This document shows, piece after piece, positions 1 to 64,000 of a stretch of 64,000 nt of DNA. Position 1 is the stretch's first letter. Every line of letters starts with the position of its first letter. Location: positions 36,770-100,769 of the IMG/VR virus record IMGVR_UViG_3300048672_000527. The stretch is one strand, 5' to 3'. The DNA is from a virus. The notes under the pieces were generated by a model. That model was not told the origin of the DNA. It did not search any database and saw only the letters and a list, made by a program, of their open reading frames with translations. The translations under genes were made by a program, and so were the position numbers.

Positions 1-173
1 AGCGTTTCAAACTCATTGTTAAAGAAGGAATGAAGCGTGGTTATAATTTCCAACACACAGATACACCAGTGTGTGATGTTGCTTCACACTGGTGGGGTGA
101 ATGGATACCAAGTGAAGCTGAAATTACCCGCAATGTAAACCGTATTAAAGAAAGAATGCCACTAAATGTTTGA
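1..173 (+). CDS. denV: Pyrimidine-dimer DNA glycosylase (DenV-like), C-terminal fragment
   Basis: The left edge cuts this gene; only the last 56 codons are present, read in frame from base 3 to the TGA at 171-173. The residues KEGMKRGYNFQHTDTP followed by GEWIPSEAEI line up, from memory, with the T4 endonuclease V C-terminal half (LKRGFNIKDT, GDYIPHEASI). T4 DenV is about 138 aa and incises UV-induced cyclobutane dimers in base excision repair. The catalytic N-terminal threonine and glutamate lie outside the window, so activity cannot be judged. The stop overlaps the next start (ATG at 166), which implies one operon. A different member of the Pyr_excise family is the main alternative. Confidence 0.75.
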   Translation, partial: RFKLIVKEGMKRGYNFQHTDTPVCDVASHWWGEWIPSEAEITRNVNRIKERMPLNV

Positions 174-537
174 TAGAGTCACAGTAAATCAATCCCCTGC
201 ATATCCACAGTATGTTAACGTCACGGAGAAACGGGCACCCACGGATGACTCGGTCCGACTCTTGAAAGAGTTCCGCCAAGCAGCAGAAAAGGATTTGGTA
301 AGTTCTCTGAAACTAGAGAACAATCTAATTAGTGCTACACTTCATGTTTATAAAGACCCGTTACAGTGGAAAGAACAGTATGTTGTTCTTACAAAAATCA
401 ATGGGAAGAACTTCAGAATCGAAGTCGAGCGAGACCCGTATCAGAAAGAAACATGGGAAGAAGTGGTCTTCAACCGCGTTGCAGAATACATCGCCGCAGA
501 ACTTCTAGGTAAAGCCGGTAAACTAAAAGAGTATTAA
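166..537 (+). CDS. Conserved phage protein of unknown function (123 aa)
   Basis: I do not recognise the family. The product is a soluble, charged protein with no signal peptide or membrane segment. Its middle (about residues 50-95, containing QWKEQYVVLTKINGKNFRIE) looks like alternating beta strands, followed by a helical C-terminus. The start overlaps the end of the DenV-like gene by 8 nt, so translation is probably coupled. It is the last gene before an early-type promoter at 538-565, so it belongs to the upstream transcription unit. Confidence 0.6.
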   Translation: MFDRVTVNQSPAYPQYVNVTEKRAPTDDSVRLLKEFRQAAEKDLVSSLKLENNLISATLHVYKDPLQWKEQYVVLTKINGKNFRIEVERDPYQKETWEEVVFNRVAEYIAAELLGKAGKLKEY

Positions 538-565
538 TTTACTTTTATCCAAGATGTGATATAAT
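538..565 (+). promoter_or_regulatory. Early/middle-type sigma70-like promoter with TGTGA-extended -10
   Basis: TTTACT (538-543) is followed by a 16-bp spacer and TATAAT (560-565); the spacer ends in TGTGA. The same design occurs at 3756-3784 and 60654-60681. Only 6 nt separate the -10 from the ATG at 572, so the predicted transcript starts at or next to the start codon. Confidence 0.65.
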
Positions 566-571
566 GTTAAT

Positions 572-793
572 ATGAAAAATATTGCTATATTGTTTTTGAT
601 TATTACTCTATCGGGTTGTGGTAAGCGAATCGATGAGGGTATTGTGATCATGACAAATGACCAAATCATCGAGACAACACGAAAATGTGAAGCTGCCGGA
701 CTCGATGGTGATGCCGAACGAAATCCGTTCGCTAATGGTGTTGTGAAAATTAATTGTGTCCCGAGAAAGCATGTGGAATATGATCGACGTTAA
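572..793 (+). CDS. Small phage lipoprotein (73 aa)
   Basis: The N-terminus MKNIAILFLIITLSGC is a textbook lipoprotein signal: short positive start, hydrophobic core and LSGC lipobox with Cys16. It should be exported and lipidated by the host and anchored in the inner or outer membrane. The mature part is about 57 aa with two further cysteines (about residues 38 and 62) that could pair. No known domain is recognised. Phage lipoproteins can act in superinfection exclusion or as outer spanins, but neither is shown here. The gene sits directly behind the 538-565 promoter, which suggests early expression, possibly from a leaderless mRNA. Confidence 0.7.
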   Translation: MKNIAILFLIITLSGCGKRIDEGIVIMTNDQIIETTRKCEAAGLDGDAERNPFANGVVKINCVPRKHVEYDRR

Positions 794-1037
794 ACAAATT
801 ACAGATGGTCGAATCCGTAGTATCGTTACGCGTACTCTCGATGACCACTTTCGTTCCACATATACACATCTAAATCTCGAAAAATACTCGGAGTATCTTG
901 TTCGCGAGACTGTTCTTGAATGTATTAAACAGATGGCATTCCCAGTAGATATGGAGAATCCATTTCATAAAACATTCGTAGAGAAACAATGGGATCACTT
1001 GGCTAAACGATTTAATTTACAAGAACATGGCAACTAA
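771..1037 (+). CDS. Conserved phage protein of unknown function (88 aa)
   Basis: The reading frame is open from a GTG at 756, but ATG at 771 (or 780) is the more likely start. It overlaps the end of the lipoprotein gene by about 20 nt and has a GAG-type ribosome site just upstream. The product is a predicted helical soluble protein beginning MWNMIDVKQ, with a basic patch (DGRIRSIVTRTL). I cannot assign a function. It overlaps the next gene by 11 nt. Confidence 0.55.
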   Translation: MWNMIDVKQITDGRIRSIVTRTLDDHFRSTYTHLNLEKYSEYLVRETVLECIKQMAFPVDMENPFHKTFVEKQWDHLAKRFNLQEHGN

Positions 1038-1227
1038 AAAAGTTTCACTTAGCATTGATGATATTTCAACTGCGTGTTGTAAATATGCTCAATCACAGGG
1101 TCTTGTTGATTTCACAGAGGGTGACTGGGCACTACAATTTAAAATTGGAATTACAAAGGATGATGATGGTAATGCTGTAGCAGAAATTGATGCAGCAGAA
1201 TTTGTACTGGAAATTAAAAATGACTGA
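1027..1227 (+). CDS. Small acidic protein of unknown function (66 aa)
   Basis: A short acidic protein starting at the ATG at 1027 and overlapping its neighbours on both sides (11 nt upstream, 8 nt into the RNA ligase gene). The composition suggests a small alpha/beta fold ending EFVLEIKND. No motif is recognised. Its position between two coupled genes supports it being real rather than a shadow frame. Confidence 0.55.
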   Translation: MATKKVSLSIDDISTACCKYAQSQGLVDFTEGDWALQFKIGITKDDDGNAVAEIDAAEFVLEIKND

Positions 1228-2302
1228 TATTACACGTAAACTAGCAACTATTCGCCGCATCGACAAAATCGAGCCCATCGAAGGTGCCGACAAAATCGTC
1301 AAGGCCACGGTTGGTGGTTGGCAACTTGTCACAGCTATCACTAATGGCTTTAAAGAAGGTGATCTTGTCATTTACCTAGAAATTGACTCTTGGGTACCGA
1401 CTGCAGTTGCTCCATTCTTGACTAAGCCCGGTCATACACCAAAGGTTTATAACGGTGTTGAGGGTGAAAAACTTCGCACAATTCGTTTACGCGGCCAAGT
1501 TTCTCAGGGTCTGCTGCTACCTATTCCAGCAGACTGGTCTTGTGATATGATTGATGGTGCAGCTCAGGAACTCGGTTATACTATCATTGGTGGCACGGTC
1601 ATTTACATGGAAGATGCCGATGTTACTGAACTACTTGGTATCCAGAAGTACGAAAAGCCCCTGTCCGCTGAATTAGCTGGTACAGCCCGCGGTAATTTTC
1701 CTTCTCGAATTCCAAAGACAGATCAAGAACGTATTCAGAATCTTGCCAAGGAAATGAACACTAAATTCCGTAATGTTGAGTGGGAAGTAACCGAAAAACT
1801 AGAAGGTTCTTCTATGACCGTCTATGTTTTAGATGGTGTATTCGGAGTCTGTTCTCGGAATCTTGACTTGGTTCGCAACGAAGAAAACACTTTCTGGAAA
1901 ACTGCTATCGATGAAAAGTTGGAAGAAAAACTTCTAGGTCTTGGTATTGATATTGCTATTCAAGGTGAGTTGATTGGTCCAGGAATTCAGGACAATATCT
2001 ATATGCTCTCCGAATACCAGTTCCGTGTATTTGATGTGATTGACATTCCAACACGTTCTTACTACGCACCAGCTCAACGTCGAAATTTGATTAAAGAACT
2101 ATGTCTCCAACATGCCCCGGTAATTCACACCAATTGGCTGCTGGATGCAGAAACCATGCAGGACATTATTAAAATGGCCGATGGTGAGTCTGTTGTTTGT
2201 GATAAACATGTGGCACGTGAGGGTATTGTTTTTAAGTCTATTGCCGGCACGATGTCGTTCAAGTCAATTTCACAGAAATATCTATTAAATTCTGTTGATT
2301 AA
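1220..2302 (+). CDS. RNA ligase, Rnl5/DRB0094-type
   Basis: This is a 360-aa ATP-dependent nucleotidyltransferase. The N-terminal third (about residues 1-110; RRIDKIEPIEGADKI, EGDLVIYLEIDS) matches the OB-like domain that precedes the ligase core in the Deinococcus RnlA (Rnl5) family. The core shows motif I as EKLEGSS (lysine nucleophile), motif III-like FRVFDV, motif IV EGIVFKS and motif V FKSISQKYL. Family members seal nicks between 3'-OH and 5'-phosphate ends on RNA-containing duplexes. In phage the likely role is repair of tRNA or other RNA cut by host anticodon nucleases, though no polynucleotide kinase is seen nearby. The ATG at 1220 was chosen over the upstream in-frame start at 1187 because the family begins at MTDITRKLATI. 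Its 3' end converges with a minus-strand homing gene. Confidence 0.88.
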   Translation: MTDITRKLATIRRIDKIEPIEGADKIVKATVGGWQLVTAITNGFKEGDLVIYLEIDSWVPTAVAPFLTKPGHTPKVYNGVEGEKLRTIRLRGQVSQGLLLPIPADWSCDMIDGAAQELGYTIIGGTVIYMEDADVTELLGIQKYEKPLSAELAGTARGNFPSRIPKTDQERIQNLAKEMNTKFRNVEWEVTEKLEGSSMTVYVLDGVFGVCSRNLDLVRNEENTFWKTAIDEKLEEKLLGLGIDIAIQGELIGPGIQDNIYMLSEYQFRVFDVIDIPTRSYYAPAQRRNLIKELCLQHAPVIHTNWLLDAETMQDIIKMADGESVVCDKHVAREGIVFKSIAGTMSFKSISQKYLLNSVD

Positions 2303-2883
2303 TCCACTTAGTAAAAACATTTACAGACATTTCCTTTTTATCACATAACCTACATATTCTATTTTTTGGTTTACCGCTTAGTGCTTTACTTATATTTTTT
2401 TTATGATTTTCTGTTTTTGATGAATTAAACCATGGGTCTCTTAATACCCAATTTAGATTTTGAATATTTTGATTTTCGCTCTAATGTCCATGACTCTTTT
2501 TGCGCGTTTATAATTGATTCACGTTTTTCTAGCCACATCTTTTTTAAAGATTCAGATATTTTTGCTTTTTGAACATCAGAAAATATATGTCCCCTGTGAC
2601 CAATTGGAGCGCCATCTAATCCGTTCTCGTTGATTAAATTTGCCCATTCTTCTGATTCAATTATATTATTTTGGTCTGAGAAATTTGTTGCAAAATTTAT
2701 TAAAGTTTTTTTGTCTGTGAATAAACAATACCAAACAGTTTCGATATTATTTCCGTGTATTTTAATATGATTTTGCCAATATTTCCCGGAACCTTGATAT
2801 TTTTCCGGGTATTTAGTTGTTTTTCCGAAATATTGTATTCCGGTAGTTCTGTGTTTCTTTATGTAAAGGTAGGTTGGTTGCAT
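2259..2883 (-). pseudogene. GIY-YIG/NUMOD3 homing endonuclease, frameshifted
   Basis: The intact minus-strand frame (2883 down to 2425, 152 aa) begins with MQPTYLYIKKH, then IQYFGKTTKYPEKYQGSGKY. This is the degenerate GIY-YIG signature shared with the genes at 11302 and 51851. It stops soon after KLGIKRPMV. Skipping one base near 2433 reopens a frame that runs to a TGA at 2259-2261. That frame encodes the expected tail: WFNSSKTENHKKNISKALSG (NUMOD3-like), then a CRLCDKKEMSVNVFTKW segment typical of such endonucleases. The gene is therefore split by a +1 indel, either real or a sequencing error. A late promoter and an AGGAG ribosome site remain intact upstream. The restored C-terminus would overlap the end of the RNA ligase gene on the opposite strand. 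Confidence 0.75.
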
Positions 2884-2901
2884 GTCTTTTTCTCCTATAA
2901 G

Positions 2902-2909
2902 TATTTATA
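2902..2909 (-). promoter_or_regulatory. T4-type late promoter (TATAAATA), minus strand
   Basis: TATTTATA on the plus strand reads TATAAATA on the minus strand, 18 bp upstream of the start codon of the homing endonuclease remnant. An AGGAG ribosome site lies between them. Confidence 0.65.
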
Positions 2910-2964
2910 GTTTTATAAAATCAACAATTTCTAATGTTTATCTTGAAAAGCAGAAGGATTAATC

Positions 2965-3201
2965 ATGACATTTGAAACATTTTCGATTATTCTGTATACA
3001 GTTTCGGCTATATTTTGTCTACTGGCATACGGAATTGATATGTATATTGATTGGAGAAGTGGTACTGATATTAAGTTGGGTGAATTCTACTATTGTCTAC
3101 TTTCATTTATACCACTGGTCAGTACTGTTATATTGATATCAGTAGTTTTTATGGCACTAAACAAAATTGGAAATAAAGTAGTAATCAAAGGCAAAAATTG
3201 A
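2965..3201 (+). CDS. Small two-helix membrane protein, paralog 1 (78 aa)
   Basis: Two hydrophobic segments (about residues 6-24 and 43-63) flank a short polar loop with WRSGTDIKLGEF. The C-terminus is basic (KVVIKGKN). The same layout is found in the products at 3313 and 3540: loop G-x-D-I/V-R/K, then SFIP-type start of helix two, then VIxKGK-type tail. This indicates tandem duplication. An AAGGA ribosome site precedes the ATG. Function is unknown; phage clusters of this kind often act on the host membrane, but nothing here proves that. Confidence 0.65.
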   Translation: MTFETFSIILYTVSAIFCLLAYGIDMYIDWRSGTDIKLGEFYYCLLSFIPLVSTVILISVVFMALNKIGNKVVIKGKN

Positions 3202-3311
3202 AATACTGGTCCAAATTTGAATACTTTTTGGTCATAGTCAATTTGTTGGCTTGGCCAACCAATGGTGTTCTTTTTTATCTAATTGTTCAACAAATTCAAC
3301 ACTTGAAATAA
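3198..3311 (+). CDS. Candidate 37-aa single-helix membrane peptide
   Basis: The 111-bp gap between two membrane protein genes holds one open frame. It starts at a TTG that overlaps the preceding stop (TTGA) and ends with TAA two bases before the next ATG. The peptide is aromatic and hydrophobic (FEYFLVIVNLLAWP, then VLFYLIVQQI) and could span the membrane once. Support is the exact packing between neighbours; the non-ATG start and short length keep confidence low. Confidence 0.35.
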   Translation: MKYWSKFEYFLVIVNLLAWPTNGVLFYLIVQQIQHLK

Positions 3312-3312
3312 T

Positions 3313-3543
3313 ATGTGGTTGCTTATTTTTTTCTATCTTTTACCACTCTGTATTACATGCTTTGTAACACTTAAGTTTCTTCGTGATGAACTTCGAGAAG
3401 GCTATGATATTAGATTACAAGATATCAGCGTTTTAATTTTGGCATTTGTCCCAATTCTAAATGTACTAACTCTAGTTGTAATAATTTCAATGTTGTTTGA
3501 TGATAATCCCGTTATCATCAGAAGTAAAGGTAAAACAGAATGA
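3313..3543 (+). CDS. Small two-helix membrane protein, paralog 2 (76 aa)
   Basis: Helix one (about residues 2-20), loop with REGYDIRLQDI, helix two (AFVPILNVLTLVVIISML) and tail VIIRSKGK repeat the plan of the genes at 2965 and 3540. Its stop overlaps the next start as ATGA, so the two are translationally coupled. It resembles paralog 3 most closely. Role unknown. Confidence 0.65.
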   Translation: MWLLIFFYLLPLCITCFVTLKFLRDELREGYDIRLQDISVLILAFVPILNVLTLVVIISMLFDDNPVIIRSKGKTE

Positions 3544-3755
3544 TTTATTTCTATTTTCTGCCGATGCTAGCTCTTCTGTTATTATTTGGTTTTGTTCTGT
3601 TTTTCGAGTGGTGGAACGGTAATCCAGTCCGAACAACTGATATTGGAGTTATTGTTTCTTCATTTATCCCTGTCGTTAATATCTTTATTCTTATGTTTAT
3701 GCTTATCGAGATTGCGAAATCCGATAAAGTTATTTTCAAAGGCCGCGGAAAATAA
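3540..3755 (+). CDS. Small two-helix membrane protein, paralog 3 (71 aa)
   Basis: Helix one (about residues 3-23), loop NGNPVRTTDIG, helix two beginning SFIPVVNIF and tail KVIFKGRGK. It is the third member of the tandem family and overlaps paralog 2 by 4 nt (ATGA). An early-type promoter begins directly at its stop codon, so it ends the transcription unit. Role unknown. Confidence 0.65.
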   Translation: MIYFYFLPMLALLLLFGFVLFFEWWNGNPVRTTDIGVIVSSFIPVVNIFILMFMLIEIAKSDKVIFKGRGK

Positions 3756-3784
3756 TTTACTCATCTAGTAAAGTGTGTTATAAT
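3756..3784 (+). promoter_or_regulatory. Early/middle-type promoter with TGTGT-extended -10
   Basis: TTTACT (3756-3761), 17-bp spacer ending TGTGT, then TATAAT (3779-3784). As at 538-565, exactly 6 nt separate the -10 from the likely start codon (ATG 3791), which predicts a leaderless mRNA leading into gp33, gp59 and gp32. Confidence 0.65.
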
Positions 3785-3790
3785 CAAACT

Positions 3791-4060
3791 ATGAATATTA
3801 AAGAAACTGATAACCTAATCCTCGCAAATCGTGGGAACAATAAAGTTCTCGACGGTGTTATTGAAACCGCAAACAAAATCAAAACACGTATTGATTGGGA
3901 AATGGATAAGTTCCTCCGAGATCACGTAAAGGGTATTGAAGGTATTAAGAAATTAGAGGTAAACACTGCCAGCCCTCTATACCGTTACTATAATCACAAA
4001 ATCCGTCAATACGGCGACTGTGAACGTATTATCCGCGTAGCTACAGCATTCAAAGTATGA
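3791..4060 (+). CDS. Phage protein of unknown function (89 aa)
   Basis: The frame is open from 3773, but that upstream start lies inside the promoter -10 region, so ATG 3791 (MNIKETDN) is chosen. The product is helical, charged and soluble, with no recognised domain. It is the first gene behind the 3756-3784 promoter and overlaps the next gene by 4 nt (ATGA). Its place at the head of the gp33-gp59-gp32 unit suggests a replication- or transcription-time role, but that is inference from position only. Confidence 0.6.
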   Translation: MNIKETDNLILANRGNNKVLDGVIETANKIKTRIDWEMDKFLRDHVKGIEGIKKLEVNTASPLYRYYNHKIRQYGDCERIIRVATAFKV

Positions 4061-4257
4061 TTGAAACACAAAGATACACAACAGAAGAAGCATTGCGATT
4101 AGCATTCAAAACAGACCGATATACAATTGGTAATATCGCTAATGCGGATATTAATGATGTTATTAGTGTATCCGTATCATTCGATGTTAAGGTTCCAGCC
4201 AAATACGCCAAAGCAATTCTAAAAGATTATATTAATGAACAAATTCACAACCCTTGA
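4057..4257 (+). CDS. Phage protein of unknown function (66 aa)
   Basis: A small soluble protein coupled by ATGA overlap to the gene before it; it overlaps gp33 by 23 nt. The pattern helix (TTEEALRLAF), strand (VISVSVSFDVKV), helix (KYAKAILKDYI) suggests a small alpha/beta fold. No family recognised. Confidence 0.6.
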   Translation: MIETQRYTTEEALRLAFKTDRYTIGNIANADINDVISVSVSFDVKVPAKYAKAILKDYINEQIHNP

Positions 4258-4516
4258 TGATGATGAAGTACTGTCTGCCACTACATCTGATAAAATTTTA
4301 TTCCGTAGTGCAAATGAATTTAGCATGTTCATTATCAACACAGCGAACAAGAACTTTGAAACCCTAACGGCCACTATTCTCTCGTACTGTGATGAACGAG
4401 ACATCGATCCAGAAAATATTGCCAAATTAATCAGCAAGAATCTAAAAGAGCGAATTGCTCTCGAAATGGAAGAAGCCGGTTTGATGCGCCGAGAATCATC
4501 GGGATCATTTGAATGA
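4235..4516 (+). CDS. 33: Late transcription coactivator, gp33-like
   Basis: This 93-aa helical protein sits directly before gp59 and gp32, as gene 33 does in T4. The segment EFSMFIINTANKNFETLTAT, followed by DERDIDPENIAKLISKNLKE, follows the T4 gp33 pattern (a methionine-containing helix, then an acidic helix ending in a PE-x-x-AK-like stretch). In T4, gp33 binds the RNA polymerase beta-flap and links it to the gp45 sliding clamp, enabling enhanced gp55-dependent late transcription. The C-terminus here (SSGSFE) is shorter than the hydrophobic-acidic clamp-binding tail of T4 gp33, so clamp contact may differ. gp55 is encoded at 60699. Confidence 0.72.
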   Translation: MNKFTTLDDDEVLSATTSDKILFRSANEFSMFIINTANKNFETLTATILSYCDERDIDPENIAKLISKNLKERIALEMEEAGLMRRESSGSFE

Positions 4517-4517
4517 A

Positions 4518-5075
4518 ATGCTTGATCCAATTAAATGTCTAAAACTTTATATGGCGTGCAAGCTGCACTTTACAACAAAGTACGACTTATTTAAAAACGA
4601 GGGTAGAGTACCAGGTATTAATTCTGATGCTCTTAATAAAAATGGTGCTCGTAAACACCTGATAATGAGACTCGCAGAGTCTATTGGTTCGTATAGAGAA
4701 TTAGTGAATTATTTTGTGGCATCTTATGCTTATGCTGATAACGGTGCTCTTTATAATGTGATGGAAGCCGACGAGAATTATCGGCTTTGGAATAAAAATA
4801 AGATGTCAACCACTCAGATTATTGTAGATGATTTGTACGGTTTAAACATCAAAGAGATTATTATGGGTGATGAACCAACTATATTCCGTAAGGTTGTGGG
4901 TGGTGAAATTCACATTGAGAGTGCGGTTGCACTGAATCAAATACTTCACTTTGTCGGAGAAGATTATTTCGTATTTAGTAAAATCGCGAATAAAATAGTC
5001 AAGTTGGACAGATTTGTTAAGTTTGACAAGGAAAAGGTATGTACAGAATTGGAGTTGAATCTTGAAACCGCGTAA
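4518..5075 (+). CDS. 59: Helicase loader, gp59-like
   Basis: The 185-aa product begins MLDPIKCLKLYMACKLHFTT. This resembles the T4 gp59 N-terminal part (KSVYKLYLMIKQHMNGKYD), and the gene lies between gp33 and gp32 as in T4. gp59 loads the gp41 helicase onto gp32-coated single strands at forks and D-loops. The frame is open from a TTG at 4509; ATG 4518 was chosen because it begins the conserved region. The second half (from about residue 95) is probably the C-terminal helical domain. Sequence similarity is modest, so synteny carries part of the call. Confidence 0.75.
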   Translation: MLDPIKCLKLYMACKLHFTTKYDLFKNEGRVPGINSDALNKNGARKHLIMRLAESIGSYRELVNYFVASYAYADNGALYNVMEADENYRLWNKNKMSTTQIIVDDLYGLNIKEIIMGDEPTIFRKVVGGEIHIESAVALNQILHFVGEDYFVFSKIANKIVKLDRFVKFDKEKVCTELELNLETA

Positions 5076-5244
5076 GAATGAGTATGATCGAGCCGACCGA
5101 AAGGCAAGGGTTGCTCAGAAAAATATTTTACGAGAAAAGAGATTTGCAGTTTCAAATATGCTAAATACTTTGTCAGATGATGAGTTTGACACAAAAGACT
5201 ATTACACTAAACCAGGCCTTGTGCCACTTAAAAGGAAAAACTAA
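5062..5244 (+). CDS. Small basic protein between gp59 and gp32 (60 aa)
   Basis: The only plausible start is TTG at 5062. It has a well-placed ribosome site (GGAG at 5051-5054, 7-nt spacer) and overlaps the gp59 stop by 14 nt. The N-terminal half is rich in Arg and Lys (EYDRADRKARVAQK) and likely helical, so nucleic-acid binding is possible but unproven. It ends one base before the gp32 start. Confidence 0.55.
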   Translation: MKPRKNEYDRADRKARVAQKNILREKRFAVSNMLNTLSDDEFDTKDYYTKPGLVPLKRKN

Positions 5245-5245
5245 A

Positions 5246-6163
5246 ATGACAATTACTTTAGACTCTCTGAAGAAATCTCGCAACCTAGACTTTGGTAATA
5301 TTACCAAGGCTCTGTCTAAATCAAACGAAGCATCATTCAAGAAAGATGATGACAACTACTTCAAACTGACCCGTGACAAGGCAGGCAATGGAAGTGCAGT
5401 AATTCGTTTTCTCCCAGCTGCTCCAGGTGATGAACTTCCATGGGTTCAGGTATATACTCGCGCTTTCAAAGGACCTACAGGTCGTTGGTACATAGAGAAC
5501 TGCCGTTCTACCATTGGTGAGGATGATCCAGTAAACGATTCTAACCGTATTCTATACAACTCCGGAAACGAGAAGGATAAGGAAATTGCGAAGGAGCGCA
5601 AGCGTAAGCTGGAATACCATGCGAACATTTTGGTTATTTCTGACCCAGGCAATCGTGCAAACGAAGGTAAGGTCATGCAATTTAAGTTCGGTAAGAAAAT
5701 CTGGGAAAAGATCAAGGATAAGCTGGAACCATCCTTTGAAGATGAACAACCAGTAAACGTCTTCGACCTTTGGGAAGGTGCCAACTTCAAGCTGCGTATT
5801 CGCCAGTACGAGGGTTATGGTAACTACGACCAGAGTACATTTGAGTCCCCAAGTGCCGTTGCTGAAACCGACGAAGAAATTCTCGAAATCGTTAATAAGC
5901 AAAAGCCTTTGAGTCCGCTACTTGATCCTAAGAACTTCAAGTCGTACGCTGATCTTAAGAAGAAGTTTGAGAGTGTTATCTCCGCTTCTACTGAAGCTGC
6001 CCGTAAGGCAGAACAGGAGATGGAAGATGCCCCAGTTCGTGAGTCAGCTGCTAAACCTGTAAAGGAAGCAAAGGCTCCTGCTAAGGCAAAGGTTGAAAAG
6101 ACAGCATCTCCAGATATGGAAGACGAAGATGATTCCGCATTCTTTGCGGCTATCGCTGACTAA
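5246..6163 (+). CDS. 32: Single-stranded DNA-binding protein gp32
   Basis: A 305-aa protein with the T4 gp32 layout. It has a basic N-terminal cooperativity region (SLKKSRNLD), an OB-fold core containing YHANILVISDPGNRANEGKV then KFGKKIWEKI, and a WEGANFKLRI strand. An Ala/Lys-rich linker leads to an acidic tail (PDMEDEDDSAFF) that recruits partner proteins in T4. It coats single-stranded DNA in replication, recombination and repair and works with gp59, UvsY and gp46/47, all encoded in this window. ATG 5246 was preferred to the frame start at 5177, which would overlap the previous gene. Only one cysteine (C86) is present, so the zinc site of T4 gp32 appears lost. A strong hairpin lies just beyond the stop. 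Confidence 0.92.
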   Translation: MTITLDSLKKSRNLDFGNITKALSKSNEASFKKDDDNYFKLTRDKAGNGSAVIRFLPAAPGDELPWVQVYTRAFKGPTGRWYIENCRSTIGEDDPVNDSNRILYNSGNEKDKEIAKERKRKLEYHANILVISDPGNRANEGKVMQFKFGKKIWEKIKDKLEPSFEDEQPVNVFDLWEGANFKLRIRQYEGYGNYDQSTFESPSAVAETDEEILEIVNKQKPLSPLLDPKNFKSYADLKKKFESVISASTEAARKAEQEMEDAPVRESAAKPVKEAKAPAKAKVEKTASPDMEDEDDSAFFAAIAD

Positions 6164-7750
6164 TCAGAATGAAAATAAGGAACTAAGTCTAGCATTTAGA
6201 CTTGGTTCTATATTTCTGACGGGTGGTTTAACATTCACCTGAGTAACATTTTTACTGTTACTGATATTGTTATTAACGACGGTTGGAGACGATTGAGTTT
6301 TAGAAGACTCATTTGTTTTAGCCGTCGTTTCTGCTACTGCAATACTCTTCGCCAGTTCTGCACTTTGAGCTTCACGTGGTGTAGTAGTGGGCTTGCTTGC
6401 TCTTAGTGCTGCAGCTTGTTTATCTCGTTCTTCCATGATTTTCATAGGATCATCTTGAAATAAGTCTGCTGCCTTACCACCAAGCCAGCTACCAAGTTTA
6501 TCTGCTCCTAGAGCTTTTGCACCATAATACCCAGCAGCACCAGCACCACCAACTGCAAGAGCTGGTAAAGCAACACTACCAAGTCCACGTACTGCTGTTC
6601 CTGCGAGTCCACCTAAGGCCCCTGCACCGGCGCCAGCAATACTACTAAGTCCACTTGCTGCAGATGATGCGAGTCCACCCATAGAACTCATTAGACTCAT
6701 AATGGCATTGCCGTTACTTGCACTTGGCTTGTCACCAGATGCTTTTGAGAATGGTGCTTTTAATTTACTTGTCAATGCAGACAGTAAATTACGTTTTGGG
6801 TCTTTCTTTTCCTTCTTTGTTTCCTCAGAAGATTTTGTTAGTTTCTTAAGTTCTGCTAGTTGTTCTTCGTTAAGTTTCAATAACTCCTCTTGCATACCTT
6901 CTTTAACACCACGGATGACACCATCTTTTTGTTGAGGAGATAGTGGGCCAAGTTTTCCCTCTACACCTTTGATTGCTTCATCACCAGCGTTGGTACTATT
7001 ATACAGATGCTCAAGAAGCTCGGTGATAGATGCAGCCTTATCCCCGCTTGTGGTTTTCATTGTAAAAGGAAGACCATTATCCTTCTTTTTTGTCTTTGGT
7101 GCGGCGGTCTGTTTTGGTTTATCTGCGTTCTTGAAGAAATCAAGTTCAGATACAGTTAGGCCGCCTTCCTTGTTAACGGCGTTATCATAGAACTTAAGTT
7201 CATCAAGCTTTTCGTCGTTCAAGTCAAGAGTACCACCTGAACGAGACTTGACAGCTGATTGTTCTTTCTTTAGACCGTCAATTTTCTCGCGGAGTTTAAG
7301 AATCTGGTCCGCCATTTCTAGAGAAAGTGCAGCAGCTTCCTTCTCCATCTTTGCACGTTTCTTTTTATCCGTCTCAGCATTAATCAGATTAGTACGATCC
7401 TGCCCCTCGGCACTATACTTCATCCAGTCAGCTGCTGTCTCTAGTTTCTTGGTTTCTTTTGCCTTTGCTTCTTCTTTCTTTGCTACCTTGGCATCAGTAA
7501 TTGATGCAGCCAGACCCCCGATAAATGTGTCCCCACCCTTACCAAGAAGTTGAGCTACACCCTTAGCAGTAAACATTGATTTAACATTTCCCGCCATCTC
7601 TCCTGCCTTGGCTTTCAGAAAACCCCCAGCACCAAGTGGTTTGTCAGACTTCTTTCCTTCTTTCTCGATCCGTTTGGTTAGATCAAGAACAGCTTTAATT
7701 AGTTTGTCTGATTGCTTATATTTCTTATCTTCTGTAATGATGGTAGTCAT
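6164..7750 (-). CDS. Probable tail tape measure protein (gp29-like)
   Basis: The product has 528 aa from ATG 7750; the frame is open from 7783, but 7750 directly follows the stop of the gp26 extension. It is Lys/Glu/Ala-rich and helical for the first 300 residues. It then has a Gly/Ala/Ser-rich hydrophobic stretch (about residues 360-430, including GLGSVALPALAVGGAGAAGY), then a Gln/Thr/Asn-rich end. This composition fits a tape measure, which sets tail length and resides in the tube. T4 gp29 is about 590 aa. Location immediately downstream of the frameshifted gp26 gene mirrors the chaperone-then-tape-measure order of other tailed phages. Sequence identity to gp29 is not evident by eye. A different hub protein is possible. 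Confidence 0.62.
   Translation of the reverse strand: MTTIITEDKKYKQSDKLIKAVLDLTKRIEKEGKKSDKPLGAGGFLKAKAGEMAGNVKSMFTAKGVAQLLGKGGDTFIGGLAASITDAKVAKKEEAKAKETKKLETAADWMKYSAEGQDRTNLINAETDKKKRAKMEKEAAALSLEMADQILKLREKIDGLKKEQSAVKSRSGGTLDLNDEKLDELKFYDNAVNKEGGLTVSELDFFKNADKPKQTAAPKTKKKDNGLPFTMKTTSGDKAASITELLEHLYNSTNAGDEAIKGVEGKLGPLSPQQKDGVIRGVKEGMQEELLKLNEEQLAELKKLTKSSEETKKEKKDPKRNLLSALTSKLKAPFSKASGDKPSASNGNAIMSLMSSMGGLASSAASGLSSIAGAGAGALGGLAGTAVRGLGSVALPALAVGGAGAAGYYGAKALGADKLGSWLGGKAADLFQDDPMKIMEERDKQAAALRASKPTTTPREAQSAELAKSIAVAETTAKTNESSKTQSSPTVVNNNISNSKNVTQVNVKPPVRNIEPSLNARLSSLFSF
6180..6208. terminator. Bidirectional hairpin between convergent gp32 and tail genes
   Basis: A 12-bp stem (6180-6191 with 6197-6208, one G-T wobble) closes a 5-nt loop. 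The plus side is followed by TATATTTCT, and the minus side by a TTATTTT run. It can terminate transcripts from both sides. It lies within the last codons of the minus-strand gene, only 17 nt past the gp32 stop. Confidence 0.7.
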
Positions 7751-7751
7751 T

Positions 7752-8626
7752 TTAGCCTCGCGCAGCCTTTTCGTTCTGTTCATTGATATGCTTATTCAGC
7801 ATCTCCACGTATATTTCCCGTTCAAAAGGCAACATATAATCCAAATCTGACATAGTGAAGTTATGGTGCTTCATTAATTTAAAATTCGTGTCGTAGTGAT
7901 TGAATAAGTTCTCGTGCGCGAGGCAAATTAAAAAAAACCTGCGATGCTATTGATAGCGTTCTTATTCTCAAAACCACAATGTGGGCAAGTCCACTCTGTC
8001 TTTAGTTCAATAGTGGGTATAGTCTCTATGAATTCGATAATTTTTGCAAATTCATCATCTGTTCGATTGTCCAAGAATGCAATAACCTCTTGTGTGTCTC
8101 CGTCTTTGGTGTGATATACTGTATCACCAAAGTATACGGATTCAATAGAAGATGCACAGACCTTCAATCTCTGTGCCGTTGCATCCTTTATTTCTGTAAT
8201 ATCAGATAAATCCTGCATTGAAGGATAACGCATTGTTAGTGCAAGTGAATCTGATAATTTGATATTCTTACTATGGGTATCCTTACGGATAACCTCTACC
8301 TTAGAAATATCAATCTTAATGGCGGTTTGTTTTTCACATGACTTACATGTTGCATCAACCTCTACTGATTCACCAACACTTTTACTACGGATTTGAACGA
8401 ATAGATATTCAATATCAAATGTAGTCAGGTCACCCGAGTAGTTATTCATACAGCTACGGACAACGGAATCGAGTGTGCTTAGAAGTGTTGATGTTTCTTC
8501 AGATTCTTGAGCTAATAGCAACGCCCGTTCTTCCTTGACAACAAATGGTCTAAATTTCACCTTCTTACCAGATGACGGAATAGTTACTTCATAGTAAGTA
8601 GCAGTGTCAATTTGCGATAGTTTCAT
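7752..8626 (-). CDS. gp26 with -1 frameshift extension (tail/baseplate assembly chaperone-like)
   Basis: If ribosomes slip -1 on the T8 run at 7930-7937, gp26 is extended past its TAA at 7928-7930. Reading continues through 59 further open codons to the TAA at 7752-7754. The extension includes MSDLDYMLPFEREIYVEMLN. It has no stop over its whole length and ends one base before the tape-measure start. The 0-frame reads GGT TTT TTT TAA, so the slippery heptamer is T_TTT_TTT, and a small CTCG/CGAG hairpin lies 8 nt beyond. The layout parallels lambda G/GT frameshifting upstream of the tape measure. The alternative is a separate small gene starting at an internal ATG, such as MKHHNFT at 7874 or MSDLDY at 7853; neither has a clear ribosome site. 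Confidence 0.6.
7911..7937 (-). promoter_or_regulatory. Candidate -1 ribosomal frameshift signal
   Basis: On the minus strand a run of eight T (7937-7930) spans the last two Phe codons and the first base of the gp26 stop. After an 8-nt spacer a short hairpin follows (CTCG CGCA CGAG, 7922-7911). The elements have the order and spacing of bacterial -1 slippery sites, although the stem is only 4 bp. Confidence 0.55.
7928..8626 (-). CDS. 26: Baseplate hub protein gp26-like (T4_baseplate family)
   Basis: This is the 232-aa unshifted product. The N-terminus (YYEVTIPSSGKKVKFRPF followed by VKEERALLLA) and the middle (FDIEYLFVQIRSKSVGE) match the T4 gp26/PF12322 pattern. Two CxxC pairs (CKSC near residue 100, CPHC near 220) could bind zinc. 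In T4, gp26 is a hub assembly factor. ATG 8626 was chosen over TTG 8638 because GGAG sits 6 nt upstream of it; it overlaps the end of gp16. The C-terminus AGFF lies on the slippery T run used for the proposed -1 extension. Confidence 0.82.
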   Translation of the reverse strand: MKLSQIDTATYYEVTIPSSGKKVKFRPFVVKEERALLLAQESEETSTLLSTLDSVVRSCMNNYSGDLTTFDIEYLFVQIRSKSVGESVEVDATCKSCEKQTAIKIDISKVEVIRKDTHSKNIKLSDSLALTMRYPSMQDLSDITEIKDATAQRLKVCASSIESVYFGDTVYHTKDGDTQEVIAFLDNRTDDEFAKIIEFIETIPTIELKTEWTCPHCGFENKNAINSIAGFF

Positions 8627-9017
8627 TATTAGCTCCAAGTTTCTTCTTAATCAAATCACTCAATTCGGCTGTTGTACCCGTAAACACAATAGAGTTATTT
8701 GTCACTGTTGCCGGTGTTTCTGGTGTAGGTGGTGTTATCTTTTGCTCTTTTTGGTGTGTGTCCACTACACGAGTATTCAAATCAGCTGCGGTTGTTAACA
8801 AAGTCGCCAGCACTTCATATGCCCGCGGGCTATCACTATTGCGCGCCATATCGAGAGCAAGCTCTAAAGCTTGATCTGCAGTCTTGGCAAGCCGACGCAG
8901 ATTATTACGTGCTTGTTCTGCATCTTCATGTACAGTGTTACTTTCAGCAATCACTGGCGGCAACGGGGATGGCGGGATAGGAGTTATATCAAAAACTTCA
9001 GAAATTTTATCAGTCAT
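8607..9017 (-). CDS. 16: Terminase small subunit gp16
   Basis: A 136-aa protein with the gp16 core: ARNNLRRLAKTADQALELAL, then SDSPRAYEVLATLLTTAADL as two long coiled-coil helices, and a Thr/Pro linker. It ends with a VTNNSIVFTGTTAELSDLIK segment like that near the gp16 C-terminus. gp16 forms rings that recognise concatemeric phage DNA and stimulate the gp17 motor. In T4, gene 16 lies between 15 and 17. Here gp15 and gp17 (43384 and 44106) overlap directly, and gp16 sits 35 kb away on the other strand within the tail-hub operon. It overlaps gp26 by 20 nt and the upstream tube-initiator gene by 1 nt. Confidence 0.82.
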   Translation of the reverse strand: MTDKISEVFDITPIPPSPLPPVIAESNTVHEDAEQARNNLRRLAKTADQALELALDMARNSDSPRAYEVLATLLTTAADLNTRVVDTHQKEQKITPPTPETPATVTNNSIVFTGTTAELSDLIKKKLGANNETIAN

Positions 9018-10258
9018 TATGTAGATTCCTCTTCATCAACATGTTGTTGTAGTGCAGCAGAAGCATTATTCAAATCACTTCCATTACCAGTGATCATATT
9101 ACCCAAAGAGGCGATAGAGTTCTTTAATTTAGCCGTAGCGCCAGGTACTGTATCCAGACTGCGCGATACCTGGTTAAACTGATTTCCCATAGACGAGAAA
9201 TTCACACCCAAAGAGGCAATATTACCTGGCATACCTTTAAGTCCAGCAACGACCCCAATTTTGCTTGCTGTGCCATTTAGATCAGTACGGACTTTAGCGA
9301 AAGGTTTTCCAAGACCAACCGAACTAAGGACTGTGTCGATTCCACCAAGCGTACCAGAAATAGAATTAACGGCTCCTGCAATCTGTCCCGCTGGCGCAGT
9401 AATAGCAGTTAGACTACGTCCTAGATTGGTAATACCAGAACCAAATGACACGAAGTTATTTGAAAGATCGCTGAAACTAGATAGCAAAGAACTTGCGCCA
9501 CTTATAGGTGACGTACCAAACAGACCCGCGATTGAACCAGACTGCGTACCCATTTCCGCACCAGCTTGAGAGCCGTAATTCGCCAGACTGTTCTCAATGT
9601 CTCTTGCTTCAAAGTTAAATGGCAGGCGGCCTGTATCTGTTGGTAAAGAAAGTGGGACAGTGCCGCCACCCGATGGACTTGTTGTTCCGATTGGTGTATT
9701 AACACCTCGTGTATTAGCAGAGTTTGCATCAGCAGCATACACACTTCCTGTATCGTAATCTTTAATCCAGTTCTTATACTGGAGTTGTACAGTCAAAGCA
9801 ATGACATCTTTACTATCATATGAGAGTGCAACGTCCTGAATTTGTTTTGGGTATGCATCAATCAATGTGACATTTAGAATGTCCTTATTATTCTTATCCT
9901 GTAGAACTATGTTCACATTACGCTTATATTCTTTGGCATATCCGACGAAGCGTGTTTTACGGTCATAGACTTTGTTCATCCAAGAATCAAAGAATACCTT
10001 GGCGGACATTTCATTATCTAAAATGAATGTCAACGTCACCGGTTCATACGAGATGCCATATGGCATAGTTAGATTTTCACCCCAGATTTTTGTATCTGCT
10101 GTGTCAATACTAACGCCGGGAATACTTACTGAGTTAGCAAACATGAATATGTCGGGTACATTCATACCCATGACGTTAACACGGTAGCGTGAACCGGTTG
10201 GTAAACCAACCGTGCGTACTCGGGTTTTAAAATTATCGTATGCGTCTTTTGTTGCCAT
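9017..10258 (-). CDS. 54: Baseplate tail-tube initiator-like protein (gp54-like)
   Basis: In this 413-aa protein, residues 1-170 resemble a tail-tube fold. SVSIPGVSIDTADTKIWG, then LTFILDNEMSAKVFFDSWMN and a final TVQLQYKNWIKDYD strand parallel the gp19 layout. The C-terminal 240 residues are Gly/Ser/Ala-rich with heptad-like hydrophobics. T4 gp54 has the same two-part plan (tube domain, then Gly/Ser-rich tail) and starts tube polymerisation on the gp48 cap. It abuts the upstream gene with no gap. A gp48-type protein is encoded at 12106, so the pair may be complete. The exact 48/54 assignment rests on architecture rather than clear identity. Confidence 0.62.
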   Translation of the reverse strand: MATKDAYDNFKTRVRTVGLPTGSRYRVNVMGMNVPDIFMFANSVSIPGVSIDTADTKIWGENLTMPYGISYEPVTLTFILDNEMSAKVFFDSWMNKVYDRKTRFVGYAKEYKRNVNIVLQDKNNKDILNVTLIDAYPKQIQDVALSYDSKDVIALTVQLQYKNWIKDYDTGSVYAADANSANTRGVNTPIGTTSPSGGGTVPLSLPTDTGRLPFNFEARDIENSLANYGSQAGAEMGTQSGSIAGLFGTSPISGASSLLSSFSDLSNNFVSFGSGITNLGRSLTAITAPAGQIAGAVNSISGTLGGIDTVLSSVGLGKPFAKVRTDLNGTASKIGVVAGLKGMPGNIASLGVNFSSMGNQFNQVSRSLDTVPGATAKLKNSIASLGNMITGNGSDLNNASAALQQHVDEEEST

Positions 10259-10840
10259 TTATTTTCTCAGCGAGTCAGCCCAGACTCTTTGTTTTGATGC
10301 TCCAACGAATCGTTCCACAGGTAGCATCATGGCCGTTGCCCAGTCTTCTGGTTTCACTTTCATATAACGAGATTTGACGTGATCAACCAGATAGTGTTTA
10401 ATACATGCTTGTGCGCCAGGTACATTACTCATCGCCATTACAGTCCCCCACTGGTACTTGAGTTTGGTATTGTTATCCAGCTTCTTGATACCCTGTATGT
10501 CCATTAGAGCTTTGAATAGTGCAAACCGCTCTTGATAGCCAAGATAGTGTAGGTTGAGACCTAGAAAACCACCAGGGACTTGCTTATAAGGAAACACCAT
10601 CGGAAACTGGTCATAATACGGTAGTTTCTCTTTTAGCTTTGGGTCATAGTAAAAGAAGTGTAATTGACCTGGTACTATATTTGAACGAAGATCATCTATA
10701 CCATCTCGCAATAACAACGCGTTCGGGGTTACTTTACCTTTAGCCATTAATTTCACCTGGTCATCAAACCATCGACGTGAGTCCTGGACCTGTTTAAGAT
10801 CCACGTGAAATTTGTCTAGAATAGGTCTTTTTATTGTCAT
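10259..10840 (-). CDS. Conserved virion-associated protein of unknown function (193 aa)
   Basis: The most distinctive region is PGQLHFFYYDPKLKEKLPYY followed by DQFPMVFP, which I recall as conserved in T4-like phages of aquatic bacteria without an assigned role. The rest is mixed alpha/beta with a basic C-terminus (GASKQRVWADSLRK). It overlaps gp4 by 4 nt (ATGA on the minus strand) and abuts the tube initiator gene, so it is a coupled member of the hub operon. A baseplate hub or head-completion role is plausible from context only. Confidence 0.55.
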   Translation of the reverse strand: MTIKRPILDKFHVDLKQVQDSRRWFDDQVKLMAKGKVTPNALLLRDGIDDLRSNIVPGQLHFFYYDPKLKEKLPYYDQFPMVFPYKQVPGGFLGLNLHYLGYQERFALFKALMDIQGIKKLDNNTKLKYQWGTVMAMSNVPGAQACIKHYLVDHVKSRYMKVKPEDWATAMMLPVERFVGASKQRVWADSLRK

Positions 10841-11274
10841 CCGAAAAGGTGTTTTTCTGTGAGTACTATGAATTCCATGTTATTCTTTTTACAGAAAGAA
10901 TCCGCAGCTGCCCACTTTGCTTGATTTACAGTGTATGTTGCAATCTCTTCTATGTATTTATTCGTTTTCTTTGATCTTTTTACCGGCGGTTTTGTCTGTG
11001 CATCCGGCTTGATTTCTATCAAATACTTCTTAAATGCATCACCCTTTTGAATAATAACCGCCATATCAACGAAATATCTGTGCATCTTATTATCAACAGG
11101 GGAATAATATGGAATAATAACTTCCTCTGAAGACATATAAACTATATCTGGGTGGTTGTCCGCCCATTTAAGCATTTTTAATTCCCATGATGATCTATAA
11201 ATTATATTATTAACATCCCCCACATATTTGTGTGGATTTTTCATTATATAACGGCCCTGCAAATATTTGCGCAT
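10837..11274 (-). CDS. 4: Head completion protein gp4 (TnsA-like nuclease fold)
   Basis: The 145-aa sequence YLQGRYIMKNPHKYVGD, then IIYRSSWELKMLKWADNHPD and a later YLIEIKPD strand match T4 gp4 (gp50). That family has a TnsA-like endonuclease fold; the E of SSWE, the D of YFVDMAV and the E-x-K of IEIKP are the probable active-site residues. In T4 it is needed to finish DNA-filled heads so that tails can attach. ATG 11274 was chosen because conserved YLQGRY precedes the later ATG at 11244. It is the first gene of the minus-strand operon and lies 34 nt downstream of a TATAAATA late promoter. Confidence 0.85.
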   Translation of the reverse strand: MRKYLQGRYIMKNPHKYVGDVNNIIYRSSWELKMLKWADNHPDIVYMSSEEVIIPYYSPVDNKMHRYFVDMAVIIQKGDAFKKYLIEIKPDAQTKPPVKRSKKTNKYIEEIATYTVNQAKWAAADSFCKKNNMEFIVLTEKHLFG

Positions 11275-11301
11275 ATGAATTCATTATCCCATAAATATTA
11301 G

Positions 11302-12072
11302 ATGATATATTTATACATTAAAACACATAATAAGACTGGTCTAAAATATTTTGGTAAAACTATAAGAAAAGACCCTTATTCTTATCTCGGGTCCGGTACT
11401 TACTGGAAAAAACATTTAGCGAAACACGGTAATGATATTCACACCGAAATTATAGGTGAATATGAAAATGAAATTTCATGTAGGAAAGATGCTATCCAAT
11501 TTAGTATTGATAATAATATTATTGAGTCAAAAGAATGGGCAAATTTAAAAATAGAAACACTAGATGGTGGGTGGGACCACATTAATACACTATCAAAAGA
11601 AATAAGATTGAAAAAATGGCATGAGTGGTGGGGATCGTTATCAGCCGAGGAAAAATTTCTTATTAATAAGAAAAAATCATCACCATCTGATCAAAATCAT
11701 TGGTTCAGAAAAGAACGATCGGGCAAAAATAACCCAAGATATGGGGCTACACTCAGTGAAGATCACAAATTACTTCTTAGTACAATTAACAGAAATAAAA
11801 TTGTAGTTAAAGACATCAATACAGGTAAAACCGTGGGTTTTATTGAAAAAACCCACCCCAATGTTATAGCAGGACTGTGGGTGAGTATTAATAATGGGCA
11901 CAAACATACCGAAGAATTTAAGACAAAAAGATCAGAACTAGCCAGAGAAAGATGTTATAAACCACCCTCACAAGTCGGAAAACTATGGTGGAATGATGGT
12001 AGTGTTAATATAAGAGCAGAAAATTCGCCTGGCACTAATTTCACACGTGGTAGAATAAAATGGAAACATTAA
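11302..12072 (+). CDS. GIY-YIG/NUMOD homing endonuclease
   Basis: The 256-aa product opens with MIYLYIKTHNKTGLKYFGKT, then SYLGSGTYWKKHLAKHG, the degenerate GIY-YIG block also found at 2425-2883 (minus) and 51851. A middle region (ERSGKNNPRYGATLSEDHK) looks like a NUMOD3 DNA-binding motif; the C-terminus has repeated aromatic/basic segments (GKLWWNDGSVN). Free-standing endonucleases of this kind cut cognate sites lacking the gene and spread by repair. It occupies the whole space between two divergent late promoters: its ATG is 6 bp before the minus-strand TATAAATA, and its stop abuts the TATAAATA at 12073. Arg codons are mostly AGA, unlike the CGT-rich virion genes. Confidence 0.75.
   Translation: MIYLYIKTHNKTGLKYFGKTIRKDPYSYLGSGTYWKKHLAKHGNDIHTEIIGEYENEISCRKDAIQFSIDNNIIESKEWANLKIETLDGGWDHINTLSKEIRLKKWHEWWGSLSAEEKFLINKKKSSPSDQNHWFRKERSGKNNPRYGATLSEDHKLLLSTINRNKIVVKDINTGKTVGFIEKTHPNVIAGLWVSINNGHKHTEEFKTKRSELARERCYKPPSQVGKLWWNDGSVNIRAENSPGTNFTRGRIKWKH
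11308..11315 (-). promoter_or_regulatory. T4-type late promoter driving the minus-strand tail operon
   Basis: TATTTATA on the plus strand is TATAAATA on the minus strand, 33 nt before the gp4 start. It lies inside codons 3-5 of the plus-strand homing endonuclease gene, so the two genes share promoter DNA. Confidence 0.7.
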
Positions 12073-12080
12073 TATAAATA
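12073..12080 (+). promoter_or_regulatory. T4-type late promoter upstream of baseplate operon
   Basis: A perfect TATAAATA directly follows the homing endonuclease stop codon and lies 25 nt before the ATG of the gp48-like gene. An AGAGG ribosome site follows. Confidence 0.75.
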
Positions 12081-12105
12081 TTACATTAACACAAAGAGGT
12101 ATTTA

Positions 12106-13164
12106 ATGAGCGATATTCAAATAGCAGCTCAACTGGCAAAGGCATCTGGACAATCTGTAGACGAGGTTTATAACGGTAAAAATCTTGACTATACTCTGTC
12201 TAGCGAGAGCCTGTCAAAATACAAAACAAAGAATCTCTGCTACCCAATTGATCTTGGTTCTACAGACTCAGAGTATGGCCAGCACCGAATTGTGTTCTTT
12301 ATCAATGCTCAAGGCGCATCGAAACTACAATCATCGAAAACTGCACCAACAGTTGAAATGCCACCTTCTCGTTTCTCTACAGCATCCGGCGAGGAAATAG
12401 CCAAAGCGCGACAACATGGCGGTGAATCTGTTAAGAATCTAGGTGATTCCATTGGTACTAATATAGGTTCTGATTCTGTACAACGAATTACGGCACCAAA
12501 GAAGCGTCTCGAGGCTGCTATTAGCCTCTATATGCCCGAGAATCTACAAAAGTCATATAGTGTTGGTTGGGGTGAGGTAGATGGGCAAGAATTTTCTGAT
12601 CAAGCTTTGCAACTTGAAATAGCCAACAATATTATTGATGGTATTAAGAACAATAAAATTTTAGATAAGGGGTGGGATAGTGCCAAAGCTCTTGCTGGTA
12701 ATGTAGCACGTAAAATCATAGGTAAGCAAGAATATCTACAAAAGGCTACAAGTATTACCCCTGGAAATACTAAAAGCGAGCAGCTATTCCGCAATGTCGA
12801 TTATGCCACGGTTCAGTTTGATTATAACTTTGCACCAAAGAGTGAGCAAGAATCTGCAAATGTTTTGAATATCATCCGTATGTTCCGTCACCACATGTTG
12901 CCAGAGTATTTGGATACAAAGTCATATCTGTTTATCTATCCGTCTGAGTTTGAGATTCGTTATTACTTTGGCGATACAGAGAATCGGAACTTAGAAACCC
13001 ATATGACCGCTGTGTTAACTAATATGAATATCAACTATAATCCGAACGGGCAGTTTACTACATTCAAGAATGGTATGCCAACGCATATTAACATTAGCTT
13101 GACGTTTAAAGAGTTGGCATACCCAACCAAGGAAACTAGTGGCGTTGATCGCCCGGGGGCTTAA
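12106..13164 (+). CDS. 48: Baseplate tail-tube cap, gp48-like
   Basis: This is a 352-aa protein. The C-terminal half has the tube-like signature: VDYATVQFDYNFAPKSEQES, then MFRHHMLPEYLDTKSYLFIY, IRYYFGDTE and a final INISLTFKELAYPTKE strand. This is typical of T4-type gp48, which caps the central hub and seeds the tail tube. It is followed by gp53 with a 3-nt gap, and stands at the head of a coupled baseplate operon directly behind a late promoter. The N-terminal 150 residues are less conserved by eye. gp54 is the alternative, but a gp54-like gene is already present on the minus strand. Confidence 0.75.
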   Translation: MSDIQIAAQLAKASGQSVDEVYNGKNLDYTLSSESLSKYKTKNLCYPIDLGSTDSEYGQHRIVFFINAQGASKLQSSKTAPTVEMPPSRFSTASGEEIAKARQHGGESVKNLGDSIGTNIGSDSVQRITAPKKRLEAAISLYMPENLQKSYSVGWGEVDGQEFSDQALQLEIANNIIDGIKNNKILDKGWDSAKALAGNVARKIIGKQEYLQKATSITPGNTKSEQLFRNVDYATVQFDYNFAPKSEQESANVLNIIRMFRHHMLPEYLDTKSYLFIYPSEFEIRYYFGDTENRNLETHMTAVLTNMNINYNPNGQFTTFKNGMPTHINISLTFKELAYPTKETSGVDRPGA

Positions 13165-13167
13165 TAT

Positions 13168-13686
13168 ATGTATTTTGGTGAATTTCCAAGTATTCTGTAT
13201 CAGTTCAATATTAAGGGTAAGAATGTCCTTAAGGTAGTTCGTGATATCACATTAAATGTTCGGCCATTAGAAGATATTCTTAATAACATCGAGTTATATA
13301 ACGACTATGATATTGAAGATGGAGATACACCAGAGGTTATCTCCGAGAAAATTTATGGTACACCTTTTTATCACTGGATTATAATGCTGGTCAACGAAAA
13401 ATATGATTATACAGAGGATTATCCTCTAAGCAATGACAAGCTATCTACGTTTGTAACTCAGAAGTATGGTAGTGGTAATGAGTACGCTATTCACTCGTTG
13501 TATGGACGCCCACACTATGAATATCTGGGTAAAGTAGTTGACTCTAATATACCAGGTGCAGCTGCAATTAGTAATTTTGATTATGAATTTAGACTGAACG
13601 AGGCTAAGCGTCGTATCCGTGTCGTAGCTCCGGTGTACATTAATAAATTCAGTAATGATTTAACAGAAGCATTCAATAATGGCTGA
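13168..13686 (+). CDS. 53: Baseplate wedge subunit gp53
   Basis: The 172-aa product contains DGDTPEVISEKIYGTPFYHW followed by IIMLVNEKYDYTEDYPLS. This is the LysM-like core shared by gp53 proteins (compare T4 RPEELANAIYGNPQLYWVLL). The C-terminus KRRIRVVAPVYINKFSNDL matches the T4 IKIIAKSDINSFMNDL region. gp53 joins wedges around the hub to close the six-fold baseplate. It overlaps the next gene by 8 nt. Confidence 0.9.
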   Translation: MYFGEFPSILYQFNIKGKNVLKVVRDITLNVRPLEDILNNIELYNDYDIEDGDTPEVISEKIYGTPFYHWIIMLVNEKYDYTEDYPLSNDKLSTFVTQKYGSGNEYAIHSLYGRPHYEYLGKVVDSNIPGAAAISNFDYEFRLNEAKRRIRVVAPVYINKFSNDLTEAFNNG

Positions 13687-14959
13687 TTTATTTTACGCGG
13701 GGCAACACCAACTTGATGCTGTAGAGATTCTCCAATCTGGTGGTATTTCTCTAGATATTAAACCGCACGTTTCTCAGCTAACCATATACGAGGATATGTT
13801 CTCCCCGTTTATGACTGGAAATATCATCACAAACGACACCGTGGACATAATGAATATGCTTGGTCAGCAAGGTGATGATATGCTTCACATCAAAGTGTAT
13901 ACGCCAGATATTGATAAGAAGAACTATATCGACAAGTATTTTCATATCTATAAGGTGTCGGATAGAACCGACCTAGGAGATAGAAGAATATCCCATGTTA
14001 TACACTTCGGTAGTGTAGATATGCTTACCGAATCTAGTATGCGTATCAGTAAAACATATAAGGATTTACCACATAAGATTATCGAGAATATCCTGAATAG
14101 TGAAATAGAAACAGATGTTGATTTCAATTCAGATAAAACAATAAACACAGTACAATATACATCGAACTATTGGACACCGGTTAAAAATATCACATATCTA
14201 ACTGACCATGCCGTAGGTACAGATGGACTACCTAGTTTTTCTTTTTACGAGAATCGCTATGGTTATCAGTTTCGTCAGTTGACGGGTTTTGCATCTGATG
14301 GTGTAAAACCTATTAATTCTTTCAGCACCAGTAATTTCAATGCCGAAGTTAAATCTACAGGAACAGAAACCGGTGCTATTGTAAAGGATTTGAATATCGA
14401 CTATAAGACTGTGCTTGATATGCGTCAACCGTTGCACTTTGATTATTACAAAGACTTACAGTCAGGTATGCTTAATTCACGTTTGCAGTATTATGATTTG
14501 GTGACAAAGAAGCGTTATGTTATAACATTCGATATGAACGACGAGACACACCCGCTTTTGAATCCACAAAGATTCTATAAAGATCGAATTGCCGATAATA
14601 GCTATTCTGACGATGAGGGTTCTATTTTCATTAGTGGTGAGTCCGTATATGGACTATATAATGGTGCGACTGATACAACCAATTTAAAGTTCGTGCAGAA
14701 ACGTAATTCAATTTTGAGACAAATTCAATCGTATAGAGTCGAAATTGATGTATTTGGTCGTACAGATTATACTGTCGGTTCTAAGGTAACACTTGGGGCA
14801 AATAAGATTCGTAGATTTGATAAAGGCAGCTCTGAAAAAGAGATTCAGGACCCAATGGTTACAGGTAACTATATTATCTCTGCTATTTGCCACAGATTTA
14901 CTACAGATAAGCACGTGGCCACACTTGAGCTGATTAAAGATTCGATTTTAAAGGTTTAA
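13679..14959 (+). CDS. 27: Baseplate hub subunit gp27-like
   Basis: A 426-aa beta-rich protein lying one base before the gp5 gene. The N-terminal part (ISLDIKPHVSQLTIYEDMFS) and a later SRLQYYDLVTKKRYVITFDM, plus the closing domain VEIDVFGRTDYTVGSKVTLG, fit the tandem tube-like and barrel domains of gp27-type hub proteins. In T4 a gp27 trimer forms the torus that adapts the three-fold gp5 spike to the six-fold tube. Direct pairing with gp5 is the strongest support, since overall identity with T4 gp27 is low by eye. Confidence 0.78.
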   Translation: MADLFYAGQHQLDAVEILQSGGISLDIKPHVSQLTIYEDMFSPFMTGNIITNDTVDIMNMLGQQGDDMLHIKVYTPDIDKKNYIDKYFHIYKVSDRTDLGDRRISHVIHFGSVDMLTESSMRISKTYKDLPHKIIENILNSEIETDVDFNSDKTINTVQYTSNYWTPVKNITYLTDHAVGTDGLPSFSFYENRYGYQFRQLTGFASDGVKPINSFSTSNFNAEVKSTGTETGAIVKDLNIDYKTVLDMRQPLHFDYYKDLQSGMLNSRLQYYDLVTKKRYVITFDMNDETHPLLNPQRFYKDRIADNSYSDDEGSIFISGESVYGLYNGATDTTNLKFVQKRNSILRQIQSYRVEIDVFGRTDYTVGSKVTLGANKIRRFDKGSSEKEIQDPMVTGNYIISAICHRFTTDKHVATLELIKDSILKV

Positions 14960-14960
14960 C

Positions 14961-17414
14961 ATGTTTTATATTGGTATAGTTGAAAACAGAACCGATGATC
15001 CGCTGAAGTTGGGCCGATGCAGAGTTCGCGTCGTAGGCCTACACACAGATGATAAGAACAAACTACCAACCGAGGATTTACCTTGGGCTGTGGTTATGCA
15101 ACCAACAAGTTCGGCTGCAATTAGTGGTATTGGAACATCACCTACCGGACCTGTAGAAGGTAGCACGGTTATTGTTATCTTCCGTGATGATTATCAACAG
15201 CACCCTATTATCATTGGTACGATTGCCGGTATTCCAGAAACACCAAAAGGGATGGCAGCAAAGACTGCGACATCTACTTCCGAACAGACCGTAACGAATA
15301 CACTTAAATCTAGCTCAGGTTCAAATGTAGTTGATAGTAGAGGTAATCCTGTGCAAACAGGGTCATCTACCACAACCACAGTAGAAAAGAAACCAGAGAT
15401 CAAGAAACCAACAAAGAGTTTAGTACCTTCTGATGCTTGTTATGCAGAGATTCGAAGAGAAGAAGGTTTGTGCTCTACTGTTAAAGGTAAGTATAAACCG
15501 ACTACCGATTCATACACTGGTACAGTTTATGCATATCAAGACACGAATGGGATTTGGACGATTGGATGGGGTAATACATATCTCGCCGACAATACGCGTG
15601 TTGATGCAAATACTGAACTACAAAAGTCTGAATGCGATGCTTTGCTAAAACTTAAAGTTGATAAAGACTTTGGGCCTTCAGTACAACGTAATCTTAAAGT
15701 GCCTGTGACACAGAGTATGTTCGATGCTCTTGTTTCTATTGCATATAATAAAGGCGCTGGTGGATTATATAAAACTGCTGCATGGGCTGCATTGCAGACT
15801 GGTAATTACGAACAGGCAGCTGCACTTATTCCGAGTGTGGTTAGTGATCCAAAACTTGCCGGGCGATATAAGCGTGCTCAAGCACTCTTCATGAGTGATG
15901 GCTTTCCTACCAAGGATATGTCCGAGATTATTCCGCCGCCTTCAACAAAGGAACAAGCTGAACAACAGAAGGATGCTACACAAAATCCAGTTGTGAAGCT
16001 GAAATCTGATACAGACACAAATAACGTTGCCGGTAGCGGAACTGTTAGTGATTCTACCTCTGGTAAAGACGTTGGTTTTAAAGACCCAAATAATGTATAT
16101 CCAAAATATTTTGGAGAGCCAGATACACACAGATTAGCACGTCATGAGAAGATTGATCAAACGATCGTTTTCTCTAAGGAATCTGCGCGCGTCAAAAATG
16201 TCGTTTCTGGCGGCGGAAATAAGTGGTCTCAGCCACCTATCCCATATAATGCAAAATATCCATTTAACCAAATTCGCGTGTCAGAAAGCGGTCACGTAGA
16301 AGAAATAGATGATACCAAGGATAATGAGCGACTACACCGTTATCACCGTTCTGGCACATTTGAGGAAATTGATGTCAACGGTACACTTGTTCGCCGAATA
16401 GTTGGTGACGACTACGAGATTCTAGAACGTAACGGTAATGTATTGATCAAAGGTACGTGTAATGTCACCGTCATAGGTAATCAGAATATTCTAGTACAAA
16501 ATGATGCAAACATCGATGTTTATGGCAACCTAAATACCACTGTAGGTGGTGATATTAATCTTGGTGCCACTGGAGATGTTAACGTCACAGCAGGTGGGCA
16601 GATTAGTCTAAAGGCAGGCGGGGACGTTGCATTGGATGGTTCTAATATACAACTGAACAGCGGTAAGTCAAAATCTGCGCCAAAGGGTAAAGGAAGTGCC
16701 AGCGGTGTACCGGATATGCCTGTATTAACTACACCAAATCGTTTCCAGGAATTGGACGCAAACTACGAAGCACCAGATGAAGGTGATTCCGCGGAATTCA
16801 ATAAAGCTAAGGAAAATTTGGGAGCTTCTGATTCAGAAGACACAACAGATAACACTGTGGTAAAAGAAGAAGTTCCACCTGAAAAGAAGCCAGAACCCAT
16901 CAAGAAAACTGAAAAACCGAAGCCGACGGAATATACTAGATCGTATCTATTAACACAAAATTTCACTCTTGGACGTGTATTATGTAGGGAAGATATACCT
17001 ACTGGTACTAATATGGGTCTCAATCCAGATCAAATTATTGATAATTTACGAACTCTTTGTGAAAATTGCTTAGAACCAATTTTGGCTTCATATCCAAATT
17101 TAGTTTTATCTAATTCCTGGAGAAGTGAAGCAAAAAATAAGAGTGTTGGTGGCTCAACAACTAGCGATCACTTACCCGGTTGCGCTGCAGATTTTCAATT
17201 GCCTGGGTTTACACGAGAACAGTATTATAATGCTGTGGTAAACTTGTCAAGTAGCTTACCAGCATATACACAATTGATTTTGGAATACGAGGGTAGTAAA
17301 ACTTGGATTCACGTTTCATATAATGAAAAGAAGGGTGCAAAAATGGAACGATTAACTGGGTTTAAAACTGGTAGTAAATCGTCATTTAAGACAAATTATA
17401 TTTTAATAGCATAA
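14961..17414 (+). CDS. 5: Baseplate central spike gp5 with lysozyme and M15 peptidase domains
   Basis: This 817-aa cell-puncturing protein has four parts. Residues 1-95 form the OB fold (MFYIGIVENRTDDPLKLGR...GIPE). Residues about 155-320 form a T4-type lysozyme with the E/D/T catalytic set visible in RREEGL, YQDTNGIWTIGWG. Residues about 480-590 form the triple beta-helix, with repeats such as GGDINLGATGDVNVTAGGQ. Residues about 660-800 form an M15A peptidase with TTSDHLPGCAADF and WIHVSY, the zinc-binding H, D and H signature. T4 gp5 (575 aa) lacks the peptidase. The spike would cut glycan strands with one domain and peptide bridges with the other. Low-complexity Lys/Pro/Glu linkers separate the parts. 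It is coupled to gp27 upstream and gp25 downstream. Confidence 0.9.
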   Translation: MFYIGIVENRTDDPLKLGRCRVRVVGLHTDDKNKLPTEDLPWAVVMQPTSSAAISGIGTSPTGPVEGSTVIVIFRDDYQQHPIIIGTIAGIPETPKGMAAKTATSTSEQTVTNTLKSSSGSNVVDSRGNPVQTGSSTTTTVEKKPEIKKPTKSLVPSDACYAEIRREEGLCSTVKGKYKPTTDSYTGTVYAYQDTNGIWTIGWGNTYLADNTRVDANTELQKSECDALLKLKVDKDFGPSVQRNLKVPVTQSMFDALVSIAYNKGAGGLYKTAAWAALQTGNYEQAAALIPSVVSDPKLAGRYKRAQALFMSDGFPTKDMSEIIPPPSTKEQAEQQKDATQNPVVKLKSDTDTNNVAGSGTVSDSTSGKDVGFKDPNNVYPKYFGEPDTHRLARHEKIDQTIVFSKESARVKNVVSGGGNKWSQPPIPYNAKYPFNQIRVSESGHVEEIDDTKDNERLHRYHRSGTFEEIDVNGTLVRRIVGDDYEILERNGNVLIKGTCNVTVIGNQNILVQNDANIDVYGNLNTTVGGDINLGATGDVNVTAGGQISLKAGGDVALDGSNIQLNSGKSKSAPKGKGSASGVPDMPVLTTPNRFQELDANYEAPDEGDSAEFNKAKENLGASDSEDTTDNTVVKEEVPPEKKPEPIKKTEKPKPTEYTRSYLLTQNFTLGRVLCREDIPTGTNMGLNPDQIIDNLRTLCENCLEPILASYPNLVLSNSWRSEAKNKSVGGSTTSDHLPGCAADFQLPGFTREQYYNAVVNLSSSLPAYTQLILEYEGSKTWIHVSYNEKKGAKMERLTGFKTGSKSSFKTNYILIA

Positions 17415-17415
17415 T

Positions 17416-17805
17416 ATGGCAACAACAAGAAAATACTCAGACCTAGATGCAGCATTTGCGCCAAACCCAAGTTCTGGAGACTTAAGTCTTCGAACAGATG
17501 AGGCGGCGGTCAAATTTGCTATTAGAAATTTGGTCATGACCGTTAATTTTGAGCGCCCCTTCGATAGTACAATAGGTAGCCAAGTTAACACACTACTGTT
17601 TGAACCTATTGATACTACCACGTCGATTCTTCTGAAGAAGATGATTACACAGACTATTACGAACCACGAACCACGTGCTGTTTTACTAGATGTCAATGTC
17701 ATAGAAGAAGCCGATGTTAATACGATCACAATTAACATTATCTTTAAGATAATAAATACTGAGCGACCACTTAACGTAACCATTGCCTTAGATAGAACAA
17801 GATGA
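17416..17805 (+). CDS. 25: Baseplate wedge subunit gp25
   Basis: A 129-aa member of the gp25/GpW lysozyme-like fold family. It contains LRTDEAAVKFAIRNLVMT, then RPFDSTIGSQVNTLLFEP and a closing NTERPLNVTIALDR strand. gp25 sits at the wedge core beside gp6 and gp53 and nucleates sheath assembly. It overlaps gp6 as ATGA at 17802-17805. Confidence 0.92.
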   Translation: MATTRKYSDLDAAFAPNPSSGDLSLRTDEAAVKFAIRNLVMTVNFERPFDSTIGSQVNTLLFEPIDTTTSILLKKMITQTITNHEPRAVLLDVNVIEEADVNTITINIIFKIINTERPLNVTIALDRTR

Positions 17806-19616
17806 GTACACTACAACAAATAAACACTGGTGAATTAGATTTCAGTGAAATTAAACAAAATCTCAAGACGTTTCTTCAGGGGCAATCAGTTCTTGCGGAC
17901 TACGATTTTGATGGCAGCGTTCTTTCGACTGTATTGGATGTATTGGCTTTCAATACCCACTACAACGCACTTTATAACAATATGACTATCAATGAGGCGT
18001 TTATTGATAGTGCTTCTAAGCGAGCTTCTCTGATTTCTATCGCTAAGCTTATGGGCTATGTCCCAAGCTCGGTGACATCTGCTTCAGCGATTATTGGACT
18101 GGAAATTTCTACTCCAAATACGGATAACTCGAACATTTATACACTACCAGCAGGAACTACATTTGCAGCTGCAAAAGATGGAACGACTTATACATTCAAT
18201 CTAATGCAAGATGTCACTATGGGCCGCGTGAGTTCTACCGACAAATACATTATGGGTGGTTATGCTGTTCTAGAAGGTAGCCCAAATAAAATCACATACA
18301 CATCAGGTGCAGGAGTTCATTTTGTGATTCCTGATCGTGCTTGTGACACAAAAACAATCAGCGTATCTGTATATAATCCTACCACACTTCAGACAACGGT
18401 TTTCACCCAAGCAAATAGCTTAGTTGGGGTTCGTTCTACAGATAATGTTTATTTCGTTAAACAGCGTGAAGATCTATTTTATGAAATTTACTTTGGTAAC
18501 GGTTCGTTTGGACAGTCTATTCCTTCCGGTGCAACTGTCACTATCAAATATCTGGCCAGCTCGGGTGAAGCTGCTAATGATTCTGGTTTCTTAGTTTACA
18601 CTGGCGGTGGCAACCCAGACTATACGTACACAGTAACCACCGAAGTTGTTGCTGGCGGCGGAGCATCAGAAGAAACAAAGGATAGTATTCGTTTCAATGC
18701 ACCGCTTGCTCACCAAGCACAAGACCGAATTGTCAGTGCAAATGACTATACAGCTCTTTTGATGAATTACTACCCAAGCATTGAATCGGTCAGTGTCTGG
18801 GGTGGCCAAGATAATAATCCACCTCAATATGGTAAGGTTTTTATCGCTGCAAAGCCATTTAATCGTGATGCATTTAGTACCGTTGAAAAGAATAATATGA
18901 CTTCCGGTATTATTGCTAAGAAGAATATTATTACCGTTACCCCAGTTTTTGTTGACCCAATCTACCTTGATGTTGAACTTGTAACTAATGTCTATTATGA
19001 TCCAGCAAAAACCACACTAACACCGGGTCAATTGGCGACAAATGTTCGTGATACTATTTCTCAATATAGTAGCACTCTTTCGAAGTTTGAATCCGCTTTT
19101 AGATACTCTTATGTGAGCACAAAGATTGACGAGACCGATGAGGCCATTGTGTCTAATATCACTAATATTAGAATCCGTCACCCAATTGATGTCGTTTATG
19201 GTATTACCAATAATTACATTGCTAACATGGGTAATCCAGTTGCAAAGAGTGATGAACCTACATTCTATAGCACCCGCTTTTACCAGACTGGTATTACAAA
19301 TCGTTGCTATCTAGAAAATAATGGTACTGATATTCGTTTAATCCAAGAACTTCCCACTGGTACTCCAGTTGACATGGGTAGTGTTGGTACGCTAGATTTT
19401 GAGAATGGTATCATTACAGCAAACGGTTTAAATATCATTTCTCTATATGATGCTAAATTTGAATTTGTATTCTACCCAAGTTCGTTTGATGTAGTACCTC
19501 TGAACCGTTATATTGTTCGTTTGCCAGCAGATAAAGTGACTGTAAATATGATTGTAGATACACTTTCACAAACTCGTGCTGCTAAAACAAGCCACATATT
19601 CACTGCGTCTAGATGA
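17802..19616 (+). CDS. 6: Baseplate wedge subunit gp6
   Basis: A 604-aa protein whose N-terminus (FSEIKQNLKTFLQGQSVLAD, then FDGSVLSTVLDVLAFNTHYN) and following NEAFIDSASKRASLISIAKL are diagnostic of gp6/BaseplateJ-type wedge proteins. Two gp6 copies per wedge form the iris ring that expands on contraction. Residues about 70-300 include the beta-rich domain GSFGQSIPSGATVTIKYL. ATGA overlaps couple it to gp25 and to the next gene. Confidence 0.92.
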   Translation: MSTLQQINTGELDFSEIKQNLKTFLQGQSVLADYDFDGSVLSTVLDVLAFNTHYNALYNNMTINEAFIDSASKRASLISIAKLMGYVPSSVTSASAIIGLEISTPNTDNSNIYTLPAGTTFAAAKDGTTYTFNLMQDVTMGRVSSTDKYIMGGYAVLEGSPNKITYTSGAGVHFVIPDRACDTKTISVSVYNPTTLQTTVFTQANSLVGVRSTDNVYFVKQREDLFYEIYFGNGSFGQSIPSGATVTIKYLASSGEAANDSGFLVYTGGGNPDYTYTVTTEVVAGGGASEETKDSIRFNAPLAHQAQDRIVSANDYTALLMNYYPSIESVSVWGGQDNNPPQYGKVFIAAKPFNRDAFSTVEKNNMTSGIIAKKNIITVTPVFVDPIYLDVELVTNVYYDPAKTTLTPGQLATNVRDTISQYSSTLSKFESAFRYSYVSTKIDETDEAIVSNITNIRIRHPIDVVYGITNNYIANMGNPVAKSDEPTFYSTRFYQTGITNRCYLENNGTDIRLIQELPTGTPVDMGSVGTLDFENGIITANGLNIISLYDAKFEFVFYPSSFDVVPLNRYIVRLPADKVTVNMIVDTLSQTRAAKTSHIFTASR

Positions 19617-21163
19617 GCACAAAACTTCCATTTCTAGCTGTTGATAAACTACCAGAGCACATTCGCGAGAGTTACCCTCAGCTAGTCACATTTGTCCAAA
19701 AATACTACGAGTTTCTCGACACACTTGAGACTATTCGTGGTAATTTGGATTTGGATTCTGCTGCACTTAAATTTGTTAAACTACAGAATTTAAGCTATGC
19801 ACGGGGATTTAATACTCCACAGAGTTTGGATGTAGTTGAGTTTGTCCGTAATAATAAGGCATTCTTTGCTGCCAAGGGTAATGAGCAAGCGTTTATATTC
19901 TTTTTCAAGGCATTCTTTGGCGAAGACATCACCGTTGTAAAACCTAGATATATTATTGCGTCTGGTGGTAAGTTCTCTCAGAAGAGTTTCATTACATTTA
20001 CTACAATCTTTGGTTCATTTATCGGTCAATATGTAGATTTTGTCATTGAAAATACGAACGGGAAATTCCTATTTCAAAGCGAAAGTATTCAGAATCTAGG
20101 TGGTAATCAGTTTAGAGTGACGTTTACTGCGCCGCGCAATTTTAAAATTAGTGTTGGTGATAAAATCGCCCATCGGAATGCCGATACCGATATTATCGAA
20201 TATCTTGGTAGTATTGATTTATCACCAAAGGCGCTTAAAATCACTGTTCCAGGTAAATTCTGGCAAATCGGACAAATTGTCACTGTTCCCGGCTCTTCTG
20301 TTAATACTATCGCAAAGGTAACTCGCGTTGATAATAACAAGGGTATTGCATATCTAGATATTATCCAGTTTGGTTACGGTCACTCTGTAAATCAGACTTT
20401 GGTAACGTCTCCATTTAACGGAAGACCAGCAGAACCGGTCTATACAATTACAAAGACAATCACTAGCGCAACTCCACGTGCGTATCTATATTCTTTAAAC
20501 ATTAACGATAGCACTAACGGTATTGACGAGTCTATCCGCGGGGTTATAAATTCACAAACAGTTGTGGCGGTAGATAATATCTATGAAGCGACACCGATTA
20601 TTGCTGATACAGACTTTAGTCTGCAGGATTGGCTAGATTCCCGTGCTACGATTCAATATACATTTGATACTGTATCCAAGACACATGCTGAGTATATTGA
20701 TGAAGAAAGTCTGATTAGTAATCAGTCAAATAGAATTCATGATAATTACTACTATCAAGCATTTTCATATTTAATCCAAACAAAACAGAATATTGATACG
20801 TACCGTGGTGCTCTGGATATTATTCACCCTGCTGGTCTTAAATTCTTTGCCGAATTGACCAAAATATTTGACGGTGATGTGAATCTAGCTTATGAAGCTA
20901 CACGTACTATGTCGATTGATAAACTGTTCTTTAACGATTTTATTCCAGCTCCTACAGATATAATTGCTCTTGATGTATCAAAACCTCTATCTGATACACT
21001 AAATATGAGTGAAGCATTGAGTAAAGATATTGCTAAAACAGGTCTCGCTGATACGGCAACATTATCTGATGGTACACTTTCCGTGGTTTCTGGTGGATAT
21101 GCTGTATCTGGATATGACACGGGAAGTTACTCAACATTTGTAGTCTCAATAACAATTTCTTGA
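19613..21163 (+). CDS. Baseplate/tail structural protein (aquatic T4-like wedge family)
   Basis: The 516-aa product begins PFLAVDKLPEHIRESYPQLV, then FVQKYYEFLD, and has FFAAKGNEQAFIFFFKAFFG near residue 90. This is a conserved N-terminal domain of tail proteins encoded next to gp6 in T4-like phages of aquatic bacteria. The middle is a beta-rich region with SH3-like strands. The C-terminal 60 residues (SDTLNMSEALSKDIAKTGLA) look like a short repeat linker. Position between gp6 and gp8 suggests it takes the place of T4 gp7, but homology to gp7 is not visible. It overlaps gp6 by 4 nt. Confidence 0.65.
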   Translation: MSTKLPFLAVDKLPEHIRESYPQLVTFVQKYYEFLDTLETIRGNLDLDSAALKFVKLQNLSYARGFNTPQSLDVVEFVRNNKAFFAAKGNEQAFIFFFKAFFGEDITVVKPRYIIASGGKFSQKSFITFTTIFGSFIGQYVDFVIENTNGKFLFQSESIQNLGGNQFRVTFTAPRNFKISVGDKIAHRNADTDIIEYLGSIDLSPKALKITVPGKFWQIGQIVTVPGSSVNTIAKVTRVDNNKGIAYLDIIQFGYGHSVNQTLVTSPFNGRPAEPVYTITKTITSATPRAYLYSLNINDSTNGIDESIRGVINSQTVVAVDNIYEATPIIADTDFSLQDWLDSRATIQYTFDTVSKTHAEYIDEESLISNQSNRIHDNYYYQAFSYLIQTKQNIDTYRGALDIIHPAGLKFFAELTKIFDGDVNLAYEATRTMSIDKLFFNDFIPAPTDIIALDVSKPLSDTLNMSEALSKDIAKTGLADTATLSDGTLSVVSGGYAVSGYDTGSYSTFVVSITIS

Positions 21164-21170
21164 GGATAAT

Positions 21171-21614
21171 ATGGTAAACGATAACATTAAACTAACTGGT
21201 GAACTACAAATTGTAGTTCGTGATCAAAACGGACAAATCAAAGAACAACGCGTTGTTCCGAATCTAGTTGTTACAGCTGGTAAGGTACAACTTGCATCTC
21301 GTATGCTTGGTACATCCGTTGCTTCTCCAAGCCATATGGCTGTAGGTACGGGTAATACTGCTCCGGTGGCGGGTGATACTGCATTGCAGACTCAGTTGGG
21401 ATCACGTGTAGCATTGACAAGTGCCACACAGTCTACAAACGTGCTGACATTTGTAGCTACATTTGGAGCAGGTGTTGCTACAGGTGCTTTGACCGAGGCG
21501 GGTATCTTTAATGCTTCTACAGCAGGCACTATGACTTGCCGTACTACATTCTCTACGGTCAATAAGGATACACTTGACTCACTGACAATTACGTGGAACT
21601 TGACTCTAAACTGA
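21171..21614 (+). CDS. Small virion structural protein, tail-fibre-like (147 aa)
   Basis: A Thr/Ala/Val-rich beta protein with LVVTAGKVQLASRMLG, then MAVGTGNTAPVAGDTALQTQ. This pattern recurs in small tail or fibre-associated proteins of many phages. It starts 7 nt after the preceding stop, with a GAGGA ribosome site. It lies between two wedge-type genes, so it is probably a minor baseplate or fibre-attachment component. No specific T4 counterpart is evident. Confidence 0.55.
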   Translation: MVNDNIKLTGELQIVVRDQNGQIKEQRVVPNLVVTAGKVQLASRMLGTSVASPSHMAVGTGNTAPVAGDTALQTQLGSRVALTSATQSTNVLTFVATFGAGVATGALTEAGIFNASTAGTMTCRTTFSTVNKDTLDSLTITWNLTLN

Positions 21615-21625
21615 TCGGTTAATCA

Positions 21626-23689
21626 ATGGCACAATCGCTACGAAACGAATTTCACACTACAGTCGCTGGACTGGTTCTGTCTGACATTCAACTTTTAAAA
21701 GCCAATTATTACTACTACCTAGGTCGACTAGAAACCTGGGGTGGTAGTGATTTGCCACCTAATTCATCTTCTCTTTCCCAAGAGCAAGATGACTCTATTC
21801 GTAGTGATGTTATCTATCTGAAGAAAATTAATCCAAGTGATGTTTCTCTTGTGACAAAACGTCTTGACTGGTCTGCCGGGGCGATTTATGACCGCTGGGA
21901 TTCTACGATAGATATGTCAGCAAAAAACTTCTATATCATCAATAGCAATAATCAAGTCTATAAGTGTTTGGATAATAACAACGGTGGTACTACGACTACC
22001 GAACCCAATCTTATCAGCTATGATGTTTTTAAGACTGCCGACAATTATCTGTGGAAATACATGTTCACAGTGCCAGCTTTCAAGCGTTATAAGTTTTTGA
22101 ACACAGCACACATTCCAGTTCAAAACGCACTATCTGATAGTTTCTTTAACAAGGGTGCAGTAGAACAGGCCGTTGTGACTAACCAAGGAAGCGGTTATAC
22201 TGATACGGCTTTAACTGTTATTAATGTCACCGGCGGTACTACGACTGGTTCTGGTGCCACAGGTTTTAAAGTGTCTTCAGTTAGCGGTATCGGTGCTATT
22301 ACAGGTGTTTCATTTACAAGTGGTGGTACTGGCTACACAAAGGGTCTGAACTACTCTATTACAAGTGCAGCGGGTTCTGGTGCAATCCTAACACCGATTA
22401 TTGCTGCTGGTGTAATTACAGGTTTCACTATCACCAATGCGGGTGTTGGCTATTCTGTCAATGATCCAATTACTATTACAGTTGGTGGCGCTATTATTTT
22501 CCCAAGTGTATCGCGTGCGACTGGTCAAATTACTGGTGTAAACATTATTAAACCCGGTGCTGGTTATACGGTCGCGCCAACTCTGACAGTGGTAGGTGCC
22601 GGTGGTACGGGTCTTTATGGTAATTCTACTGCACTTATGACCGCGGTTGTATATAATGGTTCAGTTCAACGTGTGTTGATCAGTGATCCAGGACAAAACT
22701 ATCCAGCCGATAGTGCTACAACTATCACTGTAACTGGAGATGGTACAAATGCAGCATTTAGCCCAGTTATCTATAACGGTTCTGTCATTGATATTATAGT
22801 AGAGAATCCAGGTAGTGGTTACACATTTATTGACCTGGCGGTTGTCGGTGCAGGTACTGGTGCAACTGTGAATGGTGTTGTAACAACATCAGACTTTACA
22901 TCCGATCAAGCTATCGTAGAACAAACTACAAATCCAGGTGCAATTTATGCAATTAAGATGCTTACACATGGCGCCGGATATAACGTAGCCACTACGACAG
23001 TTACAATCAACGGGGACGGAACTGGCGCTACGGCTACTCCGACTATTGTTAATGGTGTGATCACTAAAATCGAGATGGACTTGAATGCATATGGAAATGA
23101 CTATACATATGCGACTGTTACTATTACAGACACAGCTCGTATTGATAATCCTTTAGTTGAGAATGCCTCAGCAGTACCTATCTATGTTCCAAATGGTGGC
23201 CATGGAAGTGATGCGGTCAATGAACTTGCTGGTACAACACTTGCAGTTTCTACCCTATTAAAGAGTGAGAGTGATCTTATCTCGTTGACTCAAGATTACC
23301 GTCAGTTCGGCATTTTGCGAAATCCAACCAACTCTGCTACTGGCAAGTTCTTTAAACTGGATAACGAAATCCAAGCATTTGAGTGTATGTTCAATAACAT
23401 TACCAATTTGGTTAAAGACGAAGTGGTTCTTTTCGGTAGCAATCAATATCGTGTTGCAGCCATCAATTCTGTGAATAGTGTTTTCCTACAACCAATTAGT
23501 AAGAAGTCGCCAGACCCACTGGGAGGTATTACCAGCGTTATTGGTGGAAGAACCTATACGGTAACCAAAGTATTAAGTCGTCCAACACTTGATAAATATA
23601 GTGGAAGTCTGATGTTTGTATCCGACGAACAACCATTCCAGTTCACAAGCGAGCAAGGTCTTGCAGTTAAAACTTACATAAAGTTCTAA
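21626..23689 (+). CDS. 8: Baseplate wedge gp8-like protein with beta-repeat insert
   Basis: The 687-aa product has gp8-type ends. The N-terminus has LETWGGSDLPPNSSSLSQEQ, YLKKINPSDVSLVTKRLDW, and then YLWKYMFTVPAFKRYKFLNT; the C-terminus has YRVAAINSVNSVFLQPIS. Between about residues 180 and 510 lies a long insert of repeated units built on GSGYT/GTGYT/GAGYT followed by PTLTV-like strands and GTGA turns. T4 gp8 is only 334 aa, so the insert explains the doubled length. gp8 links the wedge periphery to gp10 and the long-tail-fibre attachment. Related repeats occur in gp18 and in the product at 28181. Confidence 0.75.
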   Translation: MAQSLRNEFHTTVAGLVLSDIQLLKANYYYYLGRLETWGGSDLPPNSSSLSQEQDDSIRSDVIYLKKINPSDVSLVTKRLDWSAGAIYDRWDSTIDMSAKNFYIINSNNQVYKCLDNNNGGTTTTEPNLISYDVFKTADNYLWKYMFTVPAFKRYKFLNTAHIPVQNALSDSFFNKGAVEQAVVTNQGSGYTDTALTVINVTGGTTTGSGATGFKVSSVSGIGAITGVSFTSGGTGYTKGLNYSITSAAGSGAILTPIIAAGVITGFTITNAGVGYSVNDPITITVGGAIIFPSVSRATGQITGVNIIKPGAGYTVAPTLTVVGAGGTGLYGNSTALMTAVVYNGSVQRVLISDPGQNYPADSATTITVTGDGTNAAFSPVIYNGSVIDIIVENPGSGYTFIDLAVVGAGTGATVNGVVTTSDFTSDQAIVEQTTNPGAIYAIKMLTHGAGYNVATTTVTINGDGTGATATPTIVNGVITKIEMDLNAYGNDYTYATVTITDTARIDNPLVENASAVPIYVPNGGHGSDAVNELAGTTLAVSTLLKSESDLISLTQDYRQFGILRNPTNSATGKFFKLDNEIQAFECMFNNITNLVKDEVVLFGSNQYRVAAINSVNSVFLQPISKKSPDPLGGITSVIGGRTYTVTKVLSRPTLDKYSGSLMFVSDEQPFQFTSEQGLAVKTYIKF

Positions 23690-23690
23690 G

Positions 23691-26600
23691 ATGACTATTA
23701 ATTTAAATGTCCCACCATACTATGATGATTTTGATGAATCAAAGGATTTTCATCAGATTCTTTTTAAGCCTGGTTATGCTATTCAGGCTCGTGAACTGAC
23801 ACAGATTCAGTCGATTATCAAGAATCAGATTGCTAAATTTGGTAATCACATCTTCAAGCATGGTTCAGTAGTTATTCCTGGTAATAGCTATGCTGACCTA
23901 CAAACACCGTTTGTTAAACTACAAACCACATATAGCACAACACCAATCGTTGTGGCTAACTGGCTAGGTAAGACTGTTATTGGTGTTAATGGTCTTAAGG
24001 CTGTGGTCAAACAAGTAGATAATACTGGTGGACAACCAACACTATATTTGGCATATCTAAATGGTGGCGGAAGTAGTTTGACGGCTGGGAATGAGTTCGC
24101 TGCCTCCGAAGAAATTTATATTGAAGACGCACCAACAGTCCGTGCATATGCTTTGGCTTCAAGCCCAACCGGTGTTGGTTCTGTTGCTTATATCAACAAG
24201 GGTGTTTACTACATCAACGGCACATTTGTGTCTGTAGCCGCACAATCTATTGTTATTTCCCCATATGACTCGCTGCCAAGCTGCCATGTTTTACTTCGCA
24301 TTGATGAAACTATCGTAGATAGCACCACAGATGATACATTGCTTGATCCAGCTCAAGGTTCTTATAACTATGCCGCACCTGGTGCGGATCGCGTCAAGAT
24401 TTCTCTGGTTTTGACCAGCTTACCACTGGTTGGTGCTGTCACAGACAACTACGTTGAAATTATGCGTTACGATAACGGTACTCTACAAGAGCATAGCCGT
24501 TACCCAAAATATTCTGAACTTGAAAAGTCTCTAGCCCGCCGTACATTCGATGAGAGCGGCGACTACGTTGTTTCTGGTCTAGATATTAAGCTAAAAGAGC
24601 ACCTGCGTACACAATGGAATTCTGGTGTATATGCAAATGGTAATTTGGATAAATTTGTTACCCAGGTTGATGCTGGTAAGGCATATGTTCAAGGTTTTGA
24701 AGTAGAACACCTAGATAAAGTTCTTATTGACCTAGATAAGGCCCGTACATCTGCGCACGTTAAGAATGTAGCTTCTACAATTCAATCTATGTATGGTCGT
24801 TACATGTATGTGACTTCTTTACAAGGTTTACCAGATTTTAAAGCACGCACACAATTTACTATCTGGAATGACAACGACTATGCAAATGGTAGTGCGACAC
24901 AGATCGGTACTGCGCGCGTTCTAGGTATTGACTATCTGGCCGGTGATCCAGCCACTGCTACTGCAATCTACAAACTTTACTACTCTGATCTAGTTCTGAC
25001 TGGTGGTTATACACTAGCAGATGCTGGTGGTATTCGCCCTTTGACTGGTTTTGTTACAGCTACTGTTCTAAACAAATACACAGTCCCAAATGCTAGTAAG
25101 GACTTCACAGTAGGTGAGTTAGTTAATAACGCGGATTCTAGCCGTTCTGCAACAGTACATCGTTACACACGAGCAGATGGTGAAGTTTATGTCTATAAAC
25201 ATGATCACACAAAACAGATTCCAAACGTAGGTGAAATTATCACCGGTGCCACAAGCACAGCAGTTGCAACTGTTAAACAACGTGATAATTCTATTGTTAA
25301 TGGTATTGCTCCAATCTTTACTGTTCCAGTTCCATCTATTAAGTCTACAAAGACTGCATCCAACACATACGATATGAAGTATGTTGTTTGGAAGACTGTA
25401 ACCGTAACTACGAACGGTTCTGGTAATGGTACTGCTACGATTACTGATGGTACATTCCGTACACCTGAGGCTGGTATCACAGTTGCTGCATATGTAGGTG
25501 CGTCTTATGGTTCTGGTGGTATTGTTACTCTTGATAAGATCAGCTTGTCAAATTCTACCACTATCCAAGTGACCGGTGGCCCTGCTTCTGCTACAGTTAC
25601 TATTCTTACACAAGTAGATAAGACTAACGTTCAAGCACGTACTAAGACATTAGTGACCAATAATATTCTTTCTGGTGTTACACCAGCTACGACTATTTCT
25701 CTAGGTAAGGCTGATATTTACCGTATTGTTTCTATTTTTGCTGGTGCGACTGATGTTACCTCTAGCTATATTCTAGATAACGGGCAGACCGACTACGCCT
25801 ACGGGGTTGGTACACTGACTCTAAATGGTACACTACCAACAAGTAATCTGACTATCACTTTTGACTACTTTTCACATAGCGGTACCGGTGATTACTTCAG
25901 TGTTGATTCGTATACAACATTGGGTTCCAATTATATCGCTCTGGTTCCAACGTACCGTTCTAAGACGACAGCAGATATTTACGACTTAAGTAATGTTCTT
26001 GACTTCCGACCACGTATTGGTGATGATGCATCTTATACATCTGGTACCGCGTTGATGAATGATACACCTGTTGTTGAAACAATTATCACATCTAGTGTGC
26101 AGTATTACGTGCCACGTATTGATTTGGTTTACATGGATCAAGCTGGTGCTGTGAGTGTTAAAACAGGTACACCAGCAGTTGTACCTCTAAAGCCATCTCT
26201 ACCAAGCGGCGTTATCGAGTTGTGCACACTGTCTATTCCTGCATACACTAATAATCTATCTGACATTGTTATTTCTAAGTCACGTATTGATCGTATGACA
26301 ATGAAAGATATTAATGGTCTACAAAAACGAATCGAGACACTTGAGTACTTCTCCACACTGAGTGCAATCGAGACAAACGTACTGAACTACAATGTGACCG
26401 ATGCAGTAACTGGTCTTAACCGTTACAAGACGGGTTATTTGGTAGATACATTTGATAACCCATTTGCTGTCTGTGATTACTACGATCAAATGAATCGTGT
26501 GTCATTTGCCACCGGGAATCTATCTGCACCTATGGAACAAAGCGATAGCTCGTTAAATCTGGCTACAGGTACTTCTAGTTACTATCAGTTTACTGGTACT

Positions 26601-28151
26601 CAACTAACGTTGCCATATACAGAAGTTGCGCTGATTAATCAGCCATACTCTACTCGTTTGACTAATGTTAATCCATTCTTGGTATTCTCTTGGCAAGGTC
26701 AAATGACTCTGACACCATCTAAGGATTCTTGGATCGTTACAGAACACCTACCAACTGTATACGACACAAAAACTGAAACTGTTAAGGTTCAGGTCCCACA
26801 AGTTGTTATTGTTGATACTGATCCACCAACACCTATTGTTCCTGCACCATTGGTACCAACCGCAAATATTACTTACTCTATTATTTCCGTAGGTGATATC
26901 ACAGTTAATGAGCAAGATGCAAGCGCAACGTTTAACGTAACTCGTACTGGTAATACAACCAAGGCAACACAGGTATCTTACTTTACTTCTGCTGGTACAG
27001 CTACTGCAGGTGCAGACTACACTACGACAAATGGTGTACTGAACTTTGCTGCTAATGAAACTAACAAGCAAATTACAGTTCCGATTCTCCAAGATACAGC
27101 TGTAGAAGGTTCGGAGACTTTCACTGTTACTTTGGCTCAAATCCAAGGTGGTGATGTTCTAGAAAAGGCCGTTGCAACAGCTACTATTCTCGATGATGAT
27201 AGTACATTGGCAACCGTTCTGAATACACCGTTCTTCACTACGACCAATGAAGGTACCACCAAGGTTATTACAGTGACACGTAGTGGTAACGTGTCTGGTA
27301 CAAGTTCTGTTAACTATACAACGGCAAATGCTACAGCTACAGCTGGTACTGACTACACGGCCACATCTGGTACACTAACATGGACTGCTGGTGTGACTAC
27401 ACAGACAATTTCTGTTCCAATTACAGCAGACTCTGCAACCGAAGGTAATGAGTACTTTGTTATTAACTTCAGTAACTTTGTTAACTGTACTGGTCAAGTT
27501 GGTATGAGCGGTATTCAAGTTCAGATCAATGATACTTCTTTGGCAGCCGTTTCAAATGTTTCTATTCCATCTGCAATAGTTGTATCCGAAGATGCCGGCA
27601 CAGCTTCTATCACTGTTAGTAAGACAGCAGGTGCAGCATGTTCTGTTAACTATAGTATTTCTGCTGGTTCTGCGAGTGCTGGTTCTGACTACACTAGCTC
27701 ATCGGGAAATATTAACTTCTTGACAACTGGCGTAGAAAGTTCTACAATTTCTGTTCCAATCATTAACGATGCAATTTCTGAAAATGATGAGTCATTTACT
27801 GTTACAATTGTGGCATTCTCTGGATCACCAACCATTGGTAATAGCACATGTACAGTGACAATTTCTATTAACGATTGGTTCGTTGGACCTCCAACATCTC
27901 TGGCATATCAACCAGTTGTGAACGTAGCAGCTATCACATACTCTGATACTTCTTGGAGAATTAACACTGCGAACTCTATTGCAGGTATTACAACTCCGGT
28001 TACTCAACCTTTGACAACACCGGTTACTCAAGTTGCTACACCAGTTATTCCTGTAGTTGTACCACCAGCAGTTACCGCTAATGTGGCGGCTTCACCATCA
28101 AAGTCTATTAACTGGAAACTGGCTCTGTTAGACGATCAAATCAACTTGTAA
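23691..28151 (+). CDS. Large tail protein: DUF4815-type N-terminus, Calx-beta repeats
   Basis: At 1486 aa this is the largest protein in the window. It begins LNVPPYYDDFDESKDFHQIL, then FKPGYAIQARELTQIQSIIK, the DUF4815 signature of tail proteins in aquatic T4-like phages. The middle (to about residue 1000) is beta-rich. From about 1055 to 1395 there are three Calx-beta-type domains, each with an acidic start (VNEQDASATFNVTR), a GTATAGADYT turn, a TVPILQDTAVEGSETFTVTL strand pair and a DDD-type end. Calx-beta units often bind calcium and act in adhesion. The C-terminal 100 residues are Pro/Thr/Val-rich. It probably forms a peripheral baseplate or short-fibre structure. The gene starts one base after gp8 ends. 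Confidence 0.75.
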   Translation: MTINLNVPPYYDDFDESKDFHQILFKPGYAIQARELTQIQSIIKNQIAKFGNHIFKHGSVVIPGNSYADLQTPFVKLQTTYSTTPIVVANWLGKTVIGVNGLKAVVKQVDNTGGQPTLYLAYLNGGGSSLTAGNEFAASEEIYIEDAPTVRAYALASSPTGVGSVAYINKGVYYINGTFVSVAAQSIVISPYDSLPSCHVLLRIDETIVDSTTDDTLLDPAQGSYNYAAPGADRVKISLVLTSLPLVGAVTDNYVEIMRYDNGTLQEHSRYPKYSELEKSLARRTFDESGDYVVSGLDIKLKEHLRTQWNSGVYANGNLDKFVTQVDAGKAYVQGFEVEHLDKVLIDLDKARTSAHVKNVASTIQSMYGRYMYVTSLQGLPDFKARTQFTIWNDNDYANGSATQIGTARVLGIDYLAGDPATATAIYKLYYSDLVLTGGYTLADAGGIRPLTGFVTATVLNKYTVPNASKDFTVGELVNNADSSRSATVHRYTRADGEVYVYKHDHTKQIPNVGEIITGATSTAVATVKQRDNSIVNGIAPIFTVPVPSIKSTKTASNTYDMKYVVWKTVTVTTNGSGNGTATITDGTFRTPEAGITVAAYVGASYGSGGIVTLDKISLSNSTTIQVTGGPASATVTILTQVDKTNVQARTKTLVTNNILSGVTPATTISLGKADIYRIVSIFAGATDVTSSYILDNGQTDYAYGVGTLTLNGTLPTSNLTITFDYFSHSGTGDYFSVDSYTTLGSNYIALVPTYRSKTTADIYDLSNVLDFRPRIGDDASYTSGTALMNDTPVVETIITSSVQYYVPRIDLVYMDQAGAVSVKTGTPAVVPLKPSLPSGVIELCTLSIPAYTNNLSDIVISKSRIDRMTMKDINGLQKRIETLEYFSTLSAIETNVLNYNVTDAVTGLNRYKTGYLVDTFDNPFAVCDYYDQMNRVSFATGNLSAPMEQSDSSLNLATGTSSYYQFTGTQLTLPYTEVALINQPYSTRLTNVNPFLVFSWQGQMTLTPSKDSWIVTEHLPTVYDTKTETVKVQVPQVVIVDTDPPTPIVPAPLVPTANITYSIISVGDITVNEQDASATFNVTRTGNTTKATQVSYFTSAGTATAGADYTTTNGVLNFAANETNKQITVPILQDTAVEGSETFTVTLAQIQGGDVLEKAVATATILDDDSTLATVLNTPFFTTTNEGTTKVITVTRSGNVSGTSSVNYTTANATATAGTDYTATSGTLTWTAGVTTQTISVPITADSATEGNEYFVINFSNFVNCTGQVGMSGIQVQINDTSLAAVSNVSIPSAIVVSEDAGTASITVSKTAGAACSVNYSISAGSASAGSDYTSSSGNINFLTTGVESSTISVPIINDAISENDESFTVTIVAFSGSPTIGNSTCTVTISINDWFVGPPTSLAYQPVVNVAAITYSDTSWRINTANSIAGITTPVTQPLTTPVTQVATPVIPVVVPPAVTANVAASPSKSINWKLALLDDQINL

Positions 28152-28180
28152 ATAGTAGATACAATATAGCAAAGTGATTC

Positions 28181-30643
28181 ATGGCAACTACTACGACAAT
28201 CAATAAAAATACAGTAATGGTTTCTCAGGAAGCCGCTACCTTTATCCGCCCGATGAATGTAGCGGTTGCTTGTACACTTCTGAAACCAAATACAAAAATG
28301 TATGCTTTCTTTGACGGAAAGGACGTTAATCGTTACTTCCAACAAAGCGGCAAGAATCTTGGTGATCAGATGGTGTCTGATGCTAATGGTGCATTGAATG
28401 CCACATTCAATATCCCAGGTATGATGTTTAACACCGGAGAGCGCAAGCTCGTTATTTCCGAAGTTAGTACACTACCACCTGGAACAGTGTTATCTGATAA
28501 TACAGGTCACGCGGAAGCTACTTTTACAACAATCGGGTCACTTGAAAAGTGGCAGACCACTGAGAACACGATCACAACAATCGAAGAAATTGTTCGTGTT
28601 CCAGTTCCAACACCACGTAGAACTGCTGCACAACGTAGTGATCCATTAGCACAATCATTCTTCACATATGGTTTGGATGGTGGTTGCTATATTTCATCTA
28701 TTGATTTGTATTTCCAATCAAAAGATAGTACAGCTCCTGTATGGATTGAAATTCGTAAAATGAGCAACGGTGTGCCAACTAACGAATTGGTTAATGAATA
28801 CTCGATGGTCAGCTTGAATGCTAGCGCAGTTAATATTTCACAAGATTCATCTGTTGCAACTAACTTCAAATTTGATAAGTTAATTTATCTGGAGCCAGAC
28901 AAGGATTACTGCTTCGTTGTGCAGGCACGTTCCACACAATATAATATGTGGACTTGCAAGATGAGTGAAAAGTCTCTAGAAACTGGTAAAACTGTTTTTG
29001 AGCAACCTTATAATGGTTCTATGTTCAAGAGTGAAAACAATTTCACATGGACAGCAGAGCAAACAGAGGATATTAAATTCACTCTGTATAAGGCAAAGTT
29101 CAATACTGCTTTAACTGCAAATCTAAACTTCCCCATCAAGGCAAATAATGCTCTGGTTGATGGCGGCCGATTTACTTCTATCGGCGGTACCAATAAGTGC
29201 TACGTTACTCTGCCTTATAAACACGGGCTTGATCTTAACTCAAAGATTGATCTAGTTGTTGATACCGGTGGAACATATAACGGTGTATCAGGCACTTTGC
29301 TGAATGGTTCATTTAGCATATTTGAAGTGACTAACGAGTTTATTGTTGGTTTCGTTGTTCCAAGTGCGACATTCAATGCTACAGGTACGATTGATACTGG
29401 TGGTCGTGTCCGCTCGGTTTATATCACCGCAGGTGGTACAGGATATAGCACAACAACACCACCTACGGTCAGTTTTGGGGGACCAGGTTCTGGTGCAGTT
29501 GCTAGTGTTAAACTTGATTCTACCGGTGCAGTGTCTGAGATCATCATAACAACACAGGGAACTGGTTATACAACTGCACCTCAAGTCACTATCACAGGCG
29601 CGCCAGGTTCTGGTGCCACGGCCATTGCCGTTATTGATAGTGCTTTCAAAGTGCGTACAAATCGTGTATATCAAGGATTGAACCCAGCTGTTTCTATTCA
29701 GAAACCACAATCCACTGATGTAGTTGCTACTATGACCACTACACTGGGTCAATTTCCGGGTGGTAATAACACATCATATACAGCTGGTAATTCATATAAT
29801 GTGTCGTTAACAAAATTCAATCGTTTGGATAACAACTTCTTGCTTGCTTCTCCGACAAATGAAACATTGAATCTTGGTGGAGCAAACTCTGCTAATCTGA
29901 ATGTTCTGTTAACAACTACAAGTGAGAACGTCAGCCCTATTATTGATACAGCCGATTCTCGCATGTTCTTTATTGGTAACTATATCAATAACCAACAGAC
30001 AAATGAAACACTAACATCGTTAAACAGCACAGCATATCTACAGTCGTTGACTATTCAGAATGGTGGAGCTGGTTATACTTCGGTTCCAGTCGTTGCTATT
30101 ATTGGCGGTGGTGGTTCTGGTGCTACAGCTACTGCATACATTGCAAATGGACAGGTTACCAATTTGGTTATTAACTCAATTGGTTCTGGTTACACAAGCA
30201 CACCTACTGTTGTATTTTATGGTGGTGGTTTTACTACATCGGCTACTGCTCTGGCGACTATCAGTGATTTCAACACTGAACGTTCTGTTACCGGTGGCTC
30301 TGCTATGGCTCGTTATGTGTCAAAACAACAACAGATTGCAAGCATTTCAACCGCATCGCGTGTTATTGTAGAAGCATACTCAAATGGTAGTTCTTCATTT
30401 GAAGTTTACATCCGTACATCATTATCTTCGACTGGTGCAAACCACGTTTTAGCACAGTGGCAATTGCTTTCTTGTGATGTATCACGTAATAAATCTGGTC
30501 AACCTGGTGACATTCGTGAATATACATTCTACAAGGATGGTATGTCTGAATTTGATGTTTTTTCTATTAAAATCGTCATGAGATCACTAACACCATGGGA
30601 CCCACCACAAATAGCCAACTACCGCGCGGTGATCGTTGTTTGA
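28181..30643 (+). CDS. Baseplate/tail-fibre connector protein (820 aa)
   Basis: The sequence RSDPLAQSFFTYGLDGGCYI, then SSIDLYFQSKDSTAPVWIEI and EPDKDYCFVVQARSTQYNMW is a conserved core of tail proteins found beside the DUF4815 protein in aquatic T4-like phages. Two beta-repeat inserts (about residues 405-490 and 615-690) carry GGTGYSTTTPPTV and GGAGYTSVPVVAIIGGGGSG units like those in gp8. The C-terminus VFSIKIVMRSLTPWDPPQIA followed by NYRAVIVV resembles the end of such proteins. It is probably a wedge-periphery part, functionally gp10-like, though that link is inferred from position. It begins 29 nt after the previous stop. Confidence 0.62.
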   Translation: MATTTTINKNTVMVSQEAATFIRPMNVAVACTLLKPNTKMYAFFDGKDVNRYFQQSGKNLGDQMVSDANGALNATFNIPGMMFNTGERKLVISEVSTLPPGTVLSDNTGHAEATFTTIGSLEKWQTTENTITTIEEIVRVPVPTPRRTAAQRSDPLAQSFFTYGLDGGCYISSIDLYFQSKDSTAPVWIEIRKMSNGVPTNELVNEYSMVSLNASAVNISQDSSVATNFKFDKLIYLEPDKDYCFVVQARSTQYNMWTCKMSEKSLETGKTVFEQPYNGSMFKSENNFTWTAEQTEDIKFTLYKAKFNTALTANLNFPIKANNALVDGGRFTSIGGTNKCYVTLPYKHGLDLNSKIDLVVDTGGTYNGVSGTLLNGSFSIFEVTNEFIVGFVVPSATFNATGTIDTGGRVRSVYITAGGTGYSTTTPPTVSFGGPGSGAVASVKLDSTGAVSEIIITTQGTGYTTAPQVTITGAPGSGATAIAVIDSAFKVRTNRVYQGLNPAVSIQKPQSTDVVATMTTTLGQFPGGNNTSYTAGNSYNVSLTKFNRLDNNFLLASPTNETLNLGGANSANLNVLLTTTSENVSPIIDTADSRMFFIGNYINNQQTNETLTSLNSTAYLQSLTIQNGGAGYTSVPVVAIIGGGGSGATATAYIANGQVTNLVINSIGSGYTSTPTVVFYGGGFTTSATALATISDFNTERSVTGGSAMARYVSKQQQIASISTASRVIVEAYSNGSSSFEVYIRTSLSSTGANHVLAQWQLLSCDVSRNKSGQPGDIREYTFYKDGMSEFDVFSIKIVMRSLTPWDPPQIANYRAVIVV

Positions 30644-30837
30644 AGATTTTAGATGCCAATGGTGCGGTAATACCCACTATTGAGCGAGCAAAAAATGGTG
30701 CCATTGTTGTCAAGGACGATGGCTCGCTTAATAAATACTTGAGTGAAAAAAAGCAAGCAACGGAAGTCGTGGAACTGAGAGACAAAGTTAAACGACTTGA
30801 ATCTCTCGTAGAACAATTACTGAAAAAACATGGCTAA
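30595..30837 (+). CDS. Short coiled-coil protein (65-80 aa)
   Basis: The frame is open from ATG 30595, inside the previous gene, but the recognisable protein starts near a TTG at 30640 that overlaps the preceding TGA (TTGA). From there it reads KILDANGAVIPTIERAKNGA and ends in a heptad-rich helix (VVELRDKVKRLESLVEQLLK) suited to a trimeric or dimeric coil. Neither start has a strong ribosome site, so both are noted. It overlaps the next gene by 8 nt. A small fibre-attachment or assembly role is possible. Confidence 0.5.
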   Translation: MGPTTNSQLPRGDRCLKILDANGAVIPTIERAKNGAIVVKDDGSLNKYLSEKKQATEVVELRDKVKRLESLVEQLLKKHG

Positions 30838-31450
30838 TCTTACATACCGAAACTCAGCAACACCATCTATACCAGGGAGTACGACCGTTAAAGGACTACC
30901 TCTGAGTAATGATGAAATTGACGCCAATTTTAAAGCTATTAATGACGAAGTTGCCACCAAGGCTAATATATCTGCTTTAGCTGGTTATACACCATTAGCC
31001 GGTACAGGAGCAACAGGTATATGGGGTATCAGTATCAGTGGTAATGCTGCTACTGCAAGTTCTGTTACTGGTTCACAAGCTACTCTGTTAACTCGTCTCG
31101 AAGCCAATCTCGATAATAAGCGAGTTGTTACGGCCAGTACGACAACTACAACAATTGATTTCAATAACCCAGTTGACAAGGCCACGTTTATTAAATTGAC
31201 TATGGCTAGCAACACAACTCTGACGTTTACCAATATTCCTACAGGCGGTTCTGGTGAAGTCTTTAGCTGGACCATGGAAGTAGTCAATGATACAACTGCG
31301 GGGCGTGCATTGGCATTTGGTAATACAATTAAGTGGGCTGGTGGTATTTTGCCACCAAGAACCACCGCCGCAAATGCCGTGGATATTTGGTCATTCTTTT
31401 ACGAGAATTCTGTACTTTATGGTTCTCTAGCTATTGCTGATGCAAAATGA
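30830..31450 (+). CDS. Tail fibre/structural protein (206 aa)
   Basis: It begins MANLTYRNSATPSIPGSTTV and continues LSNDEIDANFKAINDEVATK. This NFxxI/L-type entry is common at the N-terminus of phage fibre proteins that dock on baseplates. It then has a GISISGNAATASSV strand and a C-terminal beta domain with IKWAGGILPP and DIWSFFYEN. The product at 36894 ends with a closely similar domain (VKWAGGAAPTL, RDVLGFFT), so the two share a C-terminal module. It overlaps both neighbours (8 nt and 4 nt). Confidence 0.65.
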   Translation: MANLTYRNSATPSIPGSTTVKGLPLSNDEIDANFKAINDEVATKANISALAGYTPLAGTGATGIWGISISGNAATASSVTGSQATLLTRLEANLDNKRVVTASTTTTTIDFNNPVDKATFIKLTMASNTTLTFTNIPTGGSGEVFSWTMEVVNDTTAGRALAFGNTIKWAGGILPPRTTAANAVDIWSFFYENSVLYGSLAIADAK

Positions 31451-32430
31451 GTTTAGGTAAACTTCTTTTTCGTGAAAAAACTAATGCAGCTGTTAAAACT
31501 AACACTACGTTTAATGCACCCGGAAATTTCCCGATTCCATATGGTAAAACAGTAGTTAATGTTGGCGGACGTGGTGCTAGCGGTAACACAACGACGTATC
31601 CGTATGCCAGCACTAACCCTACCACATATCCATATGTGAGTACAAACCCGTCCGCGCCTGGCAATGCATATTACAACTATGTGGCTGGTAATGATGTATA
31701 TACGACATCACCAGGTAATGCAAAATACAACACAACACCTGGAACAGCTAATTATAATTATGTAGCAGCAAGTTACCCATACGCGAGTACTAACCCTACT
31801 ACATATCCATATGCTGGTACTAATGCTACGATGTATGCAGGTGGTTCGTCCGTTGATACCGAATACTTAAATCCAGGGGCCCCACCAAATATCTATGGTG
31901 CCGCAGGACCAAATTGGGGTCCTGCTGCTTCTGTTCCATCCCCAACAACTAATACTGCCGGGGCTTCTAACGGGCCTGTGTATAGAACTATCTATACATA
32001 CTATAATGTTAATTCAACTACACCAGGTGGTCCAACATATAATACCGTAGCTGGAACAGCTAATTATAATTATGTAGCAGCAAGTTATCCGTATGCTAGC
32101 ACTAACCCTACTACATATCCGTATGCTGGTAGCAATCCTACTACATACCCGTACAGTTATACTAATCCCGCTTCATACCCATATGCAGGAACTAACCCAG
32201 CAACACCGGGAAATGCTAATTATAGTACATCCCCGGGAAATGCTAATTATAACTATATCCCTGGTAATTCAGGATCAACTGTAAATATCGGTGGGGTTAC
32301 ATTCCCAGGTGGAGCAAGTGATTCTTTAGCACCAGTTGTTCCAGATACTGCCACTATTTTACAGTATTCTGTATCAGGTTTTACAGTTACAGTGCCACCA
32401 GGGGGTTATGTCACAATTCAGAATGTTTAA
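31447..32430 (+). CDS. Tyr/Pro/Thr-rich repeat tail protein (327 aa), candidate adhesin
   Basis: After a 45-residue N-terminal segment (TFNAPGNFPIPYGKTVVNVG) the protein is built of short repeats of two kinds: TNPTTYPYAG/S and TPGNANYNY. Most of residues 50-280 is Tyr, Pro, Thr, Asn, Gly and Ala. It closes with a 45-residue beta segment (YSVSGFTVTVPPGGYVTIQN). The DNA holds an 81-bp direct repeat. Low-complexity repeats at this place in a tail operon suggest a surface-exposed fibre or adhesin tip. The four following genes encode a 2OG-Fe(II) hydroxylase, two DUF6065-like proteins and a GT60-like glycosyltransferase, so its prolines are prime candidates for modification. No homolog is recognised in the repeat region. 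Confidence 0.7.
   Translation: MSLGKLLFREKTNAAVKTNTTFNAPGNFPIPYGKTVVNVGGRGASGNTTTYPYASTNPTTYPYVSTNPSAPGNAYYNYVAGNDVYTTSPGNAKYNTTPGTANYNYVAASYPYASTNPTTYPYAGTNATMYAGGSSVDTEYLNPGAPPNIYGAAGPNWGPAASVPSPTTNTAGASNGPVYRTIYTYYNVNSTTPGGPTYNTVAGTANYNYVAASYPYASTNPTTYPYAGSNPTTYPYSYTNPASYPYAGTNPATPGNANYSTSPGNANYNYIPGNSGSTVNIGGVTFPGGASDSLAPVVPDTATILQYSVSGFTVTVPPGGYVTIQNV
31739..31819 (+). repeat. 81-bp direct repeat, copy 1
   Basis: Copy 1 of an imperfect direct repeat inside the Tyr/Pro-rich gene. It matches 32051-32131 with about six mismatches, mostly at third codon positions, so the protein repeat is under selection while DNA identity still permits recombination. Confidence 0.85.
32051..32131 (+). repeat. 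81-bp direct repeat, copy 2
   Basis: Copy 2, 312 bp downstream of copy 1. Both encode GTANYNYVAASYPYASTNPT followed by TYPYAG. Recombination between copies would delete or duplicate an in-frame 104-codon block. Confidence 0.85.
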
Positions 32431-32439
32431 GGAGTTATT

Positions 32440-33039
32440 ATGTTATTTGGAAAATTTGTTCCACGTATGGAACCTTTTTGTATATGGGGTGAAGGATTTG
32501 ATTTGGAACAATGTGATAGAATCAAACAACACGGTGAAATGTCAGAATTCATGAAGGCCAGAGTTGGTGGTCGCGGCCCCGATGATATTGGCCAACAAGA
32601 TGAAGCAATCAGAAAAACAGATATTACATGGATAGACCACAGAGAAGATACAGCATGGATTTTTAATAGGATAAATGAAATTGGTGCAATTGTAAACTAT
32701 GACAAATTTCACCTCGATTTAAAATTCTTTGACGGATTCCAATATTCTAAGTATGGAGTAGCTGGTCATTATGATTGGCACATCGACACTTTTGAAAACC
32801 CAAGAGAAGGTAATTTTAGAAAACTATCATTTTCTTTAATGCTTTCAGATCCAAATGAATATGAAGGTGGCGAATTGCTACTTTGCCCAAACGGTGATAA
32901 TAATAAGCCAATTACACTAAAACCAAAAAAGGGTGAATTGGTTGCATTTTATTCTCATGTACCACACAAAGTTGCACCTGTCACCAGTGGTGAAAGAATT
33001 ACTTTAGTAACATGGGCTCTAGGACCTAAGATAAAATGA
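32440..33039 (+). CDS. 2OG-Fe(II) oxygenase, PKHD/prolyl-4-hydroxylase type
   Basis: A 199-aa double-stranded beta-helix dioxygenase. The iron ligands are visible as H114 and D116 in HYDWHIDTF and H176 in VPHKVAPV; R186 in SGERITLVTW would bind 2-oxoglutarate. The strand FSLMLSDPNEYEGGELLL is typical of P4H/PKHD proteins. Such enzymes hydroxylate peptidyl proline or other side chains. A strong AAGGAG site precedes the ATG, and its stop overlaps the next start (ATGA). It lies 9 nt after a Pro-rich repeat protein gene and in a coupled run with a GT60-like glycosyltransferase, which suggests that the substrate is that repeat protein. T4-like aquatic phages often carry such oxygenases, with substrates unknown. 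Confidence 0.88.
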   Translation: MLFGKFVPRMEPFCIWGEGFDLEQCDRIKQHGEMSEFMKARVGGRGPDDIGQQDEAIRKTDITWIDHREDTAWIFNRINEIGAIVNYDKFHLDLKFFDGFQYSKYGVAGHYDWHIDTFENPREGNFRKLSFSLMLSDPNEYEGGELLLCPNGDNNKPITLKPKKGELVAFYSHVPHKVAPVTSGERITLVTWALGPKIK

Positions 33040-33761
33040 TTAGTATTTTTAAGAATGATATAATTGAATTTTTCTGTACACCTGATAAATTTGATGTGAT
33101 TCCCAAACCAATTCCTGCATTCAAGATGATTCCAGAATGGTTTAAAAAGATACAACCAACGAGTGCTGATAATCTAAGGGATCATGCAGGTGCAAAATCA
33201 ATGACTGCTAAAAAGTGTATGCCATTACTTGATGCAATGTCAACTGGATATATTATTCCATTATTTGCAGATATTAATGTGCGCACCAATAAGGATGGAT
33301 CCTTGATAGAAATTGGACCACCAAACTTGTTTGGTGATGTTATATCGTTTCACGACAAGGAGCAACTTGGGGGAAAAACATCACCAACATATCCAGGTAA
33401 TGCAATCAAATTTATTAACCACTGGGTTATTAAAACTGCTCCAGGTTATAGCACACTATTTGTTCCACCATTAAATCATATTGAACCACGATTCACGTGT
33501 CTTAGTGGTCTAGTTGATACTGATACGTATGTAAAGGAAGTTAATTTTCCGGCTATTTGGCACGCCAAAGATTATGACGGTCTTGTGACTGCTGGTACAC
33601 CATTAGTCACAGTTATACCTGTTAAAAGATCTGATTTAACAAGTGAAGCACCTGTCCGAGTGATGTCTGAAAAAGAACGTCTGAATATTATTAAGATTCA
33701 AAATCAACAAGCAACAAGACGTCATGTTTATACTAATAAATTGAGAGAACCTAGAAAATGA
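33036..33761 (+). CDS. DUF6065-like protein, paralog A (241 aa)
   Basis: The sequence IPAFKMIPEWFKKIQPTS, then KKCMPLLDAMSTGYIIPLFA, INHWVIKTAPGYSTLFVPPL and AGTPLVTVIPVKRSD fits a family I recall as DUF6065, uncharacterised proteins seen near oxygenases in phages and bacteria. It is probably beta-rich and cupin-like, but no metal site is certain. The gene overlaps the hydroxylase and paralog B by ATGA on both sides. The next gene is a clear paralog. A role in recognising or delivering the hydroxylase or glycosylation substrate is inferred from coupling only. Confidence 0.65.
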   Translation: MISIFKNDIIEFFCTPDKFDVIPKPIPAFKMIPEWFKKIQPTSADNLRDHAGAKSMTAKKCMPLLDAMSTGYIIPLFADINVRTNKDGSLIEIGPPNLFGDVISFHDKEQLGGKTSPTYPGNAIKFINHWVIKTAPGYSTLFVPPLNHIEPRFTCLSGLVDTDTYVKEVNFPAIWHAKDYDGLVTAGTPLVTVIPVKRSDLTSEAPVRVMSEKERLNIIKIQNQQATRRHVYTNKLREPRK

Positions 33762-34516
33762 GTTGGTTTAAAAAAGATACACCTAAGTTTAGATTTAAAT
33801 CATTTATTGGTGATTTTTCTGTAGCTACACCAGTGACAACTGCTAGTAGTATTCGGACACCGTGGATGAAAAAGCAAGATAAAGATCACAAGTTCCAGAA
33901 ATGTCCTGGAATGTTAGATTACGCGAATGCTGGATATATAATCACAGCACATGCTGATATTCACATTAAGGCTAATAAAGTAGCATGTAATGTTATCGTA
34001 GAATCCGCACATTTACCGCCACATGAAGGTGAAATGTTAATCCCAAGACCATTTGATTTTAAAATAGTCGAGGGACTTGCACCAATACAAGATGGTGTTG
34101 TAAAGTGGGCCGGGAAAATTCCACTACCATGGTCAGTTCAGGCTGACAAAGGTTGGAGCGGTTATACAATGCCAGCTCTAGTTCATTCTAATTTTTTAGA
34201 TAAAATCTTTGTTTATCCCGGCGTAGTTGATTATGATAATTTTCACACATTGAATTTTGTATTTTCGCCTATCAAAGAGTGTGAATTTACTATTCCAGCG
34301 GGAACTCCATTATTACAGATTATTCCATTCAAACGTGAAAAGGTTTTTGCTGCAGAGTGTGGTAAAGCTACGGAAAAGGAAAAAGATAAACACTTATTCA
34401 ATACTGCTTCACGGTTGAGTCATTATTACAGAAAATTTTTAAGTAGTAAGAAACAATACACAATGGAGTGCCCATATAAACACCGTGAAGTAGGCGGTGC
34501 AGATAATCTTGGCTAA
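33758..34516 (+). CDS. DUF6065-like protein, paralog B (252 aa)
   Basis: It shares with paralog A the order QKCPGMLDYANAGYIITAHA (compare KKCMPLLDAMSTGYIIPLFA), then GYTMPALVHSNF, YPGVVDYDNFHTLNFVF and PAGTPLLQIIPFKRE. The N-terminus differs and the C-terminus is longer, with KQYTMECPYKHREVG. The pair probably arose by tandem duplication. ATGA overlap joins it to paralog A, and a 20-nt overlap joins it to the glycosyltransferase. Function unknown. Confidence 0.62.
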   Translation: MSWFKKDTPKFRFKSFIGDFSVATPVTTASSIRTPWMKKQDKDHKFQKCPGMLDYANAGYIITAHADIHIKANKVACNVIVESAHLPPHEGEMLIPRPFDFKIVEGLAPIQDGVVKWAGKIPLPWSVQADKGWSGYTMPALVHSNFLDKIFVYPGVVDYDNFHTLNFVFSPIKECEFTIPAGTPLLQIIPFKREKVFAAECGKATEKEKDKHLFNTASRLSHYYRKFLSSKKQYTMECPYKHREVGGADNLG

Positions 34517-35456
34517 TATATACGTTAGTGTTTGTAGCTACCGTGATCCGTTATTATTCCAGACTGTTGCTAGTTTATTAAGTACAGTCTCTGGGAAACA
34601 CAATGTAGTAATTGGTATATTCGAGCAAACAGCACTTCAAGATTCTTTAGTTAAAACTCACCCCGAGTTACTAGAGAAATTTGACTGCACAGAAAATATT
34701 GAATATCAGAGTAGTATCAAGTTGGGGGTTCTTTACAAGAGAATTGATCCAGAATATTCTGATGGTGTTGGTTGGGCCCGAAATATTAACCAGCATCAAA
34801 TGGACCCGTCAATGTATGATTTCGTATATCAAGTTGACTCACACATGATATTTGATAAAAATTGGGATGATTTTCTAGTTCAAAACTATACTGCAGCAAC
34901 GGTTCTTGCCGGTCACAAAAATGTAATAATCACAAACACTTGTAAAGTATTTTGGTTTGAAACTGAACAGCTAATAGTTCAACCCACTGAACCAACTGGT
35001 GGGATGTGTAAATTTCAACACGAGTTCCCTAAAAATTGCATAGTGACCGCTACTGGTGTACATCGACCAGTGTGGCCATTAGAAGAAGCAAATCATTTAT
35101 TTGCAGGTAATTCATTTTTCCCTGTTTCTTGGGTCAATGAAGTCGGTAATGACCCGATTATGTTCTTTGATGGCGAAGAACATCTTTTGACACTCAGATC
35201 GTTTCTTGCCGGCTATAGAATGTACTTCAGTACTGAACTGTGGTCTTATCACTATAGAGATACACATAAATATATCACCAAACAGTGGCATGAACCGATT
35301 ACTTCTACATTAAGATATTGTAGGAATGTTCAGAGAAGTCAGAAAAGACTCAAAGAATATATTGATTCACGCTCTGATGATGAATTAAAACAATTTGCAG
35401 ATTATACGGGAATTGATTATAAGAACCGCATAATTTTAGATAAGGCACGAATATGA
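34497..35456 (+). CDS. GT60-like GlcNAc glycosyltransferase (PF11397 type)
   Basis: The 319-aa product starts at GTG 34497 (or TTG 34509), overlapping the previous gene. It has the GT-A entry NIYVSVCSYRDPLLFQTVAS, the block GVGWARNINQHQMD, the metal-binding DSH at about 114-116 (FVYQVDSHMIFDKNWDDFLV), and FFDGEEHLLTLRSFLAGYRM followed by YRDTHK. This is the layout of PF11397 proteins, which include the Skp1 GlcNAc transferase that glycosylates hydroxyproline in Dictyostelium. The neighbouring 2OG-Fe(II) hydroxylase would supply the hydroxyl group. Its stop overlaps a tail-fibre chaperone start (ATGA). Other GT-A families are possible, but the DSH context and GWARN block favour this one. Confidence 0.75.
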   Translation: MQIILANIYVSVCSYRDPLLFQTVASLLSTVSGKHNVVIGIFEQTALQDSLVKTHPELLEKFDCTENIEYQSSIKLGVLYKRIDPEYSDGVGWARNINQHQMDPSMYDFVYQVDSHMIFDKNWDDFLVQNYTAATVLAGHKNVIITNTCKVFWFETEQLIVQPTEPTGGMCKFQHEFPKNCIVTATGVHRPVWPLEEANHLFAGNSFFPVSWVNEVGNDPIMFFDGEEHLLTLRSFLAGYRMYFSTELWSYHYRDTHKYITKQWHEPITSTLRYCRNVQRSQKRLKEYIDSRSDDELKQFADYTGIDYKNRIILDKARI

Positions 35457-35872
35457 ATTCTAAATGGTACATCCGTTGTAATTTGAAAACAAAGACAGCA
35501 GAGAATTTCCAACAAATTCCAGAGACGTTTTTGAACATATCTGGTATGTCGGATTTGTCTGACGAAGACTTGGCTGACTTATCTTGGGCGGGTAACCCTG
35601 ATTACGGATTTCTTACGGAAGAGGCAGCAGTTGCTGCAAAGATTAAGGGTATTGATTATGTAAAGGGTGTTGGTAATGAACTTAGAATTCAACAGATTAG
35701 ACAAACTAGAGATGCTTTACTATACCAATCTGATGCGTTGGTATTGATCGACCGCTGGGAGACTTATACACCAGAAACCAAGGCAAAAATCTCCGAATAC
35801 CGTAAGGCGCTACGTGATTTAACAGACAATATCAACCCGGATAATTTCACATGGCCGACTCTAGCACCATAA
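35453..35872 (+). CDS. Tail fibre assembly chaperone-like protein (139 aa)
   Basis: The C-terminal half has RDALLYQSDALVLIDRWETY, then YRKALRDLTDNINPDNFTWP, the usual end of phage tail-fibre assembly (APC-type) proteins. Such chaperones fold or trimerise fibre tips. It overlaps the glycosyltransferase by 4 nt and the next membrane gene by 22 nt; the codons for FTWP contain that gene's ATG. Its coupling to the modification cassette suggests a shared client, the repeat-rich tail protein. The 178-aa product at 40146 ends in the same way. Confidence 0.7.
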   Translation: MNSKWYIRCNLKTKTAENFQQIPETFLNISGMSDLSDEDLADLSWAGNPDYGFLTEEAAVAAKIKGIDYVKGVGNELRIQQIRQTRDALLYQSDALVLIDRWETYTPETKAKISEYRKALRDLTDNINPDNFTWPTLAP

Positions 35873-36075
35873 TCGACGATGTCGGCGGAAGAAAATTCAT
35901 TATATCTTTACTGATAGTATTAGCTGCCACCGTTCTTTGCTGGTTTGGTAAAGTAAATGAAGGCGTGTATTCCACTATTATTATTGCAATTGCTACTCTT
36001 TATATCGGTGGTAACGTTTACCAGCATATAAATACTTCAGTAGGTACGAATACCAGTACGCAGGTAAGTAAATGA
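35851..36075 (+). CDS. Small two-helix membrane protein, holin-like candidate (74 aa)
   Basis: Two hydrophobic helices (about residues 15-32 and 38-56) are joined by a short polar turn (GKVNEGVY), with an acidic N-terminus and a polar Ser/Thr tail. Size and topology fit a class II holin or a generic membrane peptide. It starts inside the preceding chaperone gene and overlaps the next gene by 4 nt. No endolysin lies adjacent, so the holin idea is tentative. Confidence 0.5.
   Translation: MADSSTIIDDVGGRKFIISLLIVLAATVLCWFGKVNEGVYSTIIIAIATLYIGGNVYQHINTSVGTNTSTQVSK
36027..36034 (+). promoter_or_regulatory. Possible internal late promoter
   Basis: A perfect TATAAATA lies 37 nt before the ATG at 36072, but within coding sequence. 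In AT-rich DNA this 8-mer is expected several times by chance. Confidence 0.25.
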
Positions 36076-36494
36076 ATATTTTGGAGCGTTTCATCAGCAA
36101 GCTCGATGTTAGAGGGGTTATGCATTTAAGCATACTGATTACGTCGAGTTGGTTAGTGATGCTCGGATGCCTTGAGTGGATTAATATCTACATGATGGGT
36201 TTTACCCTGAATGATCACATGAATGCGCTGGTAGTTCACCCAATTAAATTCGATTACATTCAAAATTGGTTAACTATCATATGGGCAGCACATTTACCAC
36301 TTATAACAATAAAGAAACGTCCCCGCATACTGTCTCGACTGACTGCGGGAATCCTTTCAACACATTGGGTATTGTTTGCTACAACAATAACCTATTCTAC
36401 ATGGTACGATATGAGCGTTAAGGTTGTACTATGGATATTCGCGGCACTAGTCATTTTAACCAACTTCAGAGTGGAGATGGGCGATGACTTTTGA
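36072..36494 (+). CDS. Polytopic membrane protein (140 aa)
   Basis: Four hydrophobic segments are visible: about residues 17-42, 64-80, 92-108 and 115-132. Basic residues fall in the loop KKRPRILSRL. No family is recognised. ATGA overlap links it to the small membrane protein before it, and an 11-nt overlap to the membrane-anchored coiled-coil protein after it. Three consecutive membrane proteins inside a tail-fibre operon suggest a lysis or envelope function, but no catalytic partner is seen. Confidence 0.55.
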   Translation: MNILERFISKLDVRGVMHLSILITSSWLVMLGCLEWINIYMMGFTLNDHMNALVVHPIKFDYIQNWLTIIWAAHLPLITIKKRPRILSRLTAGILSTHWVLFATTITYSTWYDMSVKVVLWIFAALVILTNFRVEMGDDF

Positions 36495-36894
36495 AAATGA
36501 TAACATTGTTCTATTTGGTAGTTTAGCGGCATCTGTTCCATTACTGGTAGCAATAATATCCAAGGTTTATAAGAATGTCCGTACCGATAGTGCTTCACTA
36601 GTTGGTATACAAAGTGATGCGCAACGGATCAAGGATATGCAAGAATCTTTGCGTCTTAAGGATCAAAAGATTGATGAAAAAGATGCACTGATATCAAAGC
36701 TTGTAGAGGATAAGGTTGATCTATCTGGTAAGGTAGGTAAACTTGAAACTGAACTAGCACACGCTATGGAACAAATTGCATATTTGACTAACTTAGTTGA
36801 ATATCTGGTCAAACAAAACGGGGGAAAGATTCCTCTAGACTTGGTAATTCAAGGAGCTAAATTCCACGATATGCTTGACAGAGAAGGTGACTAA
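36484..36894 (+). CDS. Membrane-anchored coiled-coil protein, spanin-like (136 aa)
   Basis: An N-terminal hydrophobic segment (about residues 9-26, IVLFGSLAASVPLLVAII) is followed by a long charged coiled coil (about residues 45-115; LRLKDQKIDEKDALISKLVE). This topology is that of an inner-membrane spanin: anchored in the inner membrane with a periplasmic coil. No outer-membrane lipoprotein partner is embedded or adjacent, so the label is provisional. Confidence 0.5.
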   Translation: MTFENDNIVLFGSLAASVPLLVAIISKVYKNVRTDSASLVGIQSDAQRIKDMQESLRLKDQKIDEKDALISKLVEDKVDLSGKVGKLETELAHAMEQIAYLTNLVEYLVKQNGGKIPLDLVIQGAKFHDMLDREGD

Positions 36895-37565
36895 TGGCCA
36901 AAATAGTTGCCGATCGTGTCTTAGAGACAAGCACCACAACTGGCACCGGAGCCTATACACTAGCTGGAGCTATTAGCGGATTCCGTGCATTCTCAGCTGT
37001 ATGTGCCAATGCCGATACAGTTGAATACTATGCCGAGGATGTTAATGCATCTGGTATGCCTGCTGGCGGGTGGGAGGTTGGTTTAGGTACCTGGGGTACA
37101 GGTGGAGTTCTAACACGAACTACAATATACCAAAGTAGTAATGCGGGGGCTGCTGTATCTTGGACTGCAGGAACACGCCGGATTGGTTTAGTAGTTCCAG
37201 CAAAATCATTACCATATCTTGATAACACCGGAAATTTGGTATTAAGTCAAGGTGCTTTAAGAGAGAAGACCGGTACAATCACCGCTAATAACATTGATTT
37301 AAGTACCGGTAATTACTTTGCACAAACAATATCTGGTTCTACCACTTTCACGGTTTCAAATACTGCTGCATCAGGAACAATCTCAAGTTTCATTTTTGAT
37401 CTCACCAACGGTGGTTCAGCTGCTATTACTTGGTGGTCTGGCGTTAAATGGGCGGGTGGTGCTGCACCAACACTAACCGCTGCCGGGCGAGATGTTCTTG
37501 GATTCTTTACACGTGACGGCGGTACTACTTGGACGGGCCTAGTATTGGGTAAGGATGTTAAGTAA
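36894..37565 (+). CDS. Tail fibre/structural protein (223 aa)
   Basis: A beta-rich Gly/Ala/Thr protein. The first 110 residues (VADRVLETSTTTGTGAYTLA, then GTWGTGGVLTRTTIYQSSN) form a module common in phage structural proteins. The last 110 resemble the C-terminus of the product at 30830, both with a (V/I)KWAGG turn and a closing FF strand. It overlaps the spanin-like gene by 1 nt and the next fibre gene by 1 nt. Confidence 0.62.
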   Translation: MAKIVADRVLETSTTTGTGAYTLAGAISGFRAFSAVCANADTVEYYAEDVNASGMPAGGWEVGLGTWGTGGVLTRTTIYQSSNAGAAVSWTAGTRRIGLVVPAKSLPYLDNTGNLVLSQGALREKTGTITANNIDLSTGNYFAQTISGSTTFTVSNTAASGTISSFIFDLTNGGSAAITWWSGVKWAGGAAPTLTAAGRDVLGFFTRDGGTTWTGLVLGKDVK

Positions 37566-40144
37566 TGTCAGTCAACGATATTATAATGTCCGCTGCTGGC
37601 GGGTCGAGTGCAACACCATACGTTGATGATGTATTTGGTACGTATATATGGACTGCACCAAATATTAATAAAGTTCCGTCTCCGAGTGATTTAACAGATA
37701 AGATCGTTAGCTATACAATCTTACCCGATGTTAATACAACCACACCAATCGCGCATCCTCGCCCCGGTTATGCTGGCCCAATAGACATTATTCTTGCGGG
37801 CAGAAGTTCTGCAGTTAACGCTTATTGGTCACCAGATGCTCAAGGTGGAACCGACGGCTCAGGACAGGTTGCTCGTTGGACGTATACATGTTTAGGCGAC
37901 GAAACTAGCTTTAGTATCACACAAACAAACAAAGATTCTAATGCTGGGATGATGGCATTGAATATTATTGGTGGTGTGAATAATGGTAAAACTTTGTGTG
38001 TTGGTTCTGCACGAGAAGGAAATAGTTATGGTGCTTCGGCAGCTGCAAATGATTTTGTTTCTTCTTCTACACTAACTACTGCCCCGCTGCAATTCAGCGG
38101 GGCTTGTAGACCATATAATGCAACAATTTCTTATTCTGATGCTACATCATATGACCCGGCGGCCCCGGCTTCTTATGGTAATGCCGCAGTCGATTTTGTA
38201 GTAGACTCGAATTTAACAATTAGATTAAACGGTTCTACAAGCCCTGGTGGTATATGGTTTAATAAAAATAATACTGATAGTTCTTTTGGTATTGCGGTCA
38301 AGACTGCACCACCTGGTAATAACTCAGCAATAAAACTGGGTGCAGCAGTATTAATTTTCCCTGCTAAGACAACAGGTAATAAATCTTTAGTTTGGGCAAA
38401 GTGCCGTAATAACTCAGTCAATAACCAACTCTTTACATCAGTAAAAAATGGGGTTTTAGTATCTGATGGTACAGCAGCGATTGCAAACTCACCTTATTTT
38501 ATTGATGCTAACGGATTAACACTTTTTAACGGAAATGCCCAAACCAATAATATGGTGGCATGGAGTTGGAAGGCAGCTCCAAACTTTCTTGATATTGTTA
38601 CATATACCGGTAACGCGATAGCAGGTAGAGCGATATCTCACACACTGGGTTCTGTTCCCGGAATGATTATTGTTAAAAGAACTGATGTTGCCGGCGGTTA
38701 TTGGAGTGTATACCACCGTGGAACGGCATCTGGTACAGAAATGTTCCTACAAACAACTAATGCACTTAGTTCATCTGCATATTTTGGTAACGGTTCGATC
38801 GGTATTGCTCCCACTTCTACTACTTTTACTATAGCAGGTAACACAGATATAAATGCATCCGGCGGATCGTATATTGCATATCTTTTCGCACATGACACTT
38901 CTGGTAATGGTATTATTCAATGTGGCACGTTTTCTGGTGCTTCCGGAACAGTAGTTAATCTTGGGTGGGAACCACAGTGGGTTCTCTGGAAAAATTCCAC
39001 AAACATTAATAGCTGGGGTATTGCAGATATTACACGCGGTATGGCAAAAACACCACAGGCAACTGCATATCTATTGGCAAATGCAGCAAGTCAAGAAGCA
39101 GCTGCATCTGGTAATATCATCGATATTAACGCTACAGGTTTTATTGCCAATCTTGGTGCTCCTGGTGACACATATATTTATATGGCAGTGCGCAGATCAA
39201 ATAAGCCACCAACAAGTGGTACACAGGTTTACAATGCAATAGCTAGAACAGGTAATGGTATAGCTACATCCATTACCGGTGTTGGATTTGCACCAGATCT
39301 AAGTTTATCCAAATCTAGAAATAATGCATCAGGTGAAACATGGTATGATAAATTAAGAGGTAAAAATTACATAATGTGGTCCTATGTAACATCAGCAGAA
39401 AATACATCTACATCTGATGGTTTAACTTCTTTTGATATGGATGGTGTTTCTGTTGGAGCTGATGCTAGTGGAGCATGGATTAATACAAATACATGGACTT
39501 TTATAAATCATTATTTCAAACGCTCACAAAATGTTTTTGATATATTGTGCTGGACCCAGACTGTTCCCGGGGCACCATTTCAATGTCAGACTATTAATCA
39601 TAGTTTAGGTGTTACTCCAGAGTTAGTTATACATAAATCACGCTCAGGGGCTGGTGACAATTGGTATGTCACAGGTAGTATATTAGGTACAGGAAATAGA
39701 TTACTTCTGAACGGGACATATGCAATTGCAGCGAATGGTGCATCCGGTAATGCTGCATATACATCAACCACAGTGACACTACCATGTGAGCAAGGGTCCG
39801 GTGCAACATACGTGGCATATCTATTTGCATCTAAAGCAGGTATATCAAAGATCGGTAGCTATACTGGGAATGGTACAACACAAACTATCAATTGTGGGTT
39901 TACCACTGGAGCACGATTTATTATGATTAAGCTTACGGATAGTACAGGTGATTGGTATGTCTGGGACACAGTAAGAGGTATTATTGCAGCAAATGATCCT
40001 CATATTTCCTTAAATACTTCAGTTGCAGAAATAACTACAGATGATTCTATTGACCCCGATACTTCTGGTTTTATAGTTAATCAATTGTCGGCTACGAATA
40101 TTAACGTATCAGCTGGTACATACATTTACTTGGCGTTTGCATAA
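37565..40144 (+). CDS. Large tail fibre protein with repeated DUF7483-like domains (859 aa)
   Basis: Several tandem units follow the pattern FDILCW/YTGNA, INHSLG, PELVIHKSR or PGMIIVKR, GDNWYV or GYWSVYH, then YVAYLFA. They occur at about residues 325-440, 450-535, 540-660, 660-760 and 765-855. This is the DUF7483-like repeat of fibre proteins in marine phages. Repeats of this sort commonly make up the receptor-binding shaft or tip. The N-terminal 300 residues are a different beta-rich region. A chaperone-like gene follows at 40146. Confidence 0.7.
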   Translation: MSVNDIIMSAAGGSSATPYVDDVFGTYIWTAPNINKVPSPSDLTDKIVSYTILPDVNTTTPIAHPRPGYAGPIDIILAGRSSAVNAYWSPDAQGGTDGSGQVARWTYTCLGDETSFSITQTNKDSNAGMMALNIIGGVNNGKTLCVGSAREGNSYGASAAANDFVSSSTLTTAPLQFSGACRPYNATISYSDATSYDPAAPASYGNAAVDFVVDSNLTIRLNGSTSPGGIWFNKNNTDSSFGIAVKTAPPGNNSAIKLGAAVLIFPAKTTGNKSLVWAKCRNNSVNNQLFTSVKNGVLVSDGTAAIANSPYFIDANGLTLFNGNAQTNNMVAWSWKAAPNFLDIVTYTGNAIAGRAISHTLGSVPGMIIVKRTDVAGGYWSVYHRGTASGTEMFLQTTNALSSSAYFGNGSIGIAPTSTTFTIAGNTDINASGGSYIAYLFAHDTSGNGIIQCGTFSGASGTVVNLGWEPQWVLWKNSTNINSWGIADITRGMAKTPQATAYLLANAASQEAAASGNIIDINATGFIANLGAPGDTYIYMAVRRSNKPPTSGTQVYNAIARTGNGIATSITGVGFAPDLSLSKSRNNASGETWYDKLRGKNYIMWSYVTSAENTSTSDGLTSFDMDGVSVGADASGAWINTNTWTFINHYFKRSQNVFDILCWTQTVPGAPFQCQTINHSLGVTPELVIHKSRSGAGDNWYVTGSILGTGNRLLLNGTYAIAANGASGNAAYTSTTVTLPCEQGSGATYVAYLFASKAGISKIGSYTGNGTTQTINCGFTTGARFIMIKLTDSTGDWYVWDTVRGIIAANDPHISLNTSVAEITTDDSIDPDTSGFIVNQLSATNINVSAGTYIYLAFA

Positions 40145-40145
40145 C

Positions 40146-40682
40146 ATGTACATTAATACAGAAACTTACGAATATCCAATCACAGAACAACAGATACGCG
40201 AGCTGATGCCTAATGTATCATTCCCGGAAGGTTTACCACCATATCCGTACGCATGGGTTTATCCTGCGCCAAAACCAACAATCAATCCATTAACAGAGCG
40301 TATTGTGGAAGGCACCCCGATTAAAACCGGTAAAGGTTGGTTTGAGGAAACTTGGAATATCGAGCAACTAGACAACGATAGTATTACTGCAAACTATGTA
40401 CAAGCAGCACAGAGATTGCAGAGAGAAATAGAATTGGCCATGGACACGCACTTTGATGCCAAGGCAGCAGAACGTCGTTATACAAATCGTTGGACATGCG
40501 CAACGAGAGCTGGTTATCCGGGGCCATTTCAAGCCGAGTGTTTGGCGTTTGCTACGTGGATGGACACATGTAATGAATTAGCATATACAACACTTAAAGA
40601 CATTCAAAACGGAGTTCGACCTATGTTTGAATCCGTAGAAGAAGCATTAGCAATATTACCGAGTTTCACATGGCCAGAATAA
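40146..40682 (+). CDS. Tail fibre assembly chaperone-like protein (178 aa)
   Basis: The protein has a short N-terminal beta part (MYINTETYEYPITEQQIREL, then YAWVYPAPKPTINPLTERIV). A helical region follows (VQAAQRLQREIELAMDTHFD, then YTNRWTCATRAGYPGPFQAE). The end ESVEEALAILPSFTWPE is chaperone-like. It follows the large fibre gene and is likely its folding or tip-assembly chaperone. ATG 40146 was preferred to the TTG at 40137. Like the gene at 35453, it ends in FTWP with the next membrane gene's ATG inside those codons. Confidence 0.65.
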   Translation: MYINTETYEYPITEQQIRELMPNVSFPEGLPPYPYAWVYPAPKPTINPLTERIVEGTPIKTGKGWFEETWNIEQLDNDSITANYVQAAQRLQREIELAMDTHFDAKAAERRYTNRWTCATRAGYPGPFQAECLAFATWMDTCNELAYTTLKDIQNGVRPMFESVEEALAILPSFTWPE

Positions 40683-40933
40683 ATATTAAGGGACGTCTAT
40701 TCACATTACTATATGGTTTAGACTGTTTTCTATTTGTCATCTGTACGCTTGGCGCCGCCCATATTGGCGAGAGTTTTAGTAGCGCAGCATGGCGTGCAGA
40801 ACTAAATGGTATGTTTTACGGTAAGGTCAGACCGTTAATTGATTCTCTATTTTTTGTGTGTTTTGGTATTATCGACCACTGTCAACACGCATATGAAACT
40901 GCAAAATATGACCTACCAGCAGATATGCGTTAA
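40670..40933 (+). CDS. Small membrane protein (87 aa)
   Basis: Two hydrophobic segments (about residues 10-30 and 55-70) flank a polar stretch (GESFSSAAWRAELNGMFYGK). It starts inside the preceding chaperone gene, exactly as the membrane gene at 35851 does, although the two membrane proteins are not obviously homologous. Function unknown. Confidence 0.55.
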   Translation: MARINIKGRLFTLLYGLDCFLFVICTLGAAHIGESFSSAAWRAELNGMFYGKVRPLIDSLFFVCFGIIDHCQHAYETAKYDLPADMR

Positions 40934-40948
40934 TTAGGAGATTAGACT

Positions 40949-41992
40949 GTGCTATTAAGCGCATCGCCATTATCCGCTGCGCCGTTAAGTTCACAGTCGA
41001 CACAAACAACCGACGTTTATATTGGGCTTTCTGGCACAATAATAACTTCTGATGTTGGTGTTATTGGAATCAAGGACCCAGTTTTAAGAATATCTGGTAT
41101 TTCTTTATCTGGTGGAGTCGGTCTTGTAATCCCTAATCCACTGACCAGTTCATCAATAATTGGTTCGGTCGGTATAATTGGTACTATATCTGCAGTTACA
41201 CTCGGCATCACCGGGAATGCTGCTGCATCGGTTGTTGGTAGTATAGCCAAAGAATTGTGGCTTGGTCTAACTGCCCCAACAATTACAGGATCGCGCGGAA
41301 CAATAGGCACAACTGCTGCAGTTACATTCGGTATTACTGGTTTTGATTTAGCTCTTTCTCGTGGTGTTATTGGCACCGCGGGCGGCAATTATTCAATACC
41401 GTTGACTGGAAATTCATCTGTTGCTAGGGCTAATCTTGCAGCATTTTTGCAGATTCAATATAGCGAGAATGTCACAGTGGACAATACGGTTTACTACGAA
41501 CCACTGCTACCAAAGAAGGGCAATAGAATAGATTTTGGCGATTATTACTTTAACATTGATCCGTTGGTTGGAACATCAATTGACACGGTAAAGGAAACAG
41601 ATAAAGATAAATACTATGTGGTTTATCTGAATAACACACTGACAAGTATCGCAAATATAACGACAAATACAAGTCTACCTTTGAAAATAAGTTTTTCGGG
41701 TAATAAGTTTACAATAACGTATAATCCTTACCAATATTATCAGTTCTATCTGAAATATAAACAGCTTGGTGTAGATAAGACTATCATAAATTCGTATGAC
41801 GTGCCAGCCGCCGGAGATTTGTATAAATACAATAAAACCGATGATCGGATGTTCATTGTTTTAACCCTGACCGGTGTTGAATATGACGAATATGGTGTCG
41901 CTGGACCTTTATACAAGAAAATGTCTATTAATATAGAACCAGATTACACAGCGGGCCGTGATGCGGTCATAAACATTACAAAGAGAAAATAG
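40949..41992 (+). CDS. Virion structural protein with Gly/Ile repeats (347 aa)
   Basis: The start is GTG 40949 behind a TTAGGAG ribosome site. Residues 25-150 contain four imperfect repeats of about 32 aa, each of the form G-L/I-S/T-G, a polar hydrophobic strand, S-x-G-x-I-G-T. This suggests a beta-solenoid or fibrous segment. The second half is a globular beta domain (NRIDFGDYYFNIDPLVGTSI, YVVYLNNTLTSIANITTNTS). It lies between fibre genes and gp13; no specific T4 counterpart is recognised. Confidence 0.58.
   Translation: MLLSASPLSAAPLSSQSTQTTDVYIGLSGTIITSDVGVIGIKDPVLRISGISLSGGVGLVIPNPLTSSSIIGSVGIIGTISAVTLGITGNAAASVVGSIAKELWLGLTAPTITGSRGTIGTTAAVTFGITGFDLALSRGVIGTAGGNYSIPLTGNSSVARANLAAFLQIQYSENVTVDNTVYYEPLLPKKGNRIDFGDYYFNIDPLVGTSIDTVKETDKDKYYVVYLNNTLTSIANITTNTSLPLKISFSGNKFTITYNPYQYYQFYLKYKQLGVDKTIINSYDVPAAGDLYKYNKTDDRMFIVLTLTGVEYDEYGVAGPLYKKMSINIEPDYTAGRDAVINITKRK
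41822..41829 (+). promoter_or_regulatory. Possible late promoter for neck/packaging genes
   Basis: TATAAATA within the preceding coding region, 164 nt before the gp13 start. No other promoter is visible before gp13, but a chance match is possible. Confidence 0.3.
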
Positions 41993-41993
41993 A

Positions 41994-42737
41994 ATGGCCA
42001 CACTTTCTTCAAGAGCTGATTTATTGGATTACTGCCTACGTAAACTAGGTAGTCCGCTGAACGAGATCAATGTAACTCCCGAACAACTGGATGATATAGT
42101 TGATACTTCTCTTTCATTCTTCAGAGATTATTACTGGGATGGAATTGAACGTATGTATTTGAAGCACAAGATTACTATTGATGATGTGGCTAACAAATAC
42201 ATCACATTACCTGATAATGTATTTGGCGTCACACGTGTATTCCCGACCACTGGTATTTCTAGTGGTGATAGTAATATCTTTGATTTGCAATATCAATTAC
42301 GCATGAATGATCTACGTGATTTAACATCGACATCGATGATTTATTACAAACAAGTCATGATGCATATTGATCTGATTGACCAGCTACTGAATACGGAAAA
42401 GCAATTCCGTTGGAACTGTTTAACAAGCAAGTTGTACATTGACGAAAACTGGCTCTATAAAGAAGTAGTTGACCAATATATCCTGATAGATTGTTATACT
42501 GCTCTTAATCCAGATGATGCACCACGTTACTGGAATGACCGTTGGCTGAAACTTTATGTGACAGCTGCAATTAAGAAACAATGGGGACAGAACATTAAGA
42601 AGTATAGTGGTATTACATTACCTGGCGGTATCAGTCTTAATGGACAAGACATTTATGACGAAGGGAAGTCTGAACTCGAGGAAATCGAGAAAGAAATTAC
42701 GAATGATCAAGCCCCTCTTAGTATGATGGTGGGTTAA
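41994..42737 (+). CDS. 13: Neck protein gp13
   Basis: A 247-aa protein with the gp13 N-terminal signature: SRADLLDYCLRKLGSPLNEI, then DDIVDTSLSFFRDYYWDGIE, and a closing VTAAIKKQWGQNIKKYSGIT, followed by LPGGISLNGQDIYDEGK. gp13 seals the portal after packaging and receives the tail. It is the first of the ordered set 13-14-15-17-18-19-20 and overlaps gp14 by 1 nt. Confidence 0.9.
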   Translation: MATLSSRADLLDYCLRKLGSPLNEINVTPEQLDDIVDTSLSFFRDYYWDGIERMYLKHKITIDDVANKYITLPDNVFGVTRVFPTTGISSGDSNIFDLQYQLRMNDLRDLTSTSMIYYKQVMMHIDLIDQLLNTEKQFRWNCLTSKLYIDENWLYKEVVDQYILIDCYTALNPDDAPRYWNDRWLKLYVTAAIKKQWGQNIKKYSGITLPGGISLNGQDIYDEGKSELEEIEKEITNDQAPLSMMVG

Positions 42738-43384
42738 TGACACTACGTTTACACCCAGCAACATACACAAACGAGAACCTGGTAATTGAGTCTTTAATTA
42801 CCGAGGCAATTCGGATTTATTCTGTGGATATGTTTTATATCCCGAGAAAACTTGTCGCCAAAAATGATATTCTTGGTGAAGATCGTTTAAGTCAATTCAA
42901 GACTGCATACCCATGCCCAATGTATATGGAAAATGCTGATCATGGGTTTGAGGGTCAGGGTGCATTTGCGTCAAAGTTTGGTCTTCAAATGGAACGCAGT
43001 GCAACACTAACAGTTGCACGTAGAGAGTGGAATAAGTTAGTCGGCAAATACGGCGAGACTATTCTTCCAAACCGCCCAGTTGAAGGTGATTTGATTTACT
43101 TCCCGATGACGGGTGGTTTATTCGAAATTAACTTTGTTCAACATGCATCACCATTCTATCAAGTTGGTCAACTATATGTATATCAATTGACAGTGGACTT
43201 GTTCCGTTATGCGAGCGAGAAAATTGATACAGGCGTTCCAGATATTGATATTTTTGAGACTCTTAAGAGTACAGATGCAACTATTAATCCTGTAGTTGAT
43301 GTTGTTCATGGTGATAATAGTAAGTTTGCTGCAAAGGCGACTACAGACATATTTGATGCCAATAATCCGTTTGGAGATATCTAA
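42737..43384 (+). CDS. 14: Neck protein gp14
   Basis: A 215-aa protein containing IRIYSVDMFYIPRKLVAKND, then GDLIYFPMTGGLFEINFVQH, hallmarks of gp14. With gp13 it builds the head-tail joining collar. It overlaps its neighbours by one base on each side. Confidence 0.9.
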   Translation: MTLRLHPATYTNENLVIESLITEAIRIYSVDMFYIPRKLVAKNDILGEDRLSQFKTAYPCPMYMENADHGFEGQGAFASKFGLQMERSATLTVARREWNKLVGKYGETILPNRPVEGDLIYFPMTGGLFEINFVQHASPFYQVGQLYVYQLTVDLFRYASEKIDTGVPDIDIFETLKSTDATINPVVDVVHGDNSKFAAKATTDIFDANNPFGDI

Positions 43385-44109
43385 TGTTTAATACTCCATA
43401 CTACCATGGGACTATTAAGAAACTGATCGGTTCTTTTGGGGCATTGTTTAGTCACGTTCAGATTCCTCGCTATGATAATTCTGGGGTGTTGGCACAGACA
43501 GTACAAGTTCCTATCGAATATGGCCCAAAGGAAAAACACTTTGTCCGCCAAGAGCAAGACCCAGAACTAGATAAATCTGTTTTTGTAACACTACCGCGAC
43601 TTGGATTTGAAATTTCTGGTTATTCATATGACCCGACTAGAATGGTTAATAGAATGAACAGAATTCAGTGTTTTGATGCTCAAGGTAAGCTGACACAGAC
43701 ATTTGCGCCAGTTCCATATAATCTCGACATTAATCTCTATGCCTTAACAAAGGGTACTGAGGACGGTCTGACTATAGTTGAACAAATTCTACCTATCTTT
43801 AGTCCCGAATACAATGTGAATCTTAAGATTCTACCAGAATTGAATGTCACACAAAACGTACCTATTATTCTAAATGGAGTTTCGGTTCAAGATGACTATG
43901 AAGGTGATTTTGGGACTCGCCGTTTTGTGACGCATACATTTAATTTCACTGCTAAACTAAATCTATACGGACCAGTTACATCTGGTGGAATTATCACACA
44001 AACCGGAATTGATGTGGATACAAATAATCCATCTACTACACCATTAACCAAGCGAGTCGATATCGGTGACCCATCAACGGGTAATATCACCGGAAACTGG
44101 ATACCATGA
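43384..44109 (+). CDS. 15: Tail sheath stabiliser/terminator gp15
   Basis: The 241-aa product has FNTPYYHGTIKKLIGSFGAL, then VQVPIEYGPKEKHFVRQEQD and LPRLGFEISGYSYDPTRMVN, all typical of gp15. A gp15 hexamer caps the finished tail and docks to gp13/gp14. Its stop overlaps the gp17 start as ATGA, leaving no room for gene 16, which in T4 lies between them. Confidence 0.92.
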   Translation: MFNTPYYHGTIKKLIGSFGALFSHVQIPRYDNSGVLAQTVQVPIEYGPKEKHFVRQEQDPELDKSVFVTLPRLGFEISGYSYDPTRMVNRMNRIQCFDAQGKLTQTFAPVPYNLDINLYALTKGTEDGLTIVEQILPIFSPEYNVNLKILPELNVTQNVPIILNGVSVQDDYEGDFGTRRFVTHTFNFTAKLNLYGPVTSGGIITQTGIDVDTNNPSTTPLTKRVDIGDPSTGNITGNWIP

Positions 44110-45719
44110 GTCTATTTTATAACGGAAATAATAACCTTAAGGCAGTAGGGGTTAAAATCCCTATGACAATGACAGAGATTGAGGAGTATGAAAAATGTGT
44201 TCTCGATCCAAAATACTTTATCAAGAACTTTTGCAAAATCGTTACACTTGATGATGGACTACAGCCGTTTAGATTGTATCCGTATCAAGAGCGATTCATT
44301 GATACACTGCATAACCAACGTTGGGTTATTTCTATGCAACCGCGCCAGATGGGTAAATCTCAGGTCGTTGCAGCATATATCCTGTGGTATTGTTTGTTCA
44401 ATAATAACACCGAGAGTGCCATCCTAGCAAATAAAGCTGCTGCGGCAAGAGAAATCATGAGCCGTTTCCAGTTAATGTTTGAGTACCTTCCAAAATTCTT
44501 ACAGCAAGGCGTGAAGACTTGGAACAAAGGAGATATTGAACTAGAGAACGGCTCGAAAGTATTTACTGCGGCAACTACTGGTGCTGGTCTTCGTGGTAAG
44601 TCTCTGAACTTTGTCTACATGGACGAAGTTGCAATTGTTCCAAATAATGTGTTCGAGGACTTCTTCGTATCTACATACCCAACACTTTCATCTGGTAAAA
44701 AGACTAAGATTGTTATGACTTCAACTCCGTTGGGTTATAACCACTTCTGGAAATTCTGGAGTGAAGCCGAGAATGGCGTTAATGGCTTCACCACTGTAAA
44801 GGTTGATTACTGGGAGCACCCAAAACGCGATAAGGCATGGGCTGATGAACAACTTCGTATTCTTGGTGAGCTTAAGTACACCCAAGAGGTACTGTGCTCA
44901 TTCCTTGGTTCTAGTAATACTCTGATCCGTGCGGATGTTGTATCTCGTCTACCAATAGCAAATCCAATTTACTCTAAGGATAATCTCGATATTTATGAAG
45001 GTCCTATAAAGAAAGACCCAAATAAAAAGAATCAACCACACACATATGTTATGTGTATTGATACCGCTAAGGGAACTGGCGGGGATTATAGTGCAATTAG
45101 CGTTATTGATGTTACTTCTACCCCATATAAAATGGTGGCCAAGTTTAGAGATAATAAGATTGCGCCGCTAATGTTCCCAAGTGTTATATATAAACTAGCG
45201 CGTGATTATAATGATGCATGGTGTTTGTTTGAAACGAACGCCAGCGAGCAGGTTCCTCACATCATGTATAATGAATTGGAATACGAGAATATTCTTTTTG
45301 TTACCCGCGGAAAATCCGGACAAGAAATCGGTGGTGGTTATTCTGGGCGCACATATCAGATGGGTCTGAATATGGACAAAAAGGTCAAGAGAATTGGGTG
45401 CGCCAATATTAAATCACTAGTCGAAGAGGGGCACATTTATGTTCCCGATAGAGACACGATTTCCGAAATGTCAACTTTCGTACAAGTCAAGGATAGTTTT
45501 GCTGCCGACGAGGGATACCATGATGATATGATGATGTCACTTGTTATTTTTGGTTGGCTATCTGGACAGTCATTCTTTAAGGATCTTTGTAATATTGACA
45601 CAAGAACAGTCATTTATCAGTCGAGAATTGATGCAATTGATGCGGAAACCCTACCAATCGGTTTCTTTGACAATGGGCTGGTGAATGAGTCTCGTGAACG
45701 AGAAATGTTAAATTTCTAA
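44106..45719 (+). CDS. 17: Terminase large subunit gp17
   Basis: This is a 537-aa packaging motor. The ATPase domain shows Walker A as PRQMGKSQ, Walker B plus catalytic Glu as FVYMDEVAIV and the coupling motif MTSTPLG. The RNase-H-like nuclease domain shows CIDTAKGTGGDYSAISVID and the C-terminal acidic cluster DEGYHDDMMMS. It cuts concatemers and pumps DNA through gp20. T4 gp17 is 610 aa, so this is a shorter version. gp16 is encoded elsewhere (8607-9017, minus). Confidence 0.95.
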   Translation: MSLFYNGNNNLKAVGVKIPMTMTEIEEYEKCVLDPKYFIKNFCKIVTLDDGLQPFRLYPYQERFIDTLHNQRWVISMQPRQMGKSQVVAAYILWYCLFNNNTESAILANKAAAAREIMSRFQLMFEYLPKFLQQGVKTWNKGDIELENGSKVFTAATTGAGLRGKSLNFVYMDEVAIVPNNVFEDFFVSTYPTLSSGKKTKIVMTSTPLGYNHFWKFWSEAENGVNGFTTVKVDYWEHPKRDKAWADEQLRILGELKYTQEVLCSFLGSSNTLIRADVVSRLPIANPIYSKDNLDIYEGPIKKDPNKKNQPHTYVMCIDTAKGTGGDYSAISVIDVTSTPYKMVAKFRDNKIAPLMFPSVIYKLARDYNDAWCLFETNASEQVPHIMYNELEYENILFVTRGKSGQEIGGGYSGRTYQMGLNMDKKVKRIGCANIKSLVEEGHIYVPDRDTISEMSTFVQVKDSFAADEGYHDDMMMSLVIFGWLSGQSFFKDLCNIDTRTVIYQSRIDAIDAETLPIGFFDNGLVNESREREMLNF

Positions 45720-45722
45720 AAG

Positions 45723-45730
45723 AATAAATA
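45723..45730 (+). promoter_or_regulatory. Late-promoter-like element upstream of gp18
   Basis: AATAAATA, one mismatch from TATAAATA, lies 41 nt before the gp18 start in a 52-nt gap that also holds the AAGGAATAA ribosome site. Confidence 0.5.
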
Positions 45731-45771
45731 ATCAAGTGACACCAAATAACTTTCATAATAAGGAATAACCA

Positions 45772-47940
45772 ATGGCTATCGCATTATCTCCAAGCGTTAC
45801 AGTTCGTGAAGTCGACCTAACAAACGTAATCCCAGCAGTATCGACCTCAGTAGGCGCAGCAGTTATTGATGCAGCCTGGGGCCCAGTTGGCGAAGTAACT
45901 ACAATTGACTCCGAAAATACGCTAGTTCAGCGTTTCGGTAAACCAAACTCATCTAATGCTATGGGTTGGATCAATGCTGCAAACTTCCTGGCATACTCTA
46001 ACAATCTTCTAGTTGTTCGCACAGACACAACAAATCAACGTAATGCTGTATCTTCTGTTACTGGCACAATTACAAATATTCCTGTCACATCTGGTGGTGT
46101 TGGTTATTCCGGTACAGTTACAGTTAATATCCCTGCTCCAGTTACTGCTGGTGGTGTTCAAGCGACTGCTACAGCGACTGTTTCTGGCGGTGTTATTACT
46201 GGTATCGTAATAACAAATCCTGGTACAGGATATGATTCCGTTCCAACCGTAACTGTTTCTGGTACAAATACAACCCCTGCTGTTATTGGTACTGTTACAA
46301 CTGCTGCCGGTGGTATCAAGATTAACAATAGCTCGGTATATGCAACATCGTACGCAAACGGTGAAGGTATTGTTGGCGCATGGGCTGCAAAGTACCCAGG
46401 TACTCTTGGTAATTCTATTACAGTTTCCATGGCAGACAGCGAGTCGTTTGCATCATGGGCGTACAAGGATCAATTTGATTCTGCACCAAATACTTCTACT
46501 TTTGCATCTAGTTTTGGTGCAACAGACGATGAACTTCACGTCATCGTCATTGACAAGGATGGTCGTTGGACAGGTACGGCTGGTACAGTTCTTGAAAAGT
46601 ATCCATTCTGCTCTAAGGCTTCTAATGCCAAGAAAGAAGATGGTACATCTGCTTACTACAAGAACGTCGTAAACAATAACTCAAAGTACATCTACTGGAT
46701 GGATCACACAACAAACGTTTCCATTATCAGTGGCCGTCTAGTCTTTGGTGTTGAACTGACTTCAGCAGGCGCATTCAACGTTTTGACAGCAACAGCAACT
46801 GGTACAGTAACATGTACAACTAGTGCTGCTACTCTGGCTGGTGTTGGTACAGCTTTCGACTCAACCATGGTTGGTAAGAAGGTTTACAATGCTTCTGGTG
46901 CTTTCGTCGGTACTATTTTGTCTGTCACATCTGCTACTTCGGCTACTCTGACCGCAAATGCTCTTGTTGCTATTACAGCAGCTGCATTCCGTATGTCTGG
47001 TGCTGATACAAGCAGCTTCGTTGGTGGTGTTGATCACTATACATCGACAAATGCACAAAAGATGACAGCATTTGATTTGTTCAACAACGATGAACAGTTC
47101 GATGTTAATCTAATTGCTGTTGGACCTGCCGATGCTACACTGGCAAACTATGTTATCCAGAATATTGCAGAAGTTCGTAAGGATTGTATCGCATTTGTGT
47201 CACCACAAGATACAAGCACTGGCGCACCACTGATTGGTTCTACAAGTTCTATTACAGATAGTATCATCGCTTACCGTAATCTGATCACTTCTAGTTCTTA
47301 TGGTGTTATCGACTCTGGTTACAAGTATCAGTACGACAAATACAATGATCAGTACCGTTGGGTTCCTCTGAACGGTGACGTTGCTGGTTTGTGCGCGCGC
47401 ACCGACCTGACGGATGATCCATGGTACAGCCCTGCTGGTTTCAACCGTGGTCAGATTAAGAATGTTGTTAAGTTGGCATTCTCTCCTAAGCGTACCGATC
47501 GTGATAACCTGTACAAGAATGGTGTTAACCCAGTTGTATCGTTCCCAGGTCAAGGTACAGTTCTGTACGGTGACAAGACAGCTCTGAGCAAGCCAAGTGC
47601 ATTTGATCGTATCAATGTTCGTCGTCTGTTCATTGTTCTGGAAAAGGCTATTGCAACTGCAAGTAAGTACCAGTTGTTCGAATTCAACGACGGTTTCACA
47701 CGTGCTCAATTCGTTGGTATGGTTTCTCCATTCCTACGTGATGTCCGTGGTCGCCGTGGTCTGACAGACTTCTTGGTTGTTTGTGACGAAACCAACAATA
47801 CTGGTGAAGTTATTGATACTAACCGCTTCGTTGCTGATATCTATATCAAGCCAAACCGTGTTATCAACTTCATGCAGTTGAATTTCGTAGCAACTCGCTC
47901 TGGTGTTTCGTTTACCGAAATCGCTGGCGCTGCGGGTTAA
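45772..47940 (+). CDS. 18: Tail sheath protein gp18
   Basis: A 722-aa contractile sheath protein. The start ALSPSVTVREVDLTNVIPAV, and the C-terminal domain with RGQIKNVVKLAFSPKRTDRD, FIVLEKAIATASKYQLFEFN, VADIYIKPNRVINFMQLNFV are diagnostic. Residues about 95-170 carry a beta-repeat insert (GGVGYSGTVTVNIPAPVTAG, then GVITGIVITNPGTGYDSVPT) related to those in gp8 and the product at 28181. Another Thr/Ala-rich insert falls near 340-420. Such inserts probably decorate the outer sheath surface. T4 gp18 is 659 aa. Codon use is CGT/GGT-rich, as expected for high expression. Confidence 0.95.
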   Translation: MAIALSPSVTVREVDLTNVIPAVSTSVGAAVIDAAWGPVGEVTTIDSENTLVQRFGKPNSSNAMGWINAANFLAYSNNLLVVRTDTTNQRNAVSSVTGTITNIPVTSGGVGYSGTVTVNIPAPVTAGGVQATATATVSGGVITGIVITNPGTGYDSVPTVTVSGTNTTPAVIGTVTTAAGGIKINNSSVYATSYANGEGIVGAWAAKYPGTLGNSITVSMADSESFASWAYKDQFDSAPNTSTFASSFGATDDELHVIVIDKDGRWTGTAGTVLEKYPFCSKASNAKKEDGTSAYYKNVVNNNSKYIYWMDHTTNVSIISGRLVFGVELTSAGAFNVLTATATGTVTCTTSAATLAGVGTAFDSTMVGKKVYNASGAFVGTILSVTSATSATLTANALVAITAAAFRMSGADTSSFVGGVDHYTSTNAQKMTAFDLFNNDEQFDVNLIAVGPADATLANYVIQNIAEVRKDCIAFVSPQDTSTGAPLIGSTSSITDSIIAYRNLITSSSYGVIDSGYKYQYDKYNDQYRWVPLNGDVAGLCARTDLTDDPWYSPAGFNRGQIKNVVKLAFSPKRTDRDNLYKNGVNPVVSFPGQGTVLYGDKTALSKPSAFDRINVRRLFIVLEKAIATASKYQLFEFNDGFTRAQFVGMVSPFLRDVRGRRGLTDFLVVCDETNNTGEVIDTNRFVADIYIKPNRVINFMQLNFVATRSGVSFTEIAGAAG

Positions 47941-47946
47941 TAAATT

Positions 47947-47963
47947 GGGGGCTTCGGTCCCCC
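47947..47963 (+). terminator. UUCG-capped hairpin after gp18
   Basis: GGGGGC, TTCG, GTCCCCC forms a very stable stem with a C(UUCG)G tetraloop, 7 nt after the gp18 stop. No T-run follows, so it may stabilise or end the sheath mRNA by 3' processing rather than act as a classic intrinsic terminator. Confidence 0.65.
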
Positions 47964-48011
47964 GACTAAAATGACAAGTAGTTCGATCAAAAGACACTTT
48001 GAATTTCATCA

Positions 48012-48019
48012 TATAAATA
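48012..48019 (+). promoter_or_regulatory. T4-type late promoter for tail tube gp19
   Basis: A perfect TATAAATA lies in the intergenic region 86 nt before the proposed ATT start of gp19. The predicted transcript start is near 48026. Confidence 0.75.
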
Positions 48020-48024
48020 AACAG

Positions 48025-48068
48025 GATATTTAAATATCTGAGCGCTCACCGGAAGGTCTCACTGCGCT
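48025..48068 (+). promoter_or_regulatory. Structured leader of the tail tube mRNA
   Basis: Three nested elements follow the late promoter: a perfect 14-bp palindrome at 48025-48038, a 10-bp palindrome at 48039-48048 and an AGCGC/GCGCT outer stem (48041-48045 with 48064-48068). Inside the stem is an ACC-GGAA-GGT hairpin with a GNRA-type loop. They occupy the 5' untranslated leader before the ATT start. Confidence 0.4.
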
Positions 48069-48105
48069 ATACAAATAAACATTTTAAAGAAAGTAGGAAC
48101 CCAAA

Positions 48106-48651
48106 ATTGCTAGAATTTCAGACTTTAAAGCACAAATGATTCAAGGCGGATTCCGCCCAAATCAATTCCAGTGCGCAATTGTATTCCCTGCAATTATCCC
48201 TGGTGGCTCTGCTGCTGGACAAAAGTTGCAATTCCTTGCCAAGTCGGCACAACTCCCAGCATCATCTGTTTCTAGTATTGGTGTTTCTTATCGTGGGCGC
48301 CCTGTCAAGTTTGCTGGTGAACGTGAATTCCAACCATGGACAATTGAAGTTTATACAGATACCGATTTCGTTGTTCGTAATGCTTTTGAAGCATGGATTG
48401 ACACAATTCAGAAGTCTACAAGCACCAACGGTGCGGTTCGCCCAGCTGATTATCAATCTGATCTAATGGCACAAGCACTGGATCGTAATGATAATGTTGT
48501 TAAGACTTACAACTTTGTAGATGCATTCCCAACAGAAATTGGTGCTATCGCCATGGATTGGGAAAATAACAATCAAATTGCTACATTCTCTGTGACATTT
48601 GATTACAACTACTTCACCTCCGAGGGTGCAGAAGGCGTCAACATCGCTTAA
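48106..48651 (+). CDS. 19: Tail tube protein gp19 with ATT start
   Basis: From the first ATG (48136) the product would be 171 aa and lack the normal N-terminus. The in-frame codons upstream read ATT then ARISDFKAQM, and the ATT at 48106 has AGGA (48095-48098) at a 7-nt spacing. With that start the distance from residue 1 to the conserved RPN (16 residues) equals that in T4 gp19 as I recall it. The core has SAQLPASSVSSIGVSYRGRP, EREFQPWTIEVYTDTDFVVR, and FPTEIGAIAMDWENNNQIAT, then FSVTFDYNYF. gp19 hexamers stack to form the inner DNA conduit. The resulting length is 181 aa. The start codon is the only doubtful point. Confidence 0.9.
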   Translation: MARISDFKAQMIQGGFRPNQFQCAIVFPAIIPGGSAAGQKLQFLAKSAQLPASSVSSIGVSYRGRPVKFAGEREFQPWTIEVYTDTDFVVRNAFEAWIDTIQKSTSTNGAVRPADYQSDLMAQALDRNDNVVKTYNFVDAFPTEIGAIAMDWENNNQIATFSVTFDYNYFTSEGAEGVNIA

Positions 48652-48658
48652 GGCTTAA

Positions 48659-50383
48659 ATGGCAACAGCTAATTCATTATTACAACAGTTATTTGGTTTT
48701 CAATTTAAACGAAATAAATCTGACACTGAACAGATACCATCGGTAATTGCCCCGCAAAACACCGATGGTGCCATTGTTATTGATGCAGGCACAGGTAGCC
48801 TAGGTCAACACTATGGTTTATCGTTTGATATTGAAGGTCAAGTAAAGACAGAAAACGAATTAATTTCTCGTTATCGTACAGTTGCACGATTCCAAGAAGT
48901 TGACTCAGCTATTGATGACATTATTAATGAATCACTAGTTACTGATCAGGAAGATTATCCTGTCAAACTACAACTTGATCTACTACAAGCACCGCAGAAC
49001 ATTAAAAAGAAGTTTCAAGATGAACTTCAAAATATTCTCAACATTCTTGATTTCAACGAGAAGGGACACGACATTTTTCGTCAGTGGTATGTCGATGGTC
49101 GCCTTTATGCCCACGTTCTATTTGAAAAAGAAAATACAAAAGACGGTATTGCAGAAATTCGTCTTATTGATCCACGTAAAATTAAACGTGTCAAACAAAT
49201 CAATAAGGGTCGTAATGCACAAGGTTTAGAAGTTGTAACTTCAATCGAAGAATACTACATCTATAACGAGAAGGGTATTACCGAACAAAATATCCAAGGT
49301 ATCAAAATGTCCTTGGATTCTGTTATTCTATGTACATCTGGTAATGTAGATGGAAATAATGGTATGGTTATCGGTCATCTTGATAAAGCGGTTAAACCAG
49401 CAAATCAACTAAAGATGATCGAAGATGCTATTGTCATATACCGTCTGACTCGTGCTCCAGAACGTCGCGTTTTCTATATTGACGTTGGTAATATGCCAAA
49501 AATGAAAGCGGAGCAATATGTAACAGAAATGATGAACAAGTTCCGTAATAAACTTGTTTATGATGCTCATACTGGTGAAGTTGCAGATACAAAACGTCAT
49601 CTGTCAATGATGGAAGATTTCTGGATGCCTCGCCGTGAAGGTGGCAAGGGTACAGAAATCACAACACTCCAAGGTGCACAGAATATGTCACAATTGGATG
49701 ATTTGGAATACTTCCGTAAAAAGTTACAACAATCTCTTAATGTTCCAGCTAGCCGTACTAAAGAAGATACTGGCTTTACTCTGGGTCAATCACAGACAAT
49801 TACACGTGATGAAGTAAAATTTAGTAAGTTTGTCGGTAAGCTACGTATGAAATTTAGTAGCTTGTTCACAGATTTGTTAAAGGTACAATTAGTTGCTAAA
49901 GGTATTATTAGTCTTTCTGACTGGGAAAATATCAAGCAAAAGATTCGTTATGATTACATTCAAGATAATCATTTTGCAGAACTCAAAAAGATTGAAATCA
50001 TCAACAGCAAGATGAGCGCACTTGTTCAGGTTGATCAGTATTCTGGAAAATACTTCTCTAAGCAATGGATTCAACGCAATATTCTTGGTATGGATGATGA
50101 AGAAATCAAAGATATCCAAAAGGAAATTGAAGAAGAAGGTCCGGCAGCAAATCCAGTTGTCCCTGGAATGCCAACTGTGGACGGTGATGGTAATCCAGTT
50201 GATTCGTTTGCAATGCAACAAGATCAAATGGCTCAAGATCAAATGGCTCAAGATCAGCAAATGCAACAGAGCGATGATCTGCACCAACAGAAACTTGATC
50301 AAAATGATGAAATGCACGCGGAACGCTTGAATCAGAAAAAGTCAGATTTTAAGAATAGAGGCAAAAAAGATGTCAAAAAATAA
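48659..50383 (+). CDS. 20: Portal protein gp20
   Basis: This 574-aa portal has the core signature RYRTVARFQEVDSAIDDIIN, followed by IRLIDPRKIKRVKQ and the clip/stem region VYRLTRAPERRVFYIDVGNM-like block near residue 265. It also contains MMEDFWMPRREGGKGTEITT and SLNVPASRTKEDTGFTLGQS, all typical of gp20. The dodecamer sits at one head vertex, nucleates prohead assembly and is the DNA channel. The C-terminal 70 residues are low-complexity Gln/Met/Asp-rich (QDQMAQDQMAQDQQMQQ) and longer than expected. The stop overlaps the next gene by 14 nt. Confidence 0.95.
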   Translation: MATANSLLQQLFGFQFKRNKSDTEQIPSVIAPQNTDGAIVIDAGTGSLGQHYGLSFDIEGQVKTENELISRYRTVARFQEVDSAIDDIINESLVTDQEDYPVKLQLDLLQAPQNIKKKFQDELQNILNILDFNEKGHDIFRQWYVDGRLYAHVLFEKENTKDGIAEIRLIDPRKIKRVKQINKGRNAQGLEVVTSIEEYYIYNEKGITEQNIQGIKMSLDSVILCTSGNVDGNNGMVIGHLDKAVKPANQLKMIEDAIVIYRLTRAPERRVFYIDVGNMPKMKAEQYVTEMMNKFRNKLVYDAHTGEVADTKRHLSMMEDFWMPRREGGKGTEITTLQGAQNMSQLDDLEYFRKKLQQSLNVPASRTKEDTGFTLGQSQTITRDEVKFSKFVGKLRMKFSSLFTDLLKVQLVAKGIISLSDWENIKQKIRYDYIQDNHFAELKKIEIINSKMSALVQVDQYSGKYFSKQWIQRNILGMDDEEIKDIQKEIEEEGPAANPVVPGMPTVDGDGNPVDSFAMQQDQMAQDQMAQDQQMQQSDDLHQQKLDQNDEMHAERLNQKKSDFKNRGKKDVKK

Positions 50384-50780
50384 AGAACTTGATGAAGCTT
50401 TAGGTCATGGGACCGAGCGTGCATCTGAACATTCATGGGCTTCTACTGGAAATGCAAGACCCGCGCAAAAAGCTAAATACTTGGTAAAACATCGCGAAAC
50501 CGGTAAAGTACACTCTGTTCACACAGATGCACCTAGCGCAGTTCGTGAACGTAATAAAATTGGTGGAGCAGAAACTCACTCTATCGTTAAGGAAAGTGTG
50601 GAGGATATTATGGAACAAGTAAAAAGTTTAATTGACGCAATCGAATCTGGTAAAACAGTCAGTATTGAGTCTACATTCAATGAAATCATGTCATCAAAAT
50701 TGGCAGATGCAATTGAGTCTCGCCGTGGTGAAATTGCTAGCAATCTATTCACACAGACTGAAGCTACCACAGAGGAATAA
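50370..50780 (+). CDS. Prohead core protein (gp67/68-like)
   Basis: A 136-aa protein. The C-terminal half (MEQVKSLIDAIESGKTVSIE, then FNEIMSSKLADAIESRRGEI) has the helical core-protein pattern of gp67/gp68 in T4-like phages. The N-terminal half (ARPAQKAKYLVKHRETGKVH) is basic and distinct. T4 places 67 and 68 between 20 and 21, as here. Core proteins fill the prohead and are digested by gp21. Confidence 0.72.
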   Translation: MSKNKELDEALGHGTERASEHSWASTGNARPAQKAKYLVKHRETGKVHSVHTDAPSAVRERNKIGGAETHSIVKESVEDIMEQVKSLIDAIESGKTVSIESTFNEIMSSKLADAIESRRGEIASNLFTQTEATTEE

Positions 50781-50783
50781 TAA

Positions 50784-51191
50784 ATGGCAATCACTATTCT
50801 AAAAAATACCCATAACTTGGCTGTTGTCAAGTTTGCGGGTACCACACTAAACGATACACTTACACTTAATACAGCTCTTCGTTTAGCAACTCAAATTGGT
50901 GGTACACCAGACTGTCCAATCATTGCAGCAACATGGGCATGTACACCAGGTGCTTCTGATCTGATTACGATTACACGTGGAGGTACTACTGTACTTCAAC
51001 TATATCGCAATGGTGTTATGGATTTTGGTCCACTGGGGTTTTATGACAATACGGGTTCGGCATCTGATATTGTAGTAACATCGGTTGGTACAGCACAGTT
51101 ATATCTAACAATCCGTAAGACTGGCTATATTTCTTCAGTTGAGCCTGAGAAGTTTGGTTCTTATGATAACCCAGCAGTGGTGGGCAGCTAA
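50784..51191 (+). CDS. Virion structural protein inserted in head operon (135 aa)
   Basis: A beta-rich Thr/Ile/Val protein (FAGTTLNDTLTLNTALRLAT, then YRNGVMDFGPLGFYDNTGSA) of the sort found as a small decoration or structural protein in aquatic T4-like phages. It has no counterpart at this position in T4. It lies 3 nt after the core protein and one base before gp21, so it is expressed with head genes. A head decoration role is the simplest reading but is not demonstrated. Confidence 0.6.
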   Translation: MAITILKNTHNLAVVKFAGTTLNDTLTLNTALRLATQIGGTPDCPIIAATWACTPGASDLITITRGGTTVLQLYRNGVMDFGPLGFYDNTGSASDIVVTSVGTAQLYLTIRKTGYISSVEPEKFGSYDNPAVVGS

Positions 51192-51192
51192 C

Positions 51193-51849
51193 ATGAAATT
51201 TCTACGTGAATCAATAGACTTTAATGATGTACAGATTATCACCGAGGGTACTGGTGATAATAAAACTTTGTTTATTGAAGGTATCTTTGCTCAAGCAGAG
51301 AAAAAGAACCGTAATGGCCGCATTTATCCAAAACAAATTATGGAGAGTGCAGTTAACAAATATGTGAACGAATTCGTTAATAGTCGCCGAGCTTTGGGTG
51401 AACTTAGCCACCCAGAAAGCCGCCCAACTGTTAAGCCAGAACTTGCTTCACACTTAATTACCACACTTCGTTTCGAGGGAAATGATGTTTATGGTAAAGC
51501 GAAAGTACTCAATACACCTCAGGGTAATGTTCTTAAAGGACTTCTTGAGGGTGGTGTGCAAATGGGTGTCTCAACACGCGGTCTAGGTTCTATTGAAGAA
51601 CGTGCGGGAACCGTATATGTTAAAGACGACTTTGCAATGATGGCTATTGATGCAGTATCAGACCCAAGTGGTATTGATTGCTGGGTTAACGCTATCAACG
51701 AAAGCCGTGATTGGGTTTATATTGATGGACGTTACGAAGAACGTGAAATTGAAGCAGCAAAGGCAGCTATTAAAACAGCTACCACCAAGCAACTTGAAGA
51801 AACAGCACTGCGTCAGTTTCAAAAGTTCATGAAAACCATCAAAAGTTAA
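51193..51849 (+). CDS. 21: Prohead protease gp21
   Basis: A 218-aa serine protease of the herpesvirus-assemblin fold. The catalytic His is in GELSHPESRPTV and the Ser in MGVSTRGLGS; the entry KFLRESIDFNDVQIITEG and block IFAQAEKKNRNGRIYPKQIM are typical. It cleaves core and capsid proteins during head maturation. ATG 51193 was chosen over the frame start at 51139, which lies within the preceding gene. A homing endonuclease gene begins 2 nt after its stop. Confidence 0.93.
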   Translation: MKFLRESIDFNDVQIITEGTGDNKTLFIEGIFAQAEKKNRNGRIYPKQIMESAVNKYVNEFVNSRRALGELSHPESRPTVKPELASHLITTLRFEGNDVYGKAKVLNTPQGNVLKGLLEGGVQMGVSTRGLGSIEERAGTVYVKDDFAMMAIDAVSDPSGIDCWVNAINESRDWVYIDGRYEEREIEAAKAAIKTATTKQLEETALRQFQKFMKTIKS

Positions 51850-51850
51850 A

Positions 51851-52414
51851 ATGATAACAACTCTTTATATAAAAGAACATAAAGAATCTGGTTTAAAATA
51901 TTTCGGTAAAACAACCAAATCGGATGTAGATTCATATGACGGTTCTGGAAAATACTGGAAACGTCATTTGAAAGAACATGGTAAAAATGTCAAGACAATT
52001 TGGTCTGAACATTTTGAAAATAAAGAACTTCTTCAAGAATTTGCGGAATTTTTCAGTGACTTCTTTGATATTGTAAAATCTGATAATTGGGCAAATTTGA
52101 AACCAGAAAATGGTCTTGATGGATGGGTTATTGGTCAAAAACATGATCCAGAAACAAAACTAAGTGGAATGAGAGGAAAGAAACATTCCACAGAAACTAA
52201 ATTGAAAATGAGCTTAGCTAGAATTGGTAAGAAATTAAGCGAAGAACACAAGGCAAAATTAAGAATCCCCAAGAGTGATATAGCGAAACAAAATATATCA
52301 AAAGGTAGAATGGGATTTAAGCATTCCACAGAAACTAAATTGAAAATAGGAAATTCTGTGAAATATGGGAAAACTGTAGATGGTGCATCATTTGGTGCAA
52401 TTCTTGAACAATAA
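51851..52414 (+). CDS. GIY-YIG/NUMOD3 homing endonuclease
   Basis: The 187-aa product opens LYIKEHKESGLKYFGKT, then SYDGSGKYWKRHLKEHGKNV, the same degenerate GIY-YIG block as at 11302 and 2425-2883. The second half holds repeated NUMOD3-like units (GKKHSTETKLKMSLARIGKK, LSEEHKAKLR, GFKHSTETKLKI). It is wedged between gp21 and gp22, starting 2 nt after gp21 and ending inside a late-promoter-like element for gp22. Its stop leaves a 30-nt gap to gp22, so insertion appears to preserve expression of essential neighbours. Confidence 0.75.
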   Translation: MITTLYIKEHKESGLKYFGKTTKSDVDSYDGSGKYWKRHLKEHGKNVKTIWSEHFENKELLQEFAEFFSDFFDIVKSDNWANLKPENGLDGWVIGQKHDPETKLSGMRGKKHSTETKLKMSLARIGKKLSEEHKAKLRIPKSDIAKQNISKGRMGFKHSTETKLKIGNSVKYGKTVDGASFGAILEQ

Positions 52415-52417
52415 ATA
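52410..52417 (+). promoter_or_regulatory. Late-promoter-like element upstream of gp22
   Basis: AATAAATA, one mismatch from the late consensus, overlaps the homing endonuclease stop codon 27 nt before gp22. A TAAGGAG ribosome site follows. Confidence 0.45.
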
Positions 52418-52444
52418 TACTAAATAATAATAAGGAGTTTCCAA

Positions 52445-53482
52445 ATGGCACTAGAAGATAAGATCAAAGCTTTGAAAGAAGCAGCTGCAAAACTAAATGA
52501 AGCAAAGTCTAAAGAGGCTGACGAAGATCAGGATAATGACATCACCAATGATAACGAGAAGGATGCATTGGTCGATGGTTCTGAAGATGAGACCAAAGGT
52601 AAAAAGGGTGATGCTGTGAAAGAAGCAACAGATCCAAATCAATCTCAAGCAGCTACTGGTCAAGACCAAGATAAGGTTGGTACTAGCAATGCAAAGATCA
52701 AGCGTAAGATGACAGGTCAAGACCCTAAGCCAACTGGTCCAAGCCCAGTTAAGGAAGCTATTGATCTAGGTGCCCTGTTTGATGGCACTGATTTGACAGA
52801 AGAATTTAAGACCAAGGCTATTACGATTTTCGAAGCAGCAGTGGCGGCACGTGTTTCCCAAATTCAGGAATCACTGGAAGAAGAATTGGCTCTTCGTGCT
52901 CTAACCGAGTCCGAAGAACTAAAAGAGGGGTTAGTTGAAAAAGTTGATGGATACCTTGACTTTATTGTCGAGCAGTGGATGAATAAGAATGAAATCGCCC
53001 TTGACCGTGGTATCAAAGCGGAAATCTTTGAGAGCTTTATTAGCAAGATGCATGATGTGTTCGTAGAGCACAACATTAATCTTCCTGATGAAGAATTTGA
53101 TCTGGTAGAATCTCTACAAGATAAGAATGAAGCTCTGGAAGAATCCCTAGATGAACAGGTCGCTCAGAACGTCGAATTGACAAAGACTATTAAGCAATAT
53201 GCTAAGGATGCAGCAATCAATGAAGCTACCGAAGGTATGACTGATATTGATGCTGAAAAGTTCTCGCTATTGGCTGAAGAAATTGCTTTCGATGATGAAG
53301 TCTCGTTTAAGACAAAGTTGAACGTAATCCGTGAAAACTATGTTGGTAATAAGACAGCTAAGAAGGAAGAAAAGGTCCTGGAAGAAAATGTTACACTAGA
53401 TGCTAACACACCAGCACCATTGAATGAAACAGTTAAGACTCTCGATCCAAATATGGCTCGTTACGTCAGCGCAATTAAGTAA
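52445..53482 (+). CDS. 22: Prohead scaffold protein gp22
   Basis: A 345-aa, highly charged, helical scaffold located between gp21 and gp23 as in T4. The first 110 residues are acidic and low-complexity (EADEDQDNDITNDNEKD). The middle has long coiled-coil helices (LFDGTDLTEEFKTKAITIFE, then AAVAARVSQIQESLEEELAL). The C-terminus resembles the conserved gp22 region (IDAEKFSLLAEEIAFDDEVS). It forms the prohead core and is degraded by gp21. Confidence 0.9.
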   Translation: MALEDKIKALKEAAAKLNEAKSKEADEDQDNDITNDNEKDALVDGSEDETKGKKGDAVKEATDPNQSQAATGQDQDKVGTSNAKIKRKMTGQDPKPTGPSPVKEAIDLGALFDGTDLTEEFKTKAITIFEAAVAARVSQIQESLEEELALRALTESEELKEGLVEKVDGYLDFIVEQWMNKNEIALDRGIKAEIFESFISKMHDVFVEHNINLPDEEFDLVESLQDKNEALEESLDEQVAQNVELTKTIKQYAKDAAINEATEGMTDIDAEKFSLLAEEIAFDDEVSFKTKLNVIRENYVGNKTAKKEEKVLEENVTLDANTPAPLNETVKTLDPNMARYVSAIK

Positions 53483-53509
53483 AACGTCATCAACTATAAG
53501 GAAAATAAA

Positions 53510-54778
53510 ATGACAACTCGTGCAGATTTAGTTAAAAAGTGGGCTCCAGTTCTGGAAGCTGAAAATGCTCCAAGGATTACCGATAACTACCGTAAGGAAG
53601 TTACAGCTGTTCTTTTGGAAAACCAAGAACGTAACAACATGGAAGAACGTGCAGCTCTGTTTGAAGCTGCTCCAACCAACTCGGCTGGTGCAATGCCTGA
53701 CACAGGTGGTGTAGCCAAGTTCGATCCAGTGTTGATCAGCTTGGTCCGTCGTGCAATGCCAGCAATGATTGCATACGACATGTGCGGTGTTCAACCAATG
53801 ACTCAGCCAACAGGTCTGATCTTCGCTATGAAGAGCAAGTATGGTACACAAGGTGGTACTGAAGCTCTGTTTAACGAAGCTAACTCAGCATTCTCTGGTA
53901 CTGGTACTCAAACCGACGGTACTATGGGTCCAGCTGGTGCAGGTGCTACAGCAGGTACTGCATACGCAACAGCAACAGCTGAAGCTCAAACCGGTTCTGG
54001 TACATCGCCAACAAACTTCGGTGAAATGGCGTTCACAATTGAAAAGACTTCTGTCACCGCTCAAAGCCGTGCTTTGAAGGCAGAGTACAGTGTTGAACTG
54101 GCTCAAGACTTGAAGGCTGTTCACGGTCTGGATGCAGAAGCTGAACTGAGCAATATCCTGTCTCAGGAAATCTTGAATGAAATTAACCGTGAAGTTATTC
54201 GTTCCATCTACATCGCTGCAAAGCCAGGTGCTCAAGTTGGTACTGCTACAGCTGGTGTATTTGACCTGGACGTTGACTCTAATGGTCGTTGGTCTGTTGA
54301 AAAGTTCAAGGGTCTGTTGTTCCAAATCGAGCGTGAAGCTAATGCGATTTATCAACAAACTCGTCGTGGTCGTGGTAACTTCATCGTTTGCTCTGCAGAC
54401 GTAGCAAGTGCTTTGGCTATGGCTGGTGTTCTGGACTATGCTCCAGCACTGTCAACAGGTCTGAAGGTTGACGAAGCATCTAGCACTTTCGCAGGTGTTC
54501 TGAATGGTAAGTACAAGGTTTATGTTGATCCGTTCGCAGCAAACCAAACTGCTTCTCAGTTCCTGATGGTTGGTTATAAAGGTTCTTCTTCGTTTGACGC
54601 TGGCGCATTCTACTGCCCATACGTTCCACTGAGCCTGTATCGTGCTGTTGATCCAGCAACCTTCCAACCAAAGATTGCTTTCCGTACTAGATATGGTTTC
54701 GTTGCAAACCCATTCACATCTTTGACTTCTGGTCAAAATATCTATTACCGCAAGGTGACTGTAAACAACTTGATGTAA
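53510..54778 (+). CDS. 23: Major capsid protein gp23
   Basis: A 422-aa HK97-fold capsid protein. Recognisable parts are LVKKWAPVLEAENAPRI at the N-terminus and FDPVLISLVRRAMPAMIAYD followed by MCGVQPMTQPTGLIFAMKSK. Others are FGEMAFTIEKTSVTAQSRAL, then KAEYSVELAQDLKAVHGLDA, and NPFTSLTSGQNIYYRKVTVN near the end. Removal of the N-terminal segment by gp21 is expected during maturation. T4 gp23 is 521 aa, so this is a short version, as in many aquatic relatives. A multi-hairpin terminator follows directly. Confidence 0.96.
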   Translation: MTTRADLVKKWAPVLEAENAPRITDNYRKEVTAVLLENQERNNMEERAALFEAAPTNSAGAMPDTGGVAKFDPVLISLVRRAMPAMIAYDMCGVQPMTQPTGLIFAMKSKYGTQGGTEALFNEANSAFSGTGTQTDGTMGPAGAGATAGTAYATATAEAQTGSGTSPTNFGEMAFTIEKTSVTAQSRALKAEYSVELAQDLKAVHGLDAEAELSNILSQEILNEINREVIRSIYIAAKPGAQVGTATAGVFDLDVDSNGRWSVEKFKGLLFQIEREANAIYQQTRRGRGNFIVCSADVASALAMAGVLDYAPALSTGLKVDEASSTFAGVLNGKYKVYVDPFAANQTASQFLMVGYKGSSSFDAGAFYCPYVPLSLYRAVDPATFQPKIAFRTRYGFVANPFTSLTSGQNIYYRKVTVNNLM

Positions 54779-54780
54779 AA

Positions 54781-54844
54781 GTTAGTATATACTAACTTAG
54801 TAGTCTAAGTTTAGCCCCTAGTAGAAATATTAGGGGCTATTTTA
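54781..54844 (+). terminator. Multi-hairpin terminator after gp23
   Basis: Three inverted repeats lie in tandem: a perfect 16-bp palindrome (54781-54796), an overlapping 6-bp stem with a 4-nt loop (54794-54809) and a 9-bp perfect stem (54812-54820 with 54831-54839) followed by TTTTATT. The last is a standard intrinsic terminator ending the capsid transcript. Confidence 0.85.
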
Positions 54845-54856
54845 TTATCTTAATTT

Positions 54857-54865
54857 TGATATATA
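54857..54865 (+). promoter_or_regulatory. Possible extended -10 promoter
   Basis: TG-A-TATATA just after the gp23 terminator and 26 nt before the next start codon. There is no convincing -35, so this is a weak call. It would give the following homing gene its own transcript. Confidence 0.35.
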
Positions 54866-54891
54866 CTAATGAATGCAAATAAAGGTTGGAT

Positions 54892-56355
54892 ATGTCATTT
54901 GAAATTATAGAGAAACTAAAACAAATTCGAGAAAACCCAAGAAAGATGCAAGAGAAATACTTGAAGTCTTCTGGTGTATTTGATTACATTGTGGATAATA
55001 CACATGACTATGTGTCTTGGAAAATTAAAGATCGTATTGATTTTATTATTGGCGGATGTGAGAAAAGACTTTGTCATTGTGGTAATCAATTAAAAACTTG
55101 GCAAAGTCATTGTTCACAAAAATGTGCAGGAAGTGATCCAGAATTTGTTAAAAGAATTTCAAAACTGCAAAAAGATAATGCAGTTGATAGATATAACAAA
55201 ACAAAGAAGACAATGCTAGAGAAATATGGGGTAACACATAATAATCAATTACAAAGATGCATAGATAGTAGAAAACAAAAACGAGAACTGTATCACAAAG
55301 AGCTCAGAGTAGAAACATTCAAGAAATATGGACTCGATATATCTAAATTTCAAACGACAAAAGAACTACAAGAAATGGTTGATAATTGTTGTTCACTAAC
55401 AGAATTAAGTAGTAACTTTTTCGGTGGGATGCCCAAAACAACGATTGTTCGCCATATGTCAGAGTATGGTGTCAAGTTAATTAATGACGTATCAACTTCT
55501 GCTGGAGAAAAAGATTTGGCCAATTTTGTGAAATCTCTTGGTTTTGAAATTTCACAAAATAATAGAGATATTATTAAACCATATGAACTTGATATAGTAG
55601 TTGAATCAAAGAAAATCGCGATTGAATATAATGGAATTTATTGGCATTCTGAAGAATGTGGTACTGATCCAAATAGTATGAAGATGAAATTAGAACTGGC
55701 CAATAAAGCTGGTTATCAAGTCATCAATGTTTTAGAGAGCGAATGGATACTACAACGTGAAAAAGTCGAGTCTATTATCTCATCGAAACTCGGCATAGTA
55801 AAGAATAGAATCTATGCACGCAACTGTAGTGTTAAATTTATAGATTCTAAGACCGGTAAGCAGTTCTTTGAGAAAACACATATCCAGAATAATGCTGTAG
55901 CAAAGTATTATATTGGATTATATAATGGTGAAAATTTAGTAGCGGCGTGTTCTTTTGGTAAATCTAGGTTTGATAAAATGTGTGATTATGAGTTAATTAG
56001 ATTCTCTAGTGAATTTAACACACAGATAGTCGGTGGATTCTCGAAAATTTTGAAGTTTTTCAAAACAAATGTTCCGGGATCAATTTCAACATACTGCGAT
56101 TTACGATATTCGAATGGTTCTATGTATAGCCAATTTGGCGAATTAATAAAGAAAACTTCGCCAAATTACTCTTGGTATACAGTTTTAGGTGATGGTGAAG
56201 CACTTTCACGTTATAAAACACAGAAAAAGAAATTGAAGACTTTATTCCCAGATAAATATAGAAATGATCTTTCTGAAAATGAGATCATGGAGAGTGCTGG
56301 CTACTTTAAGGTTTTCGATTGTGGCAATTTACTCTACAACTTAAATAGGATTTGA
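54892..56355 (+). CDS. Large free-standing homing endonuclease (zinc finger plus restriction-like fold)
   Basis: A 487-aa protein from ATG 54892 (AAAGG 6 nt upstream; the frame also allows a TTG at 54886). Residues about 55-85 hold a Cys-rich finger (CHCGNQLKTWQSHCSQKC). Residues about 205-300 hold a PD-(D/E)XK/Vsr-like core with YELDIVVESKKIAIEYNGIY followed by WHSEE and VINVLESEWI. The last 180 residues (GLYNGENLVAACSFGKSRFD, then YCDLRYSNGSMYSQFGELIK) form a conserved C-terminal domain seen in phage homing-type proteins such as Hef. It sits right after the capsid terminator, a place where mobile genes do little harm. Arg codons are AGA-biased and the gene is A-rich, unlike the capsid gene. 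Confidence 0.68.
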   Translation: MSFEIIEKLKQIRENPRKMQEKYLKSSGVFDYIVDNTHDYVSWKIKDRIDFIIGGCEKRLCHCGNQLKTWQSHCSQKCAGSDPEFVKRISKLQKDNAVDRYNKTKKTMLEKYGVTHNNQLQRCIDSRKQKRELYHKELRVETFKKYGLDISKFQTTKELQEMVDNCCSLTELSSNFFGGMPKTTIVRHMSEYGVKLINDVSTSAGEKDLANFVKSLGFEISQNNRDIIKPYELDIVVESKKIAIEYNGIYWHSEECGTDPNSMKMKLELANKAGYQVINVLESEWILQREKVESIISSKLGIVKNRIYARNCSVKFIDSKTGKQFFEKTHIQNNAVAKYYIGLYNGENLVAACSFGKSRFDKMCDYELIRFSSEFNTQIVGGFSKILKFFKTNVPGSISTYCDLRYSNGSMYSQFGELIKKTSPNYSWYTVLGDGEALSRYKTQKKKLKTLFPDKYRNDLSENEIMESAGYFKVFDCGNLLYNLNRI

Positions 56356-56356
56356 C

Positions 56357-56575
56357 ATGGATAGAGCAAAAAGAATTCAGCAAAAAGAAAATTATGCCAA
56401 AAAACAAATGAAAATTGCAAAACGAATTGGCTCTACATTAAAATCAGAAAAGCATGTGGAACATGCTGCCATGGATTGTGGAACACCTAACTGTTTCTTG
56501 TGTGGTAATAGAAGACTTCATGATGGGTTAACATATCAAGAAAGAAAATTATTTCAGGATTTAGAAAATGCGTAA
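56357..56575 (+). CDS. Small Cys-rich protein, possible zinc binder (72 aa)
   Basis: A basic helical N-terminus (RAKRIQQKENYAKKQMKIAK) is followed by DCGTPNCFLCGNRR, a CxxxxCxxC cluster that could bind zinc with the nearby histidines. Similar DCGxPxCxxCGNPR-type motifs occur in small proteins on plasmids and phages, without known function. It begins one base after the homing gene and overlaps the next gene by 8 nt. Confidence 0.58.
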   Translation: MDRAKRIQQKENYAKKQMKIAKRIGSTLKSEKHVEHAAMDCGTPNCFLCGNRRLHDGLTYQERKLFQDLENA

Positions 56576-56897
56576 ATTAATATTTCTTATAGTTGCTTTA
56601 CTAATAGCATGTGGCCCATCTGAGATTAAAATGTATAATATGACATCTCGTGATCGCTGGACTGTAGCTACTATTGAGACGCACTGGATCAATAAATCAA
56701 ATATTGACTCTACATGTAAGAAACTCGGCACAAATGACGAAGGTGCCACGCAATATAAGGGCTGCGCCAGGTCAAAACCGGGTGATATGTCTATATGTGA
56801 GATATATACGGTAAGACCCGAAGATTTTGACGATACTGATAAACTTCAGAGCCTTGGCCACGAACTTTGGCATTGTTTGGGTGCTACACATAAATAA
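56568..56897 (+). CDS. Lipoprotein with metzincin zinc-protease motif (109 aa)
   Basis: The N-terminus MRKLIFLIVALLIACG is a lipoprotein signal with Cys15 as the lipid site. The C-terminus reads LGHELWHCLGATHK, a full HExxHxxGxxH metzincin motif (H98, E99, H102, H108). The protein is much smaller than known metzincin catalytic domains; four cysteines (C50, C66, C77, C103) may compensate by disulfides. It would be anchored in the host envelope. It might be a minimal protease, or a zinc protein of other use. It overlaps the gene before it and is 3 nt from the next. Confidence 0.65.
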   Translation: MRKLIFLIVALLIACGPSEIKMYNMTSRDRWTVATIETHWINKSNIDSTCKKLGTNDEGATQYKGCARSKPGDMSICEIYTVRPEDFDDTDKLQSLGHELWHCLGATHK

Positions 56898-56900
56898 TTA

Positions 56901-57431
56901 ATGAAAACATTTAAAGACTATTTGATTGAATCCGCCGGTGGTAACTATGTCTGTATTGACGCACCGGATTTATCCGATTTTTGGCCTCGCTTTGGATTAC
57001 AAGAGCCAATCAGCGGAGAAGCACCCCCAAACAAAGACTATCACTGTACACTGATTTATAGCAAGGGTACAGATATTAATCCAAAACGTGTAAAGAGTTA
57101 TATTGATACATATTTCCCAAAAACAGTATCAGCTGAAGTTCACGGGTTTGAGTGTTTTGATTCACTTCCAAAAGACGGAGAACGAGATATAGCGAAATCT
57201 TGTATTGTTATGGAACTTGATAGTACGGTACTACGTGAAATGCACAAAGAACTGAAGGATTTAGGACTGTCTCATTCGTACCCGGAATTCCGCGCACACG
57301 TGACGATTAGATACAATATGAGCGTAGAAGAAGCACATTTTTACAAAGATAAGCTGAATTCCATGCATATTTCAATGAAAATTCCGCTATCAAATTTTAA
57401 GTCAGAATCTATTAATACCAACTACGTCTAA
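56901..57431 (+). CDS. 2H phosphoesterase, Acb1-like (candidate anti-CBASS)
   Basis: The 176-aa protein has two HxT motifs: H48-C-T50 in KDYHCTLIYSKG and H133-V-T135 in FRAHVTIRYN. These define the 2H phosphoesterase fold. The N-terminus MKTFKDYLIESAGGNYVCI is of the kind found in T4-like 57B/Acb1 proteins as I recall them. Acb1 cuts the cyclic oligonucleotide signals of host CBASS immunity. Generic 2H enzymes also act on cyclic phosphates in RNA repair, so the substrate is not certain. It is followed by PAAR with a 1-nt overlap. An RNA ligase is encoded far upstream at 1220. Confidence 0.68.
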   Translation: MKTFKDYLIESAGGNYVCIDAPDLSDFWPRFGLQEPISGEAPPNKDYHCTLIYSKGTDINPKRVKSYIDTYFPKTVSAEVHGFECFDSLPKDGERDIAKSCIVMELDSTVLREMHKELKDLGLSHSYPEFRAHVTIRYNMSVEEAHFYKDKLNSMHISMKIPLSNFKSESINTNYV

Positions 57432-57712
57432 TGCCAGCAATAGCTTTTAAAGGTTGTAAATGCACCGGTCATGGACCATATCCGCCACGGGCGAATGATG
57501 CGGGTTCGGGTAATGTGTTCGTTGAGGGCATTCCAGTACACCGTGTTGGTGATCACTGGCCCGATCACACGTATCCCAAGCATGGTGATAGTTCACTGGC
57601 GGCCGGGTCTGGCACAGTGTTTGCTAATGGTATCGCCGTGGGTAGAATTGGTGACATGGTTGCTTGTGGTTCTGCAATTGCAGAGGGTTGTAGTACGGTT
57701 TTTGCAGGATAA
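57431..57712 (+). CDS. PAAR-repeat spike tip protein
   Basis: The 93-aa sequence has GSGNVFVEGIPVHRVGDHWP, then GSGTVFANGIAVGRIGDMVA and CGSAIAEGCSTVFAG, the PAAR pattern of repeated G-S/A-x-x-V turns. His and Cys residues near the ends could bind the tip metal ion. PAAR proteins cap the gp5 beta-helix with a sharp cone (T4 gp5.4). It is encoded 40 kb from gp5, next to a tube-like protein. Confidence 0.9.
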   Translation: MPAIAFKGCKCTGHGPYPPRANDAGSGNVFVEGIPVHRVGDHWPDHTYPKHGDSSLAAGSGTVFANGIAVGRIGDMVACGSAIAEGCSTVFAG

Positions 57713-57715
57713 TAT

Positions 57716-58249
57716 ATGCCAATTTTAAGTTGCCCAGTGCCTTCAACAATTTCAACGTTGAATCCAAATTCATTTCAGTTCTCTATACAGAAGTATCCAG
57801 AGCTGAATTACTTCTTGCAAGAAGTATCTCTACCAACAGTTACACTGGGAACAGCAATTCAGACATCTAGTGTTCATGATGTCAAGCTGCCAGGTGAAAC
57901 AATGGAATTTGGAACACTTAATATCGAATTCTTAATTGACGAGAAGATGAGTAATTATCTAGCACTGTTCGGTTGGATTCAAGGACTTGGTTACCCCGAG
58001 GGGCATCAACAGTATACACAGTATATGAACGAGAATAGAAACTCTAATGGTTTCAGTGACAATTCAAAAATGGTTTCAGATTGTTTCCTGATGATTATGG
58101 ATAGCAATAACAAACCGCTACAGCGCTTTACATTTGTTGATGCTTTCCCGACTTCACTTGGTGCGCTGACGTTCCGCTCAAACAATACGGATGTACAGTA
58201 TTTGGTTGCTTCATTGACAATGGAATACTCGTATTTTAAACTCAGCTAA
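57716..58249 (+). CDS. Tail-tube-fold hub protein (177 aa)
   Basis: The sequence YFLQEVSLPTVTLGTAIQTS, then LPGETMEFGTLNIEFLIDEK and FVDAFPTSLGALTFRSNNTD follows the gp19 tube fold (compare FVDAFPTEIGAIAMDWENNN at 48106). An insertion near residues 90-110 (NYLALFGWIQGLGYP) marks it as a distinct hub or adaptor version common in aquatic T4-like phages. It starts 3 nt after PAAR, so it is likely made with the spike tip. Its T4 equivalent is unclear. Confidence 0.7.
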   Translation: MPILSCPVPSTISTLNPNSFQFSIQKYPELNYFLQEVSLPTVTLGTAIQTSSVHDVKLPGETMEFGTLNIEFLIDEKMSNYLALFGWIQGLGYPEGHQQYTQYMNENRNSNGFSDNSKMVSDCFLMIMDSNNKPLQRFTFVDAFPTSLGALTFRSNNTDVQYLVASLTMEYSYFKLS

Positions 58250-58274
58250 ATACAAATTTACACTCTGATATATT

Positions 58275-58709
58275 ATGGCAAAACTTGATGAATTAAAAGT
58301 AATGTGGGCAGAAGATTGCAAGGTTCCAGATGATCTGGGATATGCTGCTGTGACTTCTCCACTACTTCACTCCAAATATCTAAATGAACTGTCTAATGCT
58401 AGGCTCAAACTAACTAAGATTGAGCACGACCTAGCAGAACTAAAAGCAGTTAAGTCAAAGTATTTCCGTGGTGAAATGACAAAGTCAGAACTTGATGAAC
58501 GCGGGTGGGTCCAGTGGCAATACCGTTCATTGAAAGCTGATATTCCTGATTTACTAGAAGCAGATAAAGATATTCAAACTATTCTTGCAAGACTATCATA
58601 TATGAAGACTACTATCTATTTTTTAGAAAGTGTCATGGGTGAAATTAAGAATCGCTATTGGGCAATTCGTAGTGCTATTGATTGGCAGAAATTTAGAGCA
58701 GGTGGATAA
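58275..58709 (+). CDS. uvsY: Recombination mediator UvsY
   Basis: A 144-aa helical protein with LDELKVMWAEDCKVPDDLGY, then SKYLNELSNARLKLTKIEHD and a C-terminal IKNRYWAIRSAIDWQKFRAG. This matches UvsY (T4: MLYSKWLNKHSSIKKEMLRI; IKSRGFAIKHIQDMRAFEAG). UvsY helps UvsX displace gp32 from single strands. It overlaps uvsW by 1 nt; the two are also neighbours in T4. Confidence 0.9.
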   Translation: MAKLDELKVMWAEDCKVPDDLGYAAVTSPLLHSKYLNELSNARLKLTKIEHDLAELKAVKSKYFRGEMTKSELDERGWVQWQYRSLKADIPDLLEADKDIQTILARLSYMKTTIYFLESVMGEIKNRYWAIRSAIDWQKFRAGG

Positions 58710-60208
58710 TGATTGAACTATTACCTTTTAACGAGACTCATATAAAGATTCGTTGTGATGATTGGGGTGTTGAACAAGAAATTTCTGAGTTCTTTACCTT
58801 TTTTGTTCCTGGCTACCGTTATATGCCTTCCTACAAAAATAAAATGTGGGACGGTAAGATTCGCCTATTTGATTCACGTAGAAAAACAATCTATAAAGGT
58901 CTTGTTAACGAGGTAATTAAATTTGCTCGCACACGTGATTATGAAGTTGTAGCCGATATATCTCTAAACAATAATAACAATATTGGATATGATGAAGTAA
59001 AAGACTTCGTAGATTCTCTCGATCTTCACGCGCGCGGCGAGAAACTAGATATCCGCGAATATCAATACGATGCAGTTTGGAAGGCAATAGGTAATAAACG
59101 ACAGCTTCTATTAAGCCCAACAGCTTCTGGTAAGTCCATGATTATCATGAGTGTCATTCGTTGGCACATTCAGAATAACAGAAACATTCTAATCGTTGTT
59201 CCTACTACAATGTTAGTAGAACAGCTATTAGCCGACTTTAAAGACTACAGTAGTGCTAATGGTTGGGATGCTGATGAGAACTGTACAACAATGTATAGTG
59301 GTAAAGAACGTATTTTTGATAAACACGTAGTTATCAGTACATGGCAATCTATTGCAGCCATGTATAAAAGTGACCCAAAGAATTTCAAAGATTTGGTTAA
59401 CAGAACAGATGTTGGTATCTGGGACGAGGCACACACTTACAAAGCTGATGTGGTTTTGAAAGTCATGGAGCAGTTTACCATGACAGAATACAGAACTGGA
59501 ACTACAGGTACTATTGACGATACCAAAATCAATGCACTTGTACTACAAGGATTGATGGGCCCAATTCACAAAGTTATTTCAACCAAGGAATTGATGGATG
59601 CTGGTCAAGTTGTACAACTTAAGATCAAGTGTCTTGCTCTTGGTTACCCCGAACATATCCGCAAAACATATAAAGGTATGTCATATAAAGAGGAAATTCA
59701 GTTCTTGATTTCCTACGAGCCACGGAATAAACTACTAGCAAAGCTTGCTACCAGCACAGAAGGTAATACTTTACTGCTGTTTAATTTTGTGGCCAAGCAT
59801 GGTGCAGTTCTTGATAAAATGATCCGTGAGCGAACAGATCGCCCAGTGTACTTTATTCATGGTGGTGTTGACGTATCTGAACGTGAAGAAATTCGGAATA
59901 TCCTGTCAAAAGAAAACAACGCCATCATTGTGGCCAATTCTGCACTAATGAGTACCGGTGTAAATATCCCTAGTATTGAACACATTATATTTGCTTTCCC
60001 AAGCAAAAGTACAATCCGTATCCGTCAAAGTATTGGTCGGGGATTGAGACTAAATAAAGGTAAGAACAAATGTGTTCTGTATGACGTATCAGATGATCTT
60101 TCATATAAATCATATACTAACACCACGTGGAATCACATGGAAGATAGAATTGGGATTTATGAAAAAGAACAGTTTGATTGGAAATTAATAAAACTAGAAT
60201 TAAAATGA
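58709..60208 (+). CDS. uvsW: Superfamily 2 helicase UvsW
   Basis: A 499-aa helicase with N-terminal double-strand-binding region, Walker A SPTASGKSMI, DEAH box as WDEAH, motif III GTTGT and motif VI QSIGRGLRLNKG. UvsW unwinds R-loops, D-loops and branched DNA, driving the switch from origin- to recombination-dependent replication. Its stop overlaps the next start as ATGA. Confidence 0.94.
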   Translation: MIELLPFNETHIKIRCDDWGVEQEISEFFTFFVPGYRYMPSYKNKMWDGKIRLFDSRRKTIYKGLVNEVIKFARTRDYEVVADISLNNNNNIGYDEVKDFVDSLDLHARGEKLDIREYQYDAVWKAIGNKRQLLLSPTASGKSMIIMSVIRWHIQNNRNILIVVPTTMLVEQLLADFKDYSSANGWDADENCTTMYSGKERIFDKHVVISTWQSIAAMYKSDPKNFKDLVNRTDVGIWDEAHTYKADVVLKVMEQFTMTEYRTGTTGTIDDTKINALVLQGLMGPIHKVISTKELMDAGQVVQLKIKCLALGYPEHIRKTYKGMSYKEEIQFLISYEPRNKLLAKLATSTEGNTLLLFNFVAKHGAVLDKMIRERTDRPVYFIHGGVDVSEREEIRNILSKENNAIIVANSALMSTGVNIPSIEHIIFAFPSKSTIRIRQSIGRGLRLNKGKNKCVLYDVSDDLSYKSYTNTTWNHMEDRIGIYEKEQFDWKLIKLELK

Positions 60209-60573
60209 CAGAGAACATTGAAAATATTCCTCAAGCAAATGAGCTTCTATATACTATGAAACTCACATCGGGAGAGGAATTAATTTTCACCCTAGTAGAT
60301 GAAAAACAGTATGGGATTTATATTGAGAGCCCTATTGTGATAAGAACAATTCCTATTCTAGGGGATAATGGTTTGACTAATGAGTTAAATAGTCAATTGT
60401 TTATGCCATTCTCTGGTTCACGTACATTTTACATTCCTAATGAATCAATAATGATCCTTTCAAAAATGCATCCTGATTCCCATAAATTGTATACAAAGTT
60501 AGTAAACAAGTTAGAGAACTATAGTACAATGGACAGTCCTATTGCTCATCCAGAACATCATACAGTTCAGTAA
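60205..60573 (+). CDS. Sm-like fold candidate protein (122 aa)
   Basis: The frame is open from 60178, but ATG 60205 overlaps the UvsW stop as ATGA and is preferred. The start of the conserved part, YTMKLTSGEELIFTLVDEKQ, resembles an Sm/Lsm strand pattern as found in small proteins encoded beside uvsW in aquatic T4-like phages. A helical C-terminus follows (ESIMILSKMHPDSHKLYTKL). RNA binding is possible but not shown. Confidence 0.6.
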   Translation: MTENIENIPQANELLYTMKLTSGEELIFTLVDEKQYGIYIESPIVIRTIPILGDNGLTNELNSQLFMPFSGSRTFYIPNESIMILSKMHPDSHKLYTKLVNKLENYSTMDSPIAHPEHHTVQ

Positions 60574-60653
60574 TTCAGATTCCAATACTCATCAGGAATC
60601 ACAGGATAATTATATCCATCAATTCTCGGACACAGAAATAATCTTTGTATTAT

Positions 60654-60681
60654 TTTAGTCCTAAGACTTTTGTGATACTAT
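60654..60681 (+). promoter_or_regulatory. Early/middle-type promoter for gp55-gp47-gp46
   Basis: TTTAGT (60654-60659), 16-bp spacer ending TGTGA, then TACTAT (60676-60681). It repeats the architecture of the promoters at 538 and 3756, but here about 11 nt of leader with an AAGGAG ribosome site precede the ATG. The upstream part of the 125-nt gap holds only weak AT-rich inverted repeats. Confidence 0.62.
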
Positions 60682-60698
60682 AGCACAAAGGAGTTTGA

Positions 60699-61217
60699 AT
60701 GAGCACATCCCATTACATTGACAATAAGGCATTCTATGCGGCATTAAAAGATTATCGAGCCGCTTGTGATGCGAATCCAGACGATATTCCCCGTGTTCCC
60801 GAGTACATTGGTGAGTGCATCGTTAAAATCGCGACTGGTTTAGCGAAAAGACCTAATTTTGCTGGTTATAGCTGGCGAGATGAAATGATTGGAGATGCAA
60901 TCGAAACATGCTTGAAATACGTTAAGAGTTTTGATCCAGAACGATCCACATCACCATTTGGGTACTTTACTACAACATGTTGGTATAGTTTTATCGGTAG
61001 AATTGCAACAGAAAAGAAGCAGAGTAAGATCAAACGGGCCTTAGTCAGCTCTGCTGGATTTGACACATTCTCACTTCAAGAACAAGATGGAGACGGTGAA
61101 TATACATTACAGTTGAATGATTTCATCAATAGTCTTGGCGATGAAGAACCAATCAAAAAAGATCTGAAGCCTGGTAAGGTTGCAGCCCCTAGTCCATTTG
61201 AAGATTACATGGAATAA
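60699..61217 (+). CDS. 55: Late sigma factor gp55
   Basis: A 172-aa sigma-like factor. NKAFYAALKDYRAACDANPD, then GLAKRPNFAGYSWRDEMIGD and SPFGYFTTTCWYSFIGRIAT correspond to T4 gp55 ([40 protein letters not shown]). The C-terminus SPFEDYME resembles the hydrophobic-acidic clamp-binding end of T4 gp55. It directs host RNA polymerase to TATAAATA promoters, several of which are present here. Expression from an early-type promoter fits its role. Confidence 0.92.
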   Translation: MSTSHYIDNKAFYAALKDYRAACDANPDDIPRVPEYIGECIVKIATGLAKRPNFAGYSWRDEMIGDAIETCLKYVKSFDPERSTSPFGYFTTTCWYSFIGRIATEKKQSKIKRALVSSAGFDTFSLQEQDGDGEYTLQLNDFINSLGDEEPIKKDLKPGKVAAPSPFEDYME

Positions 61218-61220
61218 TTT

Positions 61221-62279
61221 ATGGCTCTTATAGCTATTTTGGGTGACACACACCTTGGCGCACGTAATGCGTCTAATCATTACAGTCAGTTTTTTAATAA
61301 GTTTTTTCGAGAAATATTCTACCCATATTGTAAAGAACATGGTGTGAAGAATGTCATTCAACTAGGTGATTTATTTGACAACAGAACATCGTTAAGTATT
61401 AAAGCTTATCATGCGTGTAAATCAGAGTGGTTTGATCCTCTGGTTGAGAATGATATGCATATGTGGACGTTGCTTGGAAATCATGATATTTTCTATAAAA
61501 GCACTCTCAGTGTTAATACACCAGAGCTGTTGCTTGCCAATGAATATAAGAATAATATCACTATCATCAATAAACCATCTGTAGTTGAACTTGACGATAC
61601 ACAGTTTGCACTGATTCCGTGGATATGTGATGATAACAAAGAGGACATTTTCAACTTTTTCTCTAATCCTCATATTGCTTCTGTTGATATTGTGTGCGGC
61701 CACTTTGAGATTGATGGTTTTGAAATGATGCGGGGTGTCCCAGGTCATGGTGGACTTCCTCGCACACTATTTGAAAACTTTGAGCTAACTCTCAGCGGTC
61801 ACTATCATACGCGCAGTTATGACGAGTTCTATAGAATCCGTTATGTTGGTACTCCGTATGAAATTACATTTGCAGATATGCATGATCCACGTGGATTCCA
61901 TATTTTTGATACAGAAACTCGAGAACTAACTTTTGTTCAAAATCCATACACAATGTTTGAACGGATTATCTATAACGAGGGTTGGTCTGGTGATGTTTCA
62001 AGTCTAGCTGGTAAAGCGGTTAAACTTGTGGTTGAAAAGAAAACTGATTTGTATGCCTTCGACCGATTCGTTGATAGTATCAAACTCCACCAGCCATATG
62101 ATCTGAATATCATTGAGAATTTTGCAGACCTACACGGTGTTGATGTAGATGGAAATATCAAGATAGAAGACTCACGTGAAATAATTAACCAGTATATTGA
62201 TTCGTTAACCACTAGTGTTGATAAACAAAGACTTAAAGACTATATGTCCGGACTATACACGGAAGCCCTTGCAGAATGA
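61221..62279 (+). CDS. 47: Recombination nuclease subunit gp47 (SbcD/Mre11-like)
   Basis: A 352-aa metallophosphoesterase with the motif series GDTHLG, GDLFDN, GNHD, CGHFE and GHYH. With gp46 it forms the Mre11/Rad50-type complex that resects ends for recombination-dependent replication. It lies 3 nt after gp55 and overlaps gp46 by 4 nt (ATGA). Confidence 0.95.
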   Translation: MALIAILGDTHLGARNASNHYSQFFNKFFREIFYPYCKEHGVKNVIQLGDLFDNRTSLSIKAYHACKSEWFDPLVENDMHMWTLLGNHDIFYKSTLSVNTPELLLANEYKNNITIINKPSVVELDDTQFALIPWICDDNKEDIFNFFSNPHIASVDIVCGHFEIDGFEMMRGVPGHGGLPRTLFENFELTLSGHYHTRSYDEFYRIRYVGTPYEITFADMHDPRGFHIFDTETRELTFVQNPYTMFERIIYNEGWSGDVSSLAGKAVKLVVEKKTDLYAFDRFVDSIKLHQPYDLNIIENFADLHGVDVDGNIKIEDSREIINQYIDSLTTSVDKQRLKDYMSGLYTEALAE

Positions 62280-63979
62280 TTGTAATTAAAAGAGTAACAT
62301 GTAAGAATTTTCTGAGTTATGGTAACTCAGTGACTGTGTTTGATTTGAACAAGCACAAGACAACTCTAGTACGCGGGAAAAACGGTCACGGTAAATCTAC
62401 TGTGATGGACTTGATTCTCTATGCACTGTACGGAAAACCTTATCGTAATATCAATAAGAATCAACTGATCAACTCTATCAATAAAGGTGGAATGGTCGTA
62501 GAGATATTCTTTAACATAGGTAACACTGAATATCAAATTACACGTGGTATGAAGCCAAATGTGTTTGATATTTTCCGTGATGGTGTGTTAATTGAACAAA
62601 ATGCTGCAACACGTGACTATCAAGAAATTCTTGAATCACAAATTCTAAAAATCAGCGAGCGCACATTTAAACAAATCGCAGTTCTTGGTTCTGCTTCTTA
62701 CATCCCGTTTATGCAGCTTGGAGCGGGTCAGCGCCGAGAGCTTGTTGAGTCTATTCTAGACATTGAAGTCTTTAGTAGAATGAATGTAGTTCTAAAGGAA
62801 CGCATTGCATCTACGAAGAACGAGTACACTGAAATCACCCATAAAGTTGAGTTAAAAAAGACTGAAGCTGCTGCACAACAGAAGTTAATTCGTGTTATGC
62901 AGGAGAATACAAAAGCACGCGTTGCGGATTATGAGACACAAAAAGACGTGGCAGTTAAGGAACTTTCTAAATGTGAAGTTGCTATTATTGACTCACAACA
63001 TGAATTAGATGTGTTACCGGTGGTCGAATTTGATATTAACGAGTTTGATACTATTGATTCTGATATAACGGGAAAACGTAGAAAGATTGATTCTCTAACC
63101 AAGAAAATCAAGTCTGTTCATACTCTCGATGAATGCCCGACATGTCTGCAGAAGGTCGAAGAATCACATGTACACAATGTTACTGCTGGAATTAAAAAGG
63201 AAATAGAACAACTTGAAGCCGAATTAGCCCCACAAGTTGAAATGCTTACTGCTTTAGAAAGTGATCGTAAACTCTATAATGAATATCTAGAAGATCGAAA
63301 AACTATTCAAGATAAAATCATTGAGTTGATGCGTGAACAGTCTCGCATACAAACTACAATTTCAAATATTGATAGCACTATTAATTCTATCCTGAACAAT
63401 ACGAATGATATTGAAGCGGAGACAGAAAAATTGCGCACAATTGGTAAGCAAGGTAATATGCTTCTCGAACGAAAGAATTCTTTGTCTGAAGAAAAACATC
63501 TTCAGGAAGTAGCTGCTCAGCTACTTAAGGATACTGGTATTAAAACTGCTGTGGTAAAAGAATACTTGCCGATCATGAATCAGTTGATCAATAAGTATCT
63601 TGCTATGTTTGATTTCTTTGTTGATTTTACTCTTGATGAAAGTTTTAATGAAGTGATTCGTAGCCGGGGTAGAGATGTTTTCTCTTATAGCAGTTTCAGC
63701 GAGGGTGAAAAGCGTCGTATCGACTTCGCTATTTTGATGGCATTTAGACAACTTGCTGCACTAAAGAATAGTGCAAAAACCAACGTCCTTATTCTGGATG
63801 AAATTGTTGATGGTGCGTTTGACTTGGACGCTCGTGTAGCATTCAATGATTTACTATCAACAATTCCAGATAGTAATGTGATCGTTATTAGCCACGCGGA
63901 TGCTAGTACCGAAGCATATGATCGTGTTATTCATGTAGAGAAACACGGTGATTTTTCTGTTTATAATATTGCGGAGTAA
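62276..63979 (+). CDS. 46: Recombination nuclease subunit gp46 (SbcC/Rad50-like)
   Basis: A 567-aa ABC-type ATPase. Walker A is GKNGHGKST near residue 37, the zinc hook is CPTC near residue 288 flanked by long coiled coils, the signature is FSEGEKRRIDF and Walker B is VLILDEIVDGAFD. It partners gp47 in end resection. It overlaps gp47 as ATGA and is followed 2 nt later by another start codon. Confidence 0.95.
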   Translation: MIVIKRVTCKNFLSYGNSVTVFDLNKHKTTLVRGKNGHGKSTVMDLILYALYGKPYRNINKNQLINSINKGGMVVEIFFNIGNTEYQITRGMKPNVFDIFRDGVLIEQNAATRDYQEILESQILKISERTFKQIAVLGSASYIPFMQLGAGQRRELVESILDIEVFSRMNVVLKERIASTKNEYTEITHKVELKKTEAAAQQKLIRVMQENTKARVADYETQKDVAVKELSKCEVAIIDSQHELDVLPVVEFDINEFDTIDSDITGKRRKIDSLTKKIKSVHTLDECPTCLQKVEESHVHNVTAGIKKEIEQLEAELAPQVEMLTALESDRKLYNEYLEDRKTIQDKIIELMREQSRIQTTISNIDSTINSILNNTNDIEAETEKLRTIGKQGNMLLERKNSLSEEKHLQEVAAQLLKDTGIKTAVVKEYLPIMNQLINKYLAMFDFFVDFTLDESFNEVIRSRGRDVFSYSSFSEGEKRRIDFAILMAFRQLAALKNSAKTNVLILDEIVDGAFDLDARVAFNDLLSTIPDSNVIVISHADASTEAYDRVIHVEKHGDFSVYNIAE

Positions 63980-63981
63980 TT

Positions 63982-64000
63982 ATGGATTTAGATGAAGTTG
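63982..64000 (+). CDS. Start of next gene (cut by window edge)
   Basis: ATG at 63982 follows the gp46 stop by 2 nt, with GGAG upstream. Six codons (MDLDEV) remain before the edge. In T4 the clamp region (45) follows 46, but nothing here identifies the gene. Confidence 0.4.

Follow-up and report, generated by a model that had tools for sequence, protein, structure and literature searches.

The window, the 64,000-nucleotide stretch of IMG/VR record IMGVR_UViG_3300048672_000527 (positions 36,770 to 100,769) that was analysed, carries six tightly packed genes surrounded by T4-like tail genes, one of which (30830-31450) lies upstream and overlaps the first gene of the group by ATGA:

31447-32430, plus strand: repeat protein gene, 327 residues, the proposed adhesin
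32440-33039, plus strand: 2OG-Fe(II) oxygenase of the PKHD/prolyl-4-hydroxylase (P4H) superfamily (PF13640, E=1.3e-20; HxD...H...R intact)
33036-33761, plus strand: DUF6065-type protein A, dUTPase-like fold (PF19541, E=5.9e-7; phrog_7084, E=8e-60; AF2/Foldseek)
33758-34516, plus strand: DUF6065-type protein B, paralogue of A (phrog_7084, E=5.9e-23)
34497-35456, plus strand: PF11397 (GT60-type) glycosyltransferase with DSH and GEE motifs (PF11397, E=2e-23)
35453-35872, plus strand: tail-fibre assembly chaperone (Phage_tail_APC, PF16778, E=1.8e-8; also matches tail fibre PHROGs)

The arrangement and spacing given in the original prediction were confirmed: a 9-nt gap separates the repeat and oxygenase genes; ATGA overlaps join oxygenase to DUF6065 A, A to B, and transferase to chaperone; and DUF6065 B overlaps the transferase, an ORF beginning with GTG, by 20 nt. 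Since homologous transferases begin approximately five residues later, TTG at 34509 is a plausible transferase start and may be the true one. Profile matches likewise bore out the predicted identities of the oxygenase, DUF6065 protein, GT60-type transferase and tail chaperone.

The repeat protein comprises 15% Thr, 12.2% Tyr, 11.9% Pro and 11.9% Asn, and repeated 6-mers cover 62 of its positions, versus a mean of 0.08 and a maximum of 6 in 2000 shuffles. Its earlier description as a Tyr/Pro/Thr-rich repeat protein stands, but the exact string TNPTTYPYA, given there as the repeat, occurs only twice, while the looser [TS]NP[TA][TS]YPY occurs five times. The description had also overlooked conserved end caps and a variable centre, giving the following architecture:

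31447-31587, plus strand: N-terminal cap, residues 1-47, ..EKTN..TTFNAPGN..IPYGK..V.GRG..GN, conserved across 56 distinct cassettes
31588-31836, plus strand: repeat array 1, TYPYASTNPT / PGNAYYNY type units (sequence, shuffle test)
31837-32025, plus strand: central segment without repeats, the proposed variable tip; found at a conserved position but with a sequence of its own in each relative
32026-32256, plus strand: repeat array 2, with an exact 26-residue block in common with array 1
32257-32430, plus strand: C-terminal cap, GVTFPGG..AP.V..T..Y....VTVP.GGYV.I, conserved across cassettes

The shared block corresponds to residues 99-124 in array 1 and 203-228 in array 2. Boundaries of the central segment, which in relatives often contains Cys-Pro...Cys, were drawn by eye. 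In a structure model, mean pLDDT was 76-89 for residues 21-50 of the N-terminal cap and 78-88 for the C-terminal cap; the repeat arrays were modelled at low confidence, and fold searches with the model gave no useful match. Conserved caps, two repeat arrays and a variable centre characterize the whole family, and the protein is probably a tail-fibre adhesin with a stalk and a tip. Unlike cyanophage proteins, the window protein and three relatives gave no match to PF21722 (Gly_rich_2); glycine-rich proteins with a similar N-cap, at loci L258, L188 and L208, bridge to the repeat family.

Turning to the enzymes, the oxygenase possesses the iron triad HxD...H (H114, D116, H176) and the basic 2OG-binding residue (R186) of a 2OG-Fe(II) domain. 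Its closest solved relatives include the PKHD-type PiuC (3.7e-15) and true P4Hs, among them that of PBCV-1 (2e-10), and the active-site motif is retained in 163/163 cassette oxygenases while the repeats diverge completely. Peptidyl proline is the leading candidate target. The transferase match to PF11397 spans residues 8-294, and DSH and EE are invariant in 26 representative transferases, in agreement with the DSH metal site assigned at the outset. A profile search against the PDB found no solved-structure relative of the transferase, which, like other members of its family, may move GlcNAc onto hydroxyproline or Thr/Ser of a polypeptide.

The two DUF6065-like proteins of the original prediction were both identified, A through PF19541 (29.7 bits against a cut-off of 26.6) and B, which had no DUF6065 match in Pfam, through phrog_7084; what had been missed is their near-invariant place in the cassette. 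A directly precedes B at a median of -4 nt across 167 pairs, and at exactly -4 nt in 136 of these. For the AF2 model of protein A (pLDDT 93.9), the best Foldseek matches were dUTPases (E 1.7e-4; TM up to 0.74 by target and about 0.4 by query). Segments resembling dUTPase motifs II, III and IV (S139, D161-D163-Y165 and AGTP) were recognized by eye in the DUF6065 protein, in which the same inspection found no C-terminal Gly-rich motif V, and protein B matched Pfam dUTPase weakly (E=0.14). The simple equation of DUF6065 with a dUTPase was dropped, as DUF6065 tracks adhesin-like genes in three settings, though the proteins may yet be dUTPases; two halovirus DUF6065 genes also have thymidylate synthase or ribonucleotide reductase close by, in keeping with a nucleotide role.

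The six genes are a conserved cassette. Single-sequence scans with the transferase or the repeat protein found no relatives, so the transferase scan was seeded by a two-sequence alignment and the repeat-protein scan by an alignment of the caps, the whole-protein repeat alignment being too variable as a query. Seeded with the transferase alone, the scan recovered 69 viral loci spanning 13 transferase clusters at 60% identity. Wherever enough upstream sequence was available, these encoded the oxygenase (61/61), DUF6065 A (62/62), DUF6065 B (65/65) and the repeat protein (55/55), and the repeat-rich partner lay in a tail-gene setting at all testable loci. The predicted co-occurrence of oxygenase, transferase and repeat-rich protein in other phages is thus borne out, and the genomic finding that would count against the prediction, a transferase outside GT60 with no association to the oxygenase, was not made. 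When DUF6065 A served as the seed, the oxygenase (79/79) and repeat protein (68/68) were again constant, whereas the transferase was present in just 58/80 cassettes, the other 22 having the oxygenase without it; the transferase is therefore an add-on. The junction of DUF6065 B and transferase falls at -4 nt in 121/140 cases. With the caps as seed, 12 of 15 repeat-protein loci lay inside a cassette. One locus, L250, encodes the repeat protein with no oxygenase or DUF6065 anywhere in 129 kb; either modification is not always needed or the record is incomplete.

Variants with a sulfotransferase or halogenase had been overlooked. Sulfotransfer_2 occurs in five cassettes (L006, L148, L163, L179 and L147) and additional 2OG oxygenases in two (L091 and L153). 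The set recurs in many uncultured water phages: behind a repeat-rich tail protein come a hydroxylase and two linked proteins, often joined by a transferase for sugar or sulfate. Against cultured phages, neither a DNA search nor tblastn with the transferase and the repeat protein returned a match, and no cultured phage searched has the cassette. A second transferase used as query picked up, in jumbo phages, only genes of 21% identity; the one annotated case has an unrelated setting and adjoins a carbamoyltransferase.

Parts of the cassette recur beside other adhesin-like proteins. Related oxygenases and DUF6065 A adjoin the glycine-rich proteins with a similar N-cap, and oxygenase relatives in loci without DUF6065 have glycine-rich or repeat genes nearby in 25/39 cases, versus 28/144 background windows. 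The tryptophan-halogenase/2OG oxygenase clusters of cyanophages syn9, S-CREM1, S-RIM44 and P-TIM40 resemble the cassette in that Gly_rich_2 tail proteins are followed directly by DUF6065 and 2OG oxygenases, but contain halogenases and several to eight oxygenases, with no PF11397 transferase annotated. DUF6065 of hafunaviruses is encoded close to a 25% Gly protein that fits the adhesin already published as determining host range. Repeat richness, variable segments and a position beside tail genes are features that the window protein shares with the gp38-type polyglycine adhesins of T4-like phages and with the adhesins of hafunaviruses (PMC8651126). It differs in that its repeats are rich in Pro, Asn, Thr and Tyr and are linked to modifying enzymes.

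Precedents exist for the individual reactions. Skp1 of Dictyostelium and Toxoplasma receives prolyl hydroxylation and GlcNAc through PhyA and Gnt1, a GT60 enzyme (PMC6939170, PMC8724618). Like the cassette, this pathway pairs an oxygenase of the P4H superfamily with a PF11397/GT60-type enzyme for work on a protein, but its target in protists is a single defined proline in an intracellular subunit of a ubiquitin ligase, whereas the cassette has a phage repeat adhesin and a DUF6065 pair. Mycobacteriophage virion proteins bear glycans on capsid and tail-tube C-termini (Freeman 2023, cited in PMC12619734), akin to the glycosylation proposed here; the passage reporting them mentions neither an oxygenase nor DUF6065. 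Evidence for hydroxyproline in viral proteins is reported for a chlorovirus P4H (Eriksson 1999, cited in PMC9301287). That enzyme, as there described, is virus-encoded like the one in the cassette, but comes from a eukaryotic algal virus. We know of no link between it and a repeat adhesin with a GT60 transferase. Both glycosylation of phage virions and prolyl hydroxylation by viruses are known; we found no description of a coupled hydroxylase/transferase/adhesin operon in the literature.

We propose, with a probability of roughly 75%, that the six genes are an operon by which a T4-like aquatic phage tailors its adhesin, hydroxylating and glycosylating the repeats with the assistance of the DUF6065 pair. 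From gene content, order, co-occurrence, intact active-site motifs, family membership and adhesin-like architecture, all seen directly, we infer the repeat protein as substrate, the modified residues, the sugar, the virion location and the benefit. The 327-residue adhesin would have a base formed by its two caps, a stalk formed by its two arrays, and a receptor-facing tip formed by its variable centre. During virion assembly, the oxygenase would hydroxylate repeat side chains, with proline the leading candidate, and the transferase would attach a sugar to the repeats; the DUF6065 pair, with its dUTPase-like fold, could serve this adhesin specifically as a binding factor, chaperone or accessory. 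Elsewhere in the family, cassettes also include a sulfotransferase, extra oxygenases or, in the case of cyanophages, flavin halogenases. The phage would probably gain a stalk that is stiff, resists proteases and varies chemically, and that tunes adsorption. Against this reading, co-inheritance alone could yield tight linkage, L250 carries the repeat protein by itself, the repeat arrays are modelled at low confidence, and the two halovirus DUF6065 genes sit near genes of nucleotide metabolism.

Within adhesin tailoring, two chemistries may be considered. Tentatively, the cassette may apply two independent decorations: glycosylation of Thr/Ser by an enzyme like that for Trypanosoma cruzi mucin (GT60), and separate hydroxylation of Pro, Asn or Tyr for stiffness. 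GT60 includes mucin-type polypeptide alpha-GlcNAc transferases, the window repeat protein is 15% Thr, and the oxygenase is common without the transferase; however, the transferase never occurs without the oxygenase in the scanned set, and Ser+Thr is lower in repeat proteins with the transferase than without (17.0 versus 20.3%, phylogeny not corrected). Somewhat more doubtful is a sequential scheme, in which repeat prolines are converted by the oxygenase to 4-hydroxyproline, which then receives alpha-GlcNAc from the transferase, as on Skp1. Here the family of the transferase, the proximity of the oxygenase profile to PKHD and P4H enzymes, the constant company of the oxygenase and the presence of Pro in every repeat protein all fit, and a dual-function P4H/GlcNAc-transferase has reportedly been found in a plant pathogen. 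Set against these are the cassettes with an oxygenase but no transferase, and the composition of the repeat proteins: Pro content is no higher with the transferase than without (12.7 versus 13.4%, p=0.76), transferase-bearing proteins have fewer NP and PG motifs and more Asn, and L148 retains both enzymes with a repeat protein of just 4.4% Pro. After this comparison, richness in Pro was abandoned as proof of hydroxyproline. The original proposal that the phage hydroxylates and glycosylates its own adhesin is partly supported: it gains from the behaviour of the genes as a unit, but its specific chemistry, GlcNAc on hydroxyproline, is no more than a possibility, and transferase-bearing repeat proteins are enriched in neither Pro nor Thr.

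Two further readings dispense with adhesin modification. The enzymes could be products of auxiliary metabolic genes that work on metabolites of the host, affecting its 2-oxoglutarate balance, nucleotide pools or surface glycans, with the variable tail locus incidental; this matches the published view of cyanophage 2OG oxygenases and the fold of DUF6065, but the fixed order and ATGA-type coupling, the constant partnership with one adhesin-like family and the enrichment of oxygenase relatives beside glycine-rich genes make it unlikely. Very improbable is a scheme in which the DUF6065 proteins and oxygenase serve only as adhesin folding chaperones and leave no lasting covalent modification: a chaperone gene does follow the cassette, and no 2OG oxygenase is annotated beside the Gly-rich adhesin in hafunaviruses, but no oxygenase or transferase examined has lost its catalytic motifs.

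The shared gene set suggests chemical decoration, by the virus itself, of the protein that binds the host. We lean slightly towards the view that such operons form a broad class in phages: linked enzymes, helped by DUF6065 proteins, would hydroxylate receptor-binding proteins rich in repeats or glycine and then glycosylate, sulfate or halogenate them. Aquatic phages carry many 2OG-Fe(II) oxygenases, and their physical and evolutionary link to adhesin-like proteins offers these a concrete, testable role; the same logic may account for viral halogenases. If true, both would be adhesin-maturation enzymes rather than metabolic genes. With the cassette, phages would have a hydroxylation-glycosylation enzyme pair of the protist type, and chemical decoration would join sequence variation as a route by which they tune adsorption.

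All open reading frames, gaps and overlaps of the original prediction were borne out in the window, which belongs to a virus record of 164,769 bases. Its enzyme calls are each backed by Pfam and PHROG, with the qualification that the second of the two DUF6065-type proteins, DUF-B, joins the DUF6065 group via phrog_7084 only, a family it shares with the first, DUF-A. T4-like genes for a baseplate wedge, tail sheath and major head protein surround the cassette. Shortly downstream, an 859-aa DUF7483 tail-fibre-type protein (window 37565–40144) is a possible second fibre.

All ORFs in scanned loci were labelled with purpose-built profiles, and co-occurrence was counted in loci with enough upstream sequence. 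A transferase-only seed yielded 69 loci. Many are near-copies of one another, yet clustering their transferases still gives 13 groups at 60% identity (26 at 85%). The anticipated co-occurrence of oxygenase and transferase with a repeat-rich protein in other phages was found throughout: among testable loci, DUF-B adjoined the transferase in 65/65, and DUF-A was present in 62/62, the oxygenase in 61/61 and the repeat protein in 55/55 (50 of the 55 also caught by a profile of its conserved C-terminal end, the C-cap), always in identical gene order. With a DUF-A seed, the oxygenase was present in 79/79 loci and the repeat protein in 68/68, versus 58/80 for the transferase; the core is therefore repeat protein, oxygenase, DUF-A and DUF-B, with the transferase an add-on. 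It is missing from L091–L099, the loci whose DUF-A is most closely related to that of the window. Conversely, the repeat protein's conserved N-terminal end (N-cap) retrieved 15 loci, comprising 12 cassettes, two glycine-rich relatives (L253 and L258) and L250, where the repeat protein is present but oxygenase and DUF6065 are absent throughout its 129 kb. The L250 repeat protein (L250:5995–6894) is directly followed by a tail chaperone, possibly reflecting a natural loss. One cassette, including the transferase, lies on a 4.4-kb contig binned as Chitinophagaceae (L244, DOMR01000007.1), which hints weakly at hosts among the Bacteroidota or may reflect a phage binned in error.

The first gene product is, as predicted, repeat-rich to a degree well above chance: 62 of its positions fall within 6-mers that recur, whereas shuffled sequences average 0.08 such positions and never have more than 6. 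Over 56 distinct cassettes both caps remain recognisable, and the middle is wholly divergent in unit and length. Between the caps lie two repeat arrays, which in the window protein share an exact 26-residue block, one either side of a non-repetitive segment. This segment is different in every phage, frequently with a Cys-Pro...Cys pair. The AlphaFold model of the window protein has good confidence in both caps and low confidence elsewhere. On the basis of this architecture, its location with tail-fibre genes on one side and a fibre chaperone on the other, and relatives in which a similar N-cap precedes glycine-rich repeats (L258, L188 and L208), we infer that the repeat protein is an adhesin laid out as base, stalk, tip and stalk.

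By profile comparison, the nearest matches of the oxygenase are PKHD-type PiuC (3.7e-15) and true prolyl 4-hydroxylases, among them that of PBCV-1, and the iron and 2OG motif is unbroken in 163/163 cassette oxygenases. The transferase belongs to PF11397, with invariant DSH and EE motifs; GT60 covers the enzyme acting on Skp1 hydroxyproline as well as polypeptide GlcNAc transferases of the mucin type. A confident model of DUF-A (window 33036–33761; pLDDT 93.9) has dUTPases as its best structural matches. DUF6065, whose modelled fold is dUTPase-like, is named in no paper of the open-licence literature searched. Some other cassettes carry additional 2OG oxygenases and Sulfotransfer_2 proteins, the latter in or beside the cassette:

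L006:6673–7380, Sulfotransfer_2 protein
L148:6664–7356, Sulfotransfer_2 protein
L163:7338–7970, Sulfotransfer_2 protein
L179:8594–9217, Sulfotransfer_2 protein
L147:3303–4175, Sulfotransfer_2 protein

Cassette gene products of ~250 aa at L006:5949–6692, L148:5915–6670 and L082:8923–9660 have no significant Pfam match; their position suggests further tailoring roles. In L258, three proteins that appear by eye to be of ATP-pyrophosphatase type (SGGYGS / SGGVDS motif; 7563–8306, 8848–9717 and 9743–10234) are encoded interleaved with an oxygenase, adjoining a glycine-rich adhesin.

Of 39 distinct DUF6065-free loci with oxygenase relatives, 25 have a glycine-rich or repeat gene within five genes of the relative, compared with 28 of 144 background windows, which are not wholly independent. 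In the cyanophages syn9, S-CREM1, S-RIM44 and P-TIM40 (L016–L019), genes for glycine-rich tail proteins stand immediately before those for flavin (tryptophan) halogenases, DUF6065-type proteins and several 2OG/JmjC oxygenases, and the halogenases may therefore act on the tail protein. PF21722 occurs in these tail proteins in all three cyanophages tested. The DUF6065 genes of cyanophages S-RIM4 and Sf-CH5 lie outside such clusters. Hafunavirus DUF6065 genes lie near a 25% glycine protein fitting the published adhesin, and likewise near ribonucleotide reductase or thymidylate synthase.

Precedents exist separately for glycosylated phage virions and for prolyl hydroxylation by viruses, and published accounts see phage 2OG oxygenases as metabolic or leave them unexplained. 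No description of this operon was found in open-licence papers, a search scope that is no proof of absence, and the cassette is absent from all cultured phages in the collection searched.

The original prediction of GlcNAc on hydroxyproline would be one sub-case of adhesin tailoring, as would two independent decorations, and the confidences of both overlap with that of the broader reading. The first predicts the pairing of oxygenase and transferase; however, the data on the substrate do not point to proline in particular. Both chemistries are possible but less likely than not. Repeat proteins have the same proline content whether the transferase is there (12.7%) or not (13.4%), and in L148 the repeat protein has 4.4% Pro, yet oxygenase, transferase and sulfotransferase are all kept. 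Transferase-bearing repeat proteins are lower in Ser+Thr and higher in Asn, a comparison uncorrected for phylogeny. We therefore favour tailoring of the adhesin, in general terms, as the probable role of the cassette (confidence 0.75), with no one acceptor residue chosen.
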